This document shows positions 1 to 64,000 of a stretch of 64,000 nucleotides of DNA, piece by piece. Both the position numbers and the translations under genes were made by a program. Within the stretch, counting starts at the first letter, position 1. Each line of letters starts with the position of its first letter. This DNA is from Faecalibacterium prausnitzii (GTDB lineage: Bacteria; Bacillota; Clostridia; Oscillospirales; Ruminococcaceae), in the NCBI RefSeq assembly GCF_003324185.1, contig NZ_PXUP01000004.1:62001-126000 (forward strand). Reading direction: 5' to 3'. The notes under the pieces are model-generated. The model searched no databases. It was not told the DNA's origin and worked only from the letters and a program-made list of their open reading frames with translations.

Positions 1-30
1 TAAACCAGTTAACGTTGTTTATTATGTCAA

Positions 31-59
31 TAGACGCAAGTCCAGTTAACTGGTATACT
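31..59 (+). promoter_or_regulatory. Promoter with overlapping palindromic operator
   Basis: A -35 box TAGACG (31-36) and a -10 box TATACT (54-59) are separated by 17 bp. The perfect 12-bp palindrome CCAGTTAACTGG (42-53) fills the spacer and abuts the -10 box, where a bound repressor would block RNA polymerase. A second copy of its left part, CCAGTTAAC, lies at 5-13. The promoter would serve the gene starting at 127. The regulator is unknown; the XRE protein at 1623 is one candidate. Confidence 0.6.
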
Positions 60-126
60 CATGCCATCGGGAACACCGGTTCTCACATCCGACCATTCAC
101 CCAACGATTTGAAGAGAGGTACACGC

Positions 127-402
127 ATGAGTATCAACGTTTTACTGACCCTTGTCGAGCAGTACAAGGAGGCCGCCCAACTGATCGAGGCCGCACAGGC
201 TGAACAGGAGCAGCTGAAGATCCAGATCCGCGAGGCACTGGCTGAGCGCTCCACCAACTATCTGGAAGTAGGCTGCCATAAAGTCCGCCTGTCTGATTTC
301 TCCAGCACCCGACTGGACAGCAAAGCCATCAAGGCCGTAGCGCCCGACCTGTACGACCAGTACAGCAAAACGGTCACCGGCACCCGCCTGAGCATCACCT
401 GA
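127..402 (+). CDS. Small phage/mobile-element type protein of unknown function
   Basis: This 91-residue protein has a helical, Gln/Glu/Ala-rich N-terminal half that could form a coiled coil. It ends in a motif (around residues 64-91, with LYDQYSKTVTGTRLSIT at the C-terminus) that resembles the end of small early proteins in phages and integrative elements, from memory of such proteins. The start at 127 is chosen because a GAAGAGAGG site lies 7 bases upstream; an in-frame start at 61 would fall just past the -10 box and has no such site. The gene sits behind an operator-bearing promoter and opens a run of co-oriented small genes. I cannot assign a biochemical function. Confidence 0.65.
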   Translation: MSINVLLTLVEQYKEAAQLIEAAQAEQEQLKIQIREALAERSTNYLEVGCHKVRLSDFSSTRLDSKAIKAVAPDLYDQYSKTVTGTRLSIT

Positions 403-536
403 AAAAGAAAAGCCCCATACAGCGCTCCCTGACCAAAGTTTGCGTTGTATAGAGCTGCCGTACACCCGCTGGGGCGGGCTACACCAATATTATACCTGTC
501 CCGGCCTTTTTTATCAAGAGAAAGGTTCGAAAAATC

Positions 537-1199
537 ATGAAACAGACTGTCAAAACCTCCCGCGCTGCCGGTCAGCTGGAAAAGATGTTCCGCGAGCTCA
601 ACAAGCACTACTTTGCAGGCAAACTGCCCGAGCCCATCATCAGCCTGAAAAAGCCCCCGTCCGCCTATGGTCATATCACCTGTTCCAAGGTCTGGCAGGC
701 AGGCGGTGAAAACAAGTACGAGATCAATATTTCGTCGGCTACCCTTGACCGTCCTATCGAGGAGACCGCTTCCACCCTGCTGCATGAGATGGTGCATGAG
801 TACTGCATGGAGACCGGTATCAAGGATACCAGCAACAACGGGGTCTATCACAACCGGCGCTTTAAAGAGCAGGCCGAGGCACACGGGCTGACTGTCGACC
901 ACCACGAGAAATACGGCTGGACCATCACGAGCCCGTCCGAGGAGCTGTTGGACTTCATCATCTTTCAGGGCTGGCAGGACATCCAGATGGGTGAGCGGCT
1001 GGCGTGGTCGGATATGGCAGGCACCGGAGCAGGCAGCAAGGCACCTGGCAGCAGTCAGACCGGCGCACCCAAGCCTCCCAAGGCAAAGAGCAGCACCCGG
1101 CGGTGGGTATGTCCCAAGTGCGGTACCATCATCCGGAGCACCAAGGAAGTGCGGGTCATCTGTGCGGACTGCATGGAGCTGTTCGTGAAGGCTGACTAA
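537..1199 (+). CDS. SprT-like zinc metalloprotease-fold protein
   Basis: This 220-residue protein belongs to the SprT-like family. The zinc-binding signature HEMVHEYC (HExxH, around residues 82-89) follows a region typical of SprT-like domains, and a C-terminal zinc ribbon is visible as CPKC and CADC around residues 193-213. A Gly/Pro/Lys-rich linker joins the two parts. Relatives include the DNA-protein crosslink protease SPRTN and many proteins carried by integrative elements, so a role in element replication or crosslink removal is plausible but inferred. The start is preceded by GAGAAAGG. The gene reads in the same direction as its small neighbours. Confidence 0.85.
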   Translation: MKQTVKTSRAAGQLEKMFRELNKHYFAGKLPEPIISLKKPPSAYGHITCSKVWQAGGENKYEINISSATLDRPIEETASTLLHEMVHEYCMETGIKDTSNNGVYHNRRFKEQAEAHGLTVDHHEKYGWTITSPSEELLDFIIFQGWQDIQMGERLAWSDMAGTGAGSKAPGSSQTGAPKPPKAKSSTRRWVCPKCGTIIRSTKEVRVICADCMELFVKAD

Positions 1200-1268
1200 T
1201 CACAGCAAGACAGAGAGCGAGGGCACGAGTGAGAGTAGTGCTATATATAAAATTACAGGAGGCTCCTC

Positions 1269-1553
1269 ATGGATACTTATAAAATCGCTATTGACACCTT
1301 TCTTGCCGAGACATCCGAGTGCAAAGCCAGTGGGTGCGCCGTTTTTTTCGGGGCAGACATCGCATTTCAAGACATCCAGCTGCACACGCACCGGAACAAG
1401 TCAGAGCTGCATTTCATGGCCGGACACACCATGCTTTCCATCCCCCTTGCCAGCATCCTGAGTATCGAAAAGCTGGTATTGCGGGATATCCAGTCCATCG
1501 AGTATGAGATCATCACCAAAGAAGGCGGCACCATTACCCTTGACGTTGTTTAA
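1269..1553 (+). CDS. Hypothetical protein
   Basis: This 94-residue protein is not recognised. It starts after a strong site (CAGGAGG, 7 bases before the ATG) and is followed 69 bases later by the XRE regulator gene. The sequence alternates short hydrophobic and polar stretches, which suggests a small beta-rich fold. No signal peptide, transmembrane segment or metal motif is visible. It is real by its start signal and spacing; the function is unknown. It probably belongs to the same transcription unit as the neighbouring small genes. Confidence 0.55.
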   Translation: MDTYKIAIDTFLAETSECKASGCAVFFGADIAFQDIQLHTHRNKSELHFMAGHTMLSIPLASILSIEKLVLRDIQSIEYEIITKEGGTITLDVV

Positions 1554-1622
1554 AAATGCACCCGTAAAGACAGAGATTCGCCGGGCTGTGAGAGGACGCC
1601 CATTATTTAAAGGAGAGCAGCC

Positions 1623-1823
1623 ATGACCATTATATCAGAACGTTTGCAGCACCTGCGCCTGACGCACGGCTATACCCAGACCGACCTTGCCCGAACTATG
1701 GGTGTGACCCGCCGGGCAGTCTACGCATGGGAGCACGACAAATGCCCCGAGATTCTCCATCTGATCCAGCTTGCCCAATTCTATCAGGTGTCGACCGATT
1801 ATCTGTTGGGGCTGACGGAGTGA
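1623..1823 (+). CDS. XRE-family helix-turn-helix regulator
   Basis: This 66-residue protein is almost entirely one Cro/C1-type HTH domain. The diagnostic pattern is clear: RLTHGYTQTDLARTMGVTRR places the turn and recognition helix at about residues 11-31, and STDYLLGLTE is the usual end of these minimal regulators. The ATG follows AAAGGAGA by 7 bases. Stand-alone XRE proteins commonly control the lysogeny or transfer genes of the element that carries them. The palindrome at 42-53 is a possible target, but nothing in the sequence proves the pairing. Confidence 0.85.
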   Translation: MTIISERLQHLRLTHGYTQTDLARTMGVTRRAVYAWEHDKCPEILHLIQLAQFYQVSTDYLLGLTE

Positions 1824-2022
1824 GGTGCTCCCCGCCACCGGAGGCCTTACCGGATACTTTTTGCCTGCTATAGTGCGGTCAACCATCAGTCCGCGCGACG
1901 GCAGCCACAACGCTCCATATTTTTAACAGCACACTTGTAAGTCCATCTTATCGGACGCATCGTTTGGTAAACTTTAGATACATCAAAACAAACACACTTC
2001 AAAATATCAGGAGGATAATATT

Positions 2023-2412
2023 ATGGCAGGCGCTTTTTCGTTATTTTTAGGCATGTTGGGTCTTGGTGCAGTCAGCGCGGGACAGAACGCAAAAATCAAA
2101 AAGGCAGATTATCAGTATGGCGAGGAGCATGGCCTTCACGGCACCTCTGAGGTCCTGCAAATGCGGGAGCGAGTGCGTAAAGAATGGTGGAGCATCTGCG
2201 GCAAAACCTACAACGCATGTGAACGGCCTGCATCGAGTTACGGCGACCTCAGCAGAACCCCGTGGTGCTATCTGAAAAAACGTTGGTTCATTGATCATCT
2301 GAACAAAAAGGGCATCCCTTATGATGATCTGGTCGTGGATGATGTTACCGGCGTTACCTTCTACGAGAGCCAGAAAAGGACGTCCCAAGCCTATATGAGA
2401 AAGCTGCGGTAA
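2023..2412 (+). CDS. Hypothetical protein with hydrophobic N-terminus
   Basis: This 129-residue protein is not recognised. Residues 1-20 are hydrophobic and Gly/Ala-rich and could be a membrane anchor or weak signal sequence. The remainder is basic and polar, with Trp-rich patches (EWWSICG, TPWCYLKKRW) and Cys residues. The start is preceded by CAGGAGG. It is followed 48 bases later by another small gene with a good ribosome site, so the two are probably co-transcribed. It lies in the accessory region, and I assign no function. Confidence 0.55.
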   Translation: MAGAFSLFLGMLGLGAVSAGQNAKIKKADYQYGEEHGLHGTSEVLQMRERVRKEWWSICGKTYNACERPASSYGDLSRTPWCYLKKRWFIDHLNKKGIPYDDLVVDDVTGVTFYESQKRTSQAYMRKLR

Positions 2413-2460
2413 TAGACATCGCGCCCATCGTCACCACTTCTATCAGCAGGAGGTAAGCTT

Positions 2461-2643
2461 ATGGCTGAAAATAAAATCTTGGTGCAAATTATCGATCATG
2501 AGAACGGAGATTCCGTGCTAGGACAAGACTACTTTGCATCAAGAGAAAAAGCAGAGAAGTTCAAGCGGATCTCAGACCGCGCATATGGCAAGCTTCTTGG
2601 TGAAGGTCAAACCAGAATCACCACCGAGATCATTGAGCGCTGA
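2461..2643 (+). CDS. Small hypothetical protein
   Basis: This 60-residue acidic/basic protein is not recognised. It begins after CAGGAGG, 8 bases before the ATG, and shows a plausible beta-hairpin plus helix pattern (KILVQIIDH, then SREKAEKFKRISDRAYG). No membrane segment is present. It is the last gene of the rightward accessory run; a weak terminator-like hairpin follows at about 2682-2722, and no credible gene follows for 1.2 kb. Confidence 0.5.
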   Translation: MAENKILVQIIDHENGDSVLGQDYFASREKAEKFKRISDRAYGKLLGEGQTRITTEIIER

Positions 2644-2681
2644 CACCAACCACCATTTCCTATAGCACATCATGCAGCAAC

Positions 2682-2722
2682 AGAGCTCTGCCGCTCAGAC
2701 ACGAGTAGCAAGGCTCTTTTTT
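2682..2722 (+). terminator. Possible intrinsic terminator
   Basis: AGAGC at 2682-2686 can pair with GCTCT at 2713-2717 around an imperfect inner stem, and six T residues follow. The stem is weak, but the position just after the last rightward small gene fits a terminator. Confidence 0.4.
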
Positions 2723-3854
2723 GTGGTATTCGGTCAAGAAGTAAACTTAAAGAGCGGCGTTTAATATCAGACAGCAGATATCCCGGCGGATTTGCGGCTC
2801 GATTATTATTTTCACCACTTTTGAGCATACCCTATTTGTGTCGTGAAATGCGACGGAATTATGAGCGGACTTTGATTCCAGTCATAAGGTCTGTCAAACA
2901 CATCTCCACTTGTGGCGAAAGTCCAGAATTGAACCACGGCGCACATTTTTGAGCACCGTCTACATCTCCCCAAAATTGGGGACACCTCTCTTGATTGGGT
3001 CAGTCTAAGTGACCTCACTCCAATTTAGACCGTTGCCGGTGCGTACTGTTTGGCACAGGGTCTCATACGGCAATCCCATCAGCGAACAAAGCATATCTTG
3101 ATCCATTGAGCTCGACTTTCAATTTGAAAGTTGAGGTCGGAAACCACACGCAGACCGCCTTGATCCGCTTTCAACTTTGGTCAAACTGACCACTGTTGAG
3201 GGAGGAATCACGAAGGTACGTAAAACAACGGTGTACAATATGCGTGGCGTCATGGAAATCTGCCATCTGTCACGAGCGCAACAAAGACAGTCTTGATAAG
3301 TCTTCAAGGGGATTTCAAATTGAAACCGCCTCCTTGAGTCATGTTTCAGGGTGGTCGTGGAATGCGACTCCCTTTTGGCAGCTTAAAATTCAGCCACGAA
3401 ACGGTGTCCACAGTGTAGACGCCCTTGTATTATACGGTAACACGATATATTCCGTTCGAGGTGTACTTTTTAATTGTATCAATCCAGATAGAATCACACT
3501 GCAGCAGATGTTTTTCTCAACTATTTGAGATATTTCACTCTGATCAAATCGTCGCCCATTTCTGATATACGTCCTATTGGTGAAGGATTGATAAAGAGGA
3601 AGGTATTCGCTGGCGCTCATACCATTTAGATCAACTCCAATCTTGAAAAAGCTCACAGGTTCGCTTAGTCAAGATTTCCGTTGGCGTGATCATGTTAACC
3701 GAGCGTTTCTGTCCCGTCCTCATGCTTCGGCCGTTCAAGAAGCACTCGGCTAACACAACCACGCAAAAAATCAAATAAAGAAGTCGAATACAGAGCGGTA
3801 CCTGTGCGCATATTTTTCACTTTGTTATACAGTTTAGTGAATTTTGTGCGCATT
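2723..3854. other. Gene-poor stretch with short palindromes, possible decayed insertion sequence
   Basis: I see no convincing gene here: open frames of 68-110 codons exist on both strands but lack ribosome sites and recognisable motifs. The stretch holds four short palindromes: GGTCAGTCTAAGTGACC (2998-3014), CTTTCAATTTGAAAG (3116-3130), TGGTCAAACTGACCA (3178-3192) and TTTCAAATTGAAA (3313-3325). Small GGTCA/TGACC-type repeats recall the multiple terminal sites of IS21-like elements. A decayed insertion sequence is one reading; a regulatory or transfer-related region is another. Confidence 0.35.
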
Positions 3855-5663
3855 TTACTGCTTTGTGACCCACCAAACGTTCTTATTTCGCAGTTCTCCA
3901 CTTGTTGCGCGCTTTTTCTGTAGATCGTATCCATATTGCTGCAACCATTGACGCGCAAAGGTATAGCTTGGCAACGATTTTTCAGCGTGTCCATCTGCCT
4001 TGTTGTAGATGTGCCCCAGCTCAAAGAAGATCTTCTGCCAGTCTTGATAGTAGCGTTCCTCATTCAGATGGTCATCCAGATACTCAAGCAGTGGCGGCGG
4101 TTCAAGGCGTTCAACTTTCGCAAGCAGGCTTTCATCGATCTTTTTCAGCAGCTCTGTCTGATACCCCTGTTCGAGCATTTGCAGCAGGAAAACACGTTCT
4201 ACACGAGCCTGCAAGGTCGCACGTTTCCGCCAGCAGTATTCACCTTCCCGTGGATCCAGAACGACTGTATGGCTTTTTTTCAGTATTTCCACTGTTTCAG
4301 GCTGATGCAGGTATGTCTTCCATGCCTTCCTATCATCAAACCATTTCCGATATGCCTCGACCGGTTCCAGCTGATACTTCTCGATTTTTTTAAGTTCCCC
4401 TTCCAGACGTTCTTTGGGGTAATGCAGCAAATACACCGCGCAGGTATCCCCCTCATCCAAGGGACGTTTGCGGCCAAGGATCTGTGCATTAACGAGCGGG
4501 TTCCACAGTTCACTGACAATATATTTCAGCGCACGGTCTTTCATATCCACACCATTATAGAGGGTCGTTGTGGTCAGTGTGACCTGATGCTGCAGAACAT
4601 TGCCCACAAGCACATCATCCAGTTTGTCAAACTCCTCCGCTTCCTGACGGTATTTGGAGCACAGGCACGCCACATCCTCTATGCCTTCTGCCTTCAGAGT
4701 GTCCCGCAGTTTTCGCAGCTTGGCGATGGTATTCACAAAAACGAGGATCTTTTCTCCCGGCTGTACCCGGCGGATGATATCCCGCTCGTCATCGTCACGG
4801 TAGAAGAACTTCACGCTTGACACAAACCGATAATCCATCGGCAGACGATAATGCTGCCCCTCTGGAATCATTTTCCGCAGCTTCCAATAATCAAAGAAGG
4901 GGCGGGCGGTTGCGCTCATAAAGATGCAGGTCTTCGTTGTCCACAGCTCTTTAATAGCCTCATAGCTTGCATCCACATGATCGTTGAAGCTGGCATCGGT
5001 CACCATGTAGTGATACTCGTCTGACACGATATAATCAAACGATCTCAGATAAGTTTTGGCGGCATCTTCATTCCTTTGCAGGAAGGTTTCCAGCCACTGG
5101 TATGTTTCAACACAGATGGTGTGCTCATACTTGTTATCTATGGCGGGTTTGTTGACAATTCCTCCAAGCGCGGGATCATAGTCCTCGTAGGATACCTCTA
5201 TACTCCCCAAACGGTTCACATCGCGCTCGATCTGGTTGCGCAGAGCTTCGCGATTGCACAGAATCAGGATACGCTTACGATGTTCATATGCCCACGGCAG
5301 CAATGTCTTCAGAATAAAATAGGTCTTGCCGGAGTTCGTGCCCGCATCAAGCACCACGATTCCATGCCAGTTCTTGTAATCCTCACCAACAAGATCTGTG
5401 ATGTACTGTTTTGCAGGCTGTGGAGTTGCCCCGGCGTTTTCCGGTTTTTCCTCCGGCACAATGGGATCAAGCTGTTCATCGGCCTCCTTTTTCTTTTTGC
5501 GAGAGGCCTTAATACAATCCAGAATCTCCTGCAGTTTTTGCTGTCGTTCTTCTTCCGTCAACGAGGCAGGGTCAATGTGCTGCTCCTGCTCATACTCCCG
5601 TTGTGCCTCAGCCAGCTTCAGGTAGAAACCATCGAATGGCCAGCGCTTCTCTTCATCACTCAT
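3855..5663 (-). CDS. SF2 DEAD/DEAH-type helicase, accessory
   Basis: This 602-residue protein is a superfamily 2 helicase/ATPase. Visible motifs are a Walker A variant GTNSGKT (about residue 108), motif Ia-like ILILCNREALRNQ, a Walker B DEYH (about residue 218), motif III SATA (about residue 252) and the C-terminal RecA-like domain with a QILGRKRP motif VI. The charged N-terminal 90 residues are not a known domain. The ATG at 5663 is preferred over an in-frame GTG at 5693 because AAGGAG lies just upstream of it and the GTG overlaps the -10 box of the promoter. The gene follows the integrase by 75 bases but has its own promoter. The substrate is unknown; replication, transfer or defence roles are all possible. 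Confidence 0.85.
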   Translation of the reverse strand: MSDEEKRWPFDGFYLKLAEAQREYEQEQHIDPASLTEEERQQKLQEILDCIKASRKKKKEADEQLDPIVPEEKPENAGATPQPAKQYITDLVGEDYKNWHGIVVLDAGTNSGKTYFILKTLLPWAYEHRKRILILCNREALRNQIERDVNRLGSIEVSYEDYDPALGGIVNKPAIDNKYEHTICVETYQWLETFLQRNEDAAKTYLRSFDYIVSDEYHYMVTDASFNDHVDASYEAIKELWTTKTCIFMSATARPFFDYWKLRKMIPEGQHYRLPMDYRFVSSVKFFYRDDDERDIIRRVQPGEKILVFVNTIAKLRKLRDTLKAEGIEDVACLCSKYRQEAEEFDKLDDVLVGNVLQHQVTLTTTTLYNGVDMKDRALKYIVSELWNPLVNAQILGRKRPLDEGDTCAVYLLHYPKERLEGELKKIEKYQLEPVEAYRKWFDDRKAWKTYLHQPETVEILKKSHTVVLDPREGEYCWRKRATLQARVERVFLLQMLEQGYQTELLKKIDESLLAKVERLEPPPLLEYLDDHLNEERYYQDWQKIFFELGHIYNKADGHAEKSLPSYTFARQWLQQYGYDLQKKRATSGELRNKNVWWVTKQ

Positions 5664-5691
5664 ATTGATCCGCGTCTCCTTTTTTGATTTC

Positions 5692-5720
5692 ACTATACCA
5701 TATCATTTCGTTTTGCTCAA
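5692..5720 (-). promoter_or_regulatory. Promoter of the accessory helicase
   Basis: Read leftward, TTGAGC (5715-5720) and TATAGT (5692-5697) are separated by 17 bp. Transcription would begin downstream of the upstream GTG codon at 5693, which excludes that codon as the start of the helicase. Confidence 0.6.
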
Positions 5721-5737
5721 GGGACATTGACCCATTT

Positions 5738-6706
5738 TTACTTTCCCTCCCCCTTCCCCATCTTGATCTTATCTCCGTGGCGATTTTTGCGGGTCAGCTG
5801 CTCTAGGGGATTCAGGGCGTCATAGTTGGCTCTCAGGTCGTCCGCATACAGTGCCACATACCGCCGGGTCATGGTAAGGTCAGCGTGTCCCAGAAGCTTT
5901 TGCAGACGGAACGGGTCGCCGCCAGCTTGGATATACAGTTTGGCGTAGGTGTGCCGGAACAGATGCATAGAGGTCTTCTCCACGCCTCTGCTATGATTAT
6001 AATTCCAAATCGCATTGCCGAGCGAATTCAGGGTCATCTGGTTGCCATACTCCGAGACAAACAACGGGGCTGTAGGGTCGCCGCTGCGATGCTCCAGATA
6101 CTCCTCCATGATCTTGACCAATGCCTTGGAGAGCGGTACGATTTGCTGATTACGTGCCTTCATGTGGCGAAAAAACACTGTCCCGGCGGAAAGGTCCAAA
6201 TCTCCGATCTGCAGGTTGAGCAGCGTGGACGCACGGCAGCCGGTACCAAGCAGGAAGTTGACAATGACCCAGTTGCGGTATTCGGCAAAGGAGCAGGTCT
6301 TGCAGTCCGGTTCCTTCAATAGCTTCTGTAGCTCGTCAGTGGTGTAGGGTTCCTTGATCGGATCATCGGCACGCACCAGTCTGATCGGATACTTTTCCAG
6401 ATAGCCCTTTTCCATGCACCAGTACAAGAACGCACGCACCATACGGAGGTTCGTATTGATGGTCGTATCGTGAAGCTGCTGGTCCTTCATATAGAAGATA
6501 TAGTCCTCTACCGTTTCCTCTGTGATGGTATGAATGGGCTGCTCTGTATCCCCCAGAAACCGAAAGAAACTTCTGCCCTTTGCGGCGTAGAAGTCGAGCG
6601 AGCCTTGGGAGAGGTTCTTGAGCCGATTGTACTTTTGGAACCTTTCAAATGCCTGTTGGATAGTGGGATTTGCCTTGGCAGCGGGTCTTAAATCACGGTT
6701 ACGCAC
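5738..6706 (-). CDS. Tyrosine recombinase (site-specific integrase)
   Basis: This 322-residue protein is a phage-type integrase. An N-terminal SAM-like core-binding domain (about residues 15-100) precedes the catalytic domain. The active-site residues are all visible: R in GTGCRAST, H-x-x-R in HLFRHTYA, the LLGH box and the nucleophile Y in MTRRYVALY. A GTG start at 6706 is preferred because AAAAAAGGAGGAG lies 8 bases before it; longer in-frame starts have no site. The gene begins about 120 bases from the 3' end of a tRNA-Leu gene, the standard place for an integrase of an element inserted in that tRNA. No excisionase gene is evident beside it. Confidence 0.93.
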   Translation of the reverse strand: MRNRDLRPAAKANPTIQQAFERFQKYNRLKNLSQGSLDFYAAKGRSFFRFLGDTEQPIHTITEETVEDYIFYMKDQQLHDTTINTNLRMVRAFLYWCMEKGYLEKYPIRLVRADDPIKEPYTTDELQKLLKEPDCKTCSFAEYRNWVIVNFLLGTGCRASTLLNLQIGDLDLSAGTVFFRHMKARNQQIVPLSKALVKIMEEYLEHRSGDPTAPLFVSEYGNQMTLNSLGNAIWNYNHSRGVEKTSMHLFRHTYAKLYIQAGGDPFRLQKLLGHADLTMTRRYVALYADDLRANYDALNPLEQLTRKNRHGDKIKMGKGEGK

Positions 6707-6850
6707 GAGAGAGACTCCTCCTTTTTTCGCGAAAAATCCCTCTCGCCCGCTCAACGTTTCCAGAAAATGGAACAAAAAGAAAAAGCCCAGAATCATTCGA
6801 ATCAACGAACAATTCCGAGCTTCTACATGCCGCCGACGGGGGTCGAACCC
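6707..6850. other. Probable attachment-site junction at the tRNA-Leu 3' end
   Basis: The stretch between the integrase start and the T-arm of tRNA-Leu is where the crossover of a tRNA-integrating element is expected. I looked for a second copy of the tRNA 3' sequence between 1 and 5700 and found none, so the other junction should lie left of this window. The exact core cannot be fixed from one end. Confidence 0.5.
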
Positions 6851-6911
6851 GTACTCTGTCTCCAGAAAGGGATTTTAAGTCCCTCGTGTCTGCCAATTTC
6901 ACCACAGCGGC
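6828..6911 (-). tRNA. tRNA-Leu(TAA)
   Basis: An 84-base class II tRNA folds with a 7-bp acceptor (GCCGCTG with CGGCGGC, one G-T pair), a long variable arm, the T-arm ACGGG-TTCGACC-CCCGT and anticodon loop CTTAAAA, giving anticodon TAA. CCA is not encoded. Its 3' end faces the integrase. Confidence 0.95.
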
Positions 6912-7038
6912 GCAAACCCGGCTTACAAAGCCCTGCTGCCCTCTGGCTTGGGAGGGAACCGGGAATAACAGGTGTGAGGTAAAATGTCATCCAAATGACT
7001 TGCCGTCACTTGAAGTAACATGAAATTCAGCGATATTT

Positions 7039-7067
7039 ATGATACAATAGTTTCCGTATTTTGTCAA
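7039..7067 (-). promoter_or_regulatory. Promoter of tRNA-Leu
   Basis: Reading leftward, a perfect TTGACA (7062-7067) and TATCAT (7039-7044) are 17 bp apart, leaving a leader of about 120 bases before the tRNA. The 6912-7038 stretch holds no gene. Confidence 0.7.
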
Positions 7068-7091
7068 GAAAAACCGCTTATTCGGTGCTGC

Positions 7092-8609
7092 TTACACCTT
7101 GCCGCCGTGCAGCTCGGCGTACATCCGGGAGCGGCACTCGGCCACTGCGGGGGTCATATTGACGTAGTGCTTGTGGGGGCACTCCAGACGCAGCTCGCTC
7201 TCCCAAGTTTCCTCGGTGAGCTGCTTTGCAATATAGGCCTTCTTCTCCGCAATAGAGGGCAGTTCAATGGCCAGCTTACCGCCCAGAATATGCGGCACCA
7301 GCAGCGGACGCACAGCGGTGGGGGTAAAGGTGATGGTGCGCTCGATGGCGTCCGAATCCAGATTGACCATGGTGACCGGCTTACCGGCCTCGATGACCTC
7401 GCCGTCCATGGCGATCAGGTCACACTGCGCCTGACCGTTTTCGTCGTACAGGCGCCACGGCATCTTTTTGCCCGGGATGATGGCCTTGCTGGCGGAGTCC
7501 GAGCACTTCATCTTGGGGGTGTAGCTGCCGTCCGGCTTCTTCACCGCCACCAGCTTGTACACGCCACCGAACACAGGGTCGGAGGCAGAGGTGATGAGGT
7601 TTTCGCCCACGCCGTAGGAGTCGAAGTGTGCGTGCTCGTACAGCTCCATATTGGCGATCTTTTTCTCGTCCAGACCGTTGGAGGCCACCAGCTTGATGTA
7701 GGGCTTGCCGGCGGCATCCAGTGCCTTGCGCAGCCGCTTGGAGCCGCGGGCAAGGTCACCAGAGTCGATGCGGGCGCTCTTAACACGGCGGTTGGGATCG
7801 TTGGGATATTTCTCAATGAGATAATCGTCCAGCTTGATCAGGTTGGGCAGGCCGCTTTCCATAATATTATAGGTATCCAGCAGCAGGCTGACCGAATCCG
7901 GGTAGGTATCAGCAAAGGCCTTGAACGCATCGAACTCGGTGGGGAAAAACTCGATAAAGCTGTGCGCCACGGTGCCCACGGCCTTGACCTCTGCGCCGAA
8001 CTTCATCTCGGCCAGACAGTTGGCCGTACCGATGCAGCCGCCCAGCACTGCGGCGTAAGCGCCATCGTTACCGGCGCTCTCGCCCTGTGCGCGGCGGGTG
8101 CCGAACTCCATGACGTTGCGGGGGGTGTGGGTGTTCAGGCCGGTGACGCGGGTGGCCTTGGTGGCGATCAGGCTATGGAAATTCATGGTCTGCAGCAGGT
8201 AGGTCTCGATCAGAATCGCGCCTACCAGATCGCACTCGATGCGCACCATCTGCACATGGGGGTAGCAGACCGTGCCCTCGGGCAGTGCGTACATGTCGCC
8301 CTTCCACTTGTAGGTGCGCAGATACTCGCAGAACTCCTCGCTCATGCCCTTGGTGCGCAGCCAGTGGATATCCTGCTCATTGAAGTGATATTCCAGCAAA
8401 AAGCGGGTCAGTTTGCGCTGGCCTGCACTGATGGAATAGCCCTGATTATCCGGGTTTTTGCGGAAGAACATATCAAACACCAGCGTGGTATTCTTAAAGC
8501 CATGCAGGAACAGGCAGTTTGCCATGGTGAATTCATAAAAATCCACCACCATCGCGGGGTTATCGTAGTCCTCATCGGGGATATAAGGCTCAACCTTGAT
8601 CTCGTTCAT
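7092..8609 (-). CDS. pncB: Nicotinate phosphoribosyltransferase
   Basis: This 505-residue cytoplasmic enzyme makes nicotinate mononucleotide from nicotinate and PRPP with ATP hydrolysis, the entry step of NAD salvage (Preiss-Handler route). The length and sequence match the long clostridial form: DFYEFTMAN near the N-terminus, MEFGTRRAQG around residue 170, the ARIDSGDLARGS phosphate-binding region around residue 280 and the SYGVGENLITS segment. The start is an ATG with an AGAGAGG site just upstream. The gene stands alone with its own promoter. No de novo NAD genes are seen nearby, so salvage may matter here. Confidence 0.95.
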   Translation of the reverse strand: MNEIKVEPYIPDEDYDNPAMVVDFYEFTMANCLFLHGFKNTTLVFDMFFRKNPDNQGYSISAGQRKLTRFLLEYHFNEQDIHWLRTKGMSEEFCEYLRTYKWKGDMYALPEGTVCYPHVQMVRIECDLVGAILIETYLLQTMNFHSLIATKATRVTGLNTHTPRNVMEFGTRRAQGESAGNDGAYAAVLGGCIGTANCLAEMKFGAEVKAVGTVAHSFIEFFPTEFDAFKAFADTYPDSVSLLLDTYNIMESGLPNLIKLDDYLIEKYPNDPNRRVKSARIDSGDLARGSKRLRKALDAAGKPYIKLVASNGLDEKKIANMELYEHAHFDSYGVGENLITSASDPVFGGVYKLVAVKKPDGSYTPKMKCSDSASKAIIPGKKMPWRLYDENGQAQCDLIAMDGEVIEAGKPVTMVNLDSDAIERTITFTPTAVRPLLVPHILGGKLAIELPSIAEKKAYIAKQLTEETWESELRLECPHKHYVNMTPAVAECRSRMYAELHGGKV

Positions 8610-8720
8610 GAATGTTTTCCTCTCTATTTATACCCGGCGTCAGCTCTTCCCTACTGCGCGCCGCCTGCCGCTTGCCCGGCAGGGGGATCCTCCGCCCTGT
8701 CATGACAGAGCGTTTCTATC

Positions 8721-8749
8721 ATGATAGCACGATTCCCCTGCCGGTGCAA
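8721..8749 (-). promoter_or_regulatory. Promoter of pncB
   Basis: TTGCAC (8744-8749) and TATCAT (8721-8726) are 17 bp apart reading leftward. A GC-rich leader of about 105 bases follows, with a small hairpin-forming CCGCCTGCC/GGCAGG segment but no riboswitch I recognise. Confidence 0.6.
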
Positions 8750-8761
8750 GTATTTTCGCGC

Positions 8762-8795
8762 AAAAAGACCGCTGCACAAACGCTGTGCAGCGGTC
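8762..8795 (-). terminator. Intrinsic terminator after guaB
   Basis: GACCGCTGCACA and TGTGCAGCGGTC pair perfectly around a short loop, followed on the minus strand by a run of T. It ends the guaB transcript and belongs to a recurrent terminator sequence type in this window. Confidence 0.85.
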
Positions 8796-8832
8796 TCTGC
8801 GCTTAAATCAATAGATTCTCTTCAGAACAGGC

Positions 8833-10347
8833 TTAGCCGTTCATGATGCTGGGGGTGGCATTTTTCAGCACAACGTCGTGGCTGCCGCCCTCCACGATGG
8901 AGGTGGAAGAAACAACGGTCAGCTTGGCCTTCTGCTGCAGCTCGGGGATGGACAGAGCGCCGCAGTTGCACATGGTGCTCTTCACCTTGTACAGGGTGGT
9001 CTGCACGCCGTCTGCCAGAGGACCGGCGTAAGGCACATAGCTGTCCACGCCCTCCTCAAAGCTCAGCTTGGTGGAGCCGCCCAGGTCATAGCGCTGCCAG
9101 TTGCGGGCACGGTTGGAGCCTTCGCCCCAGTACTCCTTCATATACTGGCCGTTGATGCGCACCTTGTTCGTGGGGCTCTCGTCAAAGCGGGCAAAGTAGC
9201 GGCCCAGCATCACGAAGTCTGCGCCCATAGCCAGCGCGAGGGTGATGTGGTAGTCATGGACGATGCCGCCGTCGGAGCAGATGGGCACATAGATGCCGGT
9301 CTCCTTGTAGTACTCATCGCGTGCCTTGGCAACCTCGATAACAGCGGTAGCCTGACCACGGCCGATGCCCTTGGTCTCGCGGGTGATGCAGATGGAGCCG
9401 CCGCCGATGCCGATCTTCACGAAGTCTGCACCAGCCTCAGCGAGGAAGCGGAAACCCTCGGCGTCCACCACGTTGCCGGCACCCACCTTGACGGTGTCGC
9501 CGTAGTGCTCGCGGATCCAGCCGATGGTGCGGCTCTGCCACTCGGAGTAGCCCTCGGAGGAGTCGATGCACAGCACATCCACACCGGCCTCTACCAGTGC
9601 GGGCACGCGCTGAGCGTAGTCGCGGGTGTTGATGCCGGCACCCACAACGTAGCTCTTGTTCTTATCCAGCAGCTCGTTGACGTTTGCCTTGTGGGAGTCG
9701 TAGTCCTTGCGGAATACCATATACACCAGATTGCCCTCGGCATCCACCAGCGGCAGGGTGTTGATCTTGTTGTCCCAGATGATGTTGTTGCAGTCGTGCA
9801 GGGAGGTGTTGGCCGGAGCAGTGACCAGCTTTTCAACGGGGGTCATAAAGGTGGTGACGCAGGCGTCGTCCGGGGTGTGGTTGATGCGGTAATCGCGGGA
9901 AGCCACGATGCCCAGCAGCTTGCCATTGGGAGTACCGTCGGCAGTGATGGCAATGGTGGAGTGGCCGGTGCGTGCCTTCAGCTCCAGCACGTCATGCAGG
10001 GTGGCAGTGGGAGCCAGATTGGAATCGGACACCACATAGCCGGCCTTGAAGCTCTTGACGCGGCGCACCATAGCGGCCTCGTTCTCGATGCTCTGAGAGC
10101 CATAGATAAAGGAAACGCCGCCCTGACGAGCCAGTGCAATGGCCAGCTTATCGCCGGAGACCGACTGCATGATGGCGCTGATCATGGGGATATTCATCTG
10201 CAGCGGGCACTCCTCCTGTCCCTTGCGGTACTTGACCAGCGGGGTCTTCAGGCTGACCGCCGTAGGCACATTCTCCGCAGAGGAATAGCCGGGGACCAGC
10301 AGGTACTCGCCAAAGGTGCGGGAGGGTTCTTCGTAGAAATAAGCCAT
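8833..10347 (-). CDS. guaB: IMP dehydrogenase
   Basis: This 504-residue enzyme oxidises IMP to XMP with NAD+, the committed step of GMP synthesis. The catalytic barrel is split by a CBS-pair domain (about residues 95-215). The active-site loop [12 protein letters not shown] carries the catalytic cysteine, preceded by the phosphate-binding VKVGAGNV region; SDGGI and MLGRYFAR follow. The C-terminus is longer than in many bacterial forms. An ATG at 10347 is chosen because AAAAGGAG lies 7 bases before it; the in-frame TTG two codons earlier would be too close. A repeat element sits in the leader just upstream. Confidence 0.95.
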
Positions 10348-10368
10348 AATCAAACTCCTTTTCTCTTA

Positions 10369-10530
10369 GGGTGTATCTGAAAAGTCGAAAATTTAGCCTA
10401 TTTCTACAAGCACAGCTGGATTTTGCGTTAAACAGCCTTGAAATCCACAAAGGATTCCTGCGGCTATTTGCCTTAAATCCCGCTTGTGCTTGCGAAATAT
10501 TCGTCATTTTCTTTGTTTCCAGATACACCT
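10369..10530. repeat. 162-bp inverted-repeat (MITE-like) element in the guaB leader
   Basis: The element begins GGGTGTATCTG and ends CAGATACACCT, and its two halves are imperfect inverted copies over almost the whole length, so the RNA would fold as one long hairpin. It is flanked by TTA at 10366-10368 and 10531-10533, which fits a 3-bp target duplication. It encodes nothing. Its edge is 8-9 bases upstream of the guaB Shine-Dalgarno site. Confidence 0.75.
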
Positions 10531-10588
10531 TTAACGCATCCGATAAAGATCAGCATCAAAATCCTTCATGTTTGCTGCCTATAAATTG

Positions 10589-10618
10589 ATTGTATATACT
10601 TTACCACAAAGCCCGCAA
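10589..10618 (-). promoter_or_regulatory. Candidate guaB promoter upstream of the repeat element
   Basis: TTGCGG (10613-10618) and TACAAT (10589-10594) are 18 bp apart reading leftward. If used, the whole inverted-repeat element would be transcribed in the guaB 5' leader. Confidence 0.45.
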
Positions 10619-10758
10619 GAATACAAACCCCTGCCGCGCCAAACTTTATAATTGTCCTTTGCGGAAAAACAGACAAATTGCCAAGCGTTTTTAGGCATTG
10701 GTCATACTTTGATTTTTGAAGTATCACTTTTGCAGGCAAATCAGAGCTTACAGAATGC

Positions 10759-10788
10759 AAAAAAGCTCGTCCGGAACATCGGACGAGC
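10759..10788 (-). terminator. Intrinsic terminator of the candidate sRNA
   Basis: GCTCGTCCG pairs with CGGACGAGC around a 6-base loop, followed on the minus strand by six T. No protein gene lies upstream of it on that strand. Confidence 0.85.
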
Positions 10789-10939
10789 CCTTTTGCACAC
10801 GAAGCGGGACACTGCCTGTGCGGCGCATGGGTCATAGCTGTGAAGGAGAACAGCCGGAGGAGGAGGACCCGCGCCCAGTATCCCAAAAAACAAGAAGAAA
10901 AAGATTTCACACACAGCCTTGGGGCTTTGCCCTTGCTGT
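10759..10939 (-). ncRNA. Candidate small regulatory RNA (unnamed)
   Basis: A strong promoter (10946-10974) and an intrinsic terminator (10759-10788) bracket about 180 bases with no credible gene. The transcript folds well: GGGATACTG pairs with CAGTGTCCC, GGCGC with GCGCC, GGGTC with GACCC and GGCTG with CAGCT. The unpaired regions are pyrimidine-rich (CTCCTCCTCC in an internal loop, TTCTCCTTC in the apical loop) and could pair with Shine-Dalgarno sequences. A further weaker stem pairs TGTGTGTGAA with TTCGTGTGCA, giving a long rod with an open bubble that loosely recalls 6S RNA. The promoter boxes match those of the SRP RNA gene. Identity is not established. Confidence 0.5.
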
Positions 10940-10945
10940 AACCAT

Positions 10946-10974
10946 ATTGTAACTCTTTTGAAACCATTTTGCAA
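10946..10974 (-). promoter_or_regulatory. Promoter of the candidate sRNA
   Basis: TTGCAA (10969-10974) and TACAAT (10946-10951) are 17 bp apart reading leftward, the same boxes and spacing as the SRP RNA promoter at 39759-39787. Confidence 0.65.
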
Positions 10975-11129
10975 TAGGGTTTTGTAATTTTTTTGTAATT
11001 TATTTTGTTAACTTTTTATGTCCTGCCCCGCCGGGCTGTCGCAAAGATTATTTCCCTTTTTGTACCCGGTATGGTATACTGGCTATGAATATGCTGCCAC
11101 AGGCAGAAAAAAGGAGTTTAGGATACGGT

Positions 11130-11930
11130 ATGAAAACAAAATTGGGTATTGTGGGCTGCGGATTTCTGGGCAACATCGTGGCTGACGCGTGGAAGAAGGG
11201 TCTGCTGCCGGACTACGAGCTGGTGGGCGTGACCAGCCGCACCCGCGCTTCGGCTGAAAAGACCGCCGCCAATGTCGGCTGCGCCGTCTGTGAGGACGTG
11301 GACGCACTGCTGGCACTTGAGCCGGAGTACATCGTGGAGGCGGCCTCGGTGGAGTCGGTGCGCGCCATGGCCATCCCGGTGCTGAAACGGGGCGTGAATC
11401 TGGTCATTCTGTCCATCGGTGCCTTTGCGGATCTGGATTTCTACGCACAGGTCAAGGCAGCTGCTGTGGAGGGCGGTGCCAAGGTGCACCTGGCCAGCGG
11501 TGCTATCGGCGGCTTCGACGTGCTGCAGACTGTCACCCTGATGGCACAGGCGCAGGGCCTGCCGGAGACCGCCGGCATCGAGACCCATACCGGTGCAAAG
11601 GGCTTCCGCAACACCCCGGTGTGGGCAGAGCATCTGCTGACCGACACCGAAAAGACCACCGTGTTCACCGGCAACGCCAAGCAGGCCATTGCCACCTTCC
11701 CCCGCCGGGTGAACGTGGCTGTGGCTACCTCTCTGGCCACCACCGGCCCCGAGAGCACCGGTGTGACCATGCACTCCGTGCCCGGCTGGGTGGGCGATGA
11801 CCACTGCATCACTGCCGAGATCGAGGGCGTGAAGGCTGTGGTGGATATCTGCTCTTCCACCAGCGCCATTGCGGGCTGGAGCGCCGTCTCTCTGCTGCGC
11901 AATCTGGCCTCGCCCGTCTGCTTCTACTAA
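11130..11930 (+). CDS. NAD(P)-dependent amino acid dehydrogenase, aspartate dehydrogenase-like
   Basis: This 266-residue protein has an N-terminal Rossmann fold (GIVGCGFLGNIVAD, residues 6-19) and a C-terminal domain of the DUF108/NadX type (GAIGGFDVLQT and THTGAKGFRNTP). The family oxidises L-aspartate to iminoaspartate for NAD synthesis, or acts as a reductive amination enzyme on related substrates. No nadA or nadC is adjacent, so the NAD role is not supported by context. The downstream gene is another NAD-dependent dehydrogenase only 18 bases away. The ATG at 11130 begins the conserved Rossmann sequence; its GGAG lies about 14 bases upstream, a rather long spacing, and an earlier in-frame ATG at 11085 cannot be excluded. 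Confidence 0.8.
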   Translation: MKTKLGIVGCGFLGNIVADAWKKGLLPDYELVGVTSRTRASAEKTAANVGCAVCEDVDALLALEPEYIVEAASVESVRAMAIPVLKRGVNLVILSIGAFADLDFYAQVKAAAVEGGAKVHLASGAIGGFDVLQTVTLMAQAQGLPETAGIETHTGAKGFRNTPVWAEHLLTDTEKTTVFTGNAKQAIATFPRRVNVAVATSLATTGPESTGVTMHSVPGWVGDDHCITAEIEGVKAVVDICSSTSAIAGWSAVSLLRNLASPVCFY

Positions 11931-11948
11931 TATAAGGAGGAGTCCGTC

Positions 11949-12845
11949 ATGTTTGAAAAGCTTGTTGCCATTGAGCCTGTCAGCCTGATCCCCTCTGCCG
12001 AGGAGGAGCTGCACCGCTACGCCAAAGAGGTGGTGCTGTACCGGGACGTGCCTGCCAGCGACGACGAGATGGTGCGCCGCATCGGGGACGCCGACGCCGT
12101 GCTGCTGAGCTACACCTCCCGCATGGGCAAGGAAGTCATTGCGCAGTGCCCCAACATCCGCTATATCGGCATGTGCTGCAGCCTGTACTCTGAGGAAAGC
12201 GCCAACGTGGATATTGCCTACGCACGCACCCGGGGCATTCAGGTGCTGGGCATCCGGGATTACGGCGACCGCGGCGTTGTGGAGTACGTTCTGCACGAGC
12301 TGACCGGCCTGCTGCACGGCTTTGGGATGCCTATGCTGCGGGACGAGCCGGTGGAGATCACCGGCCTGAAGGTGGGCATCGTGGGGCTGGGTGTTTCCGG
12401 CCGGATGATCGCCGATGCGCTGCAATTTATGGGCGCAGAGATCAGTTACTTTGCCCGCAGCGCAAAGCCGGACGCCGAGGCTGCCGGTATGACCTTTAAG
12501 CCGCTGGCTCAGCTGCTGGCTGAGAGCGAGGTGGTGTTCACCTGCCTGAACAAGAACGTGCTGCTGCTAGGCGAAAACGAGTTTACCCAGCTGGGTGCAG
12601 GCAAGGTACTGTTCAACACTTCCATCGGCCCCGGCTTTGACTCCGCTGCGCTGGAAAAGTGGCTCGATCTGCCCGGCACCCATTTCTTCTGCGACACCCG
12701 CGCCGCCGCAGGTCCCGTGGCCGAGGACTTCTTTGCCCGGGAAAACGTGCGCTGCGCCAATGTATCCGCAGGCCGCACCAAGCAGGCTTTTGTGCTGCTG
12801 AGCAAAAAGGTGCTGGACAACATCCGCACCGCACTGGGCGAATAA
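11949..12845 (+). CDS. D-isomer-specific 2-hydroxyacid dehydrogenase family protein
   Basis: This 298-residue protein has a substrate domain wrapped around a NAD-binding domain. The nucleotide loop KVGIVGLGVSGRMIADAL lies at about residues 139-156, followed by the usual FNTSIGPGFD region in place of the typical glycine-arginine catalytic segment. The C-terminal histidine signature is not of the standard form (VSAGRTKQAF), so the reaction may differ from classic lactate or glycerate dehydrogenases. It follows the NadX-like gene by 18 bases with a ribosome site AAGGAGGA and is clearly co-transcribed with it. The pair may act on one metabolite, but the substrate cannot be named. Confidence 0.75.
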   Translation: MFEKLVAIEPVSLIPSAEEELHRYAKEVVLYRDVPASDDEMVRRIGDADAVLLSYTSRMGKEVIAQCPNIRYIGMCCSLYSEESANVDIAYARTRGIQVLGIRDYGDRGVVEYVLHELTGLLHGFGMPMLRDEPVEITGLKVGIVGLGVSGRMIADALQFMGAEISYFARSAKPDAEAAGMTFKPLAQLLAESEVVFTCLNKNVLLLGENEFTQLGAGKVLFNTSIGPGFDSAALEKWLDLPGTHFFCDTRAAAGPVAEDFFARENVRCANVSAGRTKQAFVLLSKKVLDNIRTALGE

Positions 12846-12913
12846 GCGGTGCATTTTGCGCGGCCTGTTGTTCTTGCATCTTTTCCCCGATTGTGGTATG
12901 CTTTCTATTATAA

Positions 12914-13008
12914 AAAGGGAGCCCGCGCAAAGCGGACTGAGAGTGGGCTGCATTGCCCTGACCTGTGACCTGATTTGGATCATGCCAACGTAGGGAGATA
13001 GCGCTTTT
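12914..13008 (+). promoter_or_regulatory. TPP (thiamine pyrophosphate) riboswitch
   Basis: The conserved THI-box parts appear in order: AAGGGAGCC, CTGAGAG, the ACCTG segment, TTGGATCATGCCAACG and GTAGGGA. It precedes thiD-tenA. A weak promoter (TTGCAT, 17 bp, TATGCT) ends about 15 bases before it. With TPP bound, the terminator at 13013-13046 should form and stop transcription. Confidence 0.95.
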
Positions 13009-13012
13009 ATCT

Positions 13013-13046
13013 GCGGATATGTCTTTGCGGGCATATCCGCATTTTT
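13013..13046 (+). terminator. Riboswitch-controlled terminator before thiD
   Basis: GCGGATATG (13013-13021) pairs with CATATCCGC (13032-13040), followed by a run of T. It lies between the TPP aptamer and the thiD ribosome site and is the expression platform. Confidence 0.85.
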
Positions 13047-13068
13047 GCTGCAAAGGAGCATTTTACCC

Positions 13069-13869
13069 ATGAAAACTGCATTGACCATTGCCGGCAGTGA
13101 TTCCAGCGGCGGCGCCGGAATTCAGGCCGATATCAAGACCATGACCGCCAACGGCGTGTTTGCCATGAGCGCCATTACCGCCCTGACGGCACAGAACACC
13201 ACCGGCGTGACCGCCATTTTTGACACCACGCCGCAGTTTCTGGCACAGCAGCTCGATGCCGTGTTCACCGACATTTACCCGGATGCGGTGAAGATCGGCA
13301 TGGTATCCTCTGCCCCGCTCATCGACACCATCGCCGAGCGGCTGCATTTTTACGGCGCAAAGCACATTGTGGTGGACCCTGTGATGGTGGCCACCTCCGG
13401 TGCAAAGCTGCTGCAGGACGATGCTGTGCAGGCGCTGACCGAAAAGCTGCTGCCGCTGGCTGAGGTGCTTACCCCCAACATCCCGGAGGCTGAGATTTTG
13501 TCCGGCATGAGCATTGCAAACGCTGCCGACATGGAGGCCGCTGCCCGCACCATCAGCGAGCGCTACGGCTGTGCCGTGCTGTGCAAGGGCGGCCACCAGA
13601 TCAACGATGCTGACGACCTTTTGTGGCGCAATGGCACCGGCAAGTGGTTCAAGGGCAAGCGCATCGCAAACCCCAACACCCACGGCACCGGCTGCACCCT
13701 GTCCAGCGCCATTGCCTCCAATCTGGCCAAGGGCTACGACCTTGACACCGCCGTGGAGCGCGCCAAGGCCTACATTTCCGGCTGTCTGTCTGCCATGCTG
13801 GACTTAGGGCACGGCTCCGGGCCCATGGATCACACCTTCAACCTGAAGGGAGATTTTGTCCGTGACTGA
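13069..13869 (+). CDS. thiD: Hydroxymethylpyrimidine/phosphomethylpyrimidine kinase
   Basis: This 266-residue ribokinase-fold enzyme phosphorylates HMP and HMP-P to HMP-PP for thiamine synthesis. The N-terminal MKTALTIAGSDSSGGAGIQADIK segment, the DPVMVATSG motif and the C-terminal anion hole with catalytic Asp (NTHGTGCTLSSAIA) are intact. The ATG follows AAAGGAGC. The gene is controlled by the TPP riboswitch upstream and overlaps tenA by 8 bases, so the two form a pyrimidine salvage unit. No thiE, thiM or thiC is present in the window. Confidence 0.95.
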   Translation: MKTALTIAGSDSSGGAGIQADIKTMTANGVFAMSAITALTAQNTTGVTAIFDTTPQFLAQQLDAVFTDIYPDAVKIGMVSSAPLIDTIAERLHFYGAKHIVVDPVMVATSGAKLLQDDAVQALTEKLLPLAEVLTPNIPEAEILSGMSIANAADMEAAARTISERYGCAVLCKGGHQINDADDLLWRNGTGKWFKGKRIANPNTHGTGCTLSSAIASNLAKGYDLDTAVERAKAYISGCLSAMLDLGHGSGPMDHTFNLKGDFVRD

Positions 13870-14539
13870 CCTGCCCTTTGTCTCGGCGCTGGTGCAGGCC
13901 GACCTGCCTGTGTGGGAGCAGTGTTTGCAGACCGAGTTTCTGCAAAAGATGGAAAACGGCGCCCTGAGCGAGGACTGCTTTAAAAGCTACCTCGTAGAGG
14001 ACAGCCTGTATCTGCGGGAGTACGCCAAAATTTTTGCGTGGGGCATGACCAAGGCCACCACCATGGCTGCCATGCGCACCTACTATTCCCTGCTGTCCTT
14101 TGTGCAGGAGAATGAGGACCTGACCCGACTGCGGTATCTGGAGCAGTACGGTCTGCGCGAGGCGGATATCCAAGCCTTGCCCCTGCGCCCGGAAAGCCGC
14201 GCCTATCTGGACTGCATGATCGACGCTGCCCGCACCGGCGAGGGGGAAGCTGAGTGCCTGATGGCCTGCCTGCCCTGTATGCTGAGTTACGGATGGCTGT
14301 TCCAGATGCTTTTGCAGCGCTCCCCCGCCGTAAAGGACACCTACTACGGCGCGCTGGTGCTGGACTACGCCGGTCCCGGCTACGATGCCGCCTGCCGCGC
14401 ATGGGCAGAACGCGCTGAAGCAGCCTGCACCGGCCTTTCGCCGGAGCGTGCCGCCCGTTGCCGCGCGATCTTCCGCGCCTGCTCGGAGCACGAGCTGCAC
14501 TTCTGGGAGATGTGCGCCACGCCCCGGACGGATATTTAA
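13862..14539 (+). CDS. tenA: TenA-family aminopyrimidine aminohydrolase (thiaminase II)
   Basis: This 225-residue helical protein belongs to the TenA/PqqC-like family, which hydrolyses aminopyrimidine breakdown products of thiamine to HMP. The conserved parts are the YLVEDSLYLREYAK helix, the central CLPCMLSYGWLF segment with the cysteine expected at the active site, and the C-terminal EHELHFWEM with the catalytic glutamate. A GTG start at 13862 is preferred because GGGAG lies 9 bases upstream. The overlap with thiD supports a joint role: TenA supplies HMP, ThiD phosphorylates it. A bidirectional terminator follows. Confidence 0.88.
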   Translation: MTDLPFVSALVQADLPVWEQCLQTEFLQKMENGALSEDCFKSYLVEDSLYLREYAKIFAWGMTKATTMAAMRTYYSLLSFVQENEDLTRLRYLEQYGLREADIQALPLRPESRAYLDCMIDAARTGEGEAECLMACLPCMLSYGWLFQMLLQRSPAVKDTYYGALVLDYAGPGYDAACRAWAERAEAACTGLSPERAARCRAIFRACSEHELHFWEMCATPRTDI

Positions 14540-14550
14540 GAATAAATATA

Positions 14551-14592
14551 GAGAACCCGGAAGGTCCGCAGACCTTCCGGGTTCTCTTCTTA
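14551..14592. terminator. Bidirectional intrinsic terminator between tenA and the decarboxylase gene
   Basis: GAGAACCCGGAAGGTC pairs with GACCTTCCGGGTTCTC around CGCA. It separates two convergent genes. Its core resembles the terminator at 49559-49601. Confidence 0.85.
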
Positions 14593-14600
14593 TAAAATCT

Positions 14601-16019
14601 TTATCGCAGCACCGAGAGTTCCTCGATGCCGTAGCGCTGCATCAGGGCGATGGCCGCCGGGGTGATCTCCTCGCCGCTGACCGCCACAGGGATGGCGGGC
14701 GGGCAGGACACCGTAGGCATGGCACACACCCGTCCCAGCGCCTTGTGCACCGGGATGCGTACCTGTGCGCCCAGCACCGCCTGCCGGATGGTACAGCGCT
14801 GCACCGCCTGCTGCTGCAAGGCGGCAAACTCCCCTGCCCGGTTCTCGGGGCGGGGCAGCCCGGCAGGCACAGCCGCCAGAAGCTGTTCCAGCGCCGTTTG
14901 CAGGCGTTCAAAGTCCTGCGGCGGGTTTTCCGGGGTGAACATCAGCACCACATAGCGGGGGTCGGCGTACTCGCACTCCATCTGTGCGCGGCGTAAAGCC
15001 TCTGCCAGCGCTATGCCGGTGCAGCCAAGGGCAGCGGCGTCCAGCGTGAGCTTCATCGGCTCCTGCTGTGCCCCGGCAACTGCCAGCGGCACCGGACACT
15101 GCCGCGCCGCTGCGGCCTTATTCAGGCTGCGGCGCAGATTCTCCAGCGCAGCGCAGCACTGCGCCAGCTGCCGGGGGTAGTCCCCTGCCAGCACCGCGTT
15201 GCAGGCATCCAGCGACTGCAAAATGAGGTAAGAGGGGCTGGTAGAGCCGAACAGCGCCAGCGCCCCCCGCACAGCCGCTTCGTCCTGCACAGGGGCATCG
15301 TGCGCCAGATGCAGATACGCACCGCCGGTGACCACCGGCAGGGTCTTGTGGGCAGAGTCGCAGCACATGGCCGCGCCCTGTGCGATGGGGTGGCAGTTTT
15401 GCGGCAGAAAGCGCAGGTAGGCGCCGTGGGCGTTATCCACCAGCAAAGGCACGCCCTGCGCCCGGCAGACCGCCGCCAGCGCCGGGATATCCTGTACTCC
15501 GCCCAGATAATCCGGGCTGGTGACGTACACGCCAAAGGGGGTGTTGTCCTGCTGTGCCATCGCGTGCAAAGCCCCTGTCAGTGCTTCGGCTGTGACGGGG
15601 CAGCTGCACAGTGCACCCTCTGCCTGCGCAGACGGCCAGAGCCAGCGGATATCAAAATCCAGCAGCGCCGCCGCATACAGCAGCGCCTTGTGGGCGTTGC
15701 GGGCGGCCAGCAGCACCGGGCGCTTACCGTTTTGCGGTGCGCCTTGCAGCGCCAGAAACAGCATGGCACGGATGCACTGAGACGAGCCCTCGGTGCTGTA
15801 ATAGCTGTGTGCCGTGCCAAACAGCCGGGTGGCGTTGGCTTCGCTTTCGGCAATAATGCCCTCCGGCGCGTAAAGCTCGTCTGCGCCGCAGATCTCGGTG
15901 ATATCCAGCGGCTCAAAGCCTAAAAGGCTCTGCCCCTTGTGGCCGGGCATGTGCAGCCGGGCGGTGCCGGACTTTGCATAGCTGCGCACAAAATCCACGA
16001 TGGGGGTGGTCATGCTCAT
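14601..16019 (-). CDS. Orn/Lys/Arg decarboxylase family PLP enzyme
   Basis: This 472-residue protein is a fold-type I PLP enzyme of the Orn/Lys/Arg decarboxylase family, in the short Gram-positive form without the N-terminal wing domain. Visible marks are LHMPGHKGQ near the N-terminus, the aspartate of LLVDNAHGAYL and the PLP lysine in CDSAHKTLPVVTGGAYLH. Members decarboxylate arginine, lysine or ornithine for polyamine synthesis; the substrate cannot be read from sequence. The ATG overlaps the stop of scfB by 4 bases, so the two are translationally coupled. That partner is unexpected for a polyamine enzyme. Confidence 0.85.
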   Translation of the reverse strand: MSMTTPIVDFVRSYAKSGTARLHMPGHKGQSLLGFEPLDITEICGADELYAPEGIIAESEANATRLFGTAHSYYSTEGSSQCIRAMLFLALQGAPQNGKRPVLLAARNAHKALLYAAALLDFDIRWLWPSAQAEGALCSCPVTAEALTGALHAMAQQDNTPFGVYVTSPDYLGGVQDIPALAAVCRAQGVPLLVDNAHGAYLRFLPQNCHPIAQGAAMCCDSAHKTLPVVTGGAYLHLAHDAPVQDEAAVRGALALFGSTSPSYLILQSLDACNAVLAGDYPRQLAQCCAALENLRRSLNKAAAARQCPVPLAVAGAQQEPMKLTLDAAALGCTGIALAEALRRAQMECEYADPRYVVLMFTPENPPQDFERLQTALEQLLAAVPAGLPRPENRAGEFAALQQQAVQRCTIRQAVLGAQVRIPVHKALGRVCAMPTVSCPPAIPVAVSGEEITPAAIALMQRYGIEELSVLR

Positions 16020-17467
16020 TCGCAGGCTTCGCCATCGGCGCAGGCGTTGCAGGTAGAGCCCAGCTCAATAGGCACCTCGATGCCCTTGGCTGCCAGTTCC
16101 TGATTCTCGGCTACCTTGATCATGATAGCGCACTCCATGCGCTTTTTGAACAGCTCGCAGCCGTACTCGTACACGCCGGTAATGCTGCCGGTGGCGTGGT
16201 AGGAGTTGGCAGCGCAGCCGCCGGAGCAGTACAGCTTTGCCCAGCAGTCCTGACACTCCTTGCGGGCGTAGGCGTTGCAGTGCTTGAACTCATCCCGCAC
16301 AGCGGTGTTGGTAACGCCCTTCCAGATATCGCCCAGCAGGTACTTGGGGTCGCCCACGAACTGGTGGCAGGGGTACAGATCGCCCCAGGGGGTAACAGCC
16401 ATGTACTCGGTGCCGGAGCCGCAGCCGGAGATGCGCTTATAGATGCAGGGGCCGCCGGTCAGGTCGATCATGTAGTGGTAGAAGGTAAAGCCTCTGCCCT
16501 CGCGGTCGCGCTTGATCATCTCCTTGGCAAGGATCTCGTACTGCTCCTTCAGGATGGGCAGGTCGGCCTCGGTCAGGGCGCTGGGGTCGCTGGGGTCGCA
16601 GACCACCGGCTCCATGCTCAGCTCGGTAAAGCCAAGGTCTGCCATGTGGAAGATATCGTTGGTAAAGTCGGTGTTAAAGTGGGTATAGGTGCCGCGCATA
16701 TAGTAGTTTTTGTCGCCGCGCTTCTTGACGAACTCCTGGAACTTGGGCACGATGCGGTCGTAGCTGCCATTGCCTGCGCAGTCCACGCGGAAACGGTCGT
16801 TGACCTCCTTGCGGCCATCCAGACTCAGCACCACGTTGTGGCACTCCTTATTGCAGAAGTCGATGACGTCGTCATCAATGAGTACACCGTTGGTGGTCAT
16901 GGTAAAGCGGAAGTTCTTGTTATGGATCTTCTCCTGCTCGCGGCAGTAGGCCACCAGCTTTTTGACCATCTCAAAGTTCATCAGCGGCTCACCGCCAAAG
17001 AAGTCCACTTCCAGATTGCGGCGGGTGCCGCTGTTCTCGATGAGGAAGTCCATGGCGCGCTTGCCCACTTCAAAGCTCATCAGGGCGCGGTCGCCGTGGT
17101 AGCGTCCCTGCGAGGCAAAGCAGTAAGAGCAGCTCAGGTTGCAGCTATGGGCAACGTGCAGGCACAGTGCCTTTACCACAGTGTTGCGGTTTTTAAAGTC
17201 GAAAGCCATGTCCTTATAGACATCCGGGCTCCACAGCTTGCCGTTTTCCTTCAGGCTGGTCACGTCATCGATGCACTGGCGCAGATCCTCCTCGGTCACG
17301 TCCGGGCGGCTGCCGTATTTTGCCAGCATGGCGGCAACGATCTCGTCTGCGGTATGCTCCGGGTACATGGCGATGACATCGTAGGCCACCTCGTCCACAA
17401 CGTGCACCGAGCCGCTGCAGGTGTCCAGCACGATGTTATAACCGTTCAATTGATACTGATGTACCAT
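16016..17467 (-). CDS. scfB: SCIFF-maturing radical SAM/SPASM enzyme
   Basis: This 483-residue protein has the radical SAM motif CNLSCSYC (about residue 110), an N-terminal peptide-recognition (RRE-like) region in the first 90 residues, DFFGGEPLMNF and a C-terminal SPASM region rich in cysteine (for example CQDCWAKLYCSGGC), which holds auxiliary iron-sulfur clusters. Family members install thioether bonds in the SCIFF peptide, whose gene lies 68 bases upstream. An ATG at 17467 is preferred over 17479 because GGAG lies 6 bases before it. The next gene, a PLP decarboxylase, overlaps its stop. Confidence 0.93.
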   Translation of the reverse strand: MVHQYQLNGYNIVLDTCSGSVHVVDEVAYDVIAMYPEHTADEIVAAMLAKYGSRPDVTEEDLRQCIDDVTSLKENGKLWSPDVYKDMAFDFKNRNTVVKALCLHVAHSCNLSCSYCFASQGRYHGDRALMSFEVGKRAMDFLIENSGTRRNLEVDFFGGEPLMNFEMVKKLVAYCREQEKIHNKNFRFTMTTNGVLIDDDVIDFCNKECHNVVLSLDGRKEVNDRFRVDCAGNGSYDRIVPKFQEFVKKRGDKNYYMRGTYTHFNTDFTNDIFHMADLGFTELSMEPVVCDPSDPSALTEADLPILKEQYEILAKEMIKRDREGRGFTFYHYMIDLTGGPCIYKRISGCGSGTEYMAVTPWGDLYPCHQFVGDPKYLLGDIWKGVTNTAVRDEFKHCNAYARKECQDCWAKLYCSGGCAANSYHATGSITGVYEYGCELFKKRMECAIMIKVAENQELAAKGIEVPIELGSTCNACADGEACE

Positions 17468-17490
17468 TTTACACTCCATTCCAGATTACA

Positions 17491-17520
17491 CAAAAAAATG
17501 CCGCCCGGCAAAGGCGGCAT
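17491..17520 (-). terminator. Intrinsic terminator/attenuator between scfA and scfB
   Basis: ATGCCGCC and GGCGGCAT pair around a 7-base loop, followed on the minus strand by seven T. It lies just past the scfA stop and before scfB. Partial read-through would give much more peptide than enzyme. Confidence 0.8.
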
Positions 17521-17534
17521 AGGGTTTGCAAAAA

Positions 17535-17681
17535 TTACTTGTTGCTGTTCTCGCACTGCTGGTTAGCCACGCCGCAGGAGGTCTTGCAGGCGGACTGGCA
17601 GGAAGTCTGGCACTCGCCGCAGCCACCGGTCTTAACGCTCTTGGTCAGGTCACGAGTAGCAATAGTCTTAATACGCTCCAT
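17535..17681 (-). CDS. scfA: SCIFF peptide precursor (six cysteines in forty-five)
   Basis: This 48-residue peptide matches the SCIFF family: the leader MERIKTIATRDLTKSVKTGG is followed by a core with exactly six cysteines (GGCGECQTSC, SACKTSC, QQC). ScfB-type enzymes link a core cysteine to a neighbouring residue by a thioether. The start at 17681 follows AGAGAGG; longer in-frame starts lack sites. The peptide is conserved across Clostridia and its role is still unsettled. It has a strong promoter and a terminator-like hairpin before scfB. Confidence 0.95.
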   Translation of the reverse strand: MERIKTIATRDLTKSVKTGGCGECQTSCQSACKTSCGVANQQCENSNK

Positions 17682-17752
17682 GATAGAAACCTCTCTAACT
17701 CTCAAAATTTTATCGCGCCGGACATAGTTCCGGTACGCTTTTATCTTGTAAT

Positions 17753-17781
17753 AGGATATCACGCAGCGCGCCTTTTGTCAA
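17753..17781 (-). promoter_or_regulatory. Promoter of scfA
   Basis: A perfect TTGACA (17776-17781) and TATCCT (17753-17758) are 17 bp apart reading leftward, giving a leader of about 65 bases with a small CCGGAAC/GTCCGG hairpin. Confidence 0.75.
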
Positions 17782-17801
17782 GATTTTTTCGCTAAGCCTT
17801 T

Positions 17802-18089
17802 TTACCCGCCCATGGGCTGGTAGCGGGTAAGCACCGTATGCAGCCCCAGCTCTCGGGCGCGTGCCAGTAAGTACCGGTAACGGCACAGCAGCGCCTGCCG
17901 CTCGTAAATACGCTGCTCGATCAGGTCCGTATCCACCTCCATATCAAACATCATCTCGTTGCGCTTCAAACAGAACAGGCATTCTTTCAGTTCTTCTTCC
18001 AGTTCCGGGTGGTAGCGCTCGTGCTCGGTATCCCGCGGGACGCGGGGCGAAAGCAGGGTCTGGGCGTTTTGTGTGGTTCGTTCCGGCAT
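17802..18089 (-). CDS. DUF2508 (YaaL-like) small protein
   Basis: This 95-residue protein carries the DUF2508 pattern of Firmicutes: EELKECLFCLKRNEMMFDMEVDTDLIEQRIYE followed by RYRYLLARARELG. Two long amphipathic helices are expected. The family function is unknown; in many Firmicutes the gene lies beside recR, whereas here recR is 19 kb away. The start at 18089 is chosen because GGAGG lies 6-7 bases before it; an ATG two codons upstream touches the site. It stands alone between scfA and tRNA-Gln. Confidence 0.8.
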   Translation of the reverse strand: MPERTTQNAQTLLSPRVPRDTEHERYHPELEEELKECLFCLKRNEMMFDMEVDTDLIEQRIYERQALLCRYRYLLARARELGLHTVLTRYQPMGG

Positions 18090-18245
18090 AGGCATCCTCC
18101 TTCTGGTACTTTGCAAGGTTTTGTACCTTCCAGTATAGGCGGTGCGGTGCGCAGAACCTGCCGAAGTGTGGCAGCGCTCCGGCATAGATTATCCGGCGCT
18201 GCTGCGGCATTTTCCAAAAAAGTACAACTTTTTTCAAAAATATGC

Positions 18246-18274
18246 TTGACAACTCCGGGCTTTTCCCGTATAAT
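18246..18274 (+). promoter_or_regulatory. Consensus promoter of tRNA-Gln
   Basis: TTGACA (18246-18251) and TATAAT (18269-18274) are both perfect and 17 bp apart. Confidence 0.85.
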
Positions 18275-18317
18275 AGCACACGTTGAGCGGCTCACCCCGC
18301 AAAACACAACAGAATAT

Positions 18318-18391
18318 TGGGGATTTGCATAGTGGTAGTGCGGTAGACTCTGACTCTACTTGTGGGAGTTCGATTCTCTCATCCCCAACCA
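18318..18391 (+). tRNA. tRNA-Gln(CTG)
   Basis: The acceptor TGGGGAT pairs with ATCCCCA, the anticodon stem GTAGA/TCTAC holds loop CTCTGAC (anticodon CTG), and CCA is encoded at 18389-18391. Confidence 0.93.
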
Positions 18392-18395
18392 GACT

Positions 18396-18430
18396 AAAGC
18401 CATCTGAGGAAGTTCAGGTGGCTTTTCTGT
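18396..18430 (+). terminator. Terminator after tRNA-Gln
   Basis: AGCCATCTGA pairs with TCAGGTGGCT around a short loop and is followed by four T. Confidence 0.75.
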
Positions 18431-18457
18431 TTATATCATTCCAAACTGCAGCCGTGA

Positions 18458-18660
18458 GGCCATGACTCTTCAAAACTTGAAGAGTCATAACTCTATTACC
18501 ACTTTGGATTTTTGAAGAGTGACGAAAAAGAAGCACATCAGCGTTTAAAAGTTCACTCTTCAAGATGAAGAGTCATGGCCTGAAAACGCAGTTTTCTTTG
18601 CTTTTTGTTCATGACTCTTCAAAATCCCTGTGGGTCATAGGGAACTTTTGAAGAGTCACC
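18458..18660. repeat. Cluster of alternating GACTCTTCAA / TTGAAGAGTC repeats
   Basis: Seven copies of the core CTCTTCA or its complement occur in alternating orientation at about 18464, 18477, 18512, 18553, 18566, 18613 and 18650. The outer pair GGCCATGACTCTTCA (18459-18473) and TGAAGAGTCATGGCC (18566-18580) is a perfect 15-bp inverted repeat, with a smaller TTGAAGAGTGA/TCACTCTTCAA pair nested in it. The last two copies close another hairpin with an inner TCCCT/AGGGA stem. There is no gene in 18431-18892. Confidence 0.75.
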
Positions 18661-18675
18661 CCTGCCGGGGCGGGA

Positions 18676-18880
18676 CGATTTAGAATGCGCTCCGCGTTTG
18701 CTCTGCGCATAATTAGCGGAATTAGTTTTTTACTCGAGATTCAGAAAAGCCTGCGGGCTTTTCTGAATCTCCTTTTCACCAGTGGGGTCGTAACGGTCAA
18801 CTGCATTTGCAATTCAGACCACCATTTAACCATTGCAGCCCTCCCCGTGAAAATGGGATAGCGGAGCGCATTTCCAATCG
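18676..18880. repeat. 205-bp segment with 20-bp terminal inverted repeats
   Basis: The ends CGATTTAGAATGCGCTCCGC (18676-18695) and, as complement, CGATTGGAAATGCGCTCCGC (18861-18880) match at 17 of 20 positions, with a 12-bp perfect inner part. A perfect hairpin GATTCAGAAAAGCC/GGCTTTTCTGAATC lies inside. No target duplication is clear. It reads as a MITE-like element without a gene. Confidence 0.55.
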
Positions 18881-18892
18881 TTCGTACTGCAC

Positions 18893-18927
18893 AAAAAACC
18901 GGGCAGCCCGCAGACTGCCCGGTTTTT
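18893..18927. terminator. Terminator after the 5'-nucleotidase gene
   Basis: AAAAACCGGGCAG pairs with CTGCCCGGTTTTT; the minus-strand reading ends the gene at 18963. Confidence 0.85.
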
Positions 18928-18962
18928 GCTATACAGTTGACCTGCCCTGATAGGGCTTTCTT

Positions 18963-20723
18963 TTACAGAATGGTGATGCGGCCTGCGCCGTAAGGCTGCT
19001 CGTAGTTGAGCAGGTAGCCGGGGTATGCGGCCAGCGGGCTGTTGGCGCTGGACAGGTGCGGCAGACCCGCAGCATCTGCGCCGTCAAAGGTCATGGCGTA
19101 GGTAGACATCACCAGATAATCCTCGGACACATAGTCCTTGATCAGCTCTGCGCCGTCAAACATGGCAAAGCCATCGCCCAGATTACGCAGGGTGTAGTTC
19201 ATGCCGGCCAGTGCGTAGGTAGTGCCCGGGTCCAGCGGCAGATAGCTGCCGGAGGCCTTATCGTAGATCTTCACGTTCTGCACGCGCGGGGTGCCGGTGG
19301 CGCTGCCGATCCAGACATTCTTCTCGTCGGTCTGCACAGTGTTGGGGATATCGGTGTGGATCTCGTAGGTAGCACCGGCCACCTGCAGGAAGCCGCCGTT
19401 CTCCTTGCCATCCTCGCCTGCAAAGCGGGCTGCAAACTCCAGTGCGTCTTGGATCTGCTTGCCGGTGACCGACATCAGGCAGGCCACGTTGCCAAAGGGG
19501 CTGATCTGCTTGCAGGTCTTGAAGGTCCAGTCGCCTGCAGGCACATCGGCGCGGATGCCGCCGCCATTCATGATGGCCACATCACAGTGCAGCTTTTCCA
19601 CCTCGTTGAAGTAGGTGTAGATGCCGTCAGCCACAAAGTCGCCGAGGTTGGTCTCGGCAGAGCGGATGCGGCGCTTGCCGGTGGCGGGGTCAGAGACGTA
19701 GAAATCGCTGTCGCCCACAGCGATCTTCTCGCCCAGCATATCGTCCACGGTGTTCACCCAGCCGGTCTGCATGGCGGCAATAGTGGCATCCATGCCCTCG
19801 TGGGTGGGGATGAGCTTGGTGGTAATGGTGCCGTCCGCAGCGATGGTCATCTCGCCAACGTTTGCAAAGTAAGAGCCGGTCTGGGTCAGGGTGACAGCCT
19901 TGCCGGAGGCATCCTGCACCTGCTTGTTCTCCATTACGGTATGGGAGTGGCCGTCGATAAAGGCGTCAAAGCCGCTGGTGTGGGCAATGACTTCCTCACT
20001 GGTCCACGGAGAGGAAGAGGGGTCTACGCCCAGATGGCCCAGACCGATGACCACATCCGCCAGAAGCTTTGCCTTATCAATGGCCTTCTGCACGGCGTCA
20101 TAGAGCTTTTTGCCGTCCTCGCCGCCCTGAATATCGTAGATGTACTTGCGCTGTGCCTTATCCATAAAGTAGGCCGGGGTGGACTTGGTAAAGGTCTCGG
20201 GGGTGGTCACGCCCACAAAGGCAATGCGTCTGCCGCCGCGCACGAACACCTTGACGGAGGGCAGCACACGCAGCGTAGTGCGCAGGTCTACCCAGTTACA
20301 GGACAGGTACGGAAAGTCGGCTTCCTTCATGATGGCCTTGGCGCGGTCCATGCCGTAGTCAAACTCGTGGTTGCCGGGGGTGGCGACATCGTAACCGGCA
20401 GCGTTCATCAGCTTGATGATGGAGGCACCCTCGTCCATGGAGCCGTAGGCGGTGCCCTGCACATGGTCGCCTGCATCCACCAGCAGCACATCCTTGCCGG
20501 CATTCTGATAGCTCTGCTTCAGGTCGGCAATGGCAGCGTAGGTCAGCTTGGGGCTCTGCTTGTCGATGTAGGTATGGACATCGTTGGTGTACAGGATGGT
20601 AACGTCAGACTTGTCACCATACCAGCAGGCCGATGCGGCAGGCGCACCGATGGCCATGGATGCAGCGGCAGCGGTCACACCAGCAGCCTTTAAAAAGCTG
20701 CGACGGGAAATAAGTTGTTTCAC
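18963..20723 (-). CDS. Tat-exported 5'-nucleotidase / metallophosphatase
   Basis: This 586-residue protein is a bifunctional UDP-sugar hydrolase/5'-nucleotidase family enzyme. Residues 1-32 form a twin-arginine signal: SRRSFLKAAG then an Ala-rich hydrophobic stretch. The metallophosphatase domain shows YTNDVHTY, DAGDHVQGT, GNHEFDYG and DGHSHT, which bind the two metals; the C-terminal nucleotide domain carries NGGGIRAD and ISPFGN. It would dephosphorylate extracellular nucleotides outside the membrane. A GTG at 20723 is chosen because AAAGGAGG lies 10 bases upstream and it places the Tat motif correctly; longer forms would bury the signal. Confidence 0.92.
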   Translation of the reverse strand: MKQLISRRSFLKAAGVTAAAASMAIGAPAASACWYGDKSDVTILYTNDVHTYIDKQSPKLTYAAIADLKQSYQNAGKDVLLVDAGDHVQGTAYGSMDEGASIIKLMNAAGYDVATPGNHEFDYGMDRAKAIMKEADFPYLSCNWVDLRTTLRVLPSVKVFVRGGRRIAFVGVTTPETFTKSTPAYFMDKAQRKYIYDIQGGEDGKKLYDAVQKAIDKAKLLADVVIGLGHLGVDPSSSPWTSEEVIAHTSGFDAFIDGHSHTVMENKQVQDASGKAVTLTQTGSYFANVGEMTIAADGTITTKLIPTHEGMDATIAAMQTGWVNTVDDMLGEKIAVGDSDFYVSDPATGKRRIRSAETNLGDFVADGIYTYFNEVEKLHCDVAIMNGGGIRADVPAGDWTFKTCKQISPFGNVACLMSVTGKQIQDALEFAARFAGEDGKENGGFLQVAGATYEIHTDIPNTVQTDEKNVWIGSATGTPRVQNVKIYDKASGSYLPLDPGTTYALAGMNYTLRNLGDGFAMFDGAELIKDYVSEDYLVMSTYAMTFDGADAAGLPHLSSANSPLAAYPGYLLNYEQPYGAGRITIL

Positions 20724-20914
20724 AGGAAAACGACCTCCTTTTATTTTTGGCGTATCGCATTTGAGGCAGGCTCTTCCCTCCTGCCCTTTCAATAGCTCTA
20801 GCATAGCACAGAACGCCGCCGCAAACAAGCCAAAATCATTCTTTTGGCACAAATTATTTTCACGTTCCGCTTTATTTTAACATATATTGTACCATTTTTA
20901 CACAAATTCTATGC

Positions 20915-20965
20915 AAAAAAGACCTTCCCGTGCCCTGTCGCAGAGCAGCGGAGAGGTCTTTTTTA
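20915..20965 (-). terminator. Terminator after the oleate hydratase gene
   Basis: GACCT near 20921 pairs with AGGTC near 20954, with an internal bulge, and a T run follows on the minus strand. Confidence 0.6.
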
Positions 20966-21011
20966 GGGGGGTGTTGACCCGTTGCCGGATCTATCGGAGG
21001 AGAGGGAAATA

Positions 21012-22784
21012 TCAGATAGCGTTATACTCCTTGAGGAACTTCTCAAGGTCGGTGCCCTCGATCTTCTTCAAAGCTTCCTTCAGAGCCAGACGCGGGATCA
21101 GCGGCAGATCCATGTCGGTGATCTTCTTGCCGTCGCGCAGCTTCACGGTGGCATCGATCAGGGCGCGCACATCATAGGTGCTGCCCCAGACCTCGGGCAC
21201 GCCGCGGTCAATGTTCAGCAGGGTGTACACGGCCTCCATACCGGTGCGCATGGAGTACTCGGTGGTGAAGATGGTATCGCGGGCGGTCTCGGCAAACTGA
21301 CCAAGGAAGGCGAAGTTCACAGCACCCTCGGGCACAACATCGGGACGGTCGCCCATGGCACGGGGCATGAAGAAGGCGTCGATATAAGGCATCATCACAG
21401 GCACGGTGTTGGCACTGTGCTCTGCCAGCTCCGCGATCTGATCCTCGGGCACGCCGATGTGGTACAGCCACTCCATGCAGATCTCGCGGCCGGTGCAGTC
21501 GCGCATGGGCTTCTTGACGTAATCGCCGGGCTTATCGCTGAACAGGCCGTACACCCAGACGCACAGCTGGTTCTTGGGCTGATCCTTGAACTGCTGCTGA
21601 CGGTTCAGCGTCCAGCTGAGCAACCAGCTGGAGTCCTTGACGGTGACGATGCCGCCGGTGACGGTATGGCCGCTGAAGGGATCGCGCTTGCAGATCTTGC
21701 GGATATACTGAGGGATCTTGTCGTCCAGCGTGGTGATGGTGGCACTCTCCCAGTTGCTCAGCTCCGGCTCGGAGCAGAACTTTTCCGGGTGACCGAAGGA
21801 GGGATCCTGTGCGGCGATCTTCTTCCACAGATCCCAGCCGTTGCCGGGCTGGATGGTGGGGTCAAAGCCGGTGGCCTTATCCTGTGCACCCACGGTGCAG
21901 CTTTCCACACAGCCGCCGTTGGTGATGAACAGCAGATCGTTCTCGGTCAGGTCGATGTTAGAAGTCTCGCCCGCGTGCTCCACGGTAACAGAGCTTGCCA
22001 GCTTGCGGCCCTTCTGGATGTCGAACTTCACATCCGTGACCTTGGTGTTGTAGTGGAACTGCACGCCAAAGCCTTCCAGATAGCGCACCATGGGCAGGAT
22101 GATGGATTCGTACTGATTATAGCGGGTAAAGCGCAGGGCGGTAAAGTCCGGCAGACCGCCGATGTGGTGGATATAGCGCTTGAGGTACAGCTTCATCTCC
22201 AGAGCGCTGTGCCAGTTCTCGAAGGCGAACATGGTGCGCCAGTACATCCAGAAGTTGGAGTTGAGCACCTCGTCATCGAAGAAATCGGTGATCTTTTTAT
22301 CCTGCAGCTGCTCGTCCGGGGTAAAGAACAGCTTCATGATCTCCATGGCACCCTTATCGGACAGGCCGAATTTGCCATCGGTGTGAGCATCCTCGCCGCG
22401 GTTGACGGTGGCACGGCACAAGGAAAAGTTGGGATCCTCCTTGTTCAGCCAGTAGTACTCGTCCAGCACACTGGCACCCTCGGTCTCCAGAGACGGGATG
22501 GAGTGCAGCAGATCCCACATAACTTCGAAGTGGTTATCCATCTCGCGGCCGCCGCGCATCACATAGCCGATATCGTACTTGTAGCCATCGCAGGCGCCGC
22601 CGGCCAGTGCGTTCTTTTCAAACACATGGACGTGCTCGCCCTTCATCTGGCCATCGCGCACCAGATAGCAGGCAGCGGTCAGGGCTGCCAGACCGGAGCC
22701 GATGATATAAGCGGATTTATGATCCACGCCCTCCGGCTTTTTGGGGTGTGCAAAAGCTTCATAATTGCCACTGGAATAGTACAT
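21012..22784 (-). CDS. ohyA: Oleate hydratase (10-hydroxy fatty acid forming)
   Basis: This 590-residue flavoprotein adds water to the cis-9 double bond of oleate or linoleate, giving 10-hydroxy fatty acids. The FAD-binding Rossmann motif IIGSGLAALTAACYLVRDG sits at about residues 26-44, followed by FEKNALAGGACDG and GGREMDNHFE. Its length and order match the family (also called MCRA) of gut lactobacilli and Clostridia. In the cell it detoxifies unsaturated fatty acids at the membrane surface. ATG 22784 follows GGGAGG by 7 bases; the longer frame has no site. It stands alone. Confidence 0.95.
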   Translation of the reverse strand: MYYSSGNYEAFAHPKKPEGVDHKSAYIIGSGLAALTAACYLVRDGQMKGEHVHVFEKNALAGGACDGYKYDIGYVMRGGREMDNHFEVMWDLLHSIPSLETEGASVLDEYYWLNKEDPNFSLCRATVNRGEDAHTDGKFGLSDKGAMEIMKLFFTPDEQLQDKKITDFFDDEVLNSNFWMYWRTMFAFENWHSALEMKLYLKRYIHHIGGLPDFTALRFTRYNQYESIILPMVRYLEGFGVQFHYNTKVTDVKFDIQKGRKLASSVTVEHAGETSNIDLTENDLLFITNGGCVESCTVGAQDKATGFDPTIQPGNGWDLWKKIAAQDPSFGHPEKFCSEPELSNWESATITTLDDKIPQYIRKICKRDPFSGHTVTGGIVTVKDSSWLLSWTLNRQQQFKDQPKNQLCVWVYGLFSDKPGDYVKKPMRDCTGREICMEWLYHIGVPEDQIAELAEHSANTVPVMMPYIDAFFMPRAMGDRPDVVPEGAVNFAFLGQFAETARDTIFTTEYSMRTGMEAVYTLLNIDRGVPEVWGSTYDVRALIDATVKLRDGKKITDMDLPLIPRLALKEALKKIEGTDLEKFLKEYNAI

Positions 22785-22958
22785 AAAAAAGCCTCCCTGC
22801 TTCCATATTTTCGTTTCACAGCCTTCATCGTGCTGTTCTCTATGGCAACAGTATACCCCGCAAAGTGAACAGGAACAACAAACAAACTTTGCCCTGTGTA
22901 TAGATTTTTTACATCCTCCTTCATTTGCTGGAATTGCGTACAAATTGTGACATAAAGC
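22785..22958. other. Intergenic leader of the oleate hydratase gene
   Basis: About 170 AT-richer bases precede the gene on its strand. I see no clear consensus promoter pair, riboswitch or gene here. Confidence 0.4.
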
Positions 22959-23140
22959 AAACCCTCTCAGGCGCTTCGCGCCAGCTCTCCCGAAGGGAGA
23001 GCTTTATCAGCGCTGACCGTAAGAGATACTTAAAAGCTCCCCCTGAGAGGGCAGACTTTCCCCGCACCGGGGGAAGATGTCACCGTAGGTAACAAAAGGG
23101 GGAATCTGGCAAAGCCGCAAGGCTTTGACTGAGAGGGTTT
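22959..23140. repeat. 182-bp element with AAACCCTCTCAG inverted ends
   Basis: AAACCCTCTCAG (22959-22970) and CTGAGAGGGTTT (23129-23140) are perfect 12-bp terminal inverted repeats. Inside are hairpins GGCGC-TTC-GCGCC and CTCTCCC-GAA-GGGAGAG and a GGGGGAAGATG stretch that recurs in the segment at 26727-26825. No coding frame. It resembles dispersed intergenic repeats of gut Clostridia. Confidence 0.65.
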
Positions 23141-23162
23141 CTCTAAGCAAATCTTCCCATAC

Positions 23163-23203
23163 AAAAAGAGAGCCGCCGCACAAGGTTCTGTGCAGCGGCT
23201 CTC
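23163..23203 (-). terminator. Terminator after the TSCPD gene
   Basis: AGAGCCGC-C-GCACA pairs with TGTGC-A-GCGGCTCT with one C-A mismatch; a T run follows on the minus strand. Confidence 0.85.
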
Positions 23204-23212
23204 CGGTGGATT

Positions 23213-23476
23213 TTAGTTCATCTCTTCCAGAGCCTTTTTCAGGTTCTTTGCGATCTGGTCCGGGCAGCTGGTGCTGCGGAAGCCGCACAGCGTGCCGTCC
23301 AGACGGGCAATGGCGTCCTCTGCCTTCATGCCGGTAAGCAGCTGGCAGATGCCCTTCAGGTTGCCGTTGCAGCCGCCGACGACCTCGATGGAAGCAATGG
23401 TGTGGTCATCGTTCAGCACAAAGTTGGTCTGCTTGGAGCAGGTGCCCTTGTTCGGGAAGGAAAATTCCTTGCTCAT
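23213..23476 (-). CDS. TSCPD domain protein (TIGR03905 type)
   Basis: This 87-residue protein matches the small clostridial TSCPD family: the name-giving motif appears as STSCPDQIAKNL near residue 69, with further conserved cysteines at TCSKQT, GGCNGN, GICQL and GTLCGF. Such domains also occur in ribonucleotide reductases, where the cysteines may bind metal. The function of the free-standing form is unknown. It begins 5 bases after the PHP phosphoesterase stop and is co-transcribed with it. Confidence 0.85.
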   Translation of the reverse strand: MSKEFSFPNKGTCSKQTNFVLNDDHTIASIEVVGGCNGNLKGICQLLTGMKAEDAIARLDGTLCGFRSTSCPDQIAKNLKKALEEMN

Positions 23477-23481
23477 AGTCT

Positions 23482-24342
23482 TTACGTCCTCTCTCTTTTA
23501 CGTTTTTCGGCGATGGCGCGCAGCTGCGCTGCGGCTTCGTCCGGTGCGGTACAGGTGCCGATGGGGTGCGGGTGCTTGTGGTTGCGGCCATGGAAGTCCG
23601 TGCCCGCAGTAGCCACAAGGCCGTACTGCTTGCACAGTGCAAGGCACTCGGTGCTGTCCTCCGCACTGTTGCTGGGATGGTACACTTCAATGCCGTCCAC
23701 TGCGCCCTCTGCTGCCAGCTCCCGCAGCAGGGGCATACTTTTATACACCGTGGGGTGGGCAAACACCACCGCGCCGCCGCTTGCCTTGGCGGTAGCCAGC
23801 ACCTGCCGCACCGGCAGATACTCCGGCGAGTGCAGCACGATGCCCCGGGGGTTCCACCCGAACAGCTTGTGGTAGGTCTCGCCGTAGATGCTGCCATCGG
23901 TCAGACCCAGCAGTTCCAGTGCCTGCATCAGTCCGCTTTTGAACAGCACCCCGCTGGCCTTTGTGGTCTCCCATGCAAGGTCGGTGGTAAACTGCGGGTA
24001 CAGCTGCTCCAGCTCCTTTGCGCTCTGCAAAGCGCAGGCGTTGCGGCGCTCCTTCATGATGGCGCAGTGCTCCCGCAGCGCCGGGCAGTCCACGTCCGGG
24101 TAGTAGCACAGCAGGTGCACCCGGTGCTGGCGCTCAAAGTCGTAGCCGGTCAGCTCCACGGCGGGGATCAGCTCTACCCCGTCCTGCCCGGTGTGGGCGT
24201 AGGCGTACTGAGCGCTGAGCAGGGTGTCGTGGTCCGAAAGGGCGATGGCGTGCAGCCCGGTGCGGGCGGCGATGGACGCCAGCCGCTCGATGGGCACAGC
24301 ACCGTCGGAGCAGGTGGAATGGATATGCAGGTCACAGGACAT
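23482..24342 (-). CDS. PHP-domain phosphoesterase (YciV/RNase AM-like)
   Basis: This 286-residue protein is a PHP-fold metal phosphoesterase. The metal ligands are seen in order: DLHIHSTCSDG at the N-terminus, ALSDHDT, the central HPTVYKS and the C-terminal TAGTDFHG. The size and order match the YciV/TrpH group, whose members hydrolyse 3',5'-nucleoside bisphosphates and trim 5' ends of RNA. The ATG is 14 bases after the upstream aconitase-like gene. Cytoplasmic; no membrane segment. Confidence 0.88.
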   Translation of the reverse strand: MSCDLHIHSTCSDGAVPIERLASIAARTGLHAIALSDHDTLLSAQYAYAHTGQDGVELIPAVELTGYDFERQHRVHLLCYYPDVDCPALREHCAIMKERRNACALQSAKELEQLYPQFTTDLAWETTKASGVLFKSGLMQALELLGLTDGSIYGETYHKLFGWNPRGIVLHSPEYLPVRQVLATAKASGGAVVFAHPTVYKSMPLLRELAAEGAVDGIEVYHPSNSAEDSTECLALCKQYGLVATAGTDFHGRNHKHPHPIGTCTAPDEAAAQLRAIAEKRKRERT

Positions 24343-24356
24343 AGCGGGTTACTTCC

Positions 24357-26633
24357 TTAGTGCTTATAGAAATTGATCAGGCAGCCGTCGGCCAGGATCT
24401 GGCGCTCGTCGGTGGTGAGCGGAGCCATGTACAGCTCAAACTCCTTGACGGTATCGCCCAGAACATAGGCCTTGATGTTCTGCAGGTCGCCCTTGAGTGC
24501 TTCCCGCACATTGGGGATGAGCACATAGTCCCCCAGACCAAAGGGGGTGGCGCCTGCCAGCTGCAGGGGCAGCATGCCCCAGTTGATCAGGTTGGAGCGG
24601 TAACGCTTGGTGGCGTACTCGGTTACGATATTGGCACCGGCACCCAGCACACGCTGGCAGCTGGCGGCCTGCTCGCGGGCAGAGCCGTCGCCGGGCTTGA
24701 CCGCAAAGATGGTAGAGGCGATCTGGATATCGTTCCAGCTCAGCTTCTCGCAACCGGGCACGGCGTTCACCTTTGCCAGCAGAGCAGCGTCCCCTGCACC
24801 GGCGCGGCGGGCGTTTTCTTCGGCCTGCACAGCCTTGGCGCGGCCCACATACTCCGGGTCCTTGCGGCTGAGGGTGAACTCGGCCAGACCCAGGGGATTA
24901 GAGCGGTAAGAAGAGGTCTCACCGGAGGGGATCAGCTCATCGGTGGTGGTGACGGGATCGGTGATATAAGAAGCCACCTTTAGCAGCAGATTGTCGCCCA
25001 GCGGTGCGATCTCCGGCCAGTCCTTGATGTTGGGGCCAAATTTGAGCAGGGCATCGTAATCGCCCTTGCCAAAGCCCTGATACACGCGGGTGTCGTAGCT
25101 GGAAGCATCGTACTGGTACTCCGGCACGGTGGGATCATAGTCAATGTCGGTGGCGGGGGTCAGGATGCCGCCGTTTGCGGTGGTGGCTGCAATGCTGCGG
25201 GCATCCATCAGTGCCACACCGGCCAGCTGGCCGCTGCCGGGCTTGGAGCCCTCGCGGCTGGGGAAGTTGCGGGTGGTATGACGGATGGACAGTGCACCGT
25301 TGGCGGGCACATCGCCTGCGCCGAAGCAGGGGCCGCAGAAGGCGGTGCGGATGGTAGCGCCGCTAGCCATCAACTCGCCGATGACGCCGGTGCGCACCAG
25401 TTCCATCATGATGGGCTGACTGCCGGGGTAAACGCTCAAGGCGTAGTCGCCGCAGCCGCCGGTATGACCCTTGAGGATGGAAGCAGCCTCGTAGATGCTG
25501 TCGTACAGACCGCCTGCGCAGCCTGCAATGACACCCTGATCCACACGCAGCTTGCCGTTCTCGATCTTGCTGCACAGATCCAGCTGCACATCCTTGCGGC
25601 CGATCAGCTTCTGCACATCCTGCTCGCAGGCGTGGAGGATGTCCTCCAGATTTGCGTTCAGCTCCTCAATGGTAAAGGCGTTGGAGGGGTGCATGGGCAG
25701 GGCGATCATGGGACGGATGGCAGAAAGATCCACTTCCACCACGCCATCGTAGTAGGCAAGGTCTGCCGGTGCAAGCTTTTTGTAGTCTGCTGCACGGCCG
25801 TGCACCGCCAGAAAACGCTGGGTGACTTCGTCGGTCTCCCAGATGGAGGACAGACAGGTGGTCTCGGTGGTCATGGCATCAATGGCGTTGCGGGTATCCT
25901 GCCGCAGGGAAGCAATGCCGGGGCCCACGAACTCCATGACCTTGTTTTTGACGTAGCCGCTCTTGAACAGCTTGCCCACAAGGGCAATGGCTACATCGTG
26001 GGGGCCGCAGCCCGCCGGCAGACTGCCGGTCAGGTAGATGGCCACCACACCCGGGCGGGCAACATCATAGGTGCGGCCCAGCAGCTGCTTTGCCAGCTCG
26101 CCGCCGCCCTCGCCGATAGCCATGGTGCCCAGTGCGCCGTAGCGTGTGTGGGAGTCCGAGCCAAGGATCATTTTGCCGCAGCCGGCAAAGCGCTCGCGCA
26201 TATACTGGTGGATGACTGCCATGTGCGGGGGCACAAAGATACCGCCGTACTTTTTGGCAGCGGACAGGCCAAAGCGGTGGTCGTCCTCGTTGATGGTGCC
26301 GCCCACAGCGCACAGGCTGTTGTGGCAGTTGGTAAGCACATAAGGAATGGGGAACTTTTCCAGCCCGGAAGCACGGGCGGTCTGGATGATGCCCACAAAG
26401 GTGATGTCATGGCTTGCCATGGCATCAAACTTGATCTTCAGGTTCTCGGCATCGCCGCTGGTGTTGTGTGCCTGCATAATATTGTAGGCCATGGTACCGG
26501 TCTTAGCCGCGGCAACGGCAGCGGCATCAAAGCCCTTTGCTGCCAGCGCTGCGGGTGCATTGCCATCTGCGGGCACCCACTCTCCGCGCGCATAGTACGC
26601 ACCGCCAGTGCTGCATTTGATCATATCCAACAT
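24357..26633 (-). CDS. Aconitase-superfamily hydratase (YbhJ-like)
   Basis: This 758-residue protein is a hydratase of the aconitase superfamily. The iron-sulfur cluster ligands are visible at TNCHNSLC and in [10 protein letters not shown], and the substrate loops [19 protein letters not shown] and GCGPHD agree with the family. The closest type by size is the YbhJ group, whose substrate is not known; citrate is not assured. An ATG at 26633 is chosen because AGAGAGG precedes it. It heads a three-gene operon with the PHP phosphoesterase and TSCPD protein. Confidence 0.82.
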
Positions 26634-26726
26634 CTCGATTCGCCTCTCTTTTTGTATTTTCCCGCCCGCCGCAATTGCGGGCATTGCCCCGGCAGTGCGG
26701 CTATTCATCCCGAAAACAGCCGTCCC

Positions 26727-26825
26727 CTTAGCCTTCACCCCTTGGGGGAAGGTGGCGCACAGCACCGGATGAGGGGTATTTCTTGGCAACAGCACCCTCA
26801 TCAGTCGCCTGCGGCGACAGCTTTT
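26727..26825. repeat. Dispersed intergenic repeat fragment
   Basis: CCTTCACCC/GGGGGAAGG (26732-26752) forms one hairpin, GATGAGGGGT pairs with ACCCTCATC, and GTCGCCTGCGGCGAC (26803-26817) forms another. The GGGGGAAG stretch is shared with the element at 22959-23140. It lies in the 26634-26922 interval, which has no gene. Confidence 0.55.
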
Positions 26826-26922
26826 CAAAGACTTATAACCCCTGCCCTGTTACGGCAAAAGCCGTATTTAACTTTTATTATAGCATGAAAGGGCGAAAAG
26901 AAAAAGCATTTTTTATGAACCC

Positions 26923-28284
26923 TTACTGCACCTTTGCGGCGGCTTCCTGCTGCTTTTCCTTTTGCAGTTTACGGAACACCACAAAATAGGCCGGGATCAG
27001 GAAAAAGCAGGCAAAGAGCCATGCCACCGGGCTTGCGATGCAGGCGGCAAAGTAGCCCCACAGCGGCACGAACCAGAAGCCCACCATGGCGCGGGCGATC
27101 ATCTCAGCCACACCGGCAAACATGGCAAGGCCGGAGTGCCCCAGACCCTGAATGGTGTAGCGGTAGATGATAAGCACTGCCAGCGGGATGTAGAACACAC
27201 TGTTCCAGAAGATGAAGTCCTGCGCATTGGCCATAATGGCGGTCTCGCCTGCGTCCAGGAACAGGCCGATCAGGGGCTTGTCCAGCACGCGCAGGATGAG
27301 GAAGGAGGCCACGCTGTACACGCAGCCGATGCCCAGTGCGGTGTTCACGCCGCGGTTCACGCGGCCCAGATCCTTCGCGCCCATATTCTGGCTGGTGTAG
27401 GTGGTCATGGCGGTGCCGATGCTCTCCAGCGGCACGCTGAGGAACTGCGCAGCCTTGCCGCCGGCGGTCTGCGCGGCTACGATATCGCTGCCCAGACCGT
27501 TCACCGCGCCCTGCAGCACCACGCTGCCGATGGCAGTAATACTGCACTGCAGACCCATGGGGAGGCCCATGGCGCAAAGCTTTGCGCAGTGCGGAGCGCT
27601 GATGCGCCCTTCTTCCTTATTCCAGCGCAGTTCCGGGTAGTGGCGCATGATGTAAATAAGGCTGCCGATGCCTGCCACAGCCTGACTGAACACGGTGGCA
27701 AAAGCCGCGCCGAACACGCCCATGTTGAACAGGATGATGCAGGCAAGGTCCAGCCCGATGTTCAGCACGCTGGCCACCAGCAGGAAATACAGCGGGCGCT
27801 TGCTGTCGCCCAGTGCACGCATCAAAGCGCTGGTCACATTATAAAGCAGGGTGAAGGGGATGCCAGCAAAGATGGTGCGGATATAGATATCCGCAAGGTC
27901 GATGATATCGGCCGGGGTGTTCGTCCACACCAGCACCAGACGGGTCATAGCCACCGTAACGATGGTGAGCACCGTGGCAAAAGCGATGGACAGCCACACG
28001 GTATTGGCGGTGTAGCGGCGCATCTCGTGGTGGTCGTGGGCGCCGAAGGTCCATGAGATGGGGATGGAAAAGCCACAGGCAATGCCGTTGACAAAGCCCA
28101 GCACCAGATAGTTCAAACCGCCCACGCTGCCTACCGCCGCCAGTGCTTCCACGCCCACGAACCGCCCCACGATGATGGTATCGGCCAGATTGTAGAACTG
28201 CTGGAACAGGCTGCCCAGCATCAGCGGCACAGCAAAGGCAAGCAGCAGCTTCAGCGGACTGCCCTGCGTCATATCTTTGGTCAT
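26923..28284 (-). CDS. MATE-family efflux transporter
   Basis: This 453-residue membrane protein has the two six-helix halves of the MATE (NorM/DinF-like) family. The N-terminal signature GSPLKLLLAFAVPLMLGSLFQQ and FYNLADTIIVGRFVG is typical, and the second half repeats the pattern (GLPMGLQCSITAIGSVVLQG). It would export cationic drugs or metabolites against sodium or protons; the substrate is unknown. ATG 28284 follows CAGGAGG by 10 bases. It stands alone on the minus strand behind an ABC operon. Confidence 0.9.
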   Translation of the reverse strand: MTKDMTQGSPLKLLLAFAVPLMLGSLFQQFYNLADTIIVGRFVGVEALAAVGSVGGLNYLVLGFVNGIACGFSIPISWTFGAHDHHEMRRYTANTVWLSIAFATVLTIVTVAMTRLVLVWTNTPADIIDLADIYIRTIFAGIPFTLLYNVTSALMRALGDSKRPLYFLLVASVLNIGLDLACIILFNMGVFGAAFATVFSQAVAGIGSLIYIMRHYPELRWNKEEGRISAPHCAKLCAMGLPMGLQCSITAIGSVVLQGAVNGLGSDIVAAQTAGGKAAQFLSVPLESIGTAMTTYTSQNMGAKDLGRVNRGVNTALGIGCVYSVASFLILRVLDKPLIGLFLDAGETAIMANAQDFIFWNSVFYIPLAVLIIYRYTIQGLGHSGLAMFAGVAEMIARAMVGFWFVPLWGYFAACIASPVAWLFACFFLIPAYFVVFRKLQKEKQQEAAAKVQ

Positions 28285-28337
28285 GGAAATATACCTCCTG
28301 CCCACACAAAAAAGATGGATGTTCGCATTTTTGCCGT

Positions 28338-28371
28338 GAAAAACGCCCTGCCGGAAAAGCGGCAGGACGTT
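28338..28371 (-). terminator. Terminator after the amino acid ABC operon
   Basis: ACGCCCTGCCG pairs with CGGCAGGACGT with one G-T-type mismatch, followed on the minus strand by T residues. Confidence 0.7.
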
Positions 28372-28474
28372 GTAAGGATTCATGAGTGGTATTATAGCGG
28401 AGCAGCGCCGGTTTTACAAGACTTGGTTTGCATCAACATTTCCATTTTTTTGCCCAAAGAATTGGTGATTTTGC

Positions 28475-29257
28475 TCATTCCGCGTAGTGTGCCAGAAACT
28501 GTTTGGTGCGCTGTTCGCGCGGGTGGTCGATCAGCTGCTTTGCAGGACCTTCTTCCACCACCACACCGCCGTCCATAAACAGGATGCGGTCGGCCACATC
28601 CCGGGCAAAGTGCATCTCGTGGGTCACGATGATCATGGTGGTCTTGCGGTCGGCCAGCTCCCGCAGCACCCGCAGCACCTCGCCGGTCAGTTCCGGGTCA
28701 AGGGCGCTGGTGGGCTCGTCGAAGCAGAGGATGTCCGGGTGCAGCGCCAGCGCCCGGGCAATGGCCACCCGCTGCTGCTGCCCGCCGGAAAGCTGGTGCG
28801 GGTAGTGGTCTGCCCGCTCCGAAAGCCCCATCTGCGCCAGCAGTTCCCGCGCCTGCTGTTCCAGCTGGGCGTGCACCGCCTTTTTGTTGGCGCGGTAGTC
28901 CGGGCGCTCCTTTGCCAGCAGCTCCCCTGCCAGCATCACGTTCTGCAGCGCCGTATACTGCGGGAAGAGGTTAAAGTTCTGGAACACCAGCCCGAAGTGC
29001 AGCCGCTTTTTGCGGATCTCGCTTTCCCGCTGGGTGGCGGGGTCGGCGGCGTCCCACATGGTCTCGCCGTTCACCCGGATGCAGCCGGTGTCCGGCCGCT
29101 CCAGAAAGTTCAGGCAGCGCAGCAGGGTGGTCTTGCCGGAGCCGGACGAGCCGATGATGGCCAGCGCCTCGCCCTGCTCCAAAGTAAGAGAAATATCCTT
29201 TAAGACCTTTGTATCTCCGAAATTTTTGCCAATGCCGGAGGCTTCCAGTAATGCCAT
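28475..29257 (-). CDS. Polar amino acid ABC transporter, ATP-binding protein
   Basis: This 260-residue ATPase is of the GlnQ/HisP type. Walker A GSSGSGKTTLL (about residues 36-46), the Q-loop FQNFNLFPQ, signature LSGGQQQRVAIARAL, Walker B LCFDEPTSALDPE and the switch VTHEM are all intact. It powers the permease encoded 16 bases upstream. Binding-protein, permease and ATPase genes run in order, an importer for polar amino acids; which amino acid cannot be read. The ATG follows GAGGAGG. Confidence 0.93.
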   Translation of the reverse strand: MALLEASGIGKNFGDTKVLKDISLTLEQGEALAIIGSSGSGKTTLLRCLNFLERPDTGCIRVNGETMWDAADPATQRESEIRKKRLHFGLVFQNFNLFPQYTALQNVMLAGELLAKERPDYRANKKAVHAQLEQQARELLAQMGLSERADHYPHQLSGGQQQRVAIARALALHPDILCFDEPTSALDPELTGEVLRVLRELADRKTTMIIVTHEMHFARDVADRILFMDGGVVVEEGPAKQLIDHPREQRTKQFLAHYAE

Positions 29258-29273
29258 ATTCTTAAAACCCTCC

Positions 29274-29927
29274 TCAGCAGCGGAAATAATCCAGTTTCTT
29301 TTCAGCCCAGTTGAACAACAGGGTGAGCGCGCCTACAAACACAAGGAAGAACAGCGCCGTGGAGAACAGCGGCCAGATCAAGCCCTTTGCGCTGTACTCC
29401 TTGGCCATCATGATGATCTCCTTGTTGGCGATGGTGTTTGCCAGCGAGGTGTCCTTGACAAGGGTGATGATCTCGTTGCCCATGGGCGGCAGGATGCGCT
29501 TGACCACCTGCAAAAGGGTGACCTTGAAAAAGATCTGCGTGCGGGTCATGCCCAGCACCTGCCCGGCTTCGGTCTGCCCTTTGGGCACGGCCTCGATGCC
29601 GCCGCGGTAGATCTCGGAAAAATAGCAGGCGTAGTTGATGGCAAAGGCCACCACCGCCGCCACCATGCGTCCGCCGGAGCCGGAGGGCCACGGATTATTC
29701 ATGCCCAGCAGACCGGGGCCCAGATAAATGACGATGATCTGCAGCATCAGCGGCGTACCGCGGATGACCCAGACAAAGGTCTTTACCGCACCGGAAAGCA
29801 GCCTGCACCGGCTCATGGAGCCAAAGGCCACCACCAGCCCCAGCGGCAGCGCAAACAGCAGCGTAAGGGCAAACAGCTCACAGTTGAGCAGGAACGCGCC
29901 GGAAAGGCGCCCAAGGATCACAGACAC
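29274..29927 (-). CDS. Polar amino acid ABC transporter, permease
   Basis: This 217-residue membrane protein is a HisM/GlnP-type permease with about five helices. The EAA loop that docks the ATPase reads SEIYRGGIEAVPKGQTEAGQVLGM. It starts with GTG at 29927, with only a weak site upstream; a second GTG two codons later is possible. It may depend on translation from the upstream gene, which, because of a frameshift, now runs 50 bases into it. Confidence 0.88.
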   Translation of the reverse strand: MSVILGRLSGAFLLNCELFALTLLFALPLGLVVAFGSMSRCRLLSGAVKTFVWVIRGTPLMLQIIVIYLGPGLLGMNNPWPSGSGGRMVAAVVAFAINYACYFSEIYRGGIEAVPKGQTEAGQVLGMTRTQIFFKVTLLQVVKRILPPMGNEIITLVKDTSLANTIANKEIIMMAKEYSAKGLIWPLFSTALFFLVFVGALTLLFNWAEKKLDYFRC

Positions 29928-30804
29928 AAAAACACACCCATCTATCGTTTTGTTTTACGCCCGGCTCAGTCGGCCAGCGCCAGCTCGTACTTCTCGGCCA
30001 GTGCATGGTGCCGTCAGCCTTCAGCTCGTCAAAGGCGGCGTCCATTGCGGCGGCGGCATCGCTGCCCTTGCGGAAGGCCACGCCGTACTCCTCGGCGTTC
30101 AGCTCGTCCACAATTTTCAGGCTTGCATAGTCGGTGCCTTCACCGATCATGGCGTTGGCAAGGGTCAGGTCCAGCACAGCGGCGTCTGCCGTACCGGCAG
30201 CCACTTCCATCAGGCAGTCGGTCTGCACGCTCTTGGAAATGTAGTCAGCCTTTGCAAGGTTCTCATCGCCCTGAATGGCGGCTTCGCCGGCAGAACCAGC
30301 CTCGGCCACCACGGTCTTACCGGCAAGGTCGGCGGTGGAGGTATAGGCTGTGCCCTCCTTTACCACCACGACCTGTGCGTTCTTGGCGTAAGCCTTGGTG
30401 GTGGCGGTGTTGGCCATGATATCCTCGGTCAGGGTCATGCCGTTCCAGATGCAGTCGATGCTCTTGGCGTCCAGCTCCACCACCTTGGTGTCCCAGTTGA
30501 TCTCTACGAACTCCGGCTCTACGCCCAGCTTTGCACACACCGCAGTGGCAAGTTCGGTATCAAAGCCGGTAAAGTTGCCGTCGACGTCGGTGTAGTTCAT
30601 GGGCTCGTACACGGTGTAGCCGATGACCATTTTGCCCTTGCCCTTGATGTAATCCAGATCGCTGCCCGCTGCAGCAGAAGCCGAACCGGCTGCGCTGCCG
30701 GAAGCAGATGCCGCAGCAGAGGTGGATGCACTGCCGCCACAGGCTGCAAGGCTCAATGCCAGAGCACCGGCCAGAAATGCACTTGCAATACGCTTGAGTT
30801 TCAT
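29878..30804 (-). CDS. Polar amino acid ABC transporter, binding lipoprotein, frameshifted at its end
   Basis: This gene encodes an extracytoplasmic solute-binding protein: a lipoprotein signal with LAACGG, a low-complexity Ser/Ala linker, then a type II periplasmic-binding fold (GYTVYEPMNY, NWDTKVVELDAKSIDCIWNGMTLT). As written, 308 residues end in an unrelated tail of about 36 residues after ADGTM. Adding one base near 30004 would continue the frame as ALAEKYELALAD with a stop at 29966-29968, a normal end for the family. So a single-base deletion, real or a sequencing error, has replaced the last 12 residues or so. ATG follows GGGAGG. Confidence 0.85.
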   Translation of the reverse strand: MKLKRIASAFLAGALALSLAACGGSASTSAAASASGSAAGSASAAAGSDLDYIKGKGKMVIGYTVYEPMNYTDVDGNFTGFDTELATAVCAKLGVEPEFVEINWDTKVVELDAKSIDCIWNGMTLTEDIMANTATTKAYAKNAQVVVVKEGTAYTSTADLAGKTVVAEAGSAGEAAIQGDENLAKADYISKSVQTDCLMEVAAGTADAAVLDLTLANAMIGEGTDYASLKIVDELNAEEYGVAFRKGSDAAAAMDAAFDELKADGTMHWPRSTSWRWPTEPGVKQNDRWVCFCVCDPWAPFRRVPAQL

Positions 30805-30860
30805 ATCTTTTTCCTCCCATGGGGGACGTTCTGCGTCCCGCTTCCCTCTCGATTTACCAT

Positions 30861-30882
30861 TTTACCATGCTAAAGTGGTAAA
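30861..30882. promoter_or_regulatory. Inverted-repeat operator of the amino acid ABC operon
   Basis: The arms TTTACCA and TGGTAAA are 8 bp apart. The site lies just after the expected transcription start of the operon, a good position for a repressor. Confidence 0.55.
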
Positions 30883-30892
30883 CTGTAGCTAT

Positions 30893-30921
30893 AGAATAGC
30901 GCGTTTGCCGCCGTTTTGCAA
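30893..30921 (-). promoter_or_regulatory. Promoter of the amino acid ABC operon
   Basis: TTGCAA (30916-30921) and TATTCT (30893-30898) are 17 bp apart reading leftward. Confidence 0.55.
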
Positions 30922-31033
30922 GAGGTAAACCCATTTTTTTGCACAATGCACTGCTTTGCCCCGCCTGTAAGCCCGCTTTTTGTGGGAAAGTGTGCACATA
31001 CCCCTTCCGGCTTTGCGCCTGAGGGGGTATCCA

Positions 31034-31070
31034 TAAAAAATCCCCCCGCACTTTTTGTGCAGAGGGACAT
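31034..31070 (-). terminator. Terminator after the lipoprotein gene
   Basis: CCCCGCAC and GTGCAGAGGG form an imperfect stem with a T run on the minus strand. Confidence 0.65.
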
Positions 31071-31083
31071 CCTGTTTTTATGA

Positions 31084-32112
31084 TTACTGCTCCGCCATGG
31101 CCTTCAGCACCGCCTTTTGCAGGTCGGTGACCGAGATGGTGCACAGCGCCTTCAGGTCGGCATCCGTGCCGTCTGTGGAGAGCTTGCCGATCTCCACGGC
31201 GTTTTTGCCCTTCAGGTAGCCGCACCAGCCTGCGCTGTGCTCGTACCATTCCTTGCCTAACGCGCTTGCGCTGCGCATTCCGTAGCGGTCGCCCAGCTCG
31301 TTTTTGGTGTACACCGGCTCCCGCGGGGCAGATACGGTGCCGTCCGCGCTGACGGTCAGCTCCGGCTCGGTCATATCGCCGATAGCGCTGGTCACCCGGG
31401 CGTTCTCGTCCATAGTCACCACCGCCAGCGTGATCTTAGCCTGCACCTGCGCGTCCTTGTCGTCTGTGCCCGCAAGCCCCTGTGGCATTTCGGCCACCTC
31501 TACACCCAGCTTGACCGTATCGCCCCGGGCAGCACCCAGCACCTGTGCATTCTCGCAGGCGCGGACGACAGCATCCCGGTAACGGTCCACCGCGATGGTG
31601 CAGCCGGAGAGAAGGTCTGCATCTGTTGGCTTGCCGTCCGCATCCGTTTTCAGCTTCTTCACTTCGTCCGGAGTCTTGCCCTCAAGCCAACTGCCAAAGG
31701 CGTCTGCCTGCTCTGCCCAGCCCTTTTTCAGACCGGACACCTCTGCCAGTGGGTAGTCTTTCCCTTTCTGGCGCTTGGTGCGGGTGTCGGTGGGGGTGGT
31801 CACCTTGCCGGTGCTGTCCGCACTGACTGAAAGCTCCAGCTCATCCAGTGTCACCCCAGCCAGCTTGCCGTCTGCATCCAGCAGCACGGCAGCCGCTACG
31901 GTGTGGATGTTGCCCGCACGGTCTGTGCCGGTCGTCTCGGTCAGGACCCCCAGCCCGGTGCGCCACGCCGCGCTTTGCGCCGCGCTGCTGCCCGCAGAAG
32001 TGCTGCCGCTCACAGAACCGGAGCTGCTGCCGGAGTTTCCCCCGCCGCAGCCGGTCAATGCCAGTGCTGCCGCCAGCGTGCAGCACAAAAACCAACGCGA
32101 TGCCTGTTTCAT
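31084..32112 (-). CDS. Lipoprotein with duplicated domain, unknown function
   Basis: This 342-residue protein has a lipoprotein signal (LALTGCGGG, lipid on Cys about 22) and a Ser/Gly linker, then two related halves. Matching pieces are ELSVSADSTGKVTTP with ELTVSADGTVSAP, GWAEQADAFGSWLEGKTPDEVKKL with EWYEHSAGWCGYLKGKNAVEIGKL (each over 20 only in full alignment), and DADLLSGCTIAV with DADLKALCTISV. I do not recognise the domain. It is anchored outside the membrane. The start at 32112 is chosen because it opens the signal peptide; GGGAG lies about 13 bases upstream. It has its own terminator. Confidence 0.75.
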   Translation of the reverse strand: MKQASRWFLCCTLAAALALTGCGGGNSGSSSGSVSGSTSAGSSAAQSAAWRTGLGVLTETTGTDRAGNIHTVAAAVLLDADGKLAGVTLDELELSVSADSTGKVTTPTDTRTKRQKGKDYPLAEVSGLKKGWAEQADAFGSWLEGKTPDEVKKLKTDADGKPTDADLLSGCTIAVDRYRDAVVRACENAQVLGAARGDTVKLGVEVAEMPQGLAGTDDKDAQVQAKITLAVVTMDENARVTSAIGDMTEPELTVSADGTVSAPREPVYTKNELGDRYGMRSASALGKEWYEHSAGWCGYLKGKNAVEIGKLSTDGTDADLKALCTISVTDLQKAVLKAMAEQ

Positions 32113-32203
32113 ATCGTCACATACGCTCCCTTTCCGTGCCTGCATTGCAGACGCAGGCTTTGGAGCTAGTGTGCCCCGCCGCGCGGGTTTTATGAGCAGA
32201 TGT

Positions 32204-33745
32204 TTACATCAGCGGGCTTAACAGCCGCAGCACGCTGTCCAGCACCGTACCCACCAGACCGGTGCGGCAGTCCGCGCACTGCACCTCCCGGCACTGGGGC
32301 AGGGTGCGGCGCACATCGTCCCGCAGGGTCAGCACCTGGCTGTTTTGCAGCAGCAACACCCCGCACTCAAAGTGCAGAAACATACTGCGGTAGTCCATAT
32401 TGATGCTGCCCACCACCGCCGCGCGGTCATCGCTGACGCAGCACTTGGCGTGGAGGAAGCCCGGGGTATACTCGTAGATGCGCACCCCCGCCCGCAGCAG
32501 GGGCAGATAGTACGAGCGGCTCAGCCGGAACACCAGCTTTTTGTCCGGGATGCCCGGCAGCACCAGCCGCACATCCACCCCGCGCTTGGCGGCGTTGCGC
32601 AGCGCGTCCAGCATCTCCTCGCCGATGGCAAGGTAGGGCGTATAAAAATAGACGTATTGCTGTGCTTGTGCCAGAATGTCCAGATAGACCGTTTCTGCCA
32701 CCGGCTCCTCGTCCAGCGGGCTGTCTGCGTAGGGCTGTACTACTCCATCGCTGGCGGGCAGCACCGCAAGCTGCGGACGGAAGGTGCTGTAATCCTGCTC
32801 AAAGGGCCGGAAGGCATTCCAGAAATCCAGAAACATTACGGTAAAGTTCCACACCGCAGCACCCTCGATGCGCAGACCCGCGTCCTTCCAGTAGCCGAAG
32901 CGGGTGATCGCGTTGATATATTCATCGGCCAGATTGATGCCGCCGGTGTAGGCTACTTTGCCGTCTATCACCACGATCTTGCGGTGGTCGCGGTGGTTCA
33001 TCACCAGCGAGAGCAGCGGCACCACCGGGTTAAAGGGAATGCAGCGGATATGCGCCCGCTCCATGCGCACCACAAAGTCCTTGGGCAGACCCAACAGGCT
33101 GCCGAAGTCATCGTAGATCAGCCGCACGTCCACCCCCTGCGCCGCTTTGCGCCGCAGAATGTCCTCCACGCCCTGCCACATCTTGCCCTGACTGACGATG
33201 AAAAACTCCAGAAAGATGCTCTTTTCCGCCTTTTCAAGGTCGGCCAGCAATGCCGGATACATGGCTTCACCGCAGGAGAAATACCGGGCGGTGGTGTTCT
33301 GCCATGCGGGGTAGCAGCCGTATTGGGTCAGGTAACGGCTCACGCCCCGGTTTTCATCGCACAGCCCGGCGGTCTGTCCGGACTGCTGGGCGCGGTCTGC
33401 CCGGTGCGCCTGCTCCACCGCCTGCATTTTGCTGCGCAGGCGGCGGGAGGGCCGCTTGTTGCCAAAGGCCAGATACAGTGCCCCGCCCAGCAGCGGCAAC
33501 AGCCCGATGAGGGCGATCCAACCCACCTTATAGGCGCTGTTTTCATCCTTGCGCACCAGATACAGAATGATCAGCAGGCTTAACCCGTTGAGCACCCCGG
33601 TGACCCACACCCGCGCCGTGCCGGTGGTGAGGGCAAAAAACACCCACGTCAGCCATGCAAGCTGCAGCGCCACCAGCACCACCGTGACCGTGATGCGGTT
33701 GAGGATGCGGTTGAAAAACTTGACGATCGGCAACCGGAACAGCAT
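32204..33745 (-). CDS. cls: Cardiolipin synthase
   Basis: This 513-residue membrane enzyme joins two phosphatidylglycerols into cardiolipin. Two N-terminal membrane helices (about residues 15-75) precede two phospholipase D halves, each with an HKD motif: HRKIVVIDG around residue 255 and HAKCCVSDD around residue 435. The length fits bacterial Cls. ATG 33745 follows GGGGAG; the much longer open frame upstream overlaps degV and has no site. It is monocistronic. Confidence 0.92.
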   Translation of the reverse strand: MLFRLPIVKFFNRILNRITVTVVLVALQLAWLTWVFFALTTGTARVWVTGVLNGLSLLIILYLVRKDENSAYKVGWIALIGLLPLLGGALYLAFGNKRPSRRLRSKMQAVEQAHRADRAQQSGQTAGLCDENRGVSRYLTQYGCYPAWQNTTARYFSCGEAMYPALLADLEKAEKSIFLEFFIVSQGKMWQGVEDILRRKAAQGVDVRLIYDDFGSLLGLPKDFVVRMERAHIRCIPFNPVVPLLSLVMNHRDHRKIVVIDGKVAYTGGINLADEYINAITRFGYWKDAGLRIEGAAVWNFTVMFLDFWNAFRPFEQDYSTFRPQLAVLPASDGVVQPYADSPLDEEPVAETVYLDILAQAQQYVYFYTPYLAIGEEMLDALRNAAKRGVDVRLVLPGIPDKKLVFRLSRSYYLPLLRAGVRIYEYTPGFLHAKCCVSDDRAAVVGSINMDYRSMFLHFECGVLLLQNSQVLTLRDDVRRTLPQCREVQCADCRTGLVGTVLDSVLRLLSPLM

Positions 33746-33856
33746 ACCATCTCCCCTTTCCATGTTTCTAATACGGTTAAGTATAACGCGGTTTTTCCCC
33801 CTTTGCAAGCTTTTGGTGTCGGGTACACCGGCGTGCCGGCCGCCTTTATTCCTTAT

Positions 33857-33897
33857 AAAAAAGTTCACCGGAGCGTCCGCAGATGCCCCGGTGAACC
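33857..33897 (-). terminator. Terminator after degV
   Basis: GTTCACCGG (33863-33871) pairs with CCGGTGAAC (33888-33896), with a T run on the minus strand. Confidence 0.85.
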
Positions 33898-33921
33898 AAG
33901 ATTCTATTATATATTTTCCGC

Positions 33922-34770
33922 TCAGACGGTGGGGGCTTCGTTGTCCTCGTAGCCCACCATCAGGCCGCCGTACTCCGCGTAGTAGCTGCACAGCGCGCCG
34001 CAGCTGCCTACCTCCACCTTGGCCTCCGGGAACACCGCATGGACCATGTGCTTCAGCCGCTCCGCAGCGGCAGCATTGCAGCAGTGGTCGATGTGCACCC
34101 GGCCGTTGGTCAGGCCGTGCGCCTTCATTTCCAGCACCATGCGCTCCAGTGCGCCGTGCTCGCCGCGGGTCTTGCAAAGAACCTCCAGATCACCGGCATC
34201 GCTGGCCTGCCCGATAACCCGGATACCCAGCATCCGCGCCACAGCAGCCACAGCCGGCTTCACGCGGCCATTGCGGGCAAGGTTTGCCAGAGATTCCAGC
34301 GCAAACAGCAGATGGGTGTGCTCGTGGTACGCCCGGATCTCCTCACATACGGTGTCAAAGGGCTTGCCGGCCTTGATCAGCGCCGCCAAACGCTCCACCA
34401 GCAGCCGGGACTCCGCACCAGTAGACAGGCTGTCCAGCACAAAGACCCGCGCGCCCTCGTGGCTCTGCTCGTATTCCTCGCCCGCCAGCAGCGCGGCGTT
34501 GTAAGCGCCGGACAGCGTACCGGTAATGGTTACAACATACACCTCGTCTGCGCCCTCGTAGGCAGCCATCCAGTCCGAGATATTGGGGCAGGAGGTGCTG
34601 GTGCGGCCCTTATAGGTGCGCATCATCTGAGCCAGCGCGGGGGCATCCACCTCTGCGGTGTCCACATACTCCTGCTCGTCGGTCAGGATCTTCAGCGGTA
34701 CGCAGGCAAACCCTACATCGGGGAGCTCGTACACATTTGCAGAGGAATCTACAACGATTTTGCTTTTCAT
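33922..34770 (-). CDS. DegV-family fatty acid-binding protein
   Basis: This 282-residue protein belongs to the DegV/FakB family, which holds a fatty acid for phosphorylation by FakA. The N-terminal KIVVDSSANV, the TSCPNISDW loop, TITGTLSGAYNAA and the C-terminal GALCSYYAEYGGLMVGY match the family. No fakA gene is close. ATG 34770 follows TGGAG; the upstream frame has no site. It is divergent from the DUF1836 gene, with about 260 bases between. Confidence 0.85.
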   Translation of the reverse strand: MKSKIVVDSSANVYELPDVGFACVPLKILTDEQEYVDTAEVDAPALAQMMRTYKGRTSTSCPNISDWMAAYEGADEVYVVTITGTLSGAYNAALLAGEEYEQSHEGARVFVLDSLSTGAESRLLVERLAALIKAGKPFDTVCEEIRAYHEHTHLLFALESLANLARNGRVKPAVAAVARMLGIRVIGQASDAGDLEVLCKTRGEHGALERMVLEMKAHGLTNGRVHIDHCCNAAAAERLKHMVHAVFPEAKVEVGSCGALCSYYAEYGGLMVGYEDNEAPTV

Positions 34771-34893
34771 ATTTTTCTCCATTTTCAAGCGGCGCAATGC
34801 CGCGGTCATTCCTTTGTTTGTGACCATCATAGCAGTTTTTTAAAAACCTGTCAACTGTTTTTTCAAATTCTTTTACAAAGTTTTCGTTGCCCG

Positions 34894-34922
34894 TTGACCA
34901 ATTTTCCAAAATGCGGTATACT
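34894..34922 (+). promoter_or_regulatory. Promoter of the DUF1836 gene
   Basis: TTGACC (34894-34899) and TATACT (34917-34922) are 17 bp apart; the leader is about 100 bases. Confidence 0.65.
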
Positions 34923-35028
34923 ATTTTACAGGCAGAAGTGCTTTTGCGGAAAGCAATTGCCCTGCCTTTGCACAAAAACAACGTTCCTGCTTGCAAAAAG
35001 TGCAGGAGCATGAACGGAACAAGATACT

Positions 35029-35571
35029 ATGAAAGCTGAAACCAAACTCCGCGTTGCGGCGTGTGCTGCGGGCTTTGCCCTGCCCCGGTACAACGATCTT
35101 CCCTCGGTAGGGCTGTATCTGGACCAGACGGTGCAGTTCGTCAACGGCTACTTCCGCAGCTTCTGCGGGGTGGAGCTGACCCCATCTATGGTAAGCAACT
35201 ACGTCAAAAAAGGGGTGGTGGATCACCCCATCCGCAAAAAATACACCCGGGACCAGATCGCATCCCTGATGTACATTGCAGTTTCCAAGACCGTGCTCTC
35301 GATTGAAAACATCGACACCCTGTTCAAAATGCAGCGGGAGCACTGCTCCGCCGGGACAGCCTACGATATCTTCTGCGAGGAGTTAGAGACTAGTCTTTCC
35401 GTGGTGTTCGGCGGCAAGACAGCCCAGCCGGAGGCCACGCTCAACGACGAGCGTCTGCTGCTGCGCAGCACCATTTTTGCAGCGGTCAACAAAATATATC
35501 TGGACTGCTGCTTTGATGCCTTGCGGCAGGAGCAGGCTCTGTGGTCGGACATCCTGCCGGATCTGGCGTAA
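35029..35571 (+). CDS. DUF1836 domain protein
   Basis: This 180-residue protein matches the Firmicute DUF1836 family. The N-terminal half contains a helix-turn-helix-like region (LTPSMVSNYVKKGVVDHPIRKKYTRDQI, parts near residues 50-77) resembling MerR-type DNA binding, followed by a helical domain with LSIENIDTLFK. A regulatory role is likely, but the target is unknown. It is divergent from degV, so it could act on that gene. The ribosome site is weak. Confidence 0.8.
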   Translation: MKAETKLRVAACAAGFALPRYNDLPSVGLYLDQTVQFVNGYFRSFCGVELTPSMVSNYVKKGVVDHPIRKKYTRDQIASLMYIAVSKTVLSIENIDTLFKMQREHCSAGTAYDIFCEELETSLSVVFGGKTAQPEATLNDERLLLRSTIFAAVNKIYLDCCFDALRQEQALWSDILPDLA

Positions 35572-35589
35572 CAGAATAGCAGATATAGC

Positions 35590-35628
35590 AAAAGCCACCT
35601 GAAAAACGTAAGTTTTCAGGTGGCTTTT
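35590..35628. terminator. Bidirectional terminator between the DUF1836 gene and ssrA
   Basis: AAAAGCCACCTGAAAA pairs with TTTTCAGGTGGCTTTT, with T runs on both sides. Confidence 0.9.
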
Positions 35629-35632
35629 ATGT

Positions 35633-35983
35633 TGGTGGAGGCGATGGGAGTCGAACCCATGTCCGAAAAGAGCTCAGTGTAGGTATCTCCGGGTGCAGGC
35701 GATCTACAACATTCCCGCCGCGCCACGCCGATCGTCAGGCTAGCGCTTTGGTAGCTTCATGAGTTCCTGCCGGTCCGCAAAGCTTAGGTCCGTTCAGGTG
35801 CTGTGTCTAAAGGACGCCCCGACCCCACACGACACAAGAGTGGGCGGAACGCGCAGCACTCAGGCTGCGAGCAACTGATAATTATTGTTGTCAGTTAATT
35901 TTTTTGGAGGAGTTATAGAGCAGTTCCCCCGCTGCTACCCGCTGCCCAGACCTTGCTCCCCCCGTCGAAACCTTTACGCCCCC
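35633..35983 (-). ncRNA. ssrA: Transfer-messenger RNA (tmRNA)
   Basis: The 5' end GGGGGCGTAAAGGTTTCGAC and the 3' end with TTCGACTCCC and CGCCTCCACCA form the tRNA-like domain with encoded CCA. The tag frame ends LTDNNNYQLLAA and stops at 35860-35862; I did not fix the resume codon. A GCACATC/GATGTGC hairpin lies directly upstream and may guide processing. smpB lies 70 bases upstream on the same strand. Confidence 0.95.
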
Positions 35984-36053
35984 CTATAAAGCACATCTTG
36001 CGATGTGCGAAAAGCTTGGTTTTGCGGTGAGCCGCAGTCTGCAATTGGAATGC

Positions 36054-36536
36054 TTAATAATACTTGCCGTTGGACTTCACAGCCCGGTCAATGGAGCGCT
36101 TTGCATCGCGCTGGGCGGCATCGGCACGCTTGTCGTACAGCTTTTTGCCTTTGCACAGGCCCACTTCCATTTTTACGCGGCCATGCTTGAAATAAAGCGA
36201 GAGCGGCACCAGCGTATAGCCCTGCAGTTTGCACTGCTGGTGCAGACGCCGGATCTCACTTTTGTGCGCCAGAAGCCGCCGGACACGCATAGGATCCTGA
36301 TTGAACAGGTTGCCGTGGTCGTAAGGGCTGATGTGCATCCCCTTTACCAGCAGCTCGCCATTTTCAATATCTACCCAGCTGTCCTTCAGGTTGACCCCGC
36401 CGGCCCGCAGGCTTTTCACCTCGGTGCCTTTGAGCTCCACACCGGTCTCCAGCGCTTCCAGAACAAAATATTCGTGGCGCGCTTCGCGGTTGGTGGCGAT
36501 GCTCTTGGTCGCCGGGCGCTCCTTTGTGGGTGCCAT
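36054..36536 (-). CDS. smpB: SsrA-binding protein
   Basis: This 160-residue protein binds tmRNA and brings it to stalled ribosomes. The conserved EYFVLEALETGVELKGTEVKSLR segment, the central MHISPYDHGN and the basic C-terminal tail ending DRAVKSNGKYY are present; the tail acts in the decoding centre. Its partner RNA gene follows directly downstream and may be on the same transcript. ATG follows a AAGGAGG site. Confidence 0.96.
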   Translation of the reverse strand: MAPTKERPATKSIATNREARHEYFVLEALETGVELKGTEVKSLRAGGVNLKDSWVDIENGELLVKGMHISPYDHGNLFNQDPMRVRRLLAHKSEIRRLHQQCKLQGYTLVPLSLYFKHGRVKMEVGLCKGKKLYDKRADAAQRDAKRSIDRAVKSNGKYY

Positions 36537-36637
36537 GCTGCGCGCCTCCTTTCTCCGTTCCGTTTGTTGTTTCAGTATACCATTTTTTCAGGGTAATGCA
36601 AGGGCTGTTTCTGACAGAATTGTAAATTTTTACACAC

Positions 36638-37237
36638 TCACAGCTCTCCCCGGCCGGAAAGTGCCCGGTACAGGGTGGTCTCGTCCGCGTATTCCAGGCT
36701 GGCGCCCACCGGCAGACCGGAGGCCAGCCGGGTGACCCGGATGCCCAGCGGCTTGATGAGCTTTGCCAGATACATGGCGGTAGCCTCGCCCTCCACGGTG
36801 GGGTTCATGGCCATGATGACCTCCTTCACCGTGTCGTCCTTCAGCCGCGCCAGCAGCTCCTTGACGGTGAGCTGCTCTGCGCCCACACCGGCCAGCGGGT
36901 CCAGCAGACCATGCAGCACATGGTACAGGCCGTTATACTCCCGGGTGCGCTCAAAGGCCTGCACGTCCCGGGGCTTTTCCACCACGCAGATCACCGAGGT
37001 GTCCCGCTTGGCGCTGGCGCACACCGGGCACAGGTCAGCGTCCGTAAAGTTCTGGCAGATGCGGCACCGATGCAGCCGGGTGTGCGCACCGCGGATGGCA
37101 TCGGCCAGCGCCGCAGCGTCCTTATCCGACATACTCAGCACCTGATAGGCCATGCGGGTAGCACCCTTGCGGCCCACGCCCTGAAACTTGCCGAACTCCT
37201 CGATCAGCTTTTCCAGCGGTGCGGCAGTGTAGTCCAT
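36638..37237 (-). CDS. recR: Recombination protein RecR
   Basis: This 199-residue ring-forming protein acts with RecO and RecF to load RecA. The N-terminal helix-hairpin-helix (GKFQGVGRKGATRMAYQVL), the zinc finger CRICQNFTDADLCPVC (residues 57-72), the Toprim region (ICVVEKPRDVQAFER, NPTVEGEAT) and the C-terminal Walker-like end are intact. It is the last gene of the dnaX-ybaB-recR operon, starting 19 bases after ybaB. Confidence 0.96.
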   Translation of the reverse strand: MDYTAAPLEKLIEEFGKFQGVGRKGATRMAYQVLSMSDKDAAALADAIRGAHTRLHRCRICQNFTDADLCPVCASAKRDTSVICVVEKPRDVQAFERTREYNGLYHVLHGLLDPLAGVGAEQLTVKELLARLKDDTVKEVIMAMNPTVEGEATAMYLAKLIKPLGIRVTRLASGLPVGASLEYADETTLYRALSGRGEL

Positions 37238-37256
37238 GGTATCTCCCCTTCCCGGC

Positions 37257-37595
37257 TCAGAGACCCGGAATATTCAGGCCGCCGGTCAGCTTGCCCATCT
37301 CGGCTTCGGCGGTCTCGTCCACCTGCTTCACGGTGGCGTTGATGGCAGCAGCCACCATGTCTTCCAGCATCTCGATGTCGTCCGGGTCCACAGCCTCGGG
37401 CTTGATGGTGATGGACAGCACCTCGTGCTTGCCGTTCATCTTCACGGTCACCATCTCACCGGCGGCGCTGCCAGTGTACTCGGCGGCTTCCAGCTCGGCC
37501 TGCTTGCTCTTCATGTCCTCCTGCATCTTCTGAGCCTGACGCATCAGGGCGTTCATATCGGGGCGGCCGTAGCCTGCGGGCATTCTTGCTTTCAT
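37257..37595 (-). CDS. YbaB/EbfC nucleoid-associated protein
   Basis: This 112-residue dimeric DNA-binding protein shows the family core GRPDMNALMRQAQKMQ followed by the beta region with VTVKMNGKHEVLSITI and the DPDDIEMLEDMVAAAINA helix. It lies between dnaX and recR, as in most bacteria. ATG 37595 follows AAAGGAGA; the longer frame has no site. Confidence 0.95.
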   Translation of the reverse strand: MKARMPAGYGRPDMNALMRQAQKMQEDMKSKQAELEAAEYTGSAAGEMVTVKMNGKHEVLSITIKPEAVDPDDIEMLEDMVAAAINATVKQVDETAEAEMGKLTGGLNIPGL

Positions 37596-37625
37596 AATGG
37601 TATTCTCCTTTATTATAAACAATTT

Positions 37626-39512
37626 TTATCGCTTTTTGCGGGCGGTATCCTCAATGCTGACCTCTAACCCCAGTTTTTCCAGCGCCAGAAGGGACTGCTC
37701 CGCGTTGGAGGCGGTCTTTCCGGCCGTTTTGGGCTCGTAGGGGCCGATGGGCACCGGAACGCCGGATACCTCGGCGATCAGCTTTTTGATCAGCTTCTGG
37801 CTGTCCTTGTTCACCCGGATAAAATCCCGGAAAGTCTTGCCGCCGTCGATCAGCACGCGGGTACCGTCAAAGTAAGCCTTGGACTTGCGCAGATACATAT
37901 ACAGCATGGGGTCGATGCCTTCCAGCTTCTGCACGATCTGCCCCCAGTACGGAAAGGGGTTCGTGCCCTGCTGCGCCACGCTGCGGGGCTTGGTCAGCAC
38001 CGGGTCGGCAGGGTGCTCCTGCACCGGGGCAGGCGATTTCTCTGCTGCCGGGGCAGGCTGCACAGGCTCTGCAGGGGCGGGCTGCTCCGGCTGACTGACC
38101 GGCTCCGGCTCCTCCGGCGGCGGTGCCTGCGGGGCAGGCTCGTCCCACGGCAGGGCGGCATCGCTCTGCTGTACCGGCGGTTCGTCCGGCATCGGCGGCA
38201 GCTCCTCCGCAGGGGCTGGCGTTGCTTCCTGCGCGGCAAGCTGCGGAGGGGTCTGCTGCACGGCAGGGGCAGGTTCTGCTACTGCTGCCGGGGTCTGGGG
38301 TGCAGTTGCTGCCGGTGCGGGCTGCACCGGGGCGCTGGCAAAGGGCTGCACCGCTGCCGCAAAGGGACGGGGTGCTTCCGACTGTGCCGTGCGGGCAGGG
38401 GTTGCCTGTACCGTTACCGCCTGCATCTGCTGGGACGGCTCGGACAGGCTGAACAGTGCCAGTTCCAGCTCGATGCGCTGGTCGCTGCCGCGGGTCATGT
38501 GCTCCAGCGCCGTGCCTAACGTGCGGATGGCGCGGATGGCTTCCCGCTGCCCCATCTCCGGGCCTTTTTGCAGGTACAGCGCCTCTTCCTCCGGCGAAAC
38601 ACCGGACAGCAGCGCCTGCCCGCCGGGCAGCGCTGCCAGCATCAGGGCGCGGTAGTGAGCGATCAATTCCTCGGTCAGGCGCTTCACGTCCACCGACTGC
38701 TGCCGCAGCTGCGCCAGCTGTGCCAGCGCGGCGGCTGCATCCTGTGCTTCCAGAGCGTCCGAAATTTGGAACAGGTAGCTGCGGTCGGTCACACCCGCCA
38801 TGCGGCGCACCACATCCGCGTCAATTTTGGCGGTGACGCCGGCGCAGGTGTCCAGAATGGACAGTGCATCGCGCAGCGCACCATCGGCCAGACGGGCGAT
38901 CAGCTCCGCGCCGTCGGAGGTCAGCTCCAGCTTTTCCTCACCGGCGATATACTCCACCCGCCGGGCGATATCCTCCGGCCCGATGCGGGTAAAATCGTAC
39001 CGCTGGCAGCGGGAAAGGATGGTGGCGGGCACTTTCTGGATCTCGGTGGTCGCCAGAATGAAGATAACGTGTGCGGGGGGCTCTTCCAGCGTTTTCAGCA
39101 GCGCATTAAAGGCCGCTGTGGACAGCATGTGCACCTCGTCGATGATATACACCTTATACTGACAGGCGCTGGGGGTGTAGGCGGTCTCGTCCCGCAGGTC
39201 GCGGATATCGTCCACGCCGTTGTTGGAGGCTGCGTCCATCTCCACCACGTCCAGCAGGCTGCCGTTGTCGATGCCCTTGCAGATCTCGCACTCCCCGCAG
39301 GGGTCGCCATTTACCGGGTGCAGACAGTTGACCGCCTTGGCAAAAATTTTGGCGCAGGTGGTCTTGCCGGTGCCGCGCACGCCGGTAAACAGATACGCAT
39401 GGCCCACGCGCCCTGCGGTGATCTGGTTTTTCAGGGCGGTCACGATGGCACGCTGGCCCACCACATCCTCAAACCGCTGGGGTCTCCATTTGCGGTAAAG
39501 TGCACGATACAT
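37626..39512 (-). CDS. dnaX: DNA polymerase III subunits gamma/tau
   Basis: This 628-residue clamp-loader ATPase shows Walker A GVRGTGKTT (about residue 44), the zinc module C-x8-CGECEIC, Walker B IIDEVHML and the sensor SRCQRYDF. Residues of about 370-500 are a Pro/Ala/Gln/Glu-rich linker, longer than in many relatives, before the polymerase-binding end. It heads the operon with ybaB and recR; the SRP RNA gene is directly upstream. Confidence 0.96.
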   Translation of the reverse strand: MYRALYRKWRPQRFEDVVGQRAIVTALKNQITAGRVGHAYLFTGVRGTGKTTCAKIFAKAVNCLHPVNGDPCGECEICKGIDNGSLLDVVEMDAASNNGVDDIRDLRDETAYTPSACQYKVYIIDEVHMLSTAAFNALLKTLEEPPAHVIFILATTEIQKVPATILSRCQRYDFTRIGPEDIARRVEYIAGEEKLELTSDGAELIARLADGALRDALSILDTCAGVTAKIDADVVRRMAGVTDRSYLFQISDALEAQDAAAALAQLAQLRQQSVDVKRLTEELIAHYRALMLAALPGGQALLSGVSPEEEALYLQKGPEMGQREAIRAIRTLGTALEHMTRGSDQRIELELALFSLSEPSQQMQAVTVQATPARTAQSEAPRPFAAAVQPFASAPVQPAPAATAPQTPAAVAEPAPAVQQTPPQLAAQEATPAPAEELPPMPDEPPVQQSDAALPWDEPAPQAPPPEEPEPVSQPEQPAPAEPVQPAPAAEKSPAPVQEHPADPVLTKPRSVAQQGTNPFPYWGQIVQKLEGIDPMLYMYLRKSKAYFDGTRVLIDGGKTFRDFIRVNKDSQKLIKKLIAEVSGVPVPIGPYEPKTAGKTASNAEQSLLALEKLGLEVSIEDTARKKR

Positions 39513-39554
39513 GGCGATCTCTCCCCTTTCCCGGCCTTTGCGGCAAAAATAAAA

Positions 39555-39758
39555 GGACAGCGCTCGACGGGGTTTTGTCCCCGCCTTGCGTAACTCGGCA
39601 TACGGATGCAGGCTTACTGAAACGCACGAACGCTCTGCTTAAGGCTGCTTGGTTCCCCACCTGACCTGGTTCACAGCGAGCCCATCGTACAGGACCCGCA
39701 TCCGTATGCCGAACCACGCAGCAGGCGCTGTCCGACACATCCTTGTGGATGCTAAGAT
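39555..39758 (-). ncRNA. ffs: Signal recognition particle RNA
   Basis: The domain IV core is clear on the minus strand: CCAGGTCAGGTGGGGAACC, then AAGCAGCCTTAAGCAG. The ends GGACAGCGC and GCGCTGTCC pair, and GGCATACGGATGC pairs with GCATCCGTATGCC. The mature molecule could begin at 39733; a small GCATCC/GGATGT hairpin precedes it. A T-rich stretch follows the 3' end. Its position before dnaX is standard for Firmicutes. Confidence 0.92.
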
Positions 39759-39787
39759 ATTGTACCATAAACCCCGCCGGATTGCAA
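39759..39787 (-). promoter_or_regulatory. Promoter of the SRP RNA
   Basis: TTGCAA (39782-39787) and TACAAT (39759-39764) are 17 bp apart reading leftward. Confidence 0.75.
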
Positions 39788-39799
39788 GAGGGGGCAAAA

Positions 39800-39829
39800 C
39801 AAAAAGGAGAAGCCCGAAGGCTTCTCCTC
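39800..39829 (-). terminator. Terminator after pta
   Basis: GGAGAAGCC pairs with GGCTTCTCC around CGAA, with a T run on the minus strand. Confidence 0.88.
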
Positions 39830-39846
39830 GTTTGTGCTAAAACTGT

Positions 39847-40872
39847 TTAAGACTGGCAAGCGGTGATCAGGCTCATCTTGTACACCTCGTCTGCGTTGCA
39901 GCCGCGGGACAGATCGTTGATGGGTGCGTTCAGACCCTGCAGGATGGGGCCGTAGGCAGCGTAGCCGCCCAGACGCTGTGCGATCTTATAGCCGATGTTG
40001 CCGGCCTCGATGCAGGGGAAGATGAAGGTGTTGGCCTGACCAGCCACCTTGCTGCCCTTGCACTTGACCTGTGCGACCTCGGGAGCAACGGCTGCGTCAA
40101 ACTGCAGCTCGCCGTCCACAGCCAGCTCGGGATCCATCTCCTGTGCCTTGATGGTAGCGTCGTGGCTCAGTGCCACGGTGCCGCCCTTGCCGGAGCCCTT
40201 GGTGGAGAAGCTCAGCACAGCCACCTTCGGGTCGATGCCGAACAGCTTTGCGGTGCGGGCAGTCTCCACAGCAACCTCTGCCAGCTTGGAAGCGGCAGAG
40301 ATCTTGACCTCGCCAGTAGCCTTATCGACGGTATCGGTGTAATCAATGTTGACAGCGCAGTCGCCCATGGCAATGCGCTTCAGACCCTCTTCGCCGCAGT
40401 CGCGGTCCAGAATAAAGCAGGAGCTCACCAGATGTGCGCCCTTCTTGGTCTTGACCAGCTGCAGAGCGGGACGGATGGTGTCGGCGGTGGAGTAGGTAGC
40501 GCCGCCCAGCAGGCAGTCTGCCTTGCCCATCTTCACCAGCATGGTGCCAAAGTAGTTGGACTTCTTCAGCAGGGCGGTGCACTCCTCTGCGGACTGCTTG
40601 CCCTTGCGCAGCTCCACCATGGTGCTGACCATCTCATCAAAACCGGCGTAGTTCTCCGGGTCGATGATCTCGGCAGCGGAAATATCAAAGTTACCGGCGG
40701 CGGCAGCAGCCTTGCACTCTGCCTCGTTGCCCACCATAACGACCTTCAGCACGCCCTCGGCCAGCAGCTTGCTTGCGGCCTCCAGAATGCGGGGGTCATT
40801 GCCCTCGGTGAACACGATCGTCTTGGGATTTGCCTTCAGCTGTGCTACCAGCGGTGCAAACATATCAGCCAT
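39847..40872 (-). CDS. pta: Phosphate acetyltransferase
   Basis: This 341-residue enzyme interconverts acetyl-CoA and acetyl phosphate. It is the short form without the N-terminal regulatory domain. Family regions are KTIVFTEGNDPRILEAA at the start, GMLVKMGKADCLLGGATYST-like (here GTMLVKMGKADCLLGG), VAVLSFSTKGSGKG and the end GLNAPINDLSRGC. ackA is not adjacent. ATG 40872 follows GGAGG by 9 bases. Confidence 0.95.
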   Translation of the reverse strand: MADMFAPLVAQLKANPKTIVFTEGNDPRILEAASKLLAEGVLKVVMVGNEAECKAAAAAGNFDISAAEIIDPENYAGFDEMVSTMVELRKGKQSAEECTALLKKSNYFGTMLVKMGKADCLLGGATYSTADTIRPALQLVKTKKGAHLVSSCFILDRDCGEEGLKRIAMGDCAVNIDYTDTVDKATGEVKISAASKLAEVAVETARTAKLFGIDPKVAVLSFSTKGSGKGGTVALSHDATIKAQEMDPELAVDGELQFDAAVAPEVAQVKCKGSKVAGQANTFIFPCIEAGNIGYKIAQRLGGYAAYGPILQGLNAPINDLSRGCNADEVYKMSLITACQS

Positions 40873-41068
40873 TGTGATTACCTCCGAAAATGCTTTCCAA
40901 AATTTGCATTCCGTGTCTGTTGGACACAAGGATGCCTTTCTTCTTTATTCTAGCACAGACGGCAAAAAGTTCAAGACAAAATTGTGTTTTTGTGCTATAT
41001 TTTAGGGGAGAAACCGCCATTTGATTTGTGAATAAAATATCATACTGGTTTTAAAGGAGATGTTCTCC

Positions 41069-41641
41069 ATGGATATGGATACTTTAAAGGCCGAATGCCT
41101 TGCCTGCACCCGGTGCGAGCTGTGCGCCACCCGGACGAACGTGGTGTTCGGGCAGGGCGTGCCGGACGCCGAGGTGTTGTTTGTGGGCGAGGGCCCCGGC
41201 CAAAGCGAGGACGAGCAGGGTCTGCCCTTTGTGGGGCGCAGCGGCCAGCTGCTGGACAAGTACCTGTTTGCCATCGACCTTGACCGCAAAAAGAACTGCT
41301 ATATTGCCAACATCGTCAAGTGCCGCCCGCCCCAGAACCGCGACCCGCTGCCCGCCGAGAGCGAAGCCTGTATGCCGTGGCTGCGGGAGCAGTTCCGGCT
41401 GCTGCATCCCAAGATCGTGGTCTGCCTTGGGCGTGTTGCCGCCCAGCGGATGATCCGGCAGGATTTTTCCGTCACCCGGGAGCACGGACAGATCATTGAG
41501 AAGGGTGGCATTTTGTTCATGGGCACCTTCCACCCCGCCGCCCTGCTGCGCCAACCCCAGAACAAGCCTGAAGCCTTTGCGGACTTTACCGTACTGCGGG
41601 ACACCATTGCCGCCGTGTGCGAGCATACCTATCATAAATAA
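41069..41641 (+). CDS. Family 4-type uracil-DNA glycosylase
   Basis: This 190-residue enzyme removes uracil from DNA. The iron-sulfur cysteines begin with CLACTRCELC (residues about 9-18), followed by the active-site region GEGPGQSEDEQGLPFVGRSG, IVKCRPPQNRD and the C-terminal FHPAALLR. ATG 41069 is preferred because GGAG lies 9 bases upstream, whereas an ATG at 41060 touches it. The next gene starts 59 bases later on the same strand. Confidence 0.93.
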   Translation: MDMDTLKAECLACTRCELCATRTNVVFGQGVPDAEVLFVGEGPGQSEDEQGLPFVGRSGQLLDKYLFAIDLDRKKNCYIANIVKCRPPQNRDPLPAESEACMPWLREQFRLLHPKIVVCLGRVAAQRMIRQDFSVTREHGQIIEKGGILFMGTFHPAALLRQPQNKPEAFADFTVLRDTIAAVCEHTYHK

Positions 41642-41700
41642 GGGCAGGAACCAACCGCGCCGCTTTTGCATACTGTAAAGCAAAAGTGAGGTGTTTTTGT

Positions 41701-42786
41701 ATGGAAAGTTCCGTGCATCCTTCTGTGGATTTCTTTTTGGGCGCTACAACGCCCGCCGGGTTCAAGGGCTACTTTGCGCCGCTGCGCCGGGAGCCCGGGA
41801 TGCAGCTGGTGCTGCTCAAAAGCGGGCCGGGCTGCGGCAAGTCTACCCTGATGAAGCGGCTGGCGCGCGCCGCACAGGATAAAGGCGAGCCCATCCAGCG
41901 CATCCACTGCGCCAGCGACCCCGACAGTCTGGACGGGGTGGTGTTCCTGCGGCAGAAACGCGCCATCATCGACGCCACCGCGCCCCATGTGGTGGAACCG
42001 GAAGCCCCCGGCGCAGACGAGCGGGTGCTGAGTTTGTACCACACCATTGACGCCGATGCCCTGCACCCCCACAAGGACGAGGTGACCGCCCTGTTTGCCC
42101 GCAACCAGCTGCTGCGCAGCCGGGCGGCGCGGTATGTGGCCTCGGCGGGCAGCCTGCTGCTGGACAGCCGCCGCGCCGAAGCGTGCAGCGCCAACTTTGA
42201 AAAAGTGCGCCGCTACGTCAAGCGGCTGTGCATCCGCCTGTTGCCCCGCACCGAGGAGATGGGCTCTGAAGAGCTGCGGCTGCTCTCGGCCATCACGCCC
42301 AAGGGCGAGGTGTTCTATCAGGGTACGGTGCAGGCACTGGCAGACAAATGCATCCTCTTCCGGGACGACTACGGGGCAGTCTCCCGCCTGCTGCTGGAAC
42401 TCATCCGCGCCGAGGCGCTGGCGCGGGGCTACCACATCATCACCTGCCCCTGCGCCATGCACCCGGAGGATAAAATCGACCACATTATCATTCCCTCCCT
42501 GCGGCTGGCGTTCCTGACCGACAACCGCTGGCATCCGGTGCGGCTGTCTGCGGCGCAGACCGTGCGGTGCAGCCGCTTTGTGGATAGGGAGAACCTTTCC
42601 GCCTGCCGGGCACGGCTGCGCTTCAACGAGCGCGCCGCCGCCGAACTGCTGGAACAGGCCTGTGCCTTGATGGCGCAGGCAAAAAGCTGCCACGATGAAC
42701 TGGAGACCTACTACCGCACCGCCGTGGACTTTGCACAGGTGGATGCCGCAGCCGCCCAGTGCATGGAGTTGTTCGGGGTAGGATAA
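41701..42786 (+). CDS. P-loop ATPase of the PRK06851 type, unknown function
   Basis: This 361-residue protein has a Walker A GPGCGKSTLMKRLA near residue 47 and no transporter or helicase features. A second, weaker nucleotide-fold half lies toward the C-terminus, as in the uncharacterised clostridial family I recall as PRK06851. The function is unknown. It sits between a uracil-DNA glycosylase and a nuclease-helicase, 59 and 23 bases apart, which hints at a DNA-related role. GTGAGGT precedes the ATG. Confidence 0.7.
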   Translation: MESSVHPSVDFFLGATTPAGFKGYFAPLRREPGMQLVLLKSGPGCGKSTLMKRLARAAQDKGEPIQRIHCASDPDSLDGVVFLRQKRAIIDATAPHVVEPEAPGADERVLSLYHTIDADALHPHKDEVTALFARNQLLRSRAARYVASAGSLLLDSRRAEACSANFEKVRRYVKRLCIRLLPRTEEMGSEELRLLSAITPKGEVFYQGTVQALADKCILFRDDYGAVSRLLLELIRAEALARGYHIITCPCAMHPEDKIDHIIIPSLRLAFLTDNRWHPVRLSAAQTVRCSRFVDRENLSACRARLRFNERAAAELLEQACALMAQAKSCHDELETYYRTAVDFAQVDAAAAQCMELFGVG

Positions 42787-42809
42787 CAAAAAAACGGAGG
42801 TGAAACGCC

Positions 42810-45299
42810 TTGGCAAGCATCCATCTGCCCATCCGGCAGCTGGTGGAGTTTTTGCTGCGCACCGGCAGCATCGACAGCCGCTTCACCGGCTTCGACCGCG
42901 CCAACGAGGGCGCACGCATCCACCGCAAGCTGCAAAAGGCCGCCGGGGAGGGCTATCAGGCCGAGGTATTCCTCAGCGCGGAGCGGGAAGCCTGCGGCAT
43001 CGCCTTTACGCTGGAAGGCCGGGCAGACGGCATTTTCACCGACGAAAACGGCACTGTGACCATTGACGAGATCAAGACCACCACTGTTCCCTACGAGGAG
43101 ATCACCGAGGAACTGAACCCCTGCCACTGGGCGCAGGGCATGGTATATGCCGCCATTTACAGCAGCCAGCAGGGACTGGATGCGCTTGCCGTGCGGCTGA
43201 CCTATTATCAGGTCGATACCGACCAGATTCAGCGCTTTACCCGGCAGTTCACTCAGCAGCAGCTGGAGCAGTTTTTGCGGCAGCTTTTAATGCAGTATGC
43301 CCCGTGGGCGCAGCGGCAGCTGGACTGGGACATCCTGCGCAGCCAGAGCCTTGCGGCGCTGCAATTCCCCTTTGCGGAATACCGCCCCGGGCAGCGGGCG
43401 CTGGCGGGCGAGGTGTACCGCGCCTGCCGCGCCGGAAAAAGCGCCGACCGCAAGGGCGGTACCCGCGTTTTTTGTCAGGCACCCACCGGCATCGGTAAGA
43501 CCATGAGCGCGCTCTTCCCTGCTTTAAAAGCCATGGGCGAGGGCTGCGGCGCAAAGCTGTTCTACCTGACCGCCCGCAGCACCACCCAAGCCGCCGCCGA
43601 GGACGCCATCGCGCGGCTGCGTACCGCCCAGCCCGGTCTTGCCCTGCGCAGCGTGACCCTGACCGCCAAGGAAAAGGCCTGTCTGCACCCGGACGCCGAA
43701 GGCCACCCCGCCTGCCTGCCGGAGGTGTGTCCCTTTGCCAACGGCTACTACGACCGCCGCAAGGACGCGCTGGTGGCTCTGCTGGACGGCAGCGGCAGTT
43801 TCAGCCGCGCCGCGCTGGCGGACACCGCCCGGCAGTTCTCGGTGTGCCCCTTTGAGCTGGGACTTGATCTGAGCGAGTGGTGCGATGTGGTCATCGGGGA
43901 CTACAACTATCTGTTTGACCCTGTGGTGCACCTCAAGCGCTTTTTTGATGCCGCCGGGGACTGGCTATTCCTCATTGACGAGGCGCACAACCTGCCGGAC
44001 AGAGCCCGTGCCATGTACTCGGCGCAGTTTGCCAAAAGCAGCCTGACCGAGGCAAAGCGGGCGCTGGGCAAGGGCAGAAGCAGCCTGAAAACCGCGCTGA
44101 CCAAGGCGGATAAAGTCTTTCTGGCGGCGCGCAAGGCCTGCGCACAGGCTACGCCCCGCACAGGCACAGAACCTGCCGGGGAGACAGAGCCTGCACAGGT
44201 GAGTCTTTTACCCGCCGAAGCTGCCCCGGATTTTGCCCTGTCGCAGCCGCTGTACGCCCGAGATGGCACCGTTTTTTTGCAGCAACTGCCCGCCGCTTTG
44301 CCCGCTGCCCTGCGGGCGGTGCACACCCCGTTACAAGACTGGCTGGAACAAAACCCCGAGGACCCCGCCCACACCCAGCTGCTGGAGCTCTACTTTGCCT
44401 TGCAGGATATCGCCCGCGCCGCCGACCGGTACGACAGCCATTTTGTCACCCAGCTTACCGCCCGAGGCAGCGAGCTGGAGCTGCATCTGCTCTGCTTAGA
44501 CCCCGCACCTTTTGTGGACGCCAGTCTGGCGGCAGGGCGCAGCGCGGCGCTGTTCAGTGCCACATTGACCCCGCCTGCTTTCTACCGCAATGTGCTGGGC
44601 AGTGCCGATGCCCGGGCGGTGGCGCTGCCCAGCCCCTTCCCGCCGGAAAATCTGGGGCTGTTCTGTCTGCCGGGCATCTCCACCCGCTACCGCCAACGGG
44701 AAGCCAGTGTGCCCGCCGTAGCGGATGCACTGGCGGCGCTGGCAAAGGGCAAGACCGGCAACTATCTGGCATTTTTCCCCAGCTACGCCTATTTGCAGCA
44801 GGTGTACGAAGCCTTTGCCGCCCGCTGGCCGGACATTCCCACCCTTGTGCAGCAGCGCAGCTTGGACGATGCCGGGCGCGCGGAGTTTCTGGCACAGTTC
44901 GCTCCCCACCCCGCCAAAACGCTGCTGGGTTTTGCCGTGATGGGCGGCATCTTCGGCGAGGGAGTAGACCTTGTGGGTGACCGGCTCATCGGCTGTGCCA
45001 TCGTGGGGGTGGGCCTGCCGCAGGTGAACCCCCGGCAGGAGATGCTGCGCCGCTATTACGAACAGCAGTCCGGCTGCGGCTTCGACTATGCCTACCGCTA
45101 CCCGGGCATGAACAAGGTACTGCAAGCCGCCGGGCGGGTGGTGCGCACCCCACAGGACAAAGGCGTGGTGTTGCTTTTGGACGACCGCTTTGCGCAGCCC
45201 GACACCGCCCGTCTGTTCCCGCCGCACTGGCAGCACATCCAGTATCTGCCCGGTACCGCCGCGCTGGAAGCGGCGCTAAAAGGGTTCTGGGATGTATAA
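42810..45299 (+). CDS. XPD/DinG-type DNA helicase with N-terminal nuclease-like domain
   Basis: This 829-residue protein joins two parts. Residues 1-180 resemble a PD-(D/E)xK nuclease: EGRADGIF followed by TIDEIKTTTVP supplies the D and E-x-K, and HWAQGMVYAAIY the later helix. The rest is an XPD/Rad3-like SF2 helicase: Walker A APTGIGKTMSALFPA, cysteines CLHP, CLPEVC and CPFE for an iron-sulfur cluster, DEAH in LIDEAHNLPDRAR, and the C-terminal GRVVRTPQDKGVVLLLDDRF. A TTG start at 42810 follows GGAGG by 9 bases. Likely DNA repair; the substrate is unknown. Confidence 0.88.
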   Translation: MASIHLPIRQLVEFLLRTGSIDSRFTGFDRANEGARIHRKLQKAAGEGYQAEVFLSAEREACGIAFTLEGRADGIFTDENGTVTIDEIKTTTVPYEEITEELNPCHWAQGMVYAAIYSSQQGLDALAVRLTYYQVDTDQIQRFTRQFTQQQLEQFLRQLLMQYAPWAQRQLDWDILRSQSLAALQFPFAEYRPGQRALAGEVYRACRAGKSADRKGGTRVFCQAPTGIGKTMSALFPALKAMGEGCGAKLFYLTARSTTQAAAEDAIARLRTAQPGLALRSVTLTAKEKACLHPDAEGHPACLPEVCPFANGYYDRRKDALVALLDGSGSFSRAALADTARQFSVCPFELGLDLSEWCDVVIGDYNYLFDPVVHLKRFFDAAGDWLFLIDEAHNLPDRARAMYSAQFAKSSLTEAKRALGKGRSSLKTALTKADKVFLAARKACAQATPRTGTEPAGETEPAQVSLLPAEAAPDFALSQPLYARDGTVFLQQLPAALPAALRAVHTPLQDWLEQNPEDPAHTQLLELYFALQDIARAADRYDSHFVTQLTARGSELELHLLCLDPAPFVDASLAAGRSAALFSATLTPPAFYRNVLGSADARAVALPSPFPPENLGLFCLPGISTRYRQREASVPAVADALAALAKGKTGNYLAFFPSYAYLQQVYEAFAARWPDIPTLVQQRSLDDAGRAEFLAQFAPHPAKTLLGFAVMGGIFGEGVDLVGDRLIGCAIVGVGLPQVNPRQEMLRRYYEQQSGCGFDYAYRYPGMNKVLQAAGRVVRTPQDKGVVLLLDDRFAQPDTARLFPPHWQHIQYLPGTAALEAALKGFWDV

Positions 45300-45305
45300 A
45301 ACTAC

Positions 45306-45343
45306 AAAAGGAGCTGTTGCATTATGCGCAACAACTCCTTTTG
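45306..45343. terminator. Bidirectional terminator between the helicase and cobO
   Basis: AAAAGGAGCTGTTGC pairs with GCAACAACTCCTTTT. Confidence 0.88.
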
Positions 45344-45351
45344 CTATAACC

Positions 45352-45867
45352 TTAATACTCCACGCCTTTCCGTGCAGCGATGCCCTTCTGGTAAGGGTGG
45401 CGGCGGCAGCACATCTCTGTGAGGTAATCCGCGGCGTCCAGCATCCACGCGGGGGCTGCGTGGGCGGTCAGGACGCACTCCTGCCCGGCGGGGCGGTGCA
45501 GCACTGCCTGCTGCAACAGGGCTTTGTCCACCATGTCCAGTTCCCACGCGCTGCCGGCTTCGTCCAGCACCAGCATATCACAGGGCTGCGCCAGCGCCGC
45601 CGCAAGGTTTTTGTTTTGCAAAGCGCGGGTAGCGGCCTTTTCGGCTTCGTTCATCTGAAAAACAAATTTCTGCCCGGCCTTGCCCCGGTAAACGGTGGCG
45701 CCCAGCTGTTCCAGCAGCGGGATCTCACCGCTCTGCCCGCCCTTTAAAAACTGCACGATGACCACACGTTTTCCGCTGCCCAGTGCCCGCAGGGCAAGCC
45801 CCATGGCGGCTGTGGTCTTGCCCTTGCCGTCGCCGTAATACAGATGCAAAAGGCCTAAGCTTTCCAT
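45352..45867 (-). CDS. cobO: Cob(I)alamin adenosyltransferase, CobO/BtuR type
   Basis: This 171-residue enzyme adenosylates cobalamin or corrinoids. The P-loop variant GDGKGKTTAAMGLALRALG at residues 11-29 and the LVLDEAGSAWELDMVD region are diagnostic. ATG 45867 is used because a GGAGAAAA site lies upstream; the longer frame has none. No other cobalamin gene is near, so it probably serves salvage of corrinoids. Confidence 0.93.
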   Translation of the reverse strand: MESLGLLHLYYGDGKGKTTAAMGLALRALGSGKRVVIVQFLKGGQSGEIPLLEQLGATVYRGKAGQKFVFQMNEAEKAATRALQNKNLAAALAQPCDMLVLDEAGSAWELDMVDKALLQQAVLHRPAGQECVLTAHAAPAWMLDAADYLTEMCCRRHPYQKGIAARKGVEY

Positions 45868-45905
45868 CGTTTTTCTCCTTTTTCCGGCTCTTCCGGTTTT
45901 GTAAC

Positions 45906-45957
45906 AAAAGGCATCCACAGCCCTGTATGCTTAACAGAACGGCTGCGGATGCCTTGT
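45906..45957 (-). terminator. Terminator after glyA
   Basis: AAGGCATCCACAGCC (45908-45922) pairs with GGCTGCGGATGCCTT (45941-45955). Confidence 0.75.
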
Positions 45958-45973
45958 TATTTACACGTTGCTT

Positions 45974-47227
45974 TTACTGGTACAGTGGGAACTCCCGGGT
46001 CAGGCGCAGGACGCGCTCGCTGATCTCGTCCTTCTTTTCCTCATAGTGCCAGATGCAGTCTGCAATGCAGTCCGCGATCACCTGCATCTCGGCTGCGCCC
46101 ATGCCGCGGGTGGTGACAGCCGGGGTGCCCAGACGCACGCCAGAGGTCACAAAGGGGCTGCGGGTCTCGCCGGGGACGGTGTTCTTGTTGGCGGTGATGT
46201 GTACGCTGTCCAGACGCTGCTCCAAGTCCTTGCCGGTGCACTCCTCGTCCCGCAGGTCAATGAGCATCAGGTGGTTGTCGGTGCCGCCGGATACAAGCTT
46301 TACTCCGTGCTGTTGCAAAGCCGCAGCCAGTGCCTGTGCATTTTCTACGATCTTGCGGGCATATTCCTTGAACTCCGGCTTCAGTGCCTCGCCAAAGCAG
46401 ACAGCTTTTGCTGCAATCACGTGCTCCAGCGGGCCGCCCTGCGTGCCGGGGAACACTGCCGAGTTGATGCGCTTTGCAATGATGGGGTTGTTGGTCAAAA
46501 TCAGGCCGCCGCGGGGTCCGCGCAGGGTCTTGTGGGTGGTGGTGGTCACCACGTCGGCATAGGGTACGGGGCTCTGGTGCTGGCCGCCCGCCACTAGACC
46601 GGCGATGTGCGCCATATCCACCATCAGATATGCGCCGTAGCCGTGGGCGATCTCGGCCAGCTTTTCAAAGTCGATGGCGCGGGGGTAGGCAGAAGCGCCC
46701 GCCACCAGCATCTTGGGGCGCACCTTGCGCACCTGCTTTTCCAGCTCGGCGTAGTCGATGACGCCGTCTGCGCCGACACCGTAGGAGATGAAGTGGTAGT
46801 TTTTACCGGACATATTCACCGGAGAACCGTGGGTCAGGTGACCGCCCTGCGAAAGGTCCATGCCCATAACAGTATCGCCCAACTCCAGCAGGGCAAAATA
46901 CACGGCAAGGTTGGCCTGTGCGCCGGAATGGGGCTGGACGTTGGCGTACTTTGCCCCGAACAGCTGGCAGGCGCGCCGGATGGCAATATTCTCCACCTCG
47001 TCCACATAGACGCAGCCGCCGTAGTAGCGCTTGCCGGGCAGACCCTCGGCGTACTTGTTGGTCAGCACGCTGCCCATGGCTGCCATCACGGCGGGCGAAA
47101 CGATATTCTCGCTGGCGATCAGCTCAATATTCTCGCGCTGACGGGTCAGCTCCCGCTCCATGGCTGCGCCCAGTTCCGGGTCGGCTGCGTTGACCATGCT
47201 GATGGTGTCCATCATATCCTTGTACAT
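45974..47227 (-). CDS. glyA: Serine hydroxymethyltransferase
   Basis: This 417-residue PLP enzyme turns serine and THF into glycine and methylene-THF. The conserved [25 protein letters not shown] and the PLP lysine in [16 protein letters not shown] are present. ATG 47227 is preceded by GAGGGG; the longer frame has no site. It is divergent from the folate genes that start at 47458, so glycine and one-carbon supply are grouped here. Its promoter is TTGAAG-17-TATGAT. Confidence 0.97.
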
Positions 47228-47303
47228 TTTACTTGCCCCTCTCCACAAAATGTTGTAGATTCTCTCAGCGCAGCACCCGCGCGGCGTTTGCTGCTGTAAG
47301 ATA

Positions 47304-47332
47304 ATCATAGCAGAAAGCGGCGGCGGCTTCAA
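47304..47332 (-). promoter_or_regulatory. Promoter of glyA
   Basis: TTGAAG (47327-47332) and TATGAT (47304-47309) are 17 bp apart reading leftward. I looked for THF and glycine riboswitch parts in the leader and saw none. Confidence 0.65.
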
Positions 47333-47457
47333 TCCTCTTTTCGCCAAAAGGCTTGCTTTTTTTGTCTGAAGTGTTTATTATGTTTGTATAAAAATGCGCT
47401 GTCGATTTTGTATATTTTTCAAGTTTCTTCCCCCACAGGTGAAGCGAGGTGTTTTGT

Positions 47458-48030
47458 ATGACCATTGCCGAGGAAAAACAGGCGCAGCGTACCGCTGGCC
47501 GTGCCGCCCGCAAGGCGCTGGCTGCGCCGCAGCGCGCCGCCGCCAATGTAGCCCTTTGCCGCCGGGTGCTGGAACTGGATGCCTACCGCACTGCCCATAC
47601 CCTTTTGCTCTACGCAGCCTTTGGGGGCGAAGCCGACCTTGCCGCCGTAGCTGCCGAAGCCGCACGGCAGGGCAAGACGGTGGCCTACCCGGTGTGCGAC
47701 GAGGGCTTTACCCTTACCGCAGCCGTGCCGGGCGCGGACGGCTGGACGGTGGGACAGTACGGTATCCGCACGCCTGTGCTGGAACGCTCTGCCCTTTTGC
47801 AGCCGGAGCAGCTGGATCTGGTGCTGGTGCCCTGCACCGCCTTTGACGCAGGCTGCTACCGGGTAGGCATGGGCAAGGGCTACTACGACCGCTACCTGCC
47901 CTACTGCACCCGGGCGGTGAAGATCGGCATTGCATTGGAGGTTCAGCGCGTCCCCCGCGCCGCCGTGGACGCCCACGACCAGCGGCTGGACGCCTTTGTA
48001 ACAGAGAGGGGTATCTACACATGGAAATGA
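47458..48030 (+). CDS. 5-formyltetrahydrofolate cyclo-ligase
   Basis: This 190-residue enzyme converts 5-formyl-THF to 5,10-methenyl-THF with ATP. The C-terminal signature GCYRVGMGKGYYDRYL and the DLVLVPCTAFD segment are typical. ATG 47458 follows AGCGAGGT. Its stop overlaps the next gene by 10 bases, so translation is coupled to the cyclodeaminase. Confidence 0.9.
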   Translation: MTIAEEKQAQRTAGRAARKALAAPQRAAANVALCRRVLELDAYRTAHTLLLYAAFGGEADLAAVAAEAARQGKTVAYPVCDEGFTLTAAVPGADGWTVGQYGIRTPVLERSALLQPEQLDLVLVPCTAFDAGCYRVGMGKGYYDRYLPYCTRAVKIGIALEVQRVPRAAVDAHDQRLDAFVTERGIYTWK

Positions 48031-48656
48031 ACGATTTAAGCTGCGCGCAGTTTCTGGCACAGCTTGCCAGCAAAGCGCCCACGCCGGGCGGCGGCGGCAC
48101 AGCCGCGCTGGTAGGCGCTGCCGGTGTGGCACTGGGCAACATGGTGGGCTGTCTGACCACCGGCAAAAAGAAGTACGTCGCCGTGGAAGCGGACATTCAG
48201 GCACTGAACGCCCGGGCTGAAGCCCTGCGGCTGGAGCTGGAAGCGCTGGTACAGGCCGATGCCGATGCCTTTGCGCCACTGGCTGCGGCCTACGGCCTGC
48301 CCAAGGATACCCCGGAGCAGGCCGCGCACAAAGCCGCTGTGCTGGAAGCCGCACTGGACGGTGCAAGCGCCGTGCCGCTGCAAATTATGGAAAAGTGCGC
48401 CGAGGGCATCGCGCTGGCGGGGCAGTACGCCGCCAAAGGCAGCGTGCTGGCAGTATCGGACGCAGGCTGCGCCGCCGTGCTGTGCAAGGCCGCCTTGCAG
48501 GCCGCAAGCCTGAATGTGTTTATTAACACCAAGCTGATGGCAGACCGCACCCGTGCCGCTGCACTGGACGCCCGGGCAGACGCATTGCTGGCAGAGTTTG
48601 TGCCCCGGGCAGACGAAACCTTCACCGCCGTCAGCGGGAAACTCTGCAATAAATAA
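48021..48656 (+). CDS. fchA: Cyclodeaminase/cyclohydrolase family protein
   Basis: This 211-residue helical protein matches the FTCD-C/FchA family, which handles formimino-THF or methenyl-THF. The glycine-rich APTPGGGGTAALVGAAG near residue 19 binds folate, and the TTGKKKYVAVE and SDAGCAAVLCKAAL segments agree. Neighbours are the cyclo-ligase and folD, so it channels one-carbon units between methenyl- and formyl-THF. Confidence 0.88.
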   Translation: MEMNDLSCAQFLAQLASKAPTPGGGGTAALVGAAGVALGNMVGCLTTGKKKYVAVEADIQALNARAEALRLELEALVQADADAFAPLAAAYGLPKDTPEQAAHKAAVLEAALDGASAVPLQIMEKCAEGIALAGQYAAKGSVLAVSDAGCAAVLCKAALQAASLNVFINTKLMADRTRAAALDARADALLAEFVPRADETFTAVSGKLCNK

Positions 48657-48678
48657 TATCACAAATGAGGGAAAGTAT

Positions 48679-49539
48679 ATGGCAACGATTTTAAAGGGCG
48701 CGCCGGTAGTGGCCGCCATGAACGAGCGCAACGCGGCACTCTGCGAACAGCTGAAGGCAAAAGGCATCACCCCCACGCTGGCCGTGGTGCGTGTGGGCGA
48801 GAGGGAGGATGACCTCTCCTACGAGCGGGGCGTGATGACCCGCTGCGGCAAGGTGGGAGTCGCCGTCCGGCAGTTCGTGCTGCCTGCCGATGCCACGCAG
48901 GAGCAGCTGCTCCGGATATTGGACGAGGTGAACACTGACGACGGCATCCACGGCTGTCTGCTGTTCCGTCCTCTGCCCAAGCAGTTCGATGACCGCACTG
49001 TCCGCGCCGCCCTGCGTCCGGAAAAGGATATCGACGGCATCACGGACGGTTCGCTGGCTGGGGTGTTCACGAATACCGATTTGGGCTACGCCCCCTGCAC
49101 CGCGCAGGCCTGCATGGAAATTTTGAAGTATTATAAGATCCCCCTTTCCGGCAAGCGTGCCGTGGTGGTGGGACGCAGCCTTGTGGTGGGCAAGCCCGCC
49201 GCCATGATGCTGGACCGGGAAAATGCCACCGTCACCCTGTGCAACTCCCGCACCCAGAACCTGCCGGAAGTGTGCAGACAGGCCGACATCGTGGTGGTGG
49301 CCATGGGCAAAATGGCGGCTGTGGGCGCGGACTGCCTGCGGGCAGGCCAGACGGTCGTGGACGTAGGCATCCATGTAAACGAGGAGGGCAAACTCTGCGG
49401 TGACGTGCAGTTTGCCGCCGCAGAGCCGGTGGTGGACGCCATTACTCCCGTGCCCGGCGGCGTGGGCACCGTGACCACCTCGGTGCTGGTAGGCCATGTG
49501 GTGCAGGCGGCGTGCAAAAAAGCCGGAGTAGAATGCTGA
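48679..49539 (+). CDS. folD: Methylene-THF dehydrogenase/methenyl-THF cyclohydrolase
   Basis: This 286-residue bifunctional enzyme oxidises methylene-THF and opens methenyl-THF. The usual catalytic lysine region reads SYERGVMTRCGKVGV, somewhat changed from the YxxxK form but with Y and K in register; GCLLFRPLPKQ, CTAQACMEIL, VVGRSLVVGKPAAMML and TPVPGGVG complete the pattern. ATG 48679 has AGGGAAAG upstream. It is the last gene of the folate group. Confidence 0.95.
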   Translation: MATILKGAPVVAAMNERNAALCEQLKAKGITPTLAVVRVGEREDDLSYERGVMTRCGKVGVAVRQFVLPADATQEQLLRILDEVNTDDGIHGCLLFRPLPKQFDDRTVRAALRPEKDIDGITDGSLAGVFTNTDLGYAPCTAQACMEILKYYKIPLSGKRAVVVGRSLVVGKPAAMMLDRENATVTLCNSRTQNLPEVCRQADIVVVAMGKMAAVGADCLRAGQTVVDVGIHVNEEGKLCGDVQFAAAEPVVDAITPVPGGVGTVTTSVLVGHVVQAACKKAGVEC

Positions 49540-49558
49540 GAAGATCATTTTAAGACAG

Positions 49559-49601
49559 AGCAAGCCCGGAAAGTCCGCAGACTTTCCGGGCTTGCATTTT
49601 T
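49559..49601. terminator. Bidirectional terminator between folD and the mraY-like gene
   Basis: AAGCCCGGAAAGTC pairs with GACTTTCCGGGCTT around CGCA, with T after it. The core matches that at 14551-14592. Confidence 0.9.
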
Positions 49602-49623
49602 ACGGGCGGAATTGTAACGGGTA

Positions 49624-50577
49624 TCAGCCCCGCACAAGGAGCAGCAGCAGGGCCGAGGCCACACACTGCAGAATGAGCCAGCGGGCTACCACCTGCTCAT
49701 CACTCCAGCCCTTGCGCTTGCGCACATGGTCGTGGAGAGGGGTCAGGGTGTTTTTCAAGATCCAGATGTGCAGAAAACGCTTCAGGCTGATCTTCAGAAT
49801 GCCCAAACTGCCGTCTGCGATGAACACGATAGCCGCCAGCAGGAAGGCGAACGGATGACCGCACTTGAGCGACAGCATGGCGATGAAAAAGCCCATAGCG
49901 CGGCTGCCCGCATCGCCCATCAGCAGGCTGGAGGGCTTGGCATTCAACCACAGGTAAGCCAGCAGCGCACCGATGAACACCACACCGGCGGTGGCGTAGG
50001 TGCCCAACTCGGTCTTATAGGCCAGCAGGTAGGTGCCAATGGTCACCACCGCCAGACTGGCGGAAAGGCCGTCCACACCATCGGTGCAGTTGACCACGTT
50101 GATGCTTGCCCAGATAAGGATAACGATGAGCAGCAGGTACACCGCATACGGCAGGGTGAAGCTCCACTGCAAAAAGTGTACGCCGCAGCCATTGAAGTTC
50201 AGGTAGGTGACGCCCGCCAGCACCGCGATGACAAAATCGATGATGCCTTTTTTGTACTCGTTCCATGCGGTCTCGGCGGCATCGTCCAGATAGCCGGAGA
50301 GCATGGAAGCGATGAGCAGCACATTGTACACCACATACTCTGTGTTGAAGGGCAGGAACGCCAGCGACACCAGTGCGATGCACAGCACAAAGATCAGTCC
50401 GGAGCCTCGCGCCTTGCCCTTGGAAAGCTCGCCGTTCACCGCAAAGGCGCGGCCGTGGTCGTGGGGCAGTTTATCGCGGAAAATGGAATCCGTCAGGGCG
50501 GTCAGGACAAATGCCAGCAAAAACGCCATGGCATCCACGCCCCGCTGCCCGATGACAGAGGTCAGCATTTGGATCAT
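49624..50577 (-). CDS. mraY: MraY-family phospho-N-acetylmuramoyl-pentapeptide transferase
   Basis: This 317-residue membrane enzyme has about ten helices and transfers a sugar phosphate to undecaprenyl phosphate. The aspartates of NCTDGVDGLSASL, the LLMGDAGSRAMGFF motif and the end LTPLHDHVRKRKGW, which is MraY-like rather than WecA-like, support lipid I synthesis. It lies outside any cell-wall cluster, so a second role with another glycan is possible. It starts at 50577 after AAGAGGA. Confidence 0.85.
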   Translation of the reverse strand: MIQMLTSVIGQRGVDAMAFLLAFVLTALTDSIFRDKLPHDHGRAFAVNGELSKGKARGSGLIFVLCIALVSLAFLPFNTEYVVYNVLLIASMLSGYLDDAAETAWNEYKKGIIDFVIAVLAGVTYLNFNGCGVHFLQWSFTLPYAVYLLLIVILIWASINVVNCTDGVDGLSASLAVVTIGTYLLAYKTELGTYATAGVVFIGALLAYLWLNAKPSSLLMGDAGSRAMGFFIAMLSLKCGHPFAFLLAAIVFIADGSLGILKISLKRFLHIWILKNTLTPLHDHVRKRKGWSDEQVVARWLILQCVASALLLLLVRG

Positions 50578-50742
50578 AAGATAACATTCCTCTTTCTTTC
50601 TGTATAGTACGTTGTGAGTGTATCACGCCCTTGCCCAAAAATCAATCCCGGCGGCAAAATTCACTTTGGATTGACTTTTCTCCCGCGGCTCTCTATAATA
50701 ATGTATTAGTCTGTAATTTTCACCCACAACGCAGGAGGTTCC

Positions 50743-52161
50743 ATGTCCATTACACTTGAGCAGCTCTCTGCCCGGATGCGGCAGGGCGAGCAGGTGCCGC
50801 TGCGCCACACCGCACAGGTGGCGCTGACGCTGAGTATCCCTTCCATTTTGCAGCAGATCGTGGTTACCGCCATGGAGTACATCGATGCCGCCATGGTGGG
50901 GCATATCGGTGCCGCCGCAACAGCCTCCATTGGCATCGTCAGCTCCAGCACATGGCTGTTGCACGGGATGCTGGCCGGGCTGTGCATGGCGTTTTCCATT
51001 CAGGTGGCACAGTATCTGGGCGCAGACCGCCAGCAGGACGCCCGTGGCGTTCTGCGGCAGTCCATGCTGTTCAATCTGGCGGTGGGTCTGGCGGCAGCGG
51101 CCTTTGGCGTGGGCATCAGCCGGTTTCTGCCCGGGTGGCTGGGCGCAGACACGGCACTGCAGGCAAACGCTTCGGCGTATTTTGCCATCTGGTCGGCTTC
51201 CCTGCCCTTCATCATGGCCATGGGCACCTACGCCGCCATGCTGCGCTCTACGGGTGATGCGCTTACCCCGGGTCTCATCAGCATCTTCACCTGCGTACTG
51301 GACATCATCTTCAACTTTTTCCTCATCAACCCCACCCGTGAAATGACGGTATTCAGCCAGAATCTCACGGTCTGGGGGCTGGGCTGGGGCGTGCCGGGCG
51401 CGGCGCTGGGCACAGCCCTTGCCAACGCTGTGGGCGGTACGCTGGCGCTGGGCGTTCTGCTGCTGAGGGATGGCCCGCTGTGCATCCGCAAGCCCGGCTC
51501 GTGGCACATTACCCGCGCCTGCCTGCACAACGTGTGGAAGGTGGGCGCACCGCTGGCGGCAGAGCGCGCCGCCCTTTCCTCGGCACAGGTGCTTCTGGTG
51601 CGCATCGTGTCCGGACTGGGCACTACCGCCATTGCCGCCAACAGTCTGGGGGTCAGCGCCGAGAGCCTGTGCTACATGGCAGGCTACGGCATTCAGGACG
51701 CCGCTCTTGCGCTGGTGGGACAGGCTGTGGGCGCAAACCGCCGGGACATGGCAAAGCGCTTTGCATGGCTGTGCACCGCCATGGGCATGGGCATCATGGC
51801 ACTGACCGGCGTGGGGCTGTATGTGTTTGCCCCGCATCTGATGGGTATCTTCACCGCCGACGCCGCCGTCATTGCGCTTGGCGCACGGGTGCTGCGTATC
51901 GAAGCCTTTGCCGAGCCGATGTTCGGGGCAAGCATCGTAGCCAGCGGCTCCATGCAGGGCGCAGGCGACAGCACCGGCTGCTTTATCCTGAACCTTGTTA
52001 GTATGTGGGGCGTGCGGCTGACCTTGGCAGTTCTGCTGGCTCCCCGCTTTGGGCTGGTGGGCGTATGGGTGGCCATGTGCGCCGAGCTTTGCACCCGCGG
52101 CGTACTGTTTTTGCTGCGCATGGCGCGAGGCAAATGGCTGGATAAGGGCGCGCTGGCGTAA
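50743..52161 (+). CDS. MATE-family efflux transporter
   Basis: This 472-residue membrane protein has the twelve-helix pattern of MATE exporters. Marks are TLSIPSILQQIVVTAMEYIDAAMVG at the first helix pair (read in parts) and GVGQ-like GIQDAALALVGQAVGANRR in the second half. It is a different branch from the gene at 26923, with a DinF-like tendency. The substrate is unknown. ATG follows CAGGAGG by 5 bases. It stands alone. Confidence 0.9.
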   Translation: MSITLEQLSARMRQGEQVPLRHTAQVALTLSIPSILQQIVVTAMEYIDAAMVGHIGAAATASIGIVSSSTWLLHGMLAGLCMAFSIQVAQYLGADRQQDARGVLRQSMLFNLAVGLAAAAFGVGISRFLPGWLGADTALQANASAYFAIWSASLPFIMAMGTYAAMLRSTGDALTPGLISIFTCVLDIIFNFFLINPTREMTVFSQNLTVWGLGWGVPGAALGTALANAVGGTLALGVLLLRDGPLCIRKPGSWHITRACLHNVWKVGAPLAAERAALSSAQVLLVRIVSGLGTTAIAANSLGVSAESLCYMAGYGIQDAALALVGQAVGANRRDMAKRFAWLCTAMGMGIMALTGVGLYVFAPHLMGIFTADAAVIALGARVLRIEAFAEPMFGASIVASGSMQGAGDSTGCFILNLVSMWGVRLTLAVLLAPRFGLVGVWVAMCAELCTRGVLFLLRMARGKWLDKGALA

Positions 52162-52166
52162 ATCAA

Positions 52167-52288
52167 CCGTTGGGCGGGAAGCTTCCTCCTCGGACACGAC
52201 TCGGGCCATTCCATCGCCCGCCCTACCGCCTGCGGCGGCAGGGGCCCACCCCAGCGGACGGTCCTCGGAGAAACTTCCCGCCTAACGG
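52167..52288. repeat. 122-bp element with 15-bp inverted ends
   Basis: CCGTTGGGCGGGAAG (52167-52181) and CTTCCCGCCTAACGG (52274-52288) are inverted with one mismatch. Inside, CCGCCTGCGGCGG forms a hairpin and CCTCGG occurs near both ends in inverted or direct form. No gene and no clear target duplication. Confidence 0.6.
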
Positions 52289-52302
52289 CTGTCTATACAA
52301 TC

Positions 52303-52341
52303 AAAAAAGCCGAAACAACCTTGCAGTTGCTTCGGCTTTTT
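52303..52341. terminator. Bidirectional terminator before ribU
   Basis: AAAAAGCCGAA pairs with TTCGGCTTTTT across an imperfect inner stem. Confidence 0.8.
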
Positions 52342-52365
52342 CTATGCCTAAAGAACTAAGAAAAA

Positions 52366-52965
52366 TCACTTGCGGCCGTGCAGGATGGGAGACAGGGGCT
52401 TATAGATCAGCAGGCACAGTACGGCGTCCAGCAGACCCTTGACCAGCGTGAAGGGCATGTTGAAGATCACAAGGCACTTGATCAGGCTGTCGGCAGAGGG
52501 CAGAATGGCCTGATACATCCCCAGAATGGCTTCCAGCGGCATGTGGTAGAACTGTACATAGGCCGGGTAGGTGATGAAGTAGTTGGAGGGCACGCTGAAC
52601 ACGGCCATGACGGCTGCACCGGCAATGGCACCCAGAATGGCGGTCTTGCGGCTCTTGTGGCGCTTGTAGACAAAGCCCGCCACAGCGGAGAACACCGCGC
52701 CCAGCATAAAGTTGCACAGCTCACCCACGCAGGCGGTGGAGGTGCCCTTGATGATGATGTGCAGCAGGTTCTTCATAAAGCTGATGACCACGCCGTACAC
52801 CGGACCCAGTGCAAAAGCACCCAGCAGGGCGGGCAGGTCGGAGAAGTCCATCTTGACAAAGGACGGGATGAGCATCGGCAGCGGGAACTCGATGAACATC
52901 AGGATAAAGGCGACCGCGCTGAGCATGGCGGCAACGGTCAGATTGTGGGTGGTATTCTTTTTCAT
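52366..52965 (-). CDS. ribU: ECF transporter substrate-binding protein for riboflavin
   Basis: This 199-residue protein has six helices typical of ECF S components. The N-terminal helix NLTVAAMLSAVAFILMFIEF carries an A-x-x-x-A pattern for docking to the shared EcfT, and IPSFVKMDFSDLPALLGAF is the RibU-like loop. The FMN riboswitch upstream fixes riboflavin as the substrate with good confidence. The ATPase and EcfT genes are elsewhere. Confidence 0.93.
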   Translation of the reverse strand: MKKNTTHNLTVAAMLSAVAFILMFIEFPLPMLIPSFVKMDFSDLPALLGAFALGPVYGVVISFMKNLLHIIIKGTSTACVGELCNFMLGAVFSAVAGFVYKRHKSRKTAILGAIAGAAVMAVFSVPSNYFITYPAYVQFYHMPLEAILGMYQAILPSADSLIKCLVIFNMPFTLVKGLLDAVLCLLIYKPLSPILHGRK

Positions 52966-53051
52966 GGTAGTTGTCCTCCCCGGGGTGTACTCCCCGTTCA
53001 AATTTGTTCGGAAAGCCCTTTTCGCGCTGGATCGAACCGGAAAGACAAACC

Positions 53052-53091
53052 AAAAAGCGCCCTGCTGCAACCAAAAACTGCAACAGGGCGC
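53052..53091 (-). terminator. FMN riboswitch expression-platform terminator
   Basis: On the minus strand GCGCCCTGTTGCAG pairs with TTGCAGCAGGGCGC and a T run follows. It lies between the aptamer and ribU. Confidence 0.88.
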
Positions 53092-53111
53092 ACAGACGCA
53101 ATTTGCCTGCC

Positions 53112-53224
53112 GTTTCTTGCATCCGGACTATACCGTTGGTCCCGGAGTTGCACCGGGTCAGCACCCTTGCGGGTGGTCGCGGACTTTACCGCCAGTGGGG
53201 AATTGCACCCCGCCCTGAAACGAA
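53112..53224 (-). promoter_or_regulatory. FMN riboswitch (RFN element)
   Basis: On the minus strand the conserved parts are in order: CAGGGCGGGGTGCAATTCCC, then ACTGGCGGTAAAGTCCGCGA, two variable hairpins, and AGTCCGGATGCAAGAAACG. With FMN bound, ribU transcription should stop at the following terminator. Confidence 0.96.
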
Positions 53225-53388
53225 CTTTCTGACCAAGAGTATAGCGCGGTACTGCGGCGCTGTCAAGCCCCCTTTCCAAAAAGTTTGCACATTTTTTGTC
53301 AAAGTGCGTTTTCACCTTTCTTTCCTTGCCCCGGGCGGCAGAGTATGCTATCATAATATGCGTTGTGAAAAAACACAGGAGGTTTTCC

Positions 53389-54474
53389 ATGATTTTCTCG
53401 ATCCGTGGCCTTGGTTTTGAACTGGGCTCTCTTCTGCTGGAGGGCTGGGCAGCCTTTGCCGCCCGCGTGGTGTGCGCGGCGCTGCTGCTGGCGCTTGGCT
53501 GGCTGGCGCGGCAGCTTTTGTCCCGCAGGGTGTTCCCTGCCCTGCTGCGCCGCAACTGGCGGCTGGCCGGTACGCCCATTCTGCTGCGCAGCTTTGCCGT
53601 ACCGCTGCAGCGGCTCACCCTTGCAGCGTTCATCTATGCCGCAGCGGCCAGCCTGCCGTGGGCAATTGCCGGCGTAAATAAATTTCTGCTCACAGCCTTT
53701 GAGCTGGCCGCCACCTTTTTTGTGTGTCAGGGACTGTACGCCGCCGCCGATCTCACCGACCTTTTGCTGGCGAGCTGCGGCGAGGAGGTGCGCACTAACC
53801 GCACCCTGACCACCCTGCTGAACAAGGTGTACAAAGTTCTCATCGTGGTGCTGGGCGTTATGACCATGGCACAGGAGAGCGGCCTGCCGGTGGGCAGCAT
53901 CGTAGCCAGTGCGGGTCTTGTCGGTCTGACCATCTCTCTGGCCGCACAGGACAGCGCCAAAAACCTGTTCAGCGGGCTGGTCATCCTGCTGGACCGCCCC
54001 TTTTCCATCGGCGACTGGATCACCGTGGGCGACGTTTCCGGCGAGGTTGTGGACATCAACTTCCGCTCCACCAAGGTCCGCGCACTGGACAACTCAGTGT
54101 ACATCCTGACCAACAGCACGGTCAGCTCTGCCACCATCAACAATGGTACTTTGCGCAACAAGCGGCTGTACCGCTTCACCCTCGGGGTCACCTACGATAC
54201 CACCCGTCCCCGGCTGGAACAGCTGATGACCGACCTGACTGCCATGCTCAAGGCCAGCCCCTACACCTACGAGGACTCGGTGCTGGTCAAGCTGAGCGGC
54301 TTTGGGGCTTCCAGCATCGACCTGCTGGTGTCCGCCTACCTGCGCACCGCCGACATGACCCGCTTTTTGCAGATGCAGAACGATTTGAATCTCGACCTGA
54401 TGGACGTGATGCAGAAAAACGGCGTGGATTTCGCCTTCCCCTCCACCACCGTGTATCTGGAAAAGAACAACTGA
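53389..54474 (+). CDS. Small-conductance mechanosensitive channel, MscS family
   Basis: This 361-residue membrane protein has about four N-terminal helices and an MscS core. The pore helix with glycines and alanines reads PVGSIVASAGLVGLTISLAAQD, part by part, followed by the beta domain signature RPFSIGDWITVGDVSGEV and DINFRSTKVRALDNS. It releases solutes under osmotic down-shock. ATG 53389 follows CAGGAGG. The MFS gene follows after 23 bases. Confidence 0.92.
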   Translation: MIFSIRGLGFELGSLLLEGWAAFAARVVCAALLLALGWLARQLLSRRVFPALLRRNWRLAGTPILLRSFAVPLQRLTLAAFIYAAAASLPWAIAGVNKFLLTAFELAATFFVCQGLYAAADLTDLLLASCGEEVRTNRTLTTLLNKVYKVLIVVLGVMTMAQESGLPVGSIVASAGLVGLTISLAAQDSAKNLFSGLVILLDRPFSIGDWITVGDVSGEVVDINFRSTKVRALDNSVYILTNSTVSSATINNGTLRNKRLYRFTLGVTYDTTRPRLEQLMTDLTAMLKASPYTYEDSVLVKLSGFGASSIDLLVSAYLRTADMTRFLQMQNDLNLDLMDVMQKNGVDFAFPSTTVYLEKNN

Positions 54475-54497
54475 ACTTTTTTGGAGGGCTCCTTCCT

Positions 54498-55658
54498 ATG
54501 ACACAGCTTTTGCTGCCTATCATTTACTTAGCTTTTATCAGTCTTGGCCTGCCGGATTCCCTGCTGGGGTCTGCATGGCCCACCATGTACCCCCAGCTGG
54601 GCGTCCCCTTTTCCTATGCGGGCGTCCTGTCCATGATCATCTCGCTGGGCACCATCGTTTCCAGCCTGAACAGCGACCGGCTCACCCGGGCGCTGGGCAC
54701 GGGCAGGGTGACCGCCCTCAGCGTGGGCATGACCGCTGCGGCGCTGTTCGGTTTTTCGGTCTCCGGCCGGTTCTGGATGCTCTGTCTGTGGGCTGTCCCC
54801 TACGGCTTGGGCGCGGGCAGCGTGGATGCCGCCCTGAACAACTACGTTGCCCTGCATTACGAAAGCCGCCACATGAGCTGGCTGCACTGTATGTGGGGCG
54901 TGGGCACTACCATCGGCCCTGTGGTGATGGGCGCGGCACTTTCCGGCGGGCTGGGCTGGAACAGCGGCTACCGATACATCGCCCTGTTCCAGATCGCACT
55001 GACTGCCGTGCTTTTTTGCAGCCTGCCCCTGTGGCATAAACGCCCCGATGCCACCCCGGACGGCACCGTACCCAAGGCGCTGACCCTGCCGCAGGTGTTC
55101 GCGCTGCCGGGTGCGAAGGAAGTGATGCTTTGCTTCTTCTGCTACTGCGCACTGGAGACCACCGCCGGGCTCTGGGCCAGCAGCTACCTGACCCTTGTGC
55201 GGCAGGTGCCCGCCCAGACGGCTGCCAGCTTTGCCAGCCTGTTCTATATCGGCATCACGGTGGGGCGGGGCGTCTGCGGCTTTTTGACCTTAAAGCTGAG
55301 CGATGACCAGATGATCCGTCTGGGGTTTGCGGTGCTGGGCGTGGGCATTGCTGCCCTGCTGCTGCCCGGGGCGCAGGTCTTTGCGTTGGCAGGGCTTGTG
55401 CTGGTAGGGCTAGGCTGTGCGCCCATCTACCCCAGCGTCATCCACTCCACCCCGGCGCACTTCGGCGTACAGAATTCTCAGGCCGTCATCGGCATCCAAA
55501 TGAGCAGCGCCTATGTGGGCAATCTTGCCATGCCGCCGCTCTTCGGTCTGCTTGCCAACAACATCACCCCGGCGCTGTTCCCCTTCTACCTGCTGGTATT
55601 TCTGGTGCTGATGGCGCTGATGCACCGGCAGCTGGTGCGCAAAACGGCGCACACCTGA
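54498..55658 (+). CDS. MFS transporter
   Basis: This 386-residue membrane protein has twelve predicted helices of the major facilitator superfamily. Marks are FISLGLPDSLLGSAWPTMYP in helix 1 and the loop 2-3 motif NSDRLTRALGTGRV. The pattern recalls the fucose permease branch, but the substrate is unknown. It follows mscS by 23 bases with a GGAGGG site, so they are probably co-transcribed. Confidence 0.88.
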   Translation: MTQLLLPIIYLAFISLGLPDSLLGSAWPTMYPQLGVPFSYAGVLSMIISLGTIVSSLNSDRLTRALGTGRVTALSVGMTAAALFGFSVSGRFWMLCLWAVPYGLGAGSVDAALNNYVALHYESRHMSWLHCMWGVGTTIGPVVMGAALSGGLGWNSGYRYIALFQIALTAVLFCSLPLWHKRPDATPDGTVPKALTLPQVFALPGAKEVMLCFFCYCALETTAGLWASSYLTLVRQVPAQTAASFASLFYIGITVGRGVCGFLTLKLSDDQMIRLGFAVLGVGIAALLLPGAQVFALAGLVLVGLGCAPIYPSVIHSTPAHFGVQNSQAVIGIQMSSAYVGNLAMPPLFGLLANNITPALFPFYLLVFLVLMALMHRQLVRKTAHT

Positions 55659-55679
55659 AAGGGTCCAACCCGCTAAAGT

Positions 55680-55721
55680 TAAAGGGACTGCCGTACCTCA
55701 TTTGGTGCGGCAGTCCCTTTG
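55680..55721. terminator. Bidirectional terminator between the MFS and serine hydrolase genes
   Basis: AAAGGGACTGCCGTACC pairs with GGTGCGGCAGTCCCTTT. Confidence 0.9.
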
Positions 55722-55753
55722 CTATTTATTCAGTTATTTGTAAAGAACTGCAC

Positions 55754-57850
55754 TCAGAACTTATTGAGCATCTTTTTCAGCTTTGCCAGTTCCTCTGCAT
55801 CGCGGGTATCATCCAGCAGGGTGAGGGCATCGTTGAAATAGTTGCGGTCCAGATAAGAGTGGGTGGCATTGGCGTGGGCAGCCATAGCCTCCAGCACGGC
55901 ATAACCGGAGCGCACCAGCGGGTGGGTAGCAGGCACGCTGCCGCCCTCGGCCACCAGCGCAAACTTGCTTTCCGCCATATCCTCCAGCAGGGCGCTGTAA
56001 GCGTTGTTGGGGTCGGTGCCGTGGTTCTGCAGACCCTGATACAGCAGCTGTGCCACAAAACCCAGCGTAGAAGCCGTATACCAGTTACCATTGAAATTAT
56101 TGGGGTTCGCGGCCTTATCGGTGACCGGGGAGTTGATCTTGTTGGTCAGGTACACCACCACCAGATTCTCCACGGGGTCGATCATGGTCAACGTACCGGT
56201 CCAGCCCTGATGGCCAATGGTATTGGAGGGTGCCTGCGTACCGAAATACCAGCAGCGCTGGTTGTCGCCCTCACGCCACCAACCCAGACCCCAGTTGGCA
56301 GCGTCCTCCTTCTTGGGTGCGGTAAAGGCGTCCATCACGTTGCGGGAGAAGTAGCGGTTCTCGCCGTAGCCGCCGGTGAGCATGACAGAGGCCAGTTTTG
56401 CCAACTCGGTAGCGTTGGAGAACAGGCCTGCATGGCCGGAAATACCGCCCATCGCGTAGTAGCACTTCTCGTCGTGCACCTGGCCCTGAATGGTAGCGGT
56501 GCGCACGCCGGTGAAGGAGATGGCCCCATCACGGGTGTTGCCGTTCAGCTCGGTAGCAGCGCAATCGTTGGCGGCAAAGCCGTTCAGCAGGGGGTTGTAG
56601 GTGGTATGGGTCAGACCCATAGGATCCCAGAAGGTCTCCTTCAGGAAGGCGTCCAAACCCTTGCCGGTGATGGCTTCAATGGCGAAGGCCAGCAGCATAT
56701 AGTCCACGTCGGAGTAAACGGTCTTGGTGCCCGGCTTATACATCAGCGGGGTCTTGAAGATGGACTTGAGGGTCGCGGCGCGGGTTGCAGCGCTGCCGTC
56801 CCAACCGGAGAAGAGCACGTTGGTGGCACCGGGAACGGTCTTTTGAGCGCACTGGTCAAAGGAATCGTTGTGGTACTGGGGGTCTGCAGGGAAGCCTGCC
56901 TGATGGCGCAGGATATCGCGCAGGGTCAGTTCTGCTTTCCACTGCTTGTTGACCTTCAGGCCCGGGTTCTCGTAGCCGTTGTAGGTAATGTCGATGGTGT
57001 CCTCCACAAAGGCGCTGCCCAGCAGGTCTACCAGACGGCTGTCCAAATTGGCCTTGCCCTGCGTGACGAGGTACTGTAATGCGTAGTTTGCAGTGTACAT
57101 CTTGGTGTTGGAGGCCAGATCGTACAGGGTATCGTTGGTCACAGCCGGGCTGTCGGTCTTGGGGGTGCCGTCCGGATTATAGGAGTTCACCTTGCCCCAT
57201 GCGTTCTGATACACCAGCTTGCCGTTTTTCACAACAGCCATCTGTGCGCTGGGGAAGCCGTTGTTCACGTCTGCCTGAATGATCTGCTCCAGCAGTTCCA
57301 GTGCATCGCGGTCGATGCCCACGTCCTGCAGGCTGCCCTCCTGCACTGTGGGGTAGCCCACCCGCACGGTCACCTTTTTGCCGCGGGGACGGATGCCGCC
57401 CACCTGAATGGTGTTGCGGCCGTTGATGGTCTGGCCGGAAATGTCCACGTTCCACACGCCGCCTGCCGCCATGGCAGCGGTGTTGATCTGGCGGTTATTG
57501 ACGAACAGGTTAAAGCCGGTCACGCCCGCCTCGGGCTCCACGCACAGCGTTCCCTGCCCTGCGTAGCCCACAAAGGTGTACATGTGGTTCATGGCCAGCG
57601 TATCGTCCAGACCCTTCCAGTTGGGGAACACCGGCTCGCCCTGCCAGCCGCCGCTCACGCTGCCGCGGCTGGTCACCTTGACCGAGGCCGCCTTTTTAGG
57701 GACGAGGTTCAGGGAGTTGGTATCCTCCGCTGCGGCGGCTGCGGGCTCGGCAGCAGAGGCTGCCCCGGCGGTGCACACGTTGAGCGCCATCATGCCCAGA
57801 CCGGCAACGCTGCCCTTCAGGAACGTTTTACGGGAAAATTTGGTTGACAT
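55754..57850 (-). CDS. Exported serine hydrolase, beta-lactamase/penicillin-binding fold
   Basis: This 698-residue protein carries an N-terminal export signal with a Tat-like motif FSRKTFLK (RK in place of RR) and a hydrophobic Ala-rich stretch. A beta-rich region of about residues 60-170 precedes a class C beta-lactamase-type domain: S-x-x-K in LASNTKMYT, the tyrosine motif YSDVDY and HQGWTG as the KTG-like triad. It recalls the YbbE/PBP4b group that acts on peptidoglycan outside the cell. ATG 57850 follows GGGAGG. It has a strong promoter with direct repeats upstream. Confidence 0.87.
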   Translation of the reverse strand: MSTKFSRKTFLKGSVAGLGMMALNVCTAGAASAAEPAAAAAEDTNSLNLVPKKAASVKVTSRGSVSGGWQGEPVFPNWKGLDDTLAMNHMYTFVGYAGQGTLCVEPEAGVTGFNLFVNNRQINTAAMAAGGVWNVDISGQTINGRNTIQVGGIRPRGKKVTVRVGYPTVQEGSLQDVGIDRDALELLEQIIQADVNNGFPSAQMAVVKNGKLVYQNAWGKVNSYNPDGTPKTDSPAVTNDTLYDLASNTKMYTANYALQYLVTQGKANLDSRLVDLLGSAFVEDTIDITYNGYENPGLKVNKQWKAELTLRDILRHQAGFPADPQYHNDSFDQCAQKTVPGATNVLFSGWDGSAATRAATLKSIFKTPLMYKPGTKTVYSDVDYMLLAFAIEAITGKGLDAFLKETFWDPMGLTHTTYNPLLNGFAANDCAATELNGNTRDGAISFTGVRTATIQGQVHDEKCYYAMGGISGHAGLFSNATELAKLASVMLTGGYGENRYFSRNVMDAFTAPKKEDAANWGLGWWREGDNQRCWYFGTQAPSNTIGHQGWTGTLTMIDPVENLVVVYLTNKINSPVTDKAANPNNFNGNWYTASTLGFVAQLLYQGLQNHGTDPNNAYSALLEDMAESKFALVAEGGSVPATHPLVRSGYAVLEAMAAHANATHSYLDRNYFNDALTLLDDTRDAEELAKLKKMLNKF

Positions 57851-57944
57851 GGTAAGGTCCTCCCATTCTTTTTGCCGCAATGCGACAATATACCTGTATT
57901 CGTGCTTTTTTGTCCCGCAGCAGCGGGACTGCCTTGTGCCCCGA

Positions 57945-57973
57945 ATTGTACGCGAGACGAAACAAAATGTCAA
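57945..57973 (-). promoter_or_regulatory. Strong promoter of the serine hydrolase gene
   Basis: A perfect TTGACA (57968-57973) and TACAAT (57945-57950) are 17 bp apart reading leftward. Confidence 0.8.
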
Positions 57974-57989
57974 TCATGTTTTTATCTTG

Positions 57990-58048
57990 TGGCACAAAGT
58001 TTTGCGTTTCTCAGTTTTTCGCCTATTTTGGCACATTGTTTTGCGTTT
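57990..58048. promoter_or_regulatory. Direct repeats upstream of the serine hydrolase promoter
   Basis: TGGCACAAAGTTTTGCGTTT (57990-58009) and TGGCACATTGTTTTGCGTTT (58029-58048) differ at two bases and begin 39 bp apart, about four helix turns. They lie just upstream of the -35 box, the usual place for an activator. Confidence 0.6.
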
Positions 58049-58097
58049 TGTTTCAAATTTTCATGCGTTTTGTATACAACCAGCCGCAAAAATGCGT

Positions 58098-58133
58098 AAA
58101 AAAAGCCGCCGCACAAACCCTTGTGCAGCGGCT
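58098..58133 (-). terminator. Terminator after the PH-domain gene
   Basis: GCCGC-C-GCACAA pairs with TTGTGC-A-GCGGC, with one C-A mismatch, and a T run on the minus strand. Confidence 0.85.
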
Positions 58134-58150
58134 TCGGTTCATAATTTTTC

Positions 58151-58528
58151 TTACAGGATGCGGGCGCTGATAGCGTTTGCCACCTGAAACAGGTCCTTCT
58201 GCCCAATAAAGCCAAACTTGGCCTCGTGGCCGTCCGCAAAGCAGACTGTCAGCTGGGACGCCTGCAGCGGATCGCCAAAACCCGCCGTCTGAATGCCATA
58301 GTGCAGCACCTTGCGGTAGGGCAGCACAAAAAGCTGCTGCCGCGTGCCCGTGACCCCCTGCATATCCACCATGATGATGCGGTGGCTGGTGAACACCACC
58401 TGATCGCGCACCGTCTTGTATGCGCCCACGATCTGCTCGCCCTCCAACAGCAGGGCGTTAACATTTTTGCAGATATCCTTCTCCTGCAGGCGCATGAGGT
58501 TCTCCATCGGTTTATCGCGGAATTCCAT
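58151..58528 (-). CDS. PH-domain (bPH) protein
   Basis: This 125-residue protein has the bacterial PH-like fold: EGEQIVGAYKTVRDQVVFTSHRIIMVD (strands 1-3 with the TSHRI pattern), then VLPYRKVLHYGIQTAG and a final helix FQVANAISARIL. Its function is unknown; such proteins may be stress or membrane adaptors. ATG follows GGGGAA. It is monocistronic. Confidence 0.85.
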   Translation of the reverse strand: MEFRDKPMENLMRLQEKDICKNVNALLLEGEQIVGAYKTVRDQVVFTSHRIIMVDMQGVTGTRQQLFVLPYRKVLHYGIQTAGFGDPLQASQLTVCFADGHEAKFGFIGQKDLFQVANAISARIL

Positions 58529-58606
58529 TGTAGCGTTCCCCTTTCAGCGTTTTTATGGCTCTATTGTAGCATTTCCGCCGCCGGTTTGCAAGATGACTGC
58601 CCAGTG

Positions 58607-58650
58607 CAGGACAAAAAGAAAAGACCCGGACCGTTCAAGGTTCAGGTCTT
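58607..58650 (-). terminator. Terminator after tRNA-Gly
   Basis: AAAAGACC and GGTCTTTT close an imperfect stem, with T residues following on the minus strand. Confidence 0.7.
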
Positions 58651-58651
58651 T

Positions 58652-58726
58652 TGGAGCGGGTAATGGGAATCGAACCCACCTCCTCAGCTTGGAAGGCTGA
58701 TATACTAGCCGATGTACTATACCCGC
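58652..58726 (-). tRNA. tRNA-Gly(TCC)
   Basis: The acceptor GCGGGTA pairs with TACCCGC, the anticodon loop CTTCCAA gives TCC, the T-arm is GTGGGTTCGATTCCCAT and CCA is encoded. Confidence 0.95.
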
Positions 58727-58805
58727 AATTGCAGAAAGAATTATACCATAACTTTCCGCAAATGTCCAGCATGAATTTAGCAGCTGCATAGCTGGGCAGA
58801 CACAA

Positions 58806-58841
58806 CAAAAAAGCACCGCACATTCCTGTGCAGTGCTTTTC
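58806..58841 (-). terminator. Terminator after tRNA-Ala
   Basis: GCAC-C-GCACA pairs with TGTGC-A-GTGC with one C-A mismatch, with T on the minus strand. Confidence 0.8.
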
Positions 58842-58845
58842 TTTC

Positions 58846-58921
<76 letters not shown>

Positions 58922-59091
58922 AGATGCTTGGCTTCATGCCTGACGACATGGGTTATTATACCAGCTGGTGGGACGCTTGTCAACGGTTTTTTACAAAAAT
59001 CTCTCCTCTTTTTTCAGCGGTGCAGTGTACCCGGAAGCTTTTGACGCTGCTGCGTTTTTCCCGGGCTGCTCTGCTGCAGAAAGCCGCAGCA

Positions 59092-60699
59092 TTACCTGTC
59101 CCATTTGTCGCACAGAGCGTTGATCTGATCAGCAAATTTGGCCAGATCCTTGTTGGCGCCGCCCTCGTTGTGCTCAATGACCCGCAGCAGGCGCTTGCCG
59201 GCGCTGAGCAGCCGCTGGAACACGGTAGCGGCGCGGTTTGCACCCTCGCCTGTCCTCTGCTCCACACGGACCTTTGTGCCCTCCTGCAGGCAGACTGCAC
59301 CCTCGGCACCGATGGCCCACTGCGCACCATTGTAGGGTGCACAGGCGGTAAAGCCCTGCTCGGTCAGGGTGTCCACAAAGCGGTTCTCCACCTCGTCCTC
59401 GCCGTGGATCACGAACACCCGCCGGGGCTTTTCCGTAAAGGCGTTCACCCAGCGCAGCAGACCGTCCTTGTCCGCGTGGCCGGACATGCCGGTCAGCTGA
59501 CAGATCTCCGCCTTTACCTCGATGGGCTCACCGAACAGCTTGACCGAGTCCACCCCTTCGATGAGGGTGCGCCCCAAGGTGCCCACGGCCTGAAAGCCCA
59601 CGAACAGGATCGTGCATTCCGGCCGCCACAGGTTGTGCTTGAGGTGGTGGCGGATGCGTCCGGCTTCGCACATGCCGCTGGCGGACAGAATGACCTTGGG
59701 CGTGCGGTCGGTGTTGATCATGCGGGAGTCATCGCTGGTCACGCTGATGCGCAGCCCCGGCACGTTGATGGGGTCGATGCCCTTTTCCAGCAGCGCACGG
59801 GTCTGGGCGTCAAAGCAGTCGGGGTCTGTATCCCGGAAGATGCGGGTGGCTTCGGTGGCCAGCGGGCTGTCAATGTAGACCGGGAAGTTGCCATGCCCCT
59901 TGACCAGCCCTTTTTCCTTGATCTCCCGCAAAAAATACAGCATCTCCTGTGTGCGGCCAACCGCAAAGCTGGGCACCACCACGTTGCCGCCCCGGTCAAA
60001 GGTGCGCTGCAAGATTTTTGCCAGCTCTGCCACATAGTCCGGCCGGGGGTCGTGGTTGCGGTCGCCGTAGGTGGACTCCATGAACACATAGTCTGCCTGT
60101 TGGATGTAGGTAGGGTCCTTTATGATGGGCTGCTCCAGATTGCCGATATCGCCGGAGAACACCAGCTTTGTGGTGGTGCTGCCCTCGGTGATCCACAGTT
60201 CGATGCTGGCAGAGCCCAGCAGGTGCCCCACGTCCACGAACCGTGCCTCGATGCCCGGGGCAAGCTCGATACGCTTGCCGTACTCCACACCCCGGAACAG
60301 GCGGCAGGCGGCCTCGGCATCCTGCACAGTGTACATGGGCTCCACCGGCTCTGCGCCGGAGCGCTTGCCCTTGCGGTTTTTCCACTCGGCTTCAAACTCC
60401 TGAATATGCGCCGAGTCCCGCAGCATGATACCGCACAGCTCCACGGTGGGGATGGTGGCGTAGATCCTGCCCCGGAAGCCGTTGTGCGCCAGCAGCGGCA
60501 AAAGACCGGTATGGTCGATATGGGCATGGGTGATGAGCACAAAGTCGATCTCGCCGGGGGCTACGGGCAAGGGCTGGTTTTCGTACACATTCTTGCCCTG
60601 CTCCATGCCGTAGTCGATGAGGAAACGCTGCCCTGCCGCTTCCAGCATGGTGCAGCTGCCGGTCACCTCGTGGTTCGCGCCTAAAAATGTCAGCTTCAA
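59092..60699 (-). CDS. MBL-fold/beta-CASP ribonuclease-like protein
   Basis: This 535-residue protein has a metallo-beta-lactamase domain (THAHIDHTG at about residue 57) with an inserted beta-CASP domain and a C-terminal RMMBL motif (SGHADKDGLLRWV). The substrate metal site is complete (VGHLLGSASIEL, FSGDIG, VIHGE). Members degrade or cleave RNA, related to CPSF-73. The start at 60699 follows GGAGGTG. It stands alone between tRNAs and typA. Confidence 0.92.
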   Translation of the reverse strand: MKLTFLGANHEVTGSCTMLEAAGQRFLIDYGMEQGKNVYENQPLPVAPGEIDFVLITHAHIDHTGLLPLLAHNGFRGRIYATIPTVELCGIMLRDSAHIQEFEAEWKNRKGKRSGAEPVEPMYTVQDAEAACRLFRGVEYGKRIELAPGIEARFVDVGHLLGSASIELWITEGSTTTKLVFSGDIGNLEQPIIKDPTYIQQADYVFMESTYGDRNHDPRPDYVAELAKILQRTFDRGGNVVVPSFAVGRTQEMLYFLREIKEKGLVKGHGNFPVYIDSPLATEATRIFRDTDPDCFDAQTRALLEKGIDPINVPGLRISVTSDDSRMINTDRTPKVILSASGMCEAGRIRHHLKHNLWRPECTILFVGFQAVGTLGRTLIEGVDSVKLFGEPIEVKAEICQLTGMSGHADKDGLLRWVNAFTEKPRRVFVIHGEDEVENRFVDTLTEQGFTACAPYNGAQWAIGAEGAVCLQEGTKVRVEQRTGEGANRAATVFQRLLSAGKRLLRVIEHNEGGANKDLAKFADQINALCDKWDR

Positions 60700-60822
60700 T
60701 GCAAAACACCTCCGGTTCGTTTTATGGTTTTAGTATAGCATATTTTTAAGGTACACGCCGCACAAATCTGCGGGAAGTTTACGGGCATAATGCTGAATTG
60801 CAGAAAAAATTTTTATACAATC

Positions 60823-60850
60823 TTGACAAACCACCCTGTTCTGTTATAAA
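60823..60850 (+). promoter_or_regulatory. Promoter of typA
   Basis: TTGACA (60823-60828) and TATAAA (60845-60850) are 16 bp apart; the leader is about 55 bases. Confidence 0.75.
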
Positions 60851-60913
60851 CTTAGGATTGTATGACGTTCGTTCGTATTTTATGAGTCTTTTTAAATAGA
60901 GAGGTAGAAATTT

Positions 60914-62737
60914 ATGGTTCGTAACGATTTGCGCAACGTTGCCATTATCGCTCACGTTGACCACGGCAAGACCACGCTGGTGGATGCCCTGCTGCGTCAG
61001 AGCGGCGCTTTCCGCGACAATCAGGCCGTGGCCGAGCGCGTGATGGACAGCGGCGATATCGAGCGTGAGCGCGGCATCACTATTCTGGCCAAGAACTGCT
61101 CCTGCACCTACAAGGGCGTCAAGATCAACATCGTCGACACCCCGGGCCACGCCGACTTTGGCGGCGAGGTGGAGCGCGTGCTGAAGATGGTCAACGGCGT
61201 GCTGCTGCTGGTGGACGCTGCCGAGGGCTGCATGCCCCAGACCCGCTTTGTGCTGCAGAAGGCTTTGCAGCAGAACCTGAGCCTGGTGGTTGCCATCAAC
61301 AAGATCGACCGTCCCGATGCCCGCATCAAGGAAGTCATCGACGAGGTGCTGTACCTGCTGATGGACCTGGGCGCTACCGACGAACAGCTGGACTGCCCCA
61401 TCCTGTTCTGCTGCGGCCGTGACGGCACCGCCAGCCTGGACCCGGATGTGCCCGGCACCGACCTGATCCCCCTGTTCGACACCCTGCTGAGCACCATCAA
61501 GCCGCCCGAGGGCGACCCTGAAGCTCCCTTCCAGATGCTGGTCTCCTCTGTGGACTACAACGAGTTCGTGGGCCGTATCGGCATCGGCCGCATCCAGAAC
61601 GGCGTCGCCAAGGTGGGCGAGGAAGTGGTCGTTTGCGACTGGCACAACCCCGACCTGAAGATGCGCGGCCGTCTGACCAAGCTGTACGACTTCCAGGCCA
61701 ACGGCCGTCAGCCGTGCGACAACATCACCGCAGGTGATATCGTGGCATTCTCCGGTCTGCCGGACGTGACCATCGGCAACACCCTGTGCAGCCCCTCCAA
61801 CGTGGAGCCGCTGCCCTTCGTCAAGATCAACGACCCCACCGTGGAGATGACCTTCTCGGTCAACGACAGCCCGCTGGCCGGCCGCGAGGGCAAGTTCGTC
61901 ACCAGCCGTCAGATCCGCGACCGTCTGCAGAAGGAACTGCTGAAGGACGTGGCCCTGAAGGTGGAGGACTCCGCCACCACTGATTCCTTCCGTGTCATGG
62001 GCCGTGGTGAGATGCACCTGTCCATCCTCATCGAGACCATGCGCCGTGAAGGCTATGAGCTGCAGGTCTCTCCCCCGCACGTTCTGACCAAGGTGATCGA
62101 TGGCAAGACTTACGAGCCCATGGAGCATGTCGTCATCGACGTGCCCACCCAGTATCAGGGTGCCGTCATGACCGGTCTGGGCCAGCGCAAGGCCATCCTG
62201 CAGCAGATGGAGTCCCTGGGCTCTGACCGTGTGCGTCTGGAGTTCCGGATGCCCAGCCGCGGCCTGTTCGGCTACCGCAACCAGTTCCTGACCGATACCC
62301 ACGGCGAGGGCATCATCAACCAGATCTTTGACGGCTACGATGTCTGGGCTGGCATGATCGCCAACCGCTCCACCGGTTCTCTGGTCAGCTTTGAGACCGG
62401 CGAAGCCGTCACCTACGGCCTGTTCAACGCTCAGCAGCGCGGCACCCTGCTGGTGGGCCCCGGCGAGAAGGTGTACGAGGGCATGGTCATCGGCTACACC
62501 GCTTCCGGCGAGGATGTGGACGTGAACGTCTGCAAGACCAAGCACCTGACCAACACCCGTTCTTCCGGCTCCGACGACGCTCTGCGCCTGATTCCCATCA
62601 GCAAGCTGAGCCTGGAGGGCTGCCTGGAGTTCTTGGCACAGGACGAGCTGCTGGAGGTCACCCCGGAGAATCTGCGCATCCGCAAGCAGATCCTGAACCA
62701 CGACCAGCGCATGAAGGCCAAGAGCAAGCTGAAGTAA
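60914..62737 (+). CDS. typA: Ribosome-associated GTPase TypA/BipA
   Basis: This 607-residue translational GTPase helps large-subunit assembly and stress adaptation. G1 is AHVDHGKTTLVDAL, G3 is DTPGHADF and G4 is NKID, all near the N-terminus; the rest shows EF-G-like domains and the special C-terminal RSSGSDDALRLIP region. The length matches the family. The ribosome site GAGAGG precedes the ATG. Confidence 0.97.
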   Translation: MVRNDLRNVAIIAHVDHGKTTLVDALLRQSGAFRDNQAVAERVMDSGDIERERGITILAKNCSCTYKGVKINIVDTPGHADFGGEVERVLKMVNGVLLLVDAAEGCMPQTRFVLQKALQQNLSLVVAINKIDRPDARIKEVIDEVLYLLMDLGATDEQLDCPILFCCGRDGTASLDPDVPGTDLIPLFDTLLSTIKPPEGDPEAPFQMLVSSVDYNEFVGRIGIGRIQNGVAKVGEEVVVCDWHNPDLKMRGRLTKLYDFQANGRQPCDNITAGDIVAFSGLPDVTIGNTLCSPSNVEPLPFVKINDPTVEMTFSVNDSPLAGREGKFVTSRQIRDRLQKELLKDVALKVEDSATTDSFRVMGRGEMHLSILIETMRREGYELQVSPPHVLTKVIDGKTYEPMEHVVIDVPTQYQGAVMTGLGQRKAILQQMESLGSDRVRLEFRMPSRGLFGYRNQFLTDTHGEGIINQIFDGYDVWAGMIANRSTGSLVSFETGEAVTYGLFNAQQRGTLLVGPGEKVYEGMVIGYTASGEDVDVNVCKTKHLTNTRSSGSDDALRLIPISKLSLEGCLEFLAQDELLEVTPENLRIRKQILNHDQRMKAKSKLK

Positions 62738-62843
62738 TTTTACAAAAGCATCCTTATTATAGCAGCGCAGAAGCACCTACGGGCGTTTTTGCGCTGCTTT
62801 TTTCATAACTGACAAATTACTCAGCATTTTTTGCAAAAAGGGC

Positions 62844-62887
62844 TTGCAAAAGTGCGGTGACTGCGGTATAATATTTTTCGCAGTCAC
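62844..62887 (+). promoter_or_regulatory. Promoter of tRNA-Asn with flanking inverted repeat
   Basis: TTGCAA (62844-62849) and TATAAT (62867-62872) are 17 bp apart. GTGACTGCG (62857-62865) and CGCAGTCAC (62879-62887) are perfect 9-bp arms around the -10 box. A repressor site or a hairpin is possible. Confidence 0.7.
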
Positions 62888-62893
62888 TGATAT

Positions 62894-62970
62894 GCCTCTT
62901 TAGCTCAGTCGGTTAGAGCACCTGACTGTTAATCAGGGTGTCGCCTGTTCGAGTCAGGCAAGAGGCGCCA
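62894..62970 (+). tRNA. tRNA-Asn(GTT)
   Basis: The acceptor GCCTCTT pairs with AAGAGGC, the anticodon loop CTGTTAA gives GTT, and CCA is encoded at the end. Confidence 0.96.
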
Positions 62971-62971
62971 G

Positions 62972-63003
62972 CAAGCGATGGATATTCTTCCATCGCTTTT
63001 TTG
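62972..63003 (+). terminator. Terminator after tRNA-Asn
   Basis: AAGCGATGGA and TCCATCGCTT form a stem followed by six T. Confidence 0.88.
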
Positions 63004-63054
63004 TTTATCTGCATCTTTTTCGCCCTTTCTTTACGGTTCTTAAAAAATATCGCC

Positions 63055-63083
63055 TTGAAGAACCCTAGTGGTTGTGGTATACT
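63055..63083 (+). promoter_or_regulatory. Promoter of the C39 ABC exporter
   Basis: TTGAAG (63055-63060) and TATACT (63078-63083) are 17 bp apart. The leader is about 210 bases and holds a terminator-like hairpin. Confidence 0.7.
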
Positions 63084-63149
63084 TTTATAAGTTTATAGGC
63101 GTGAAAAAGGTACTGTGCAGGCTGCACAGTCTTTTCTACCCACAGACAG

Positions 63150-63193
63150 GCGCTCCCCGGTCAGAAGACTGCCGTGCAGGAGCGCAGTTTTTT
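63150..63193 (+). terminator. Attenuator-like terminator in the C39 exporter leader
   Basis: GCGCTCC (63150-63156) pairs with GGAGCGC (63179-63185), followed by six T. It lies in the untranslated leader upstream of the exporter gene, so it may be conditional. A TGTGCAGGCTGCACA hairpin precedes it. Confidence 0.65.
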
Positions 63194-63300
63194 CGTTGGT
63201 CAAATCAGCAGGCAAGCCGGTGGTCTTGTGCGGCAAACGCAGGGCGGCAGGGCGGCTTGGTGTCGTTTGAATAAATCTTGAGAGTAAAAGGAAACATCTA

Positions 63301-64000
63301 TGCGTTATACCTACGTCCGGCAGCACGATACCACCGACTGTGCGGCTGCCTGTCTGGCCATGGTGTGCCTGCACTACAAAAAGGAAGTTACCATTACCCG
63401 CCTGCGGGATATGATGGGCACCGACCTGAAAGGCACCAACCTTGTAGGCCTGCAAAAAGCCGCCAATGAACTTGGTTTTACCACCGCCGCAGTCCGCGTG
63501 GACCGCGAAAACTTTCTGAGCGATTTCTCGCTTCCCTGTATTGCACAGGTCATCACCGATCAGGGTCTGGCTCACTTTGTTGTGGTGTTCAAAAAGACCA
63601 CCATCAAGGATGATGGCGCACGCCGCAAGCATATGCTGCAGGACGCCGAGACCCGCAAGGAAGAAGAGAAAAAGGGCAAAAAGCATAAGTGCAAGGATTA
63701 CGTTATCATCGGCGATCCCGGCACGGAACTGAAAAAGATCAGTCTGGACGAGTTCTACAAGAACTTTACCGGCGTTCTGCTGCTTTTGAACCCCACCTCG
63801 GAGTTCAAGGGCGGCAAGATTGAAAAGGGCGGCATGATGAAGCGGTATATCAACCTGCTGCTGCCCCAGAAAAAGCTGTTCTTCTACGCCATCCTCAGTT
63901 CGATCATCACCACCATTCTGGGCATCGCGTCCTCCATGTTTAATAAGATCCTGATGGACGAGGTGCTGCCCTACGGGTTGAACAGCCTGCTGGTCACATT
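63301..64000 (+). CDS. ABC exporter with N-terminal C39 peptidase domain, partial
   Basis: The first 233 residues are present; the gene continues beyond the window. Residues 1-165 form a C39 (bacteriocin-processing) peptidase: catalytic Cys14 in RQHDTTDCAAAC, His92 in GLAHFVVV and Asp139 in IGDPG. Between His and Asp lies an unusual Lys/Glu-rich insertion of about 30 residues (about 99-132). Residues from about 185 begin the membrane domain (LFFYAILSSIITTILG). The family cuts double-glycine leaders and exports the peptide. No precursor peptide is seen upstream; it may lie downstream or elsewhere. AAAAGGA precedes the ATG. Confidence 0.88.

Follow-up and report, generated by a model that had tools for sequence, protein, structure and literature searches.

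In this study, we asked what is encoded by a locus upstream of an IMP dehydrogenase (IMPDH) gene in a 64-kb window of Faecalibacterium prausnitzii DNA (the whole stretch that was analysed, 64,000 nt), and what its product might do. The first-pass annotation had proposed an independent small RNA with pyrimidine-rich loops and had noted that its author knew of no described family with such a sequence. Comparison with Rfam settled the identity of the RNA, as a full-length match (model positions 1-108 of 108) to RF02994, "IMPDH RNA" (type sRNA), was obtained at 10782-10889 on the minus strand with 118.8 bits. Because this score exceeds the curated cut-off of 95.4, the view that the family was undescribed is overturned, and the window RNA is a member of an already catalogued family. 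The family was reportedly among the 224 candidate structured RNAs that Weinberg and colleagues assembled in 2017; a literature search by the name "IMPDH RNA" and by the Rfam number found no paper.

The physical description given in the first-pass annotation has held up well. The predicted transcript (10939-10760) is 180 nt long and ends in a terminator evident in both sequence and fold, in agreement with the original estimate of about 180 bases and a strong terminator. Its folding energy is -71.4 kcal/mol (z = -3.29), and 0 of 200 shuffles were as good. The boxes upstream of the SRP RNA read TTGCAA-17-TACAAT and are identical in sequence and spacing to those of the IMPDH RNA promoter, just as had been reported. 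It is from this promoter that the first-pass annotation's suggestion of an abundant RNA derives. The long rod with two unpaired patches was also recovered in the predicted fold, which leaves CTCCTCCTCC and, at 10849-10842, the apical patch TCTCCTTC single-stranded (Table 1). One promoter-like site was found in 10300-11200, where shuffles gave a mean of 1.4, so there is no excess, and a simple terminator scan of the same interval listed none. Conservation of the -10 and of the terminator T-run, each present in 30 of 30 genus loci, is stronger support for the locus than these scans. With its conserved loops and its own promoter and terminator sequences, the locus is, we infer from the sequence, transcribed as an independent RNA. 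Each of the 30 genus RNAs has a predicted leader hairpin, whose pairs and positions vary and which rests on single-sequence folds because its pairing on the alignment is poor (52.9-54.0% of cells). The absence of a coding sequence was likewise upheld: a 133-aa open reading frame at 10566-10967 traverses the terminator, and the gaps among the 30 loci are not multiples of three and break the frame. In other genera, an ATG within CTTTTTCATG is followed by frames of differing length (read by eye), and a small protein was rejected there as well. Between the IMPDH RNA and the IMPDH gene, no riboswitch or other known RNA was found above the Rfam cut-offs.

Table 1. Features of the IMPDH RNA locus and other RNAs of the window (positions are those of the window; SD, Shine-Dalgarno)
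Feature	Position	Strand	Details
IMP dehydrogenase gene	8833-10347	-	Downstream of the RNA; PF00478, NCBIfam NF005493
Intrinsic terminator	10759-10790	-	GCTCGTCCG/CGGACGAGC helix, then T6 at 10764-10759
Predicted IMPDH RNA transcript, ~180 nt	10760-10939	-	Ends placed from the promoter and the terminator; z of the fold -3.29
Conserved tail CTTCGTGTGCAAAA	10791-10804	-	Precedes the terminator
Rod	10806-10884	-	Lower and middle helices separated by a 7-nt 3' bulge, then an internal loop and the apical hairpin
Apical loop TTCTCCTTC, second anti-SD-like loop	10842-10850	-	Nearly invariant within the genus, differs in other genera
Anti-SD-like loop 1 CTCCTCCTCC	10856-10865	-	Unpaired in predicted fold; carries TCCTCC
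Conserved linker GAAATCTTTTTCTTCTTG	10891-10908	-	Mostly unpaired; CTTTTTCAT is the counterpart in most other genera
5' hairpin	10913-10939	-	Right after predicted start; outside the Rfam match
Second direct-repeat box	10937-10953	-	GTTACA-N5-GTTACA; overlaps -10 and predicted start site
Promoter	10946-10974	-	-35 TTGCAA 10974-10969, 17-nt spacer, -10 TACAAT 10951-10946
Upstream direct-repeat box	10983-10999	-	ATTACA-N5-ATTACA; 5' of -35; OmpR/PhoB-type response-regulator-like
tmRNA	35633-35983	-	Rfam
SRP RNA	39603-39701	-	Rfam
FMN riboswitch	53107-53226	-	Rfam

The RNA is present in nearly all of the Faecalibacterium genomes searched. Matches to RF02994 were identified in 31 of 150 relatives (25 above the cut-off), comprising 30 of the 31 genus genomes and a weak match in G080 (27.7 bits), which was not counted as it has no promoter, linker or loop and by eye resembles coding DNA. 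Across the 30 aligned loci, conservation extends to the -10 GTTACAAT (30 of 30), the linker, the two loops, the tail and the terminator, and the rod stems vary compensatorily; the first-pass annotation had named such compensatory changes among homologues as a check. In the full transcript, changes on both sides were seen in 33 of 48 pairs (mean of shuffles 19.8; 0 of 500 shuffles reached this number), and 88.4% of cells are paired, versus 38.2-45.8% with partners slid. When only the rod is considered, 18 of 25 pairs have changed on both sides (26 distinct rows), and 91.0% of cells are paired versus 81.3% in shuffles and 29.6-57.3% with slid partners; in both comparisons the unslid version is favoured, since the structure was derived from a single member, L006. 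The 14-pair helix of the terminator is paired in 99.5% of cells (30 sequences). A possible pairing between the bulge GCACAGG and UGUGC in the tail was also considered, and it lies beyond the reach of covariation because both segments are nearly invariant. A loop-motif search of sequence records returned 40 stretches, and those in unrelated taxa are taken as chance.

A new result of our analyses is the identification of putative relatives of the RNA, recognized from sequence features, in 13 other genera of the family. They comprise 38 genomes (g9 4, g13 2, g19 4, g21 1, g25 1, g26 6, g32 4, g42 3, g47 1, g48 1, g55 3, g59 5 and g154 3), a count sorted by eye with the aid of the IMPDH neighbour. 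A covariance model of 30 sequences with the terminator (R1) found one convincing relative among 396 family genomes, in G343, where the RNA is upstream of an IMPDH 80% identical to that of the window. Of the R1 matches in 12 non-genus genomes, all but that one were unconvincing, and in G055, G215, G225, G294 and G391 the match was on a different contig from the RNA found later, so such matches are considered to be mostly terminators. A pattern running from the -10 to CTCCTCC matched 64 of 396 genomes, many by chance, and a promoter-only pattern matched 49 of 297 genomes, with its reversed control in one. The pattern searches yielded a set characterized by a -35 TTGACA, GTTACAATTTAGTTGCAAGAAAGTTACA, CTTTTTCAT and TCCTCC, in variants; L186 (g25) has no CTTTTTCAT, and L236 was included for its resemblance to genus mates. 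The hits L132-L134, L154, L155, L157, L158, L162, L163, L171, L177, L180-L183, L187 and L188 were rejected as they are without IMPDH and the other elements, and the remaining hits of the -10-to-CTCCTCC pattern were discarded on the match sequence alone. An order-wide pattern search matched 12 of 394 genomes, where IMPDH was seen only at L195 (G038, already counted) and L193 is the known copy of G055; since this pattern misses the window's own RNA, relatives outside the family cannot be excluded by it.

The covariance models back the kinship of the 38 relatives only weakly. RF02994 had no match above its cut-off in 14 non-genus loci, and in 13 loci, one per genus, gave a single match (26.1 bits, E 0.33) under the cut-off. 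A terminator-free model built from Faecalibacterium only (R2) matched 14 of the 38 loci with E values no higher than 1, versus 1 of 31 control loci, with matches from 5 of the 13 genera (g9, g21, g26, g48 and g59; best E 1.6e-4). The proposed kinship relies instead on promoter, position, motif and predicted architecture. Most genera are predicted to have a lower and a middle helix with UCCUCC unpaired on the 5' side just ahead of the apical hairpin, and several non-genus genera also a 3' bulge of ~7 nt. The rod sequence diverges outside the genus and UCCUCC is retained; in g55 the rod is absent, and CUUUUUCAUGUGUUCUUCUCCUCCUUUC and the terminator are retained. The terminator finder did not list L160, which has no TCCTCC. 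It misplaced ends in, among others, L152, L138, L185, L122, L135 and L161, and the folds and distances at those loci are therefore unsafe.

The sequence best kept through this divergence is short. In 66 of the 68 RNAs, TCCTCC is found no more than 150 nt downstream of the -10, L030 and L160 being the exceptions, where 5.3 would be expected from dinucleotide shuffles. CTCCTCC was part of the pattern that retrieved 23 of the 38 relatives; of the other 15, retrieved without it, 14 carry TCCTCC against 0.63 expected. These 15 were accepted because of a neighbouring IMPDH (14) or, for L236, a resemblance to genus mates, and the script that collected them also took CTCCTCC as a sign, which was needed by L186 only. 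The predicted unpaired probability of TCCTCC averages 0.85 in the 66 RNAs, and that of all their hexamers 0.44. The value is moderate (0.62) for the RNA of the window, and TCCTCC is not predicted to be unpaired in L186 (0.33) or in two g55 loci (0.04 and 0.20), whose folded stretch extends beyond the terminator. The second loop, UUCUCCUUC, is kept within the genus and not outside it. The pyrimidine patches resemble the anti-Shine-Dalgarno (anti-SD) end of 16S rRNA in its general form. That an unpaired UCCUCC is kept across genera suggests silencing of mRNAs by covering their ribosome-binding sites.

In most loci, the RNA is associated with IMPDH. The gene is downstream on the same strand in 28 of the 30 genus loci, and G024 and G020 have no IMPDH within 10 kb around the RNA. 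It was also observed that in these two genomes (L039 and L040), where the RNA has no adjoining IMPDH in the 10 kb examined, the tail is ATGTGTGTGCAAAA in place of CTTCGTGTGCAAAA. Outside the genus, 31 of the 38 loci have the same IMPDH type downstream on the strand of the RNA, at 94 nt to ~1.4 kb from the terminator end placed by the script. The gene is on the opposite strand in four (three divergent g154 loci and G360), and in the other three (L236, L128 and L237) no IMPDH was seen in the sequence examined around the RNA. As a control, one genome was taken from each of 30 genera without a counted RNA, some with chance pattern hits, and 14 of the 30 had the window's IMPDH type. In the 560 nt upstream of those 14 genes, GTTACAAT was found in none, TCCTCC in one, TTTTTCA in three and both of the latter in none. 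In a tree of the IMPDHs of 30 carriers (of the 68, from 12 of the 14 genera) and the 14 controls, made by a quick method with midpoint rooting, a branch with an SH-aLRT of 89 (not starred) separates the carriers from the controls. This corresponds to one change, and 0 of 500 shuffles were as low. A single origin beside IMPDH with later rearrangement would fit these sequences best.

Several further features of the IMPDH genes were observed. The genus IMPDH upstream regions have in common a promoter-like block after the terminator of the RNA (e.g. TTTGTATT...TGTGGTATAGTATA). Two IMPDH types occur among 30 family genomes, 71-78% or about 35-38% identical to that of the window, and G034 has both. 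In the window, a MITE-like element of ~164 nt (10367-10530, minus strand) with inverted-repeat ends GGTGTATCTG / CAGATACACC separates the promoter block of IMPDH from the SD of the gene, and it has three genomic copies of 97-100% identity. The close relative L013 does not have this element, and its IMPDH starts nearer to the RNA.

The promoter itself carries two direct-repeat boxes that resemble those of OmpR-type regulators. The motif DTWACA-N5-DTWACA has two matches in the 64-kb window, both in the IMPDH RNA promoter, where 0.09 would be expected and two occurred in 0 of 100 shuffles, although this count is descriptive since the motif was picked after the repeats had been seen. The exact box 5' of the -35 is present in 25 of the 30 genus promoters (20 at the window's position and five ~11 nt, about one helical turn, farther up) and in 4 of 38 outside the genus; the shuffle expectation is 0.04 of 68, with relatedness ignored. 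For the box over the -10, 28 of the 30 genus promoters match exactly. Outside the genus, 36 of 38 have one mismatch and 2 have two, but most of this box was part of the pattern by which they were retrieved. No three-repeat array was found elsewhere in the genome with one mismatch allowed. The WalR (YycF) consensus in B. subtilis is TGTWAH-N5-TGTWAH (PMC9210968), and when read on the opposite strand, where DTWACA-N5-DTWACA is its reverse complement, it has the same two exact matches. The YycF model NF040534 gave 13 near-full-length matches in the genome, the best with 252.9 bits, below the cut-off of 340. The repeats suggest possible control by a response regulator of the OmpR type; an AT-rich UP element would account equally well for the part 5' of the -35. 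GTTACA repeats with 11-nt spacing were also seen at L196, L197, L198 and L202 (genus g16), L191 and L192, with no IMPDH alongside in the sequence examined, and are possibly operators for the same regulator type.

Taken together, we favour, with a probability of about 0.5, the reading that IMPDH RNA is an Hfq-independent, trans-acting sRNA that pairs with the SD sites of a set of mRNAs and blocks their translation. The stable rod would present CUCCUCCUCC in single-stranded form, joined in Faecalibacterium by UUCUCCUUC; these patches would pair in trans with the SD sites of several mRNAs, and the occlusion of those sites would block translation without Hfq. A search of the genome for Hfq gave no match, where the control matched in 5 of 14 genomes. 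Duplexes were predicted for the 19 of the window's 41 open reading frames that had a scored SD, and start regions were compared with coding segments. Predicted pairing was stronger at start regions for loop 1 (mean -10.5 versus -8.1 kcal/mol), the apical loop (-8.5 versus -6.9 kcal/mol) and the linker (-8.9 versus -5.8 kcal/mol), and no better there for the tail (-7.6 versus -9.1) or a longer apical segment (-14.9 versus -16.1). A special pairing with the IMPDH mRNA was rejected, as its start region ranks 13th (loop 1), 12th (apical loop) and 5th (linker) of the 19. The suggestion in the first-pass annotation that the loops could sequester SD sites has become the best-supported candidate mechanism, as UCCUCC is kept in 14 genera and mostly predicted to be unpaired. 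An Hfq-independent anti-SD mechanism does exist, as shown by NfeR1 of Sinorhizobium, which has unpaired CCUCCUCCC motifs on freely varying stems and acts by pairing at the translation initiation region (PMC10746234).

The main rival, which we regard as unlikely, is that the pyrimidine patches bind an RNA-binding protein and that the RNA is a sponge or scaffold and does not act by base-pairing. Proteins of the cold-shock, KH or S1-domain types would be candidates, and the nearly invariant linker TCTTTTTCTTCTTG, the pyrimidine loops on a conserved rod and the lack of an Hfq match would suit such a role. However, the word best kept across genera is the anti-SD core UCCUCC, and the pyrimidines around it vary. 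The RNA might otherwise damp translation globally, if it were abundant and, as an anti-SD mimic, covered SD sites at large with no defined regulon. The generic nature of its anti-SD sequence, a consensus-like promoter in common with the SRP RNA and the unremarkable rank of IMPDH among the 19 start regions are all compatible with this, but the conserved regulator-like promoter suggests conditional expression, and we consider a global role improbable.

We give similarly little credence to an action in cis, in which the RNA is an attenuator or leader and terminator readthrough controls IMPDH. The same-strand position upstream of one IMPDH type in 28 of 30 genus and 31 of 38 other loci would suit such a leader. 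Against it, IMPDH has its own promoter-like block 3' of the RNA's terminator, the two are divergent in the three g154 genomes and on opposite strands in G360, the RNA persists in G024 and G020 with no IMPDH in the surrounding 10 kb, and in the 14 other genera with the same IMPDH type, the 560 nt upstream of the gene show no trace of the RNA. The proposal that the RNA is a divergent 6S RNA, which would bind RNA polymerase, retains almost no probability. It was based on the long rod with unpaired regions, but in the covariance search RF00013 was absent among the five Rfam matches up to E = 5, and the genome has a separate 6S RNA at G000:C4:71921-72125 (L044:422-626) with 66.8 bits, above the cut-off. 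In addition, 6S matches were obtained in 126 of 150 relatives, and the large unpaired patch of the rod is a one-sided pyrimidine loop.

The RNA family was already known; what our analyses add is its range outside the genus, a conserved core and a possible regulator site. The comparison identifies the parts that have been kept as the promoter, a CUUUUUCAU-like linker, UCCUCC and the terminator. Faecalibacterium is an abundant genus of the human gut, and IMPDH RNA becomes a testable candidate anti-SD regulator there, in a genome without detectable Hfq.

Among known RNAs, the closest counterpart is RF02994 itself, whose full model the window RNA matches above the curated cut-off and whose name, from which we read the location upstream of IMPDH, agrees with the downstream same-strand PF00478/NF005493 gene. 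The model differs in spanning 108 of the ~180 nt; the 5' hairpin and the greater part of the linker lie outside it. With 6S RNA (RF00013), the resemblance is in being rod-like with its own promoter and terminator. If the proposed mechanism holds, a functional analogy with the ar14/NfeR1/'cuckoo' RNAs would lie in unpaired anti-SD motifs, variable stems, Hfq independence and a conserved promoter stretch (PMC10746234). IMPDH RNA is not a member of the ar14 family, whose model RF02344 (cut-off 58.8) gave 17.1 bits for the window, 24.3 for L138 and 22.9 for L124. The ar14/cuckoo RNAs have three hairpins each with CCUCCUCCC, whereas IMPDH RNA has one rod and one CUCCUCCUCC loop with UCCUCC (PMC10746234). 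Tentatively, and with less confidence than in the mechanism alone, IMPDH RNA could be the Rfam-visible tip of a lineage-wide, Hfq-free anti-SD sRNA family in 14 genera around Faecalibacterium, with one origin beside IMPDH and control by an OmpR-type response regulator via 11-nt phased repeats. Such a family would couple the translation of a regulon to the sensing of the envelope or of nutrients, and would give gut Clostridia a convergent counterpart to the anti-SD sRNAs of Alphaproteobacteria.
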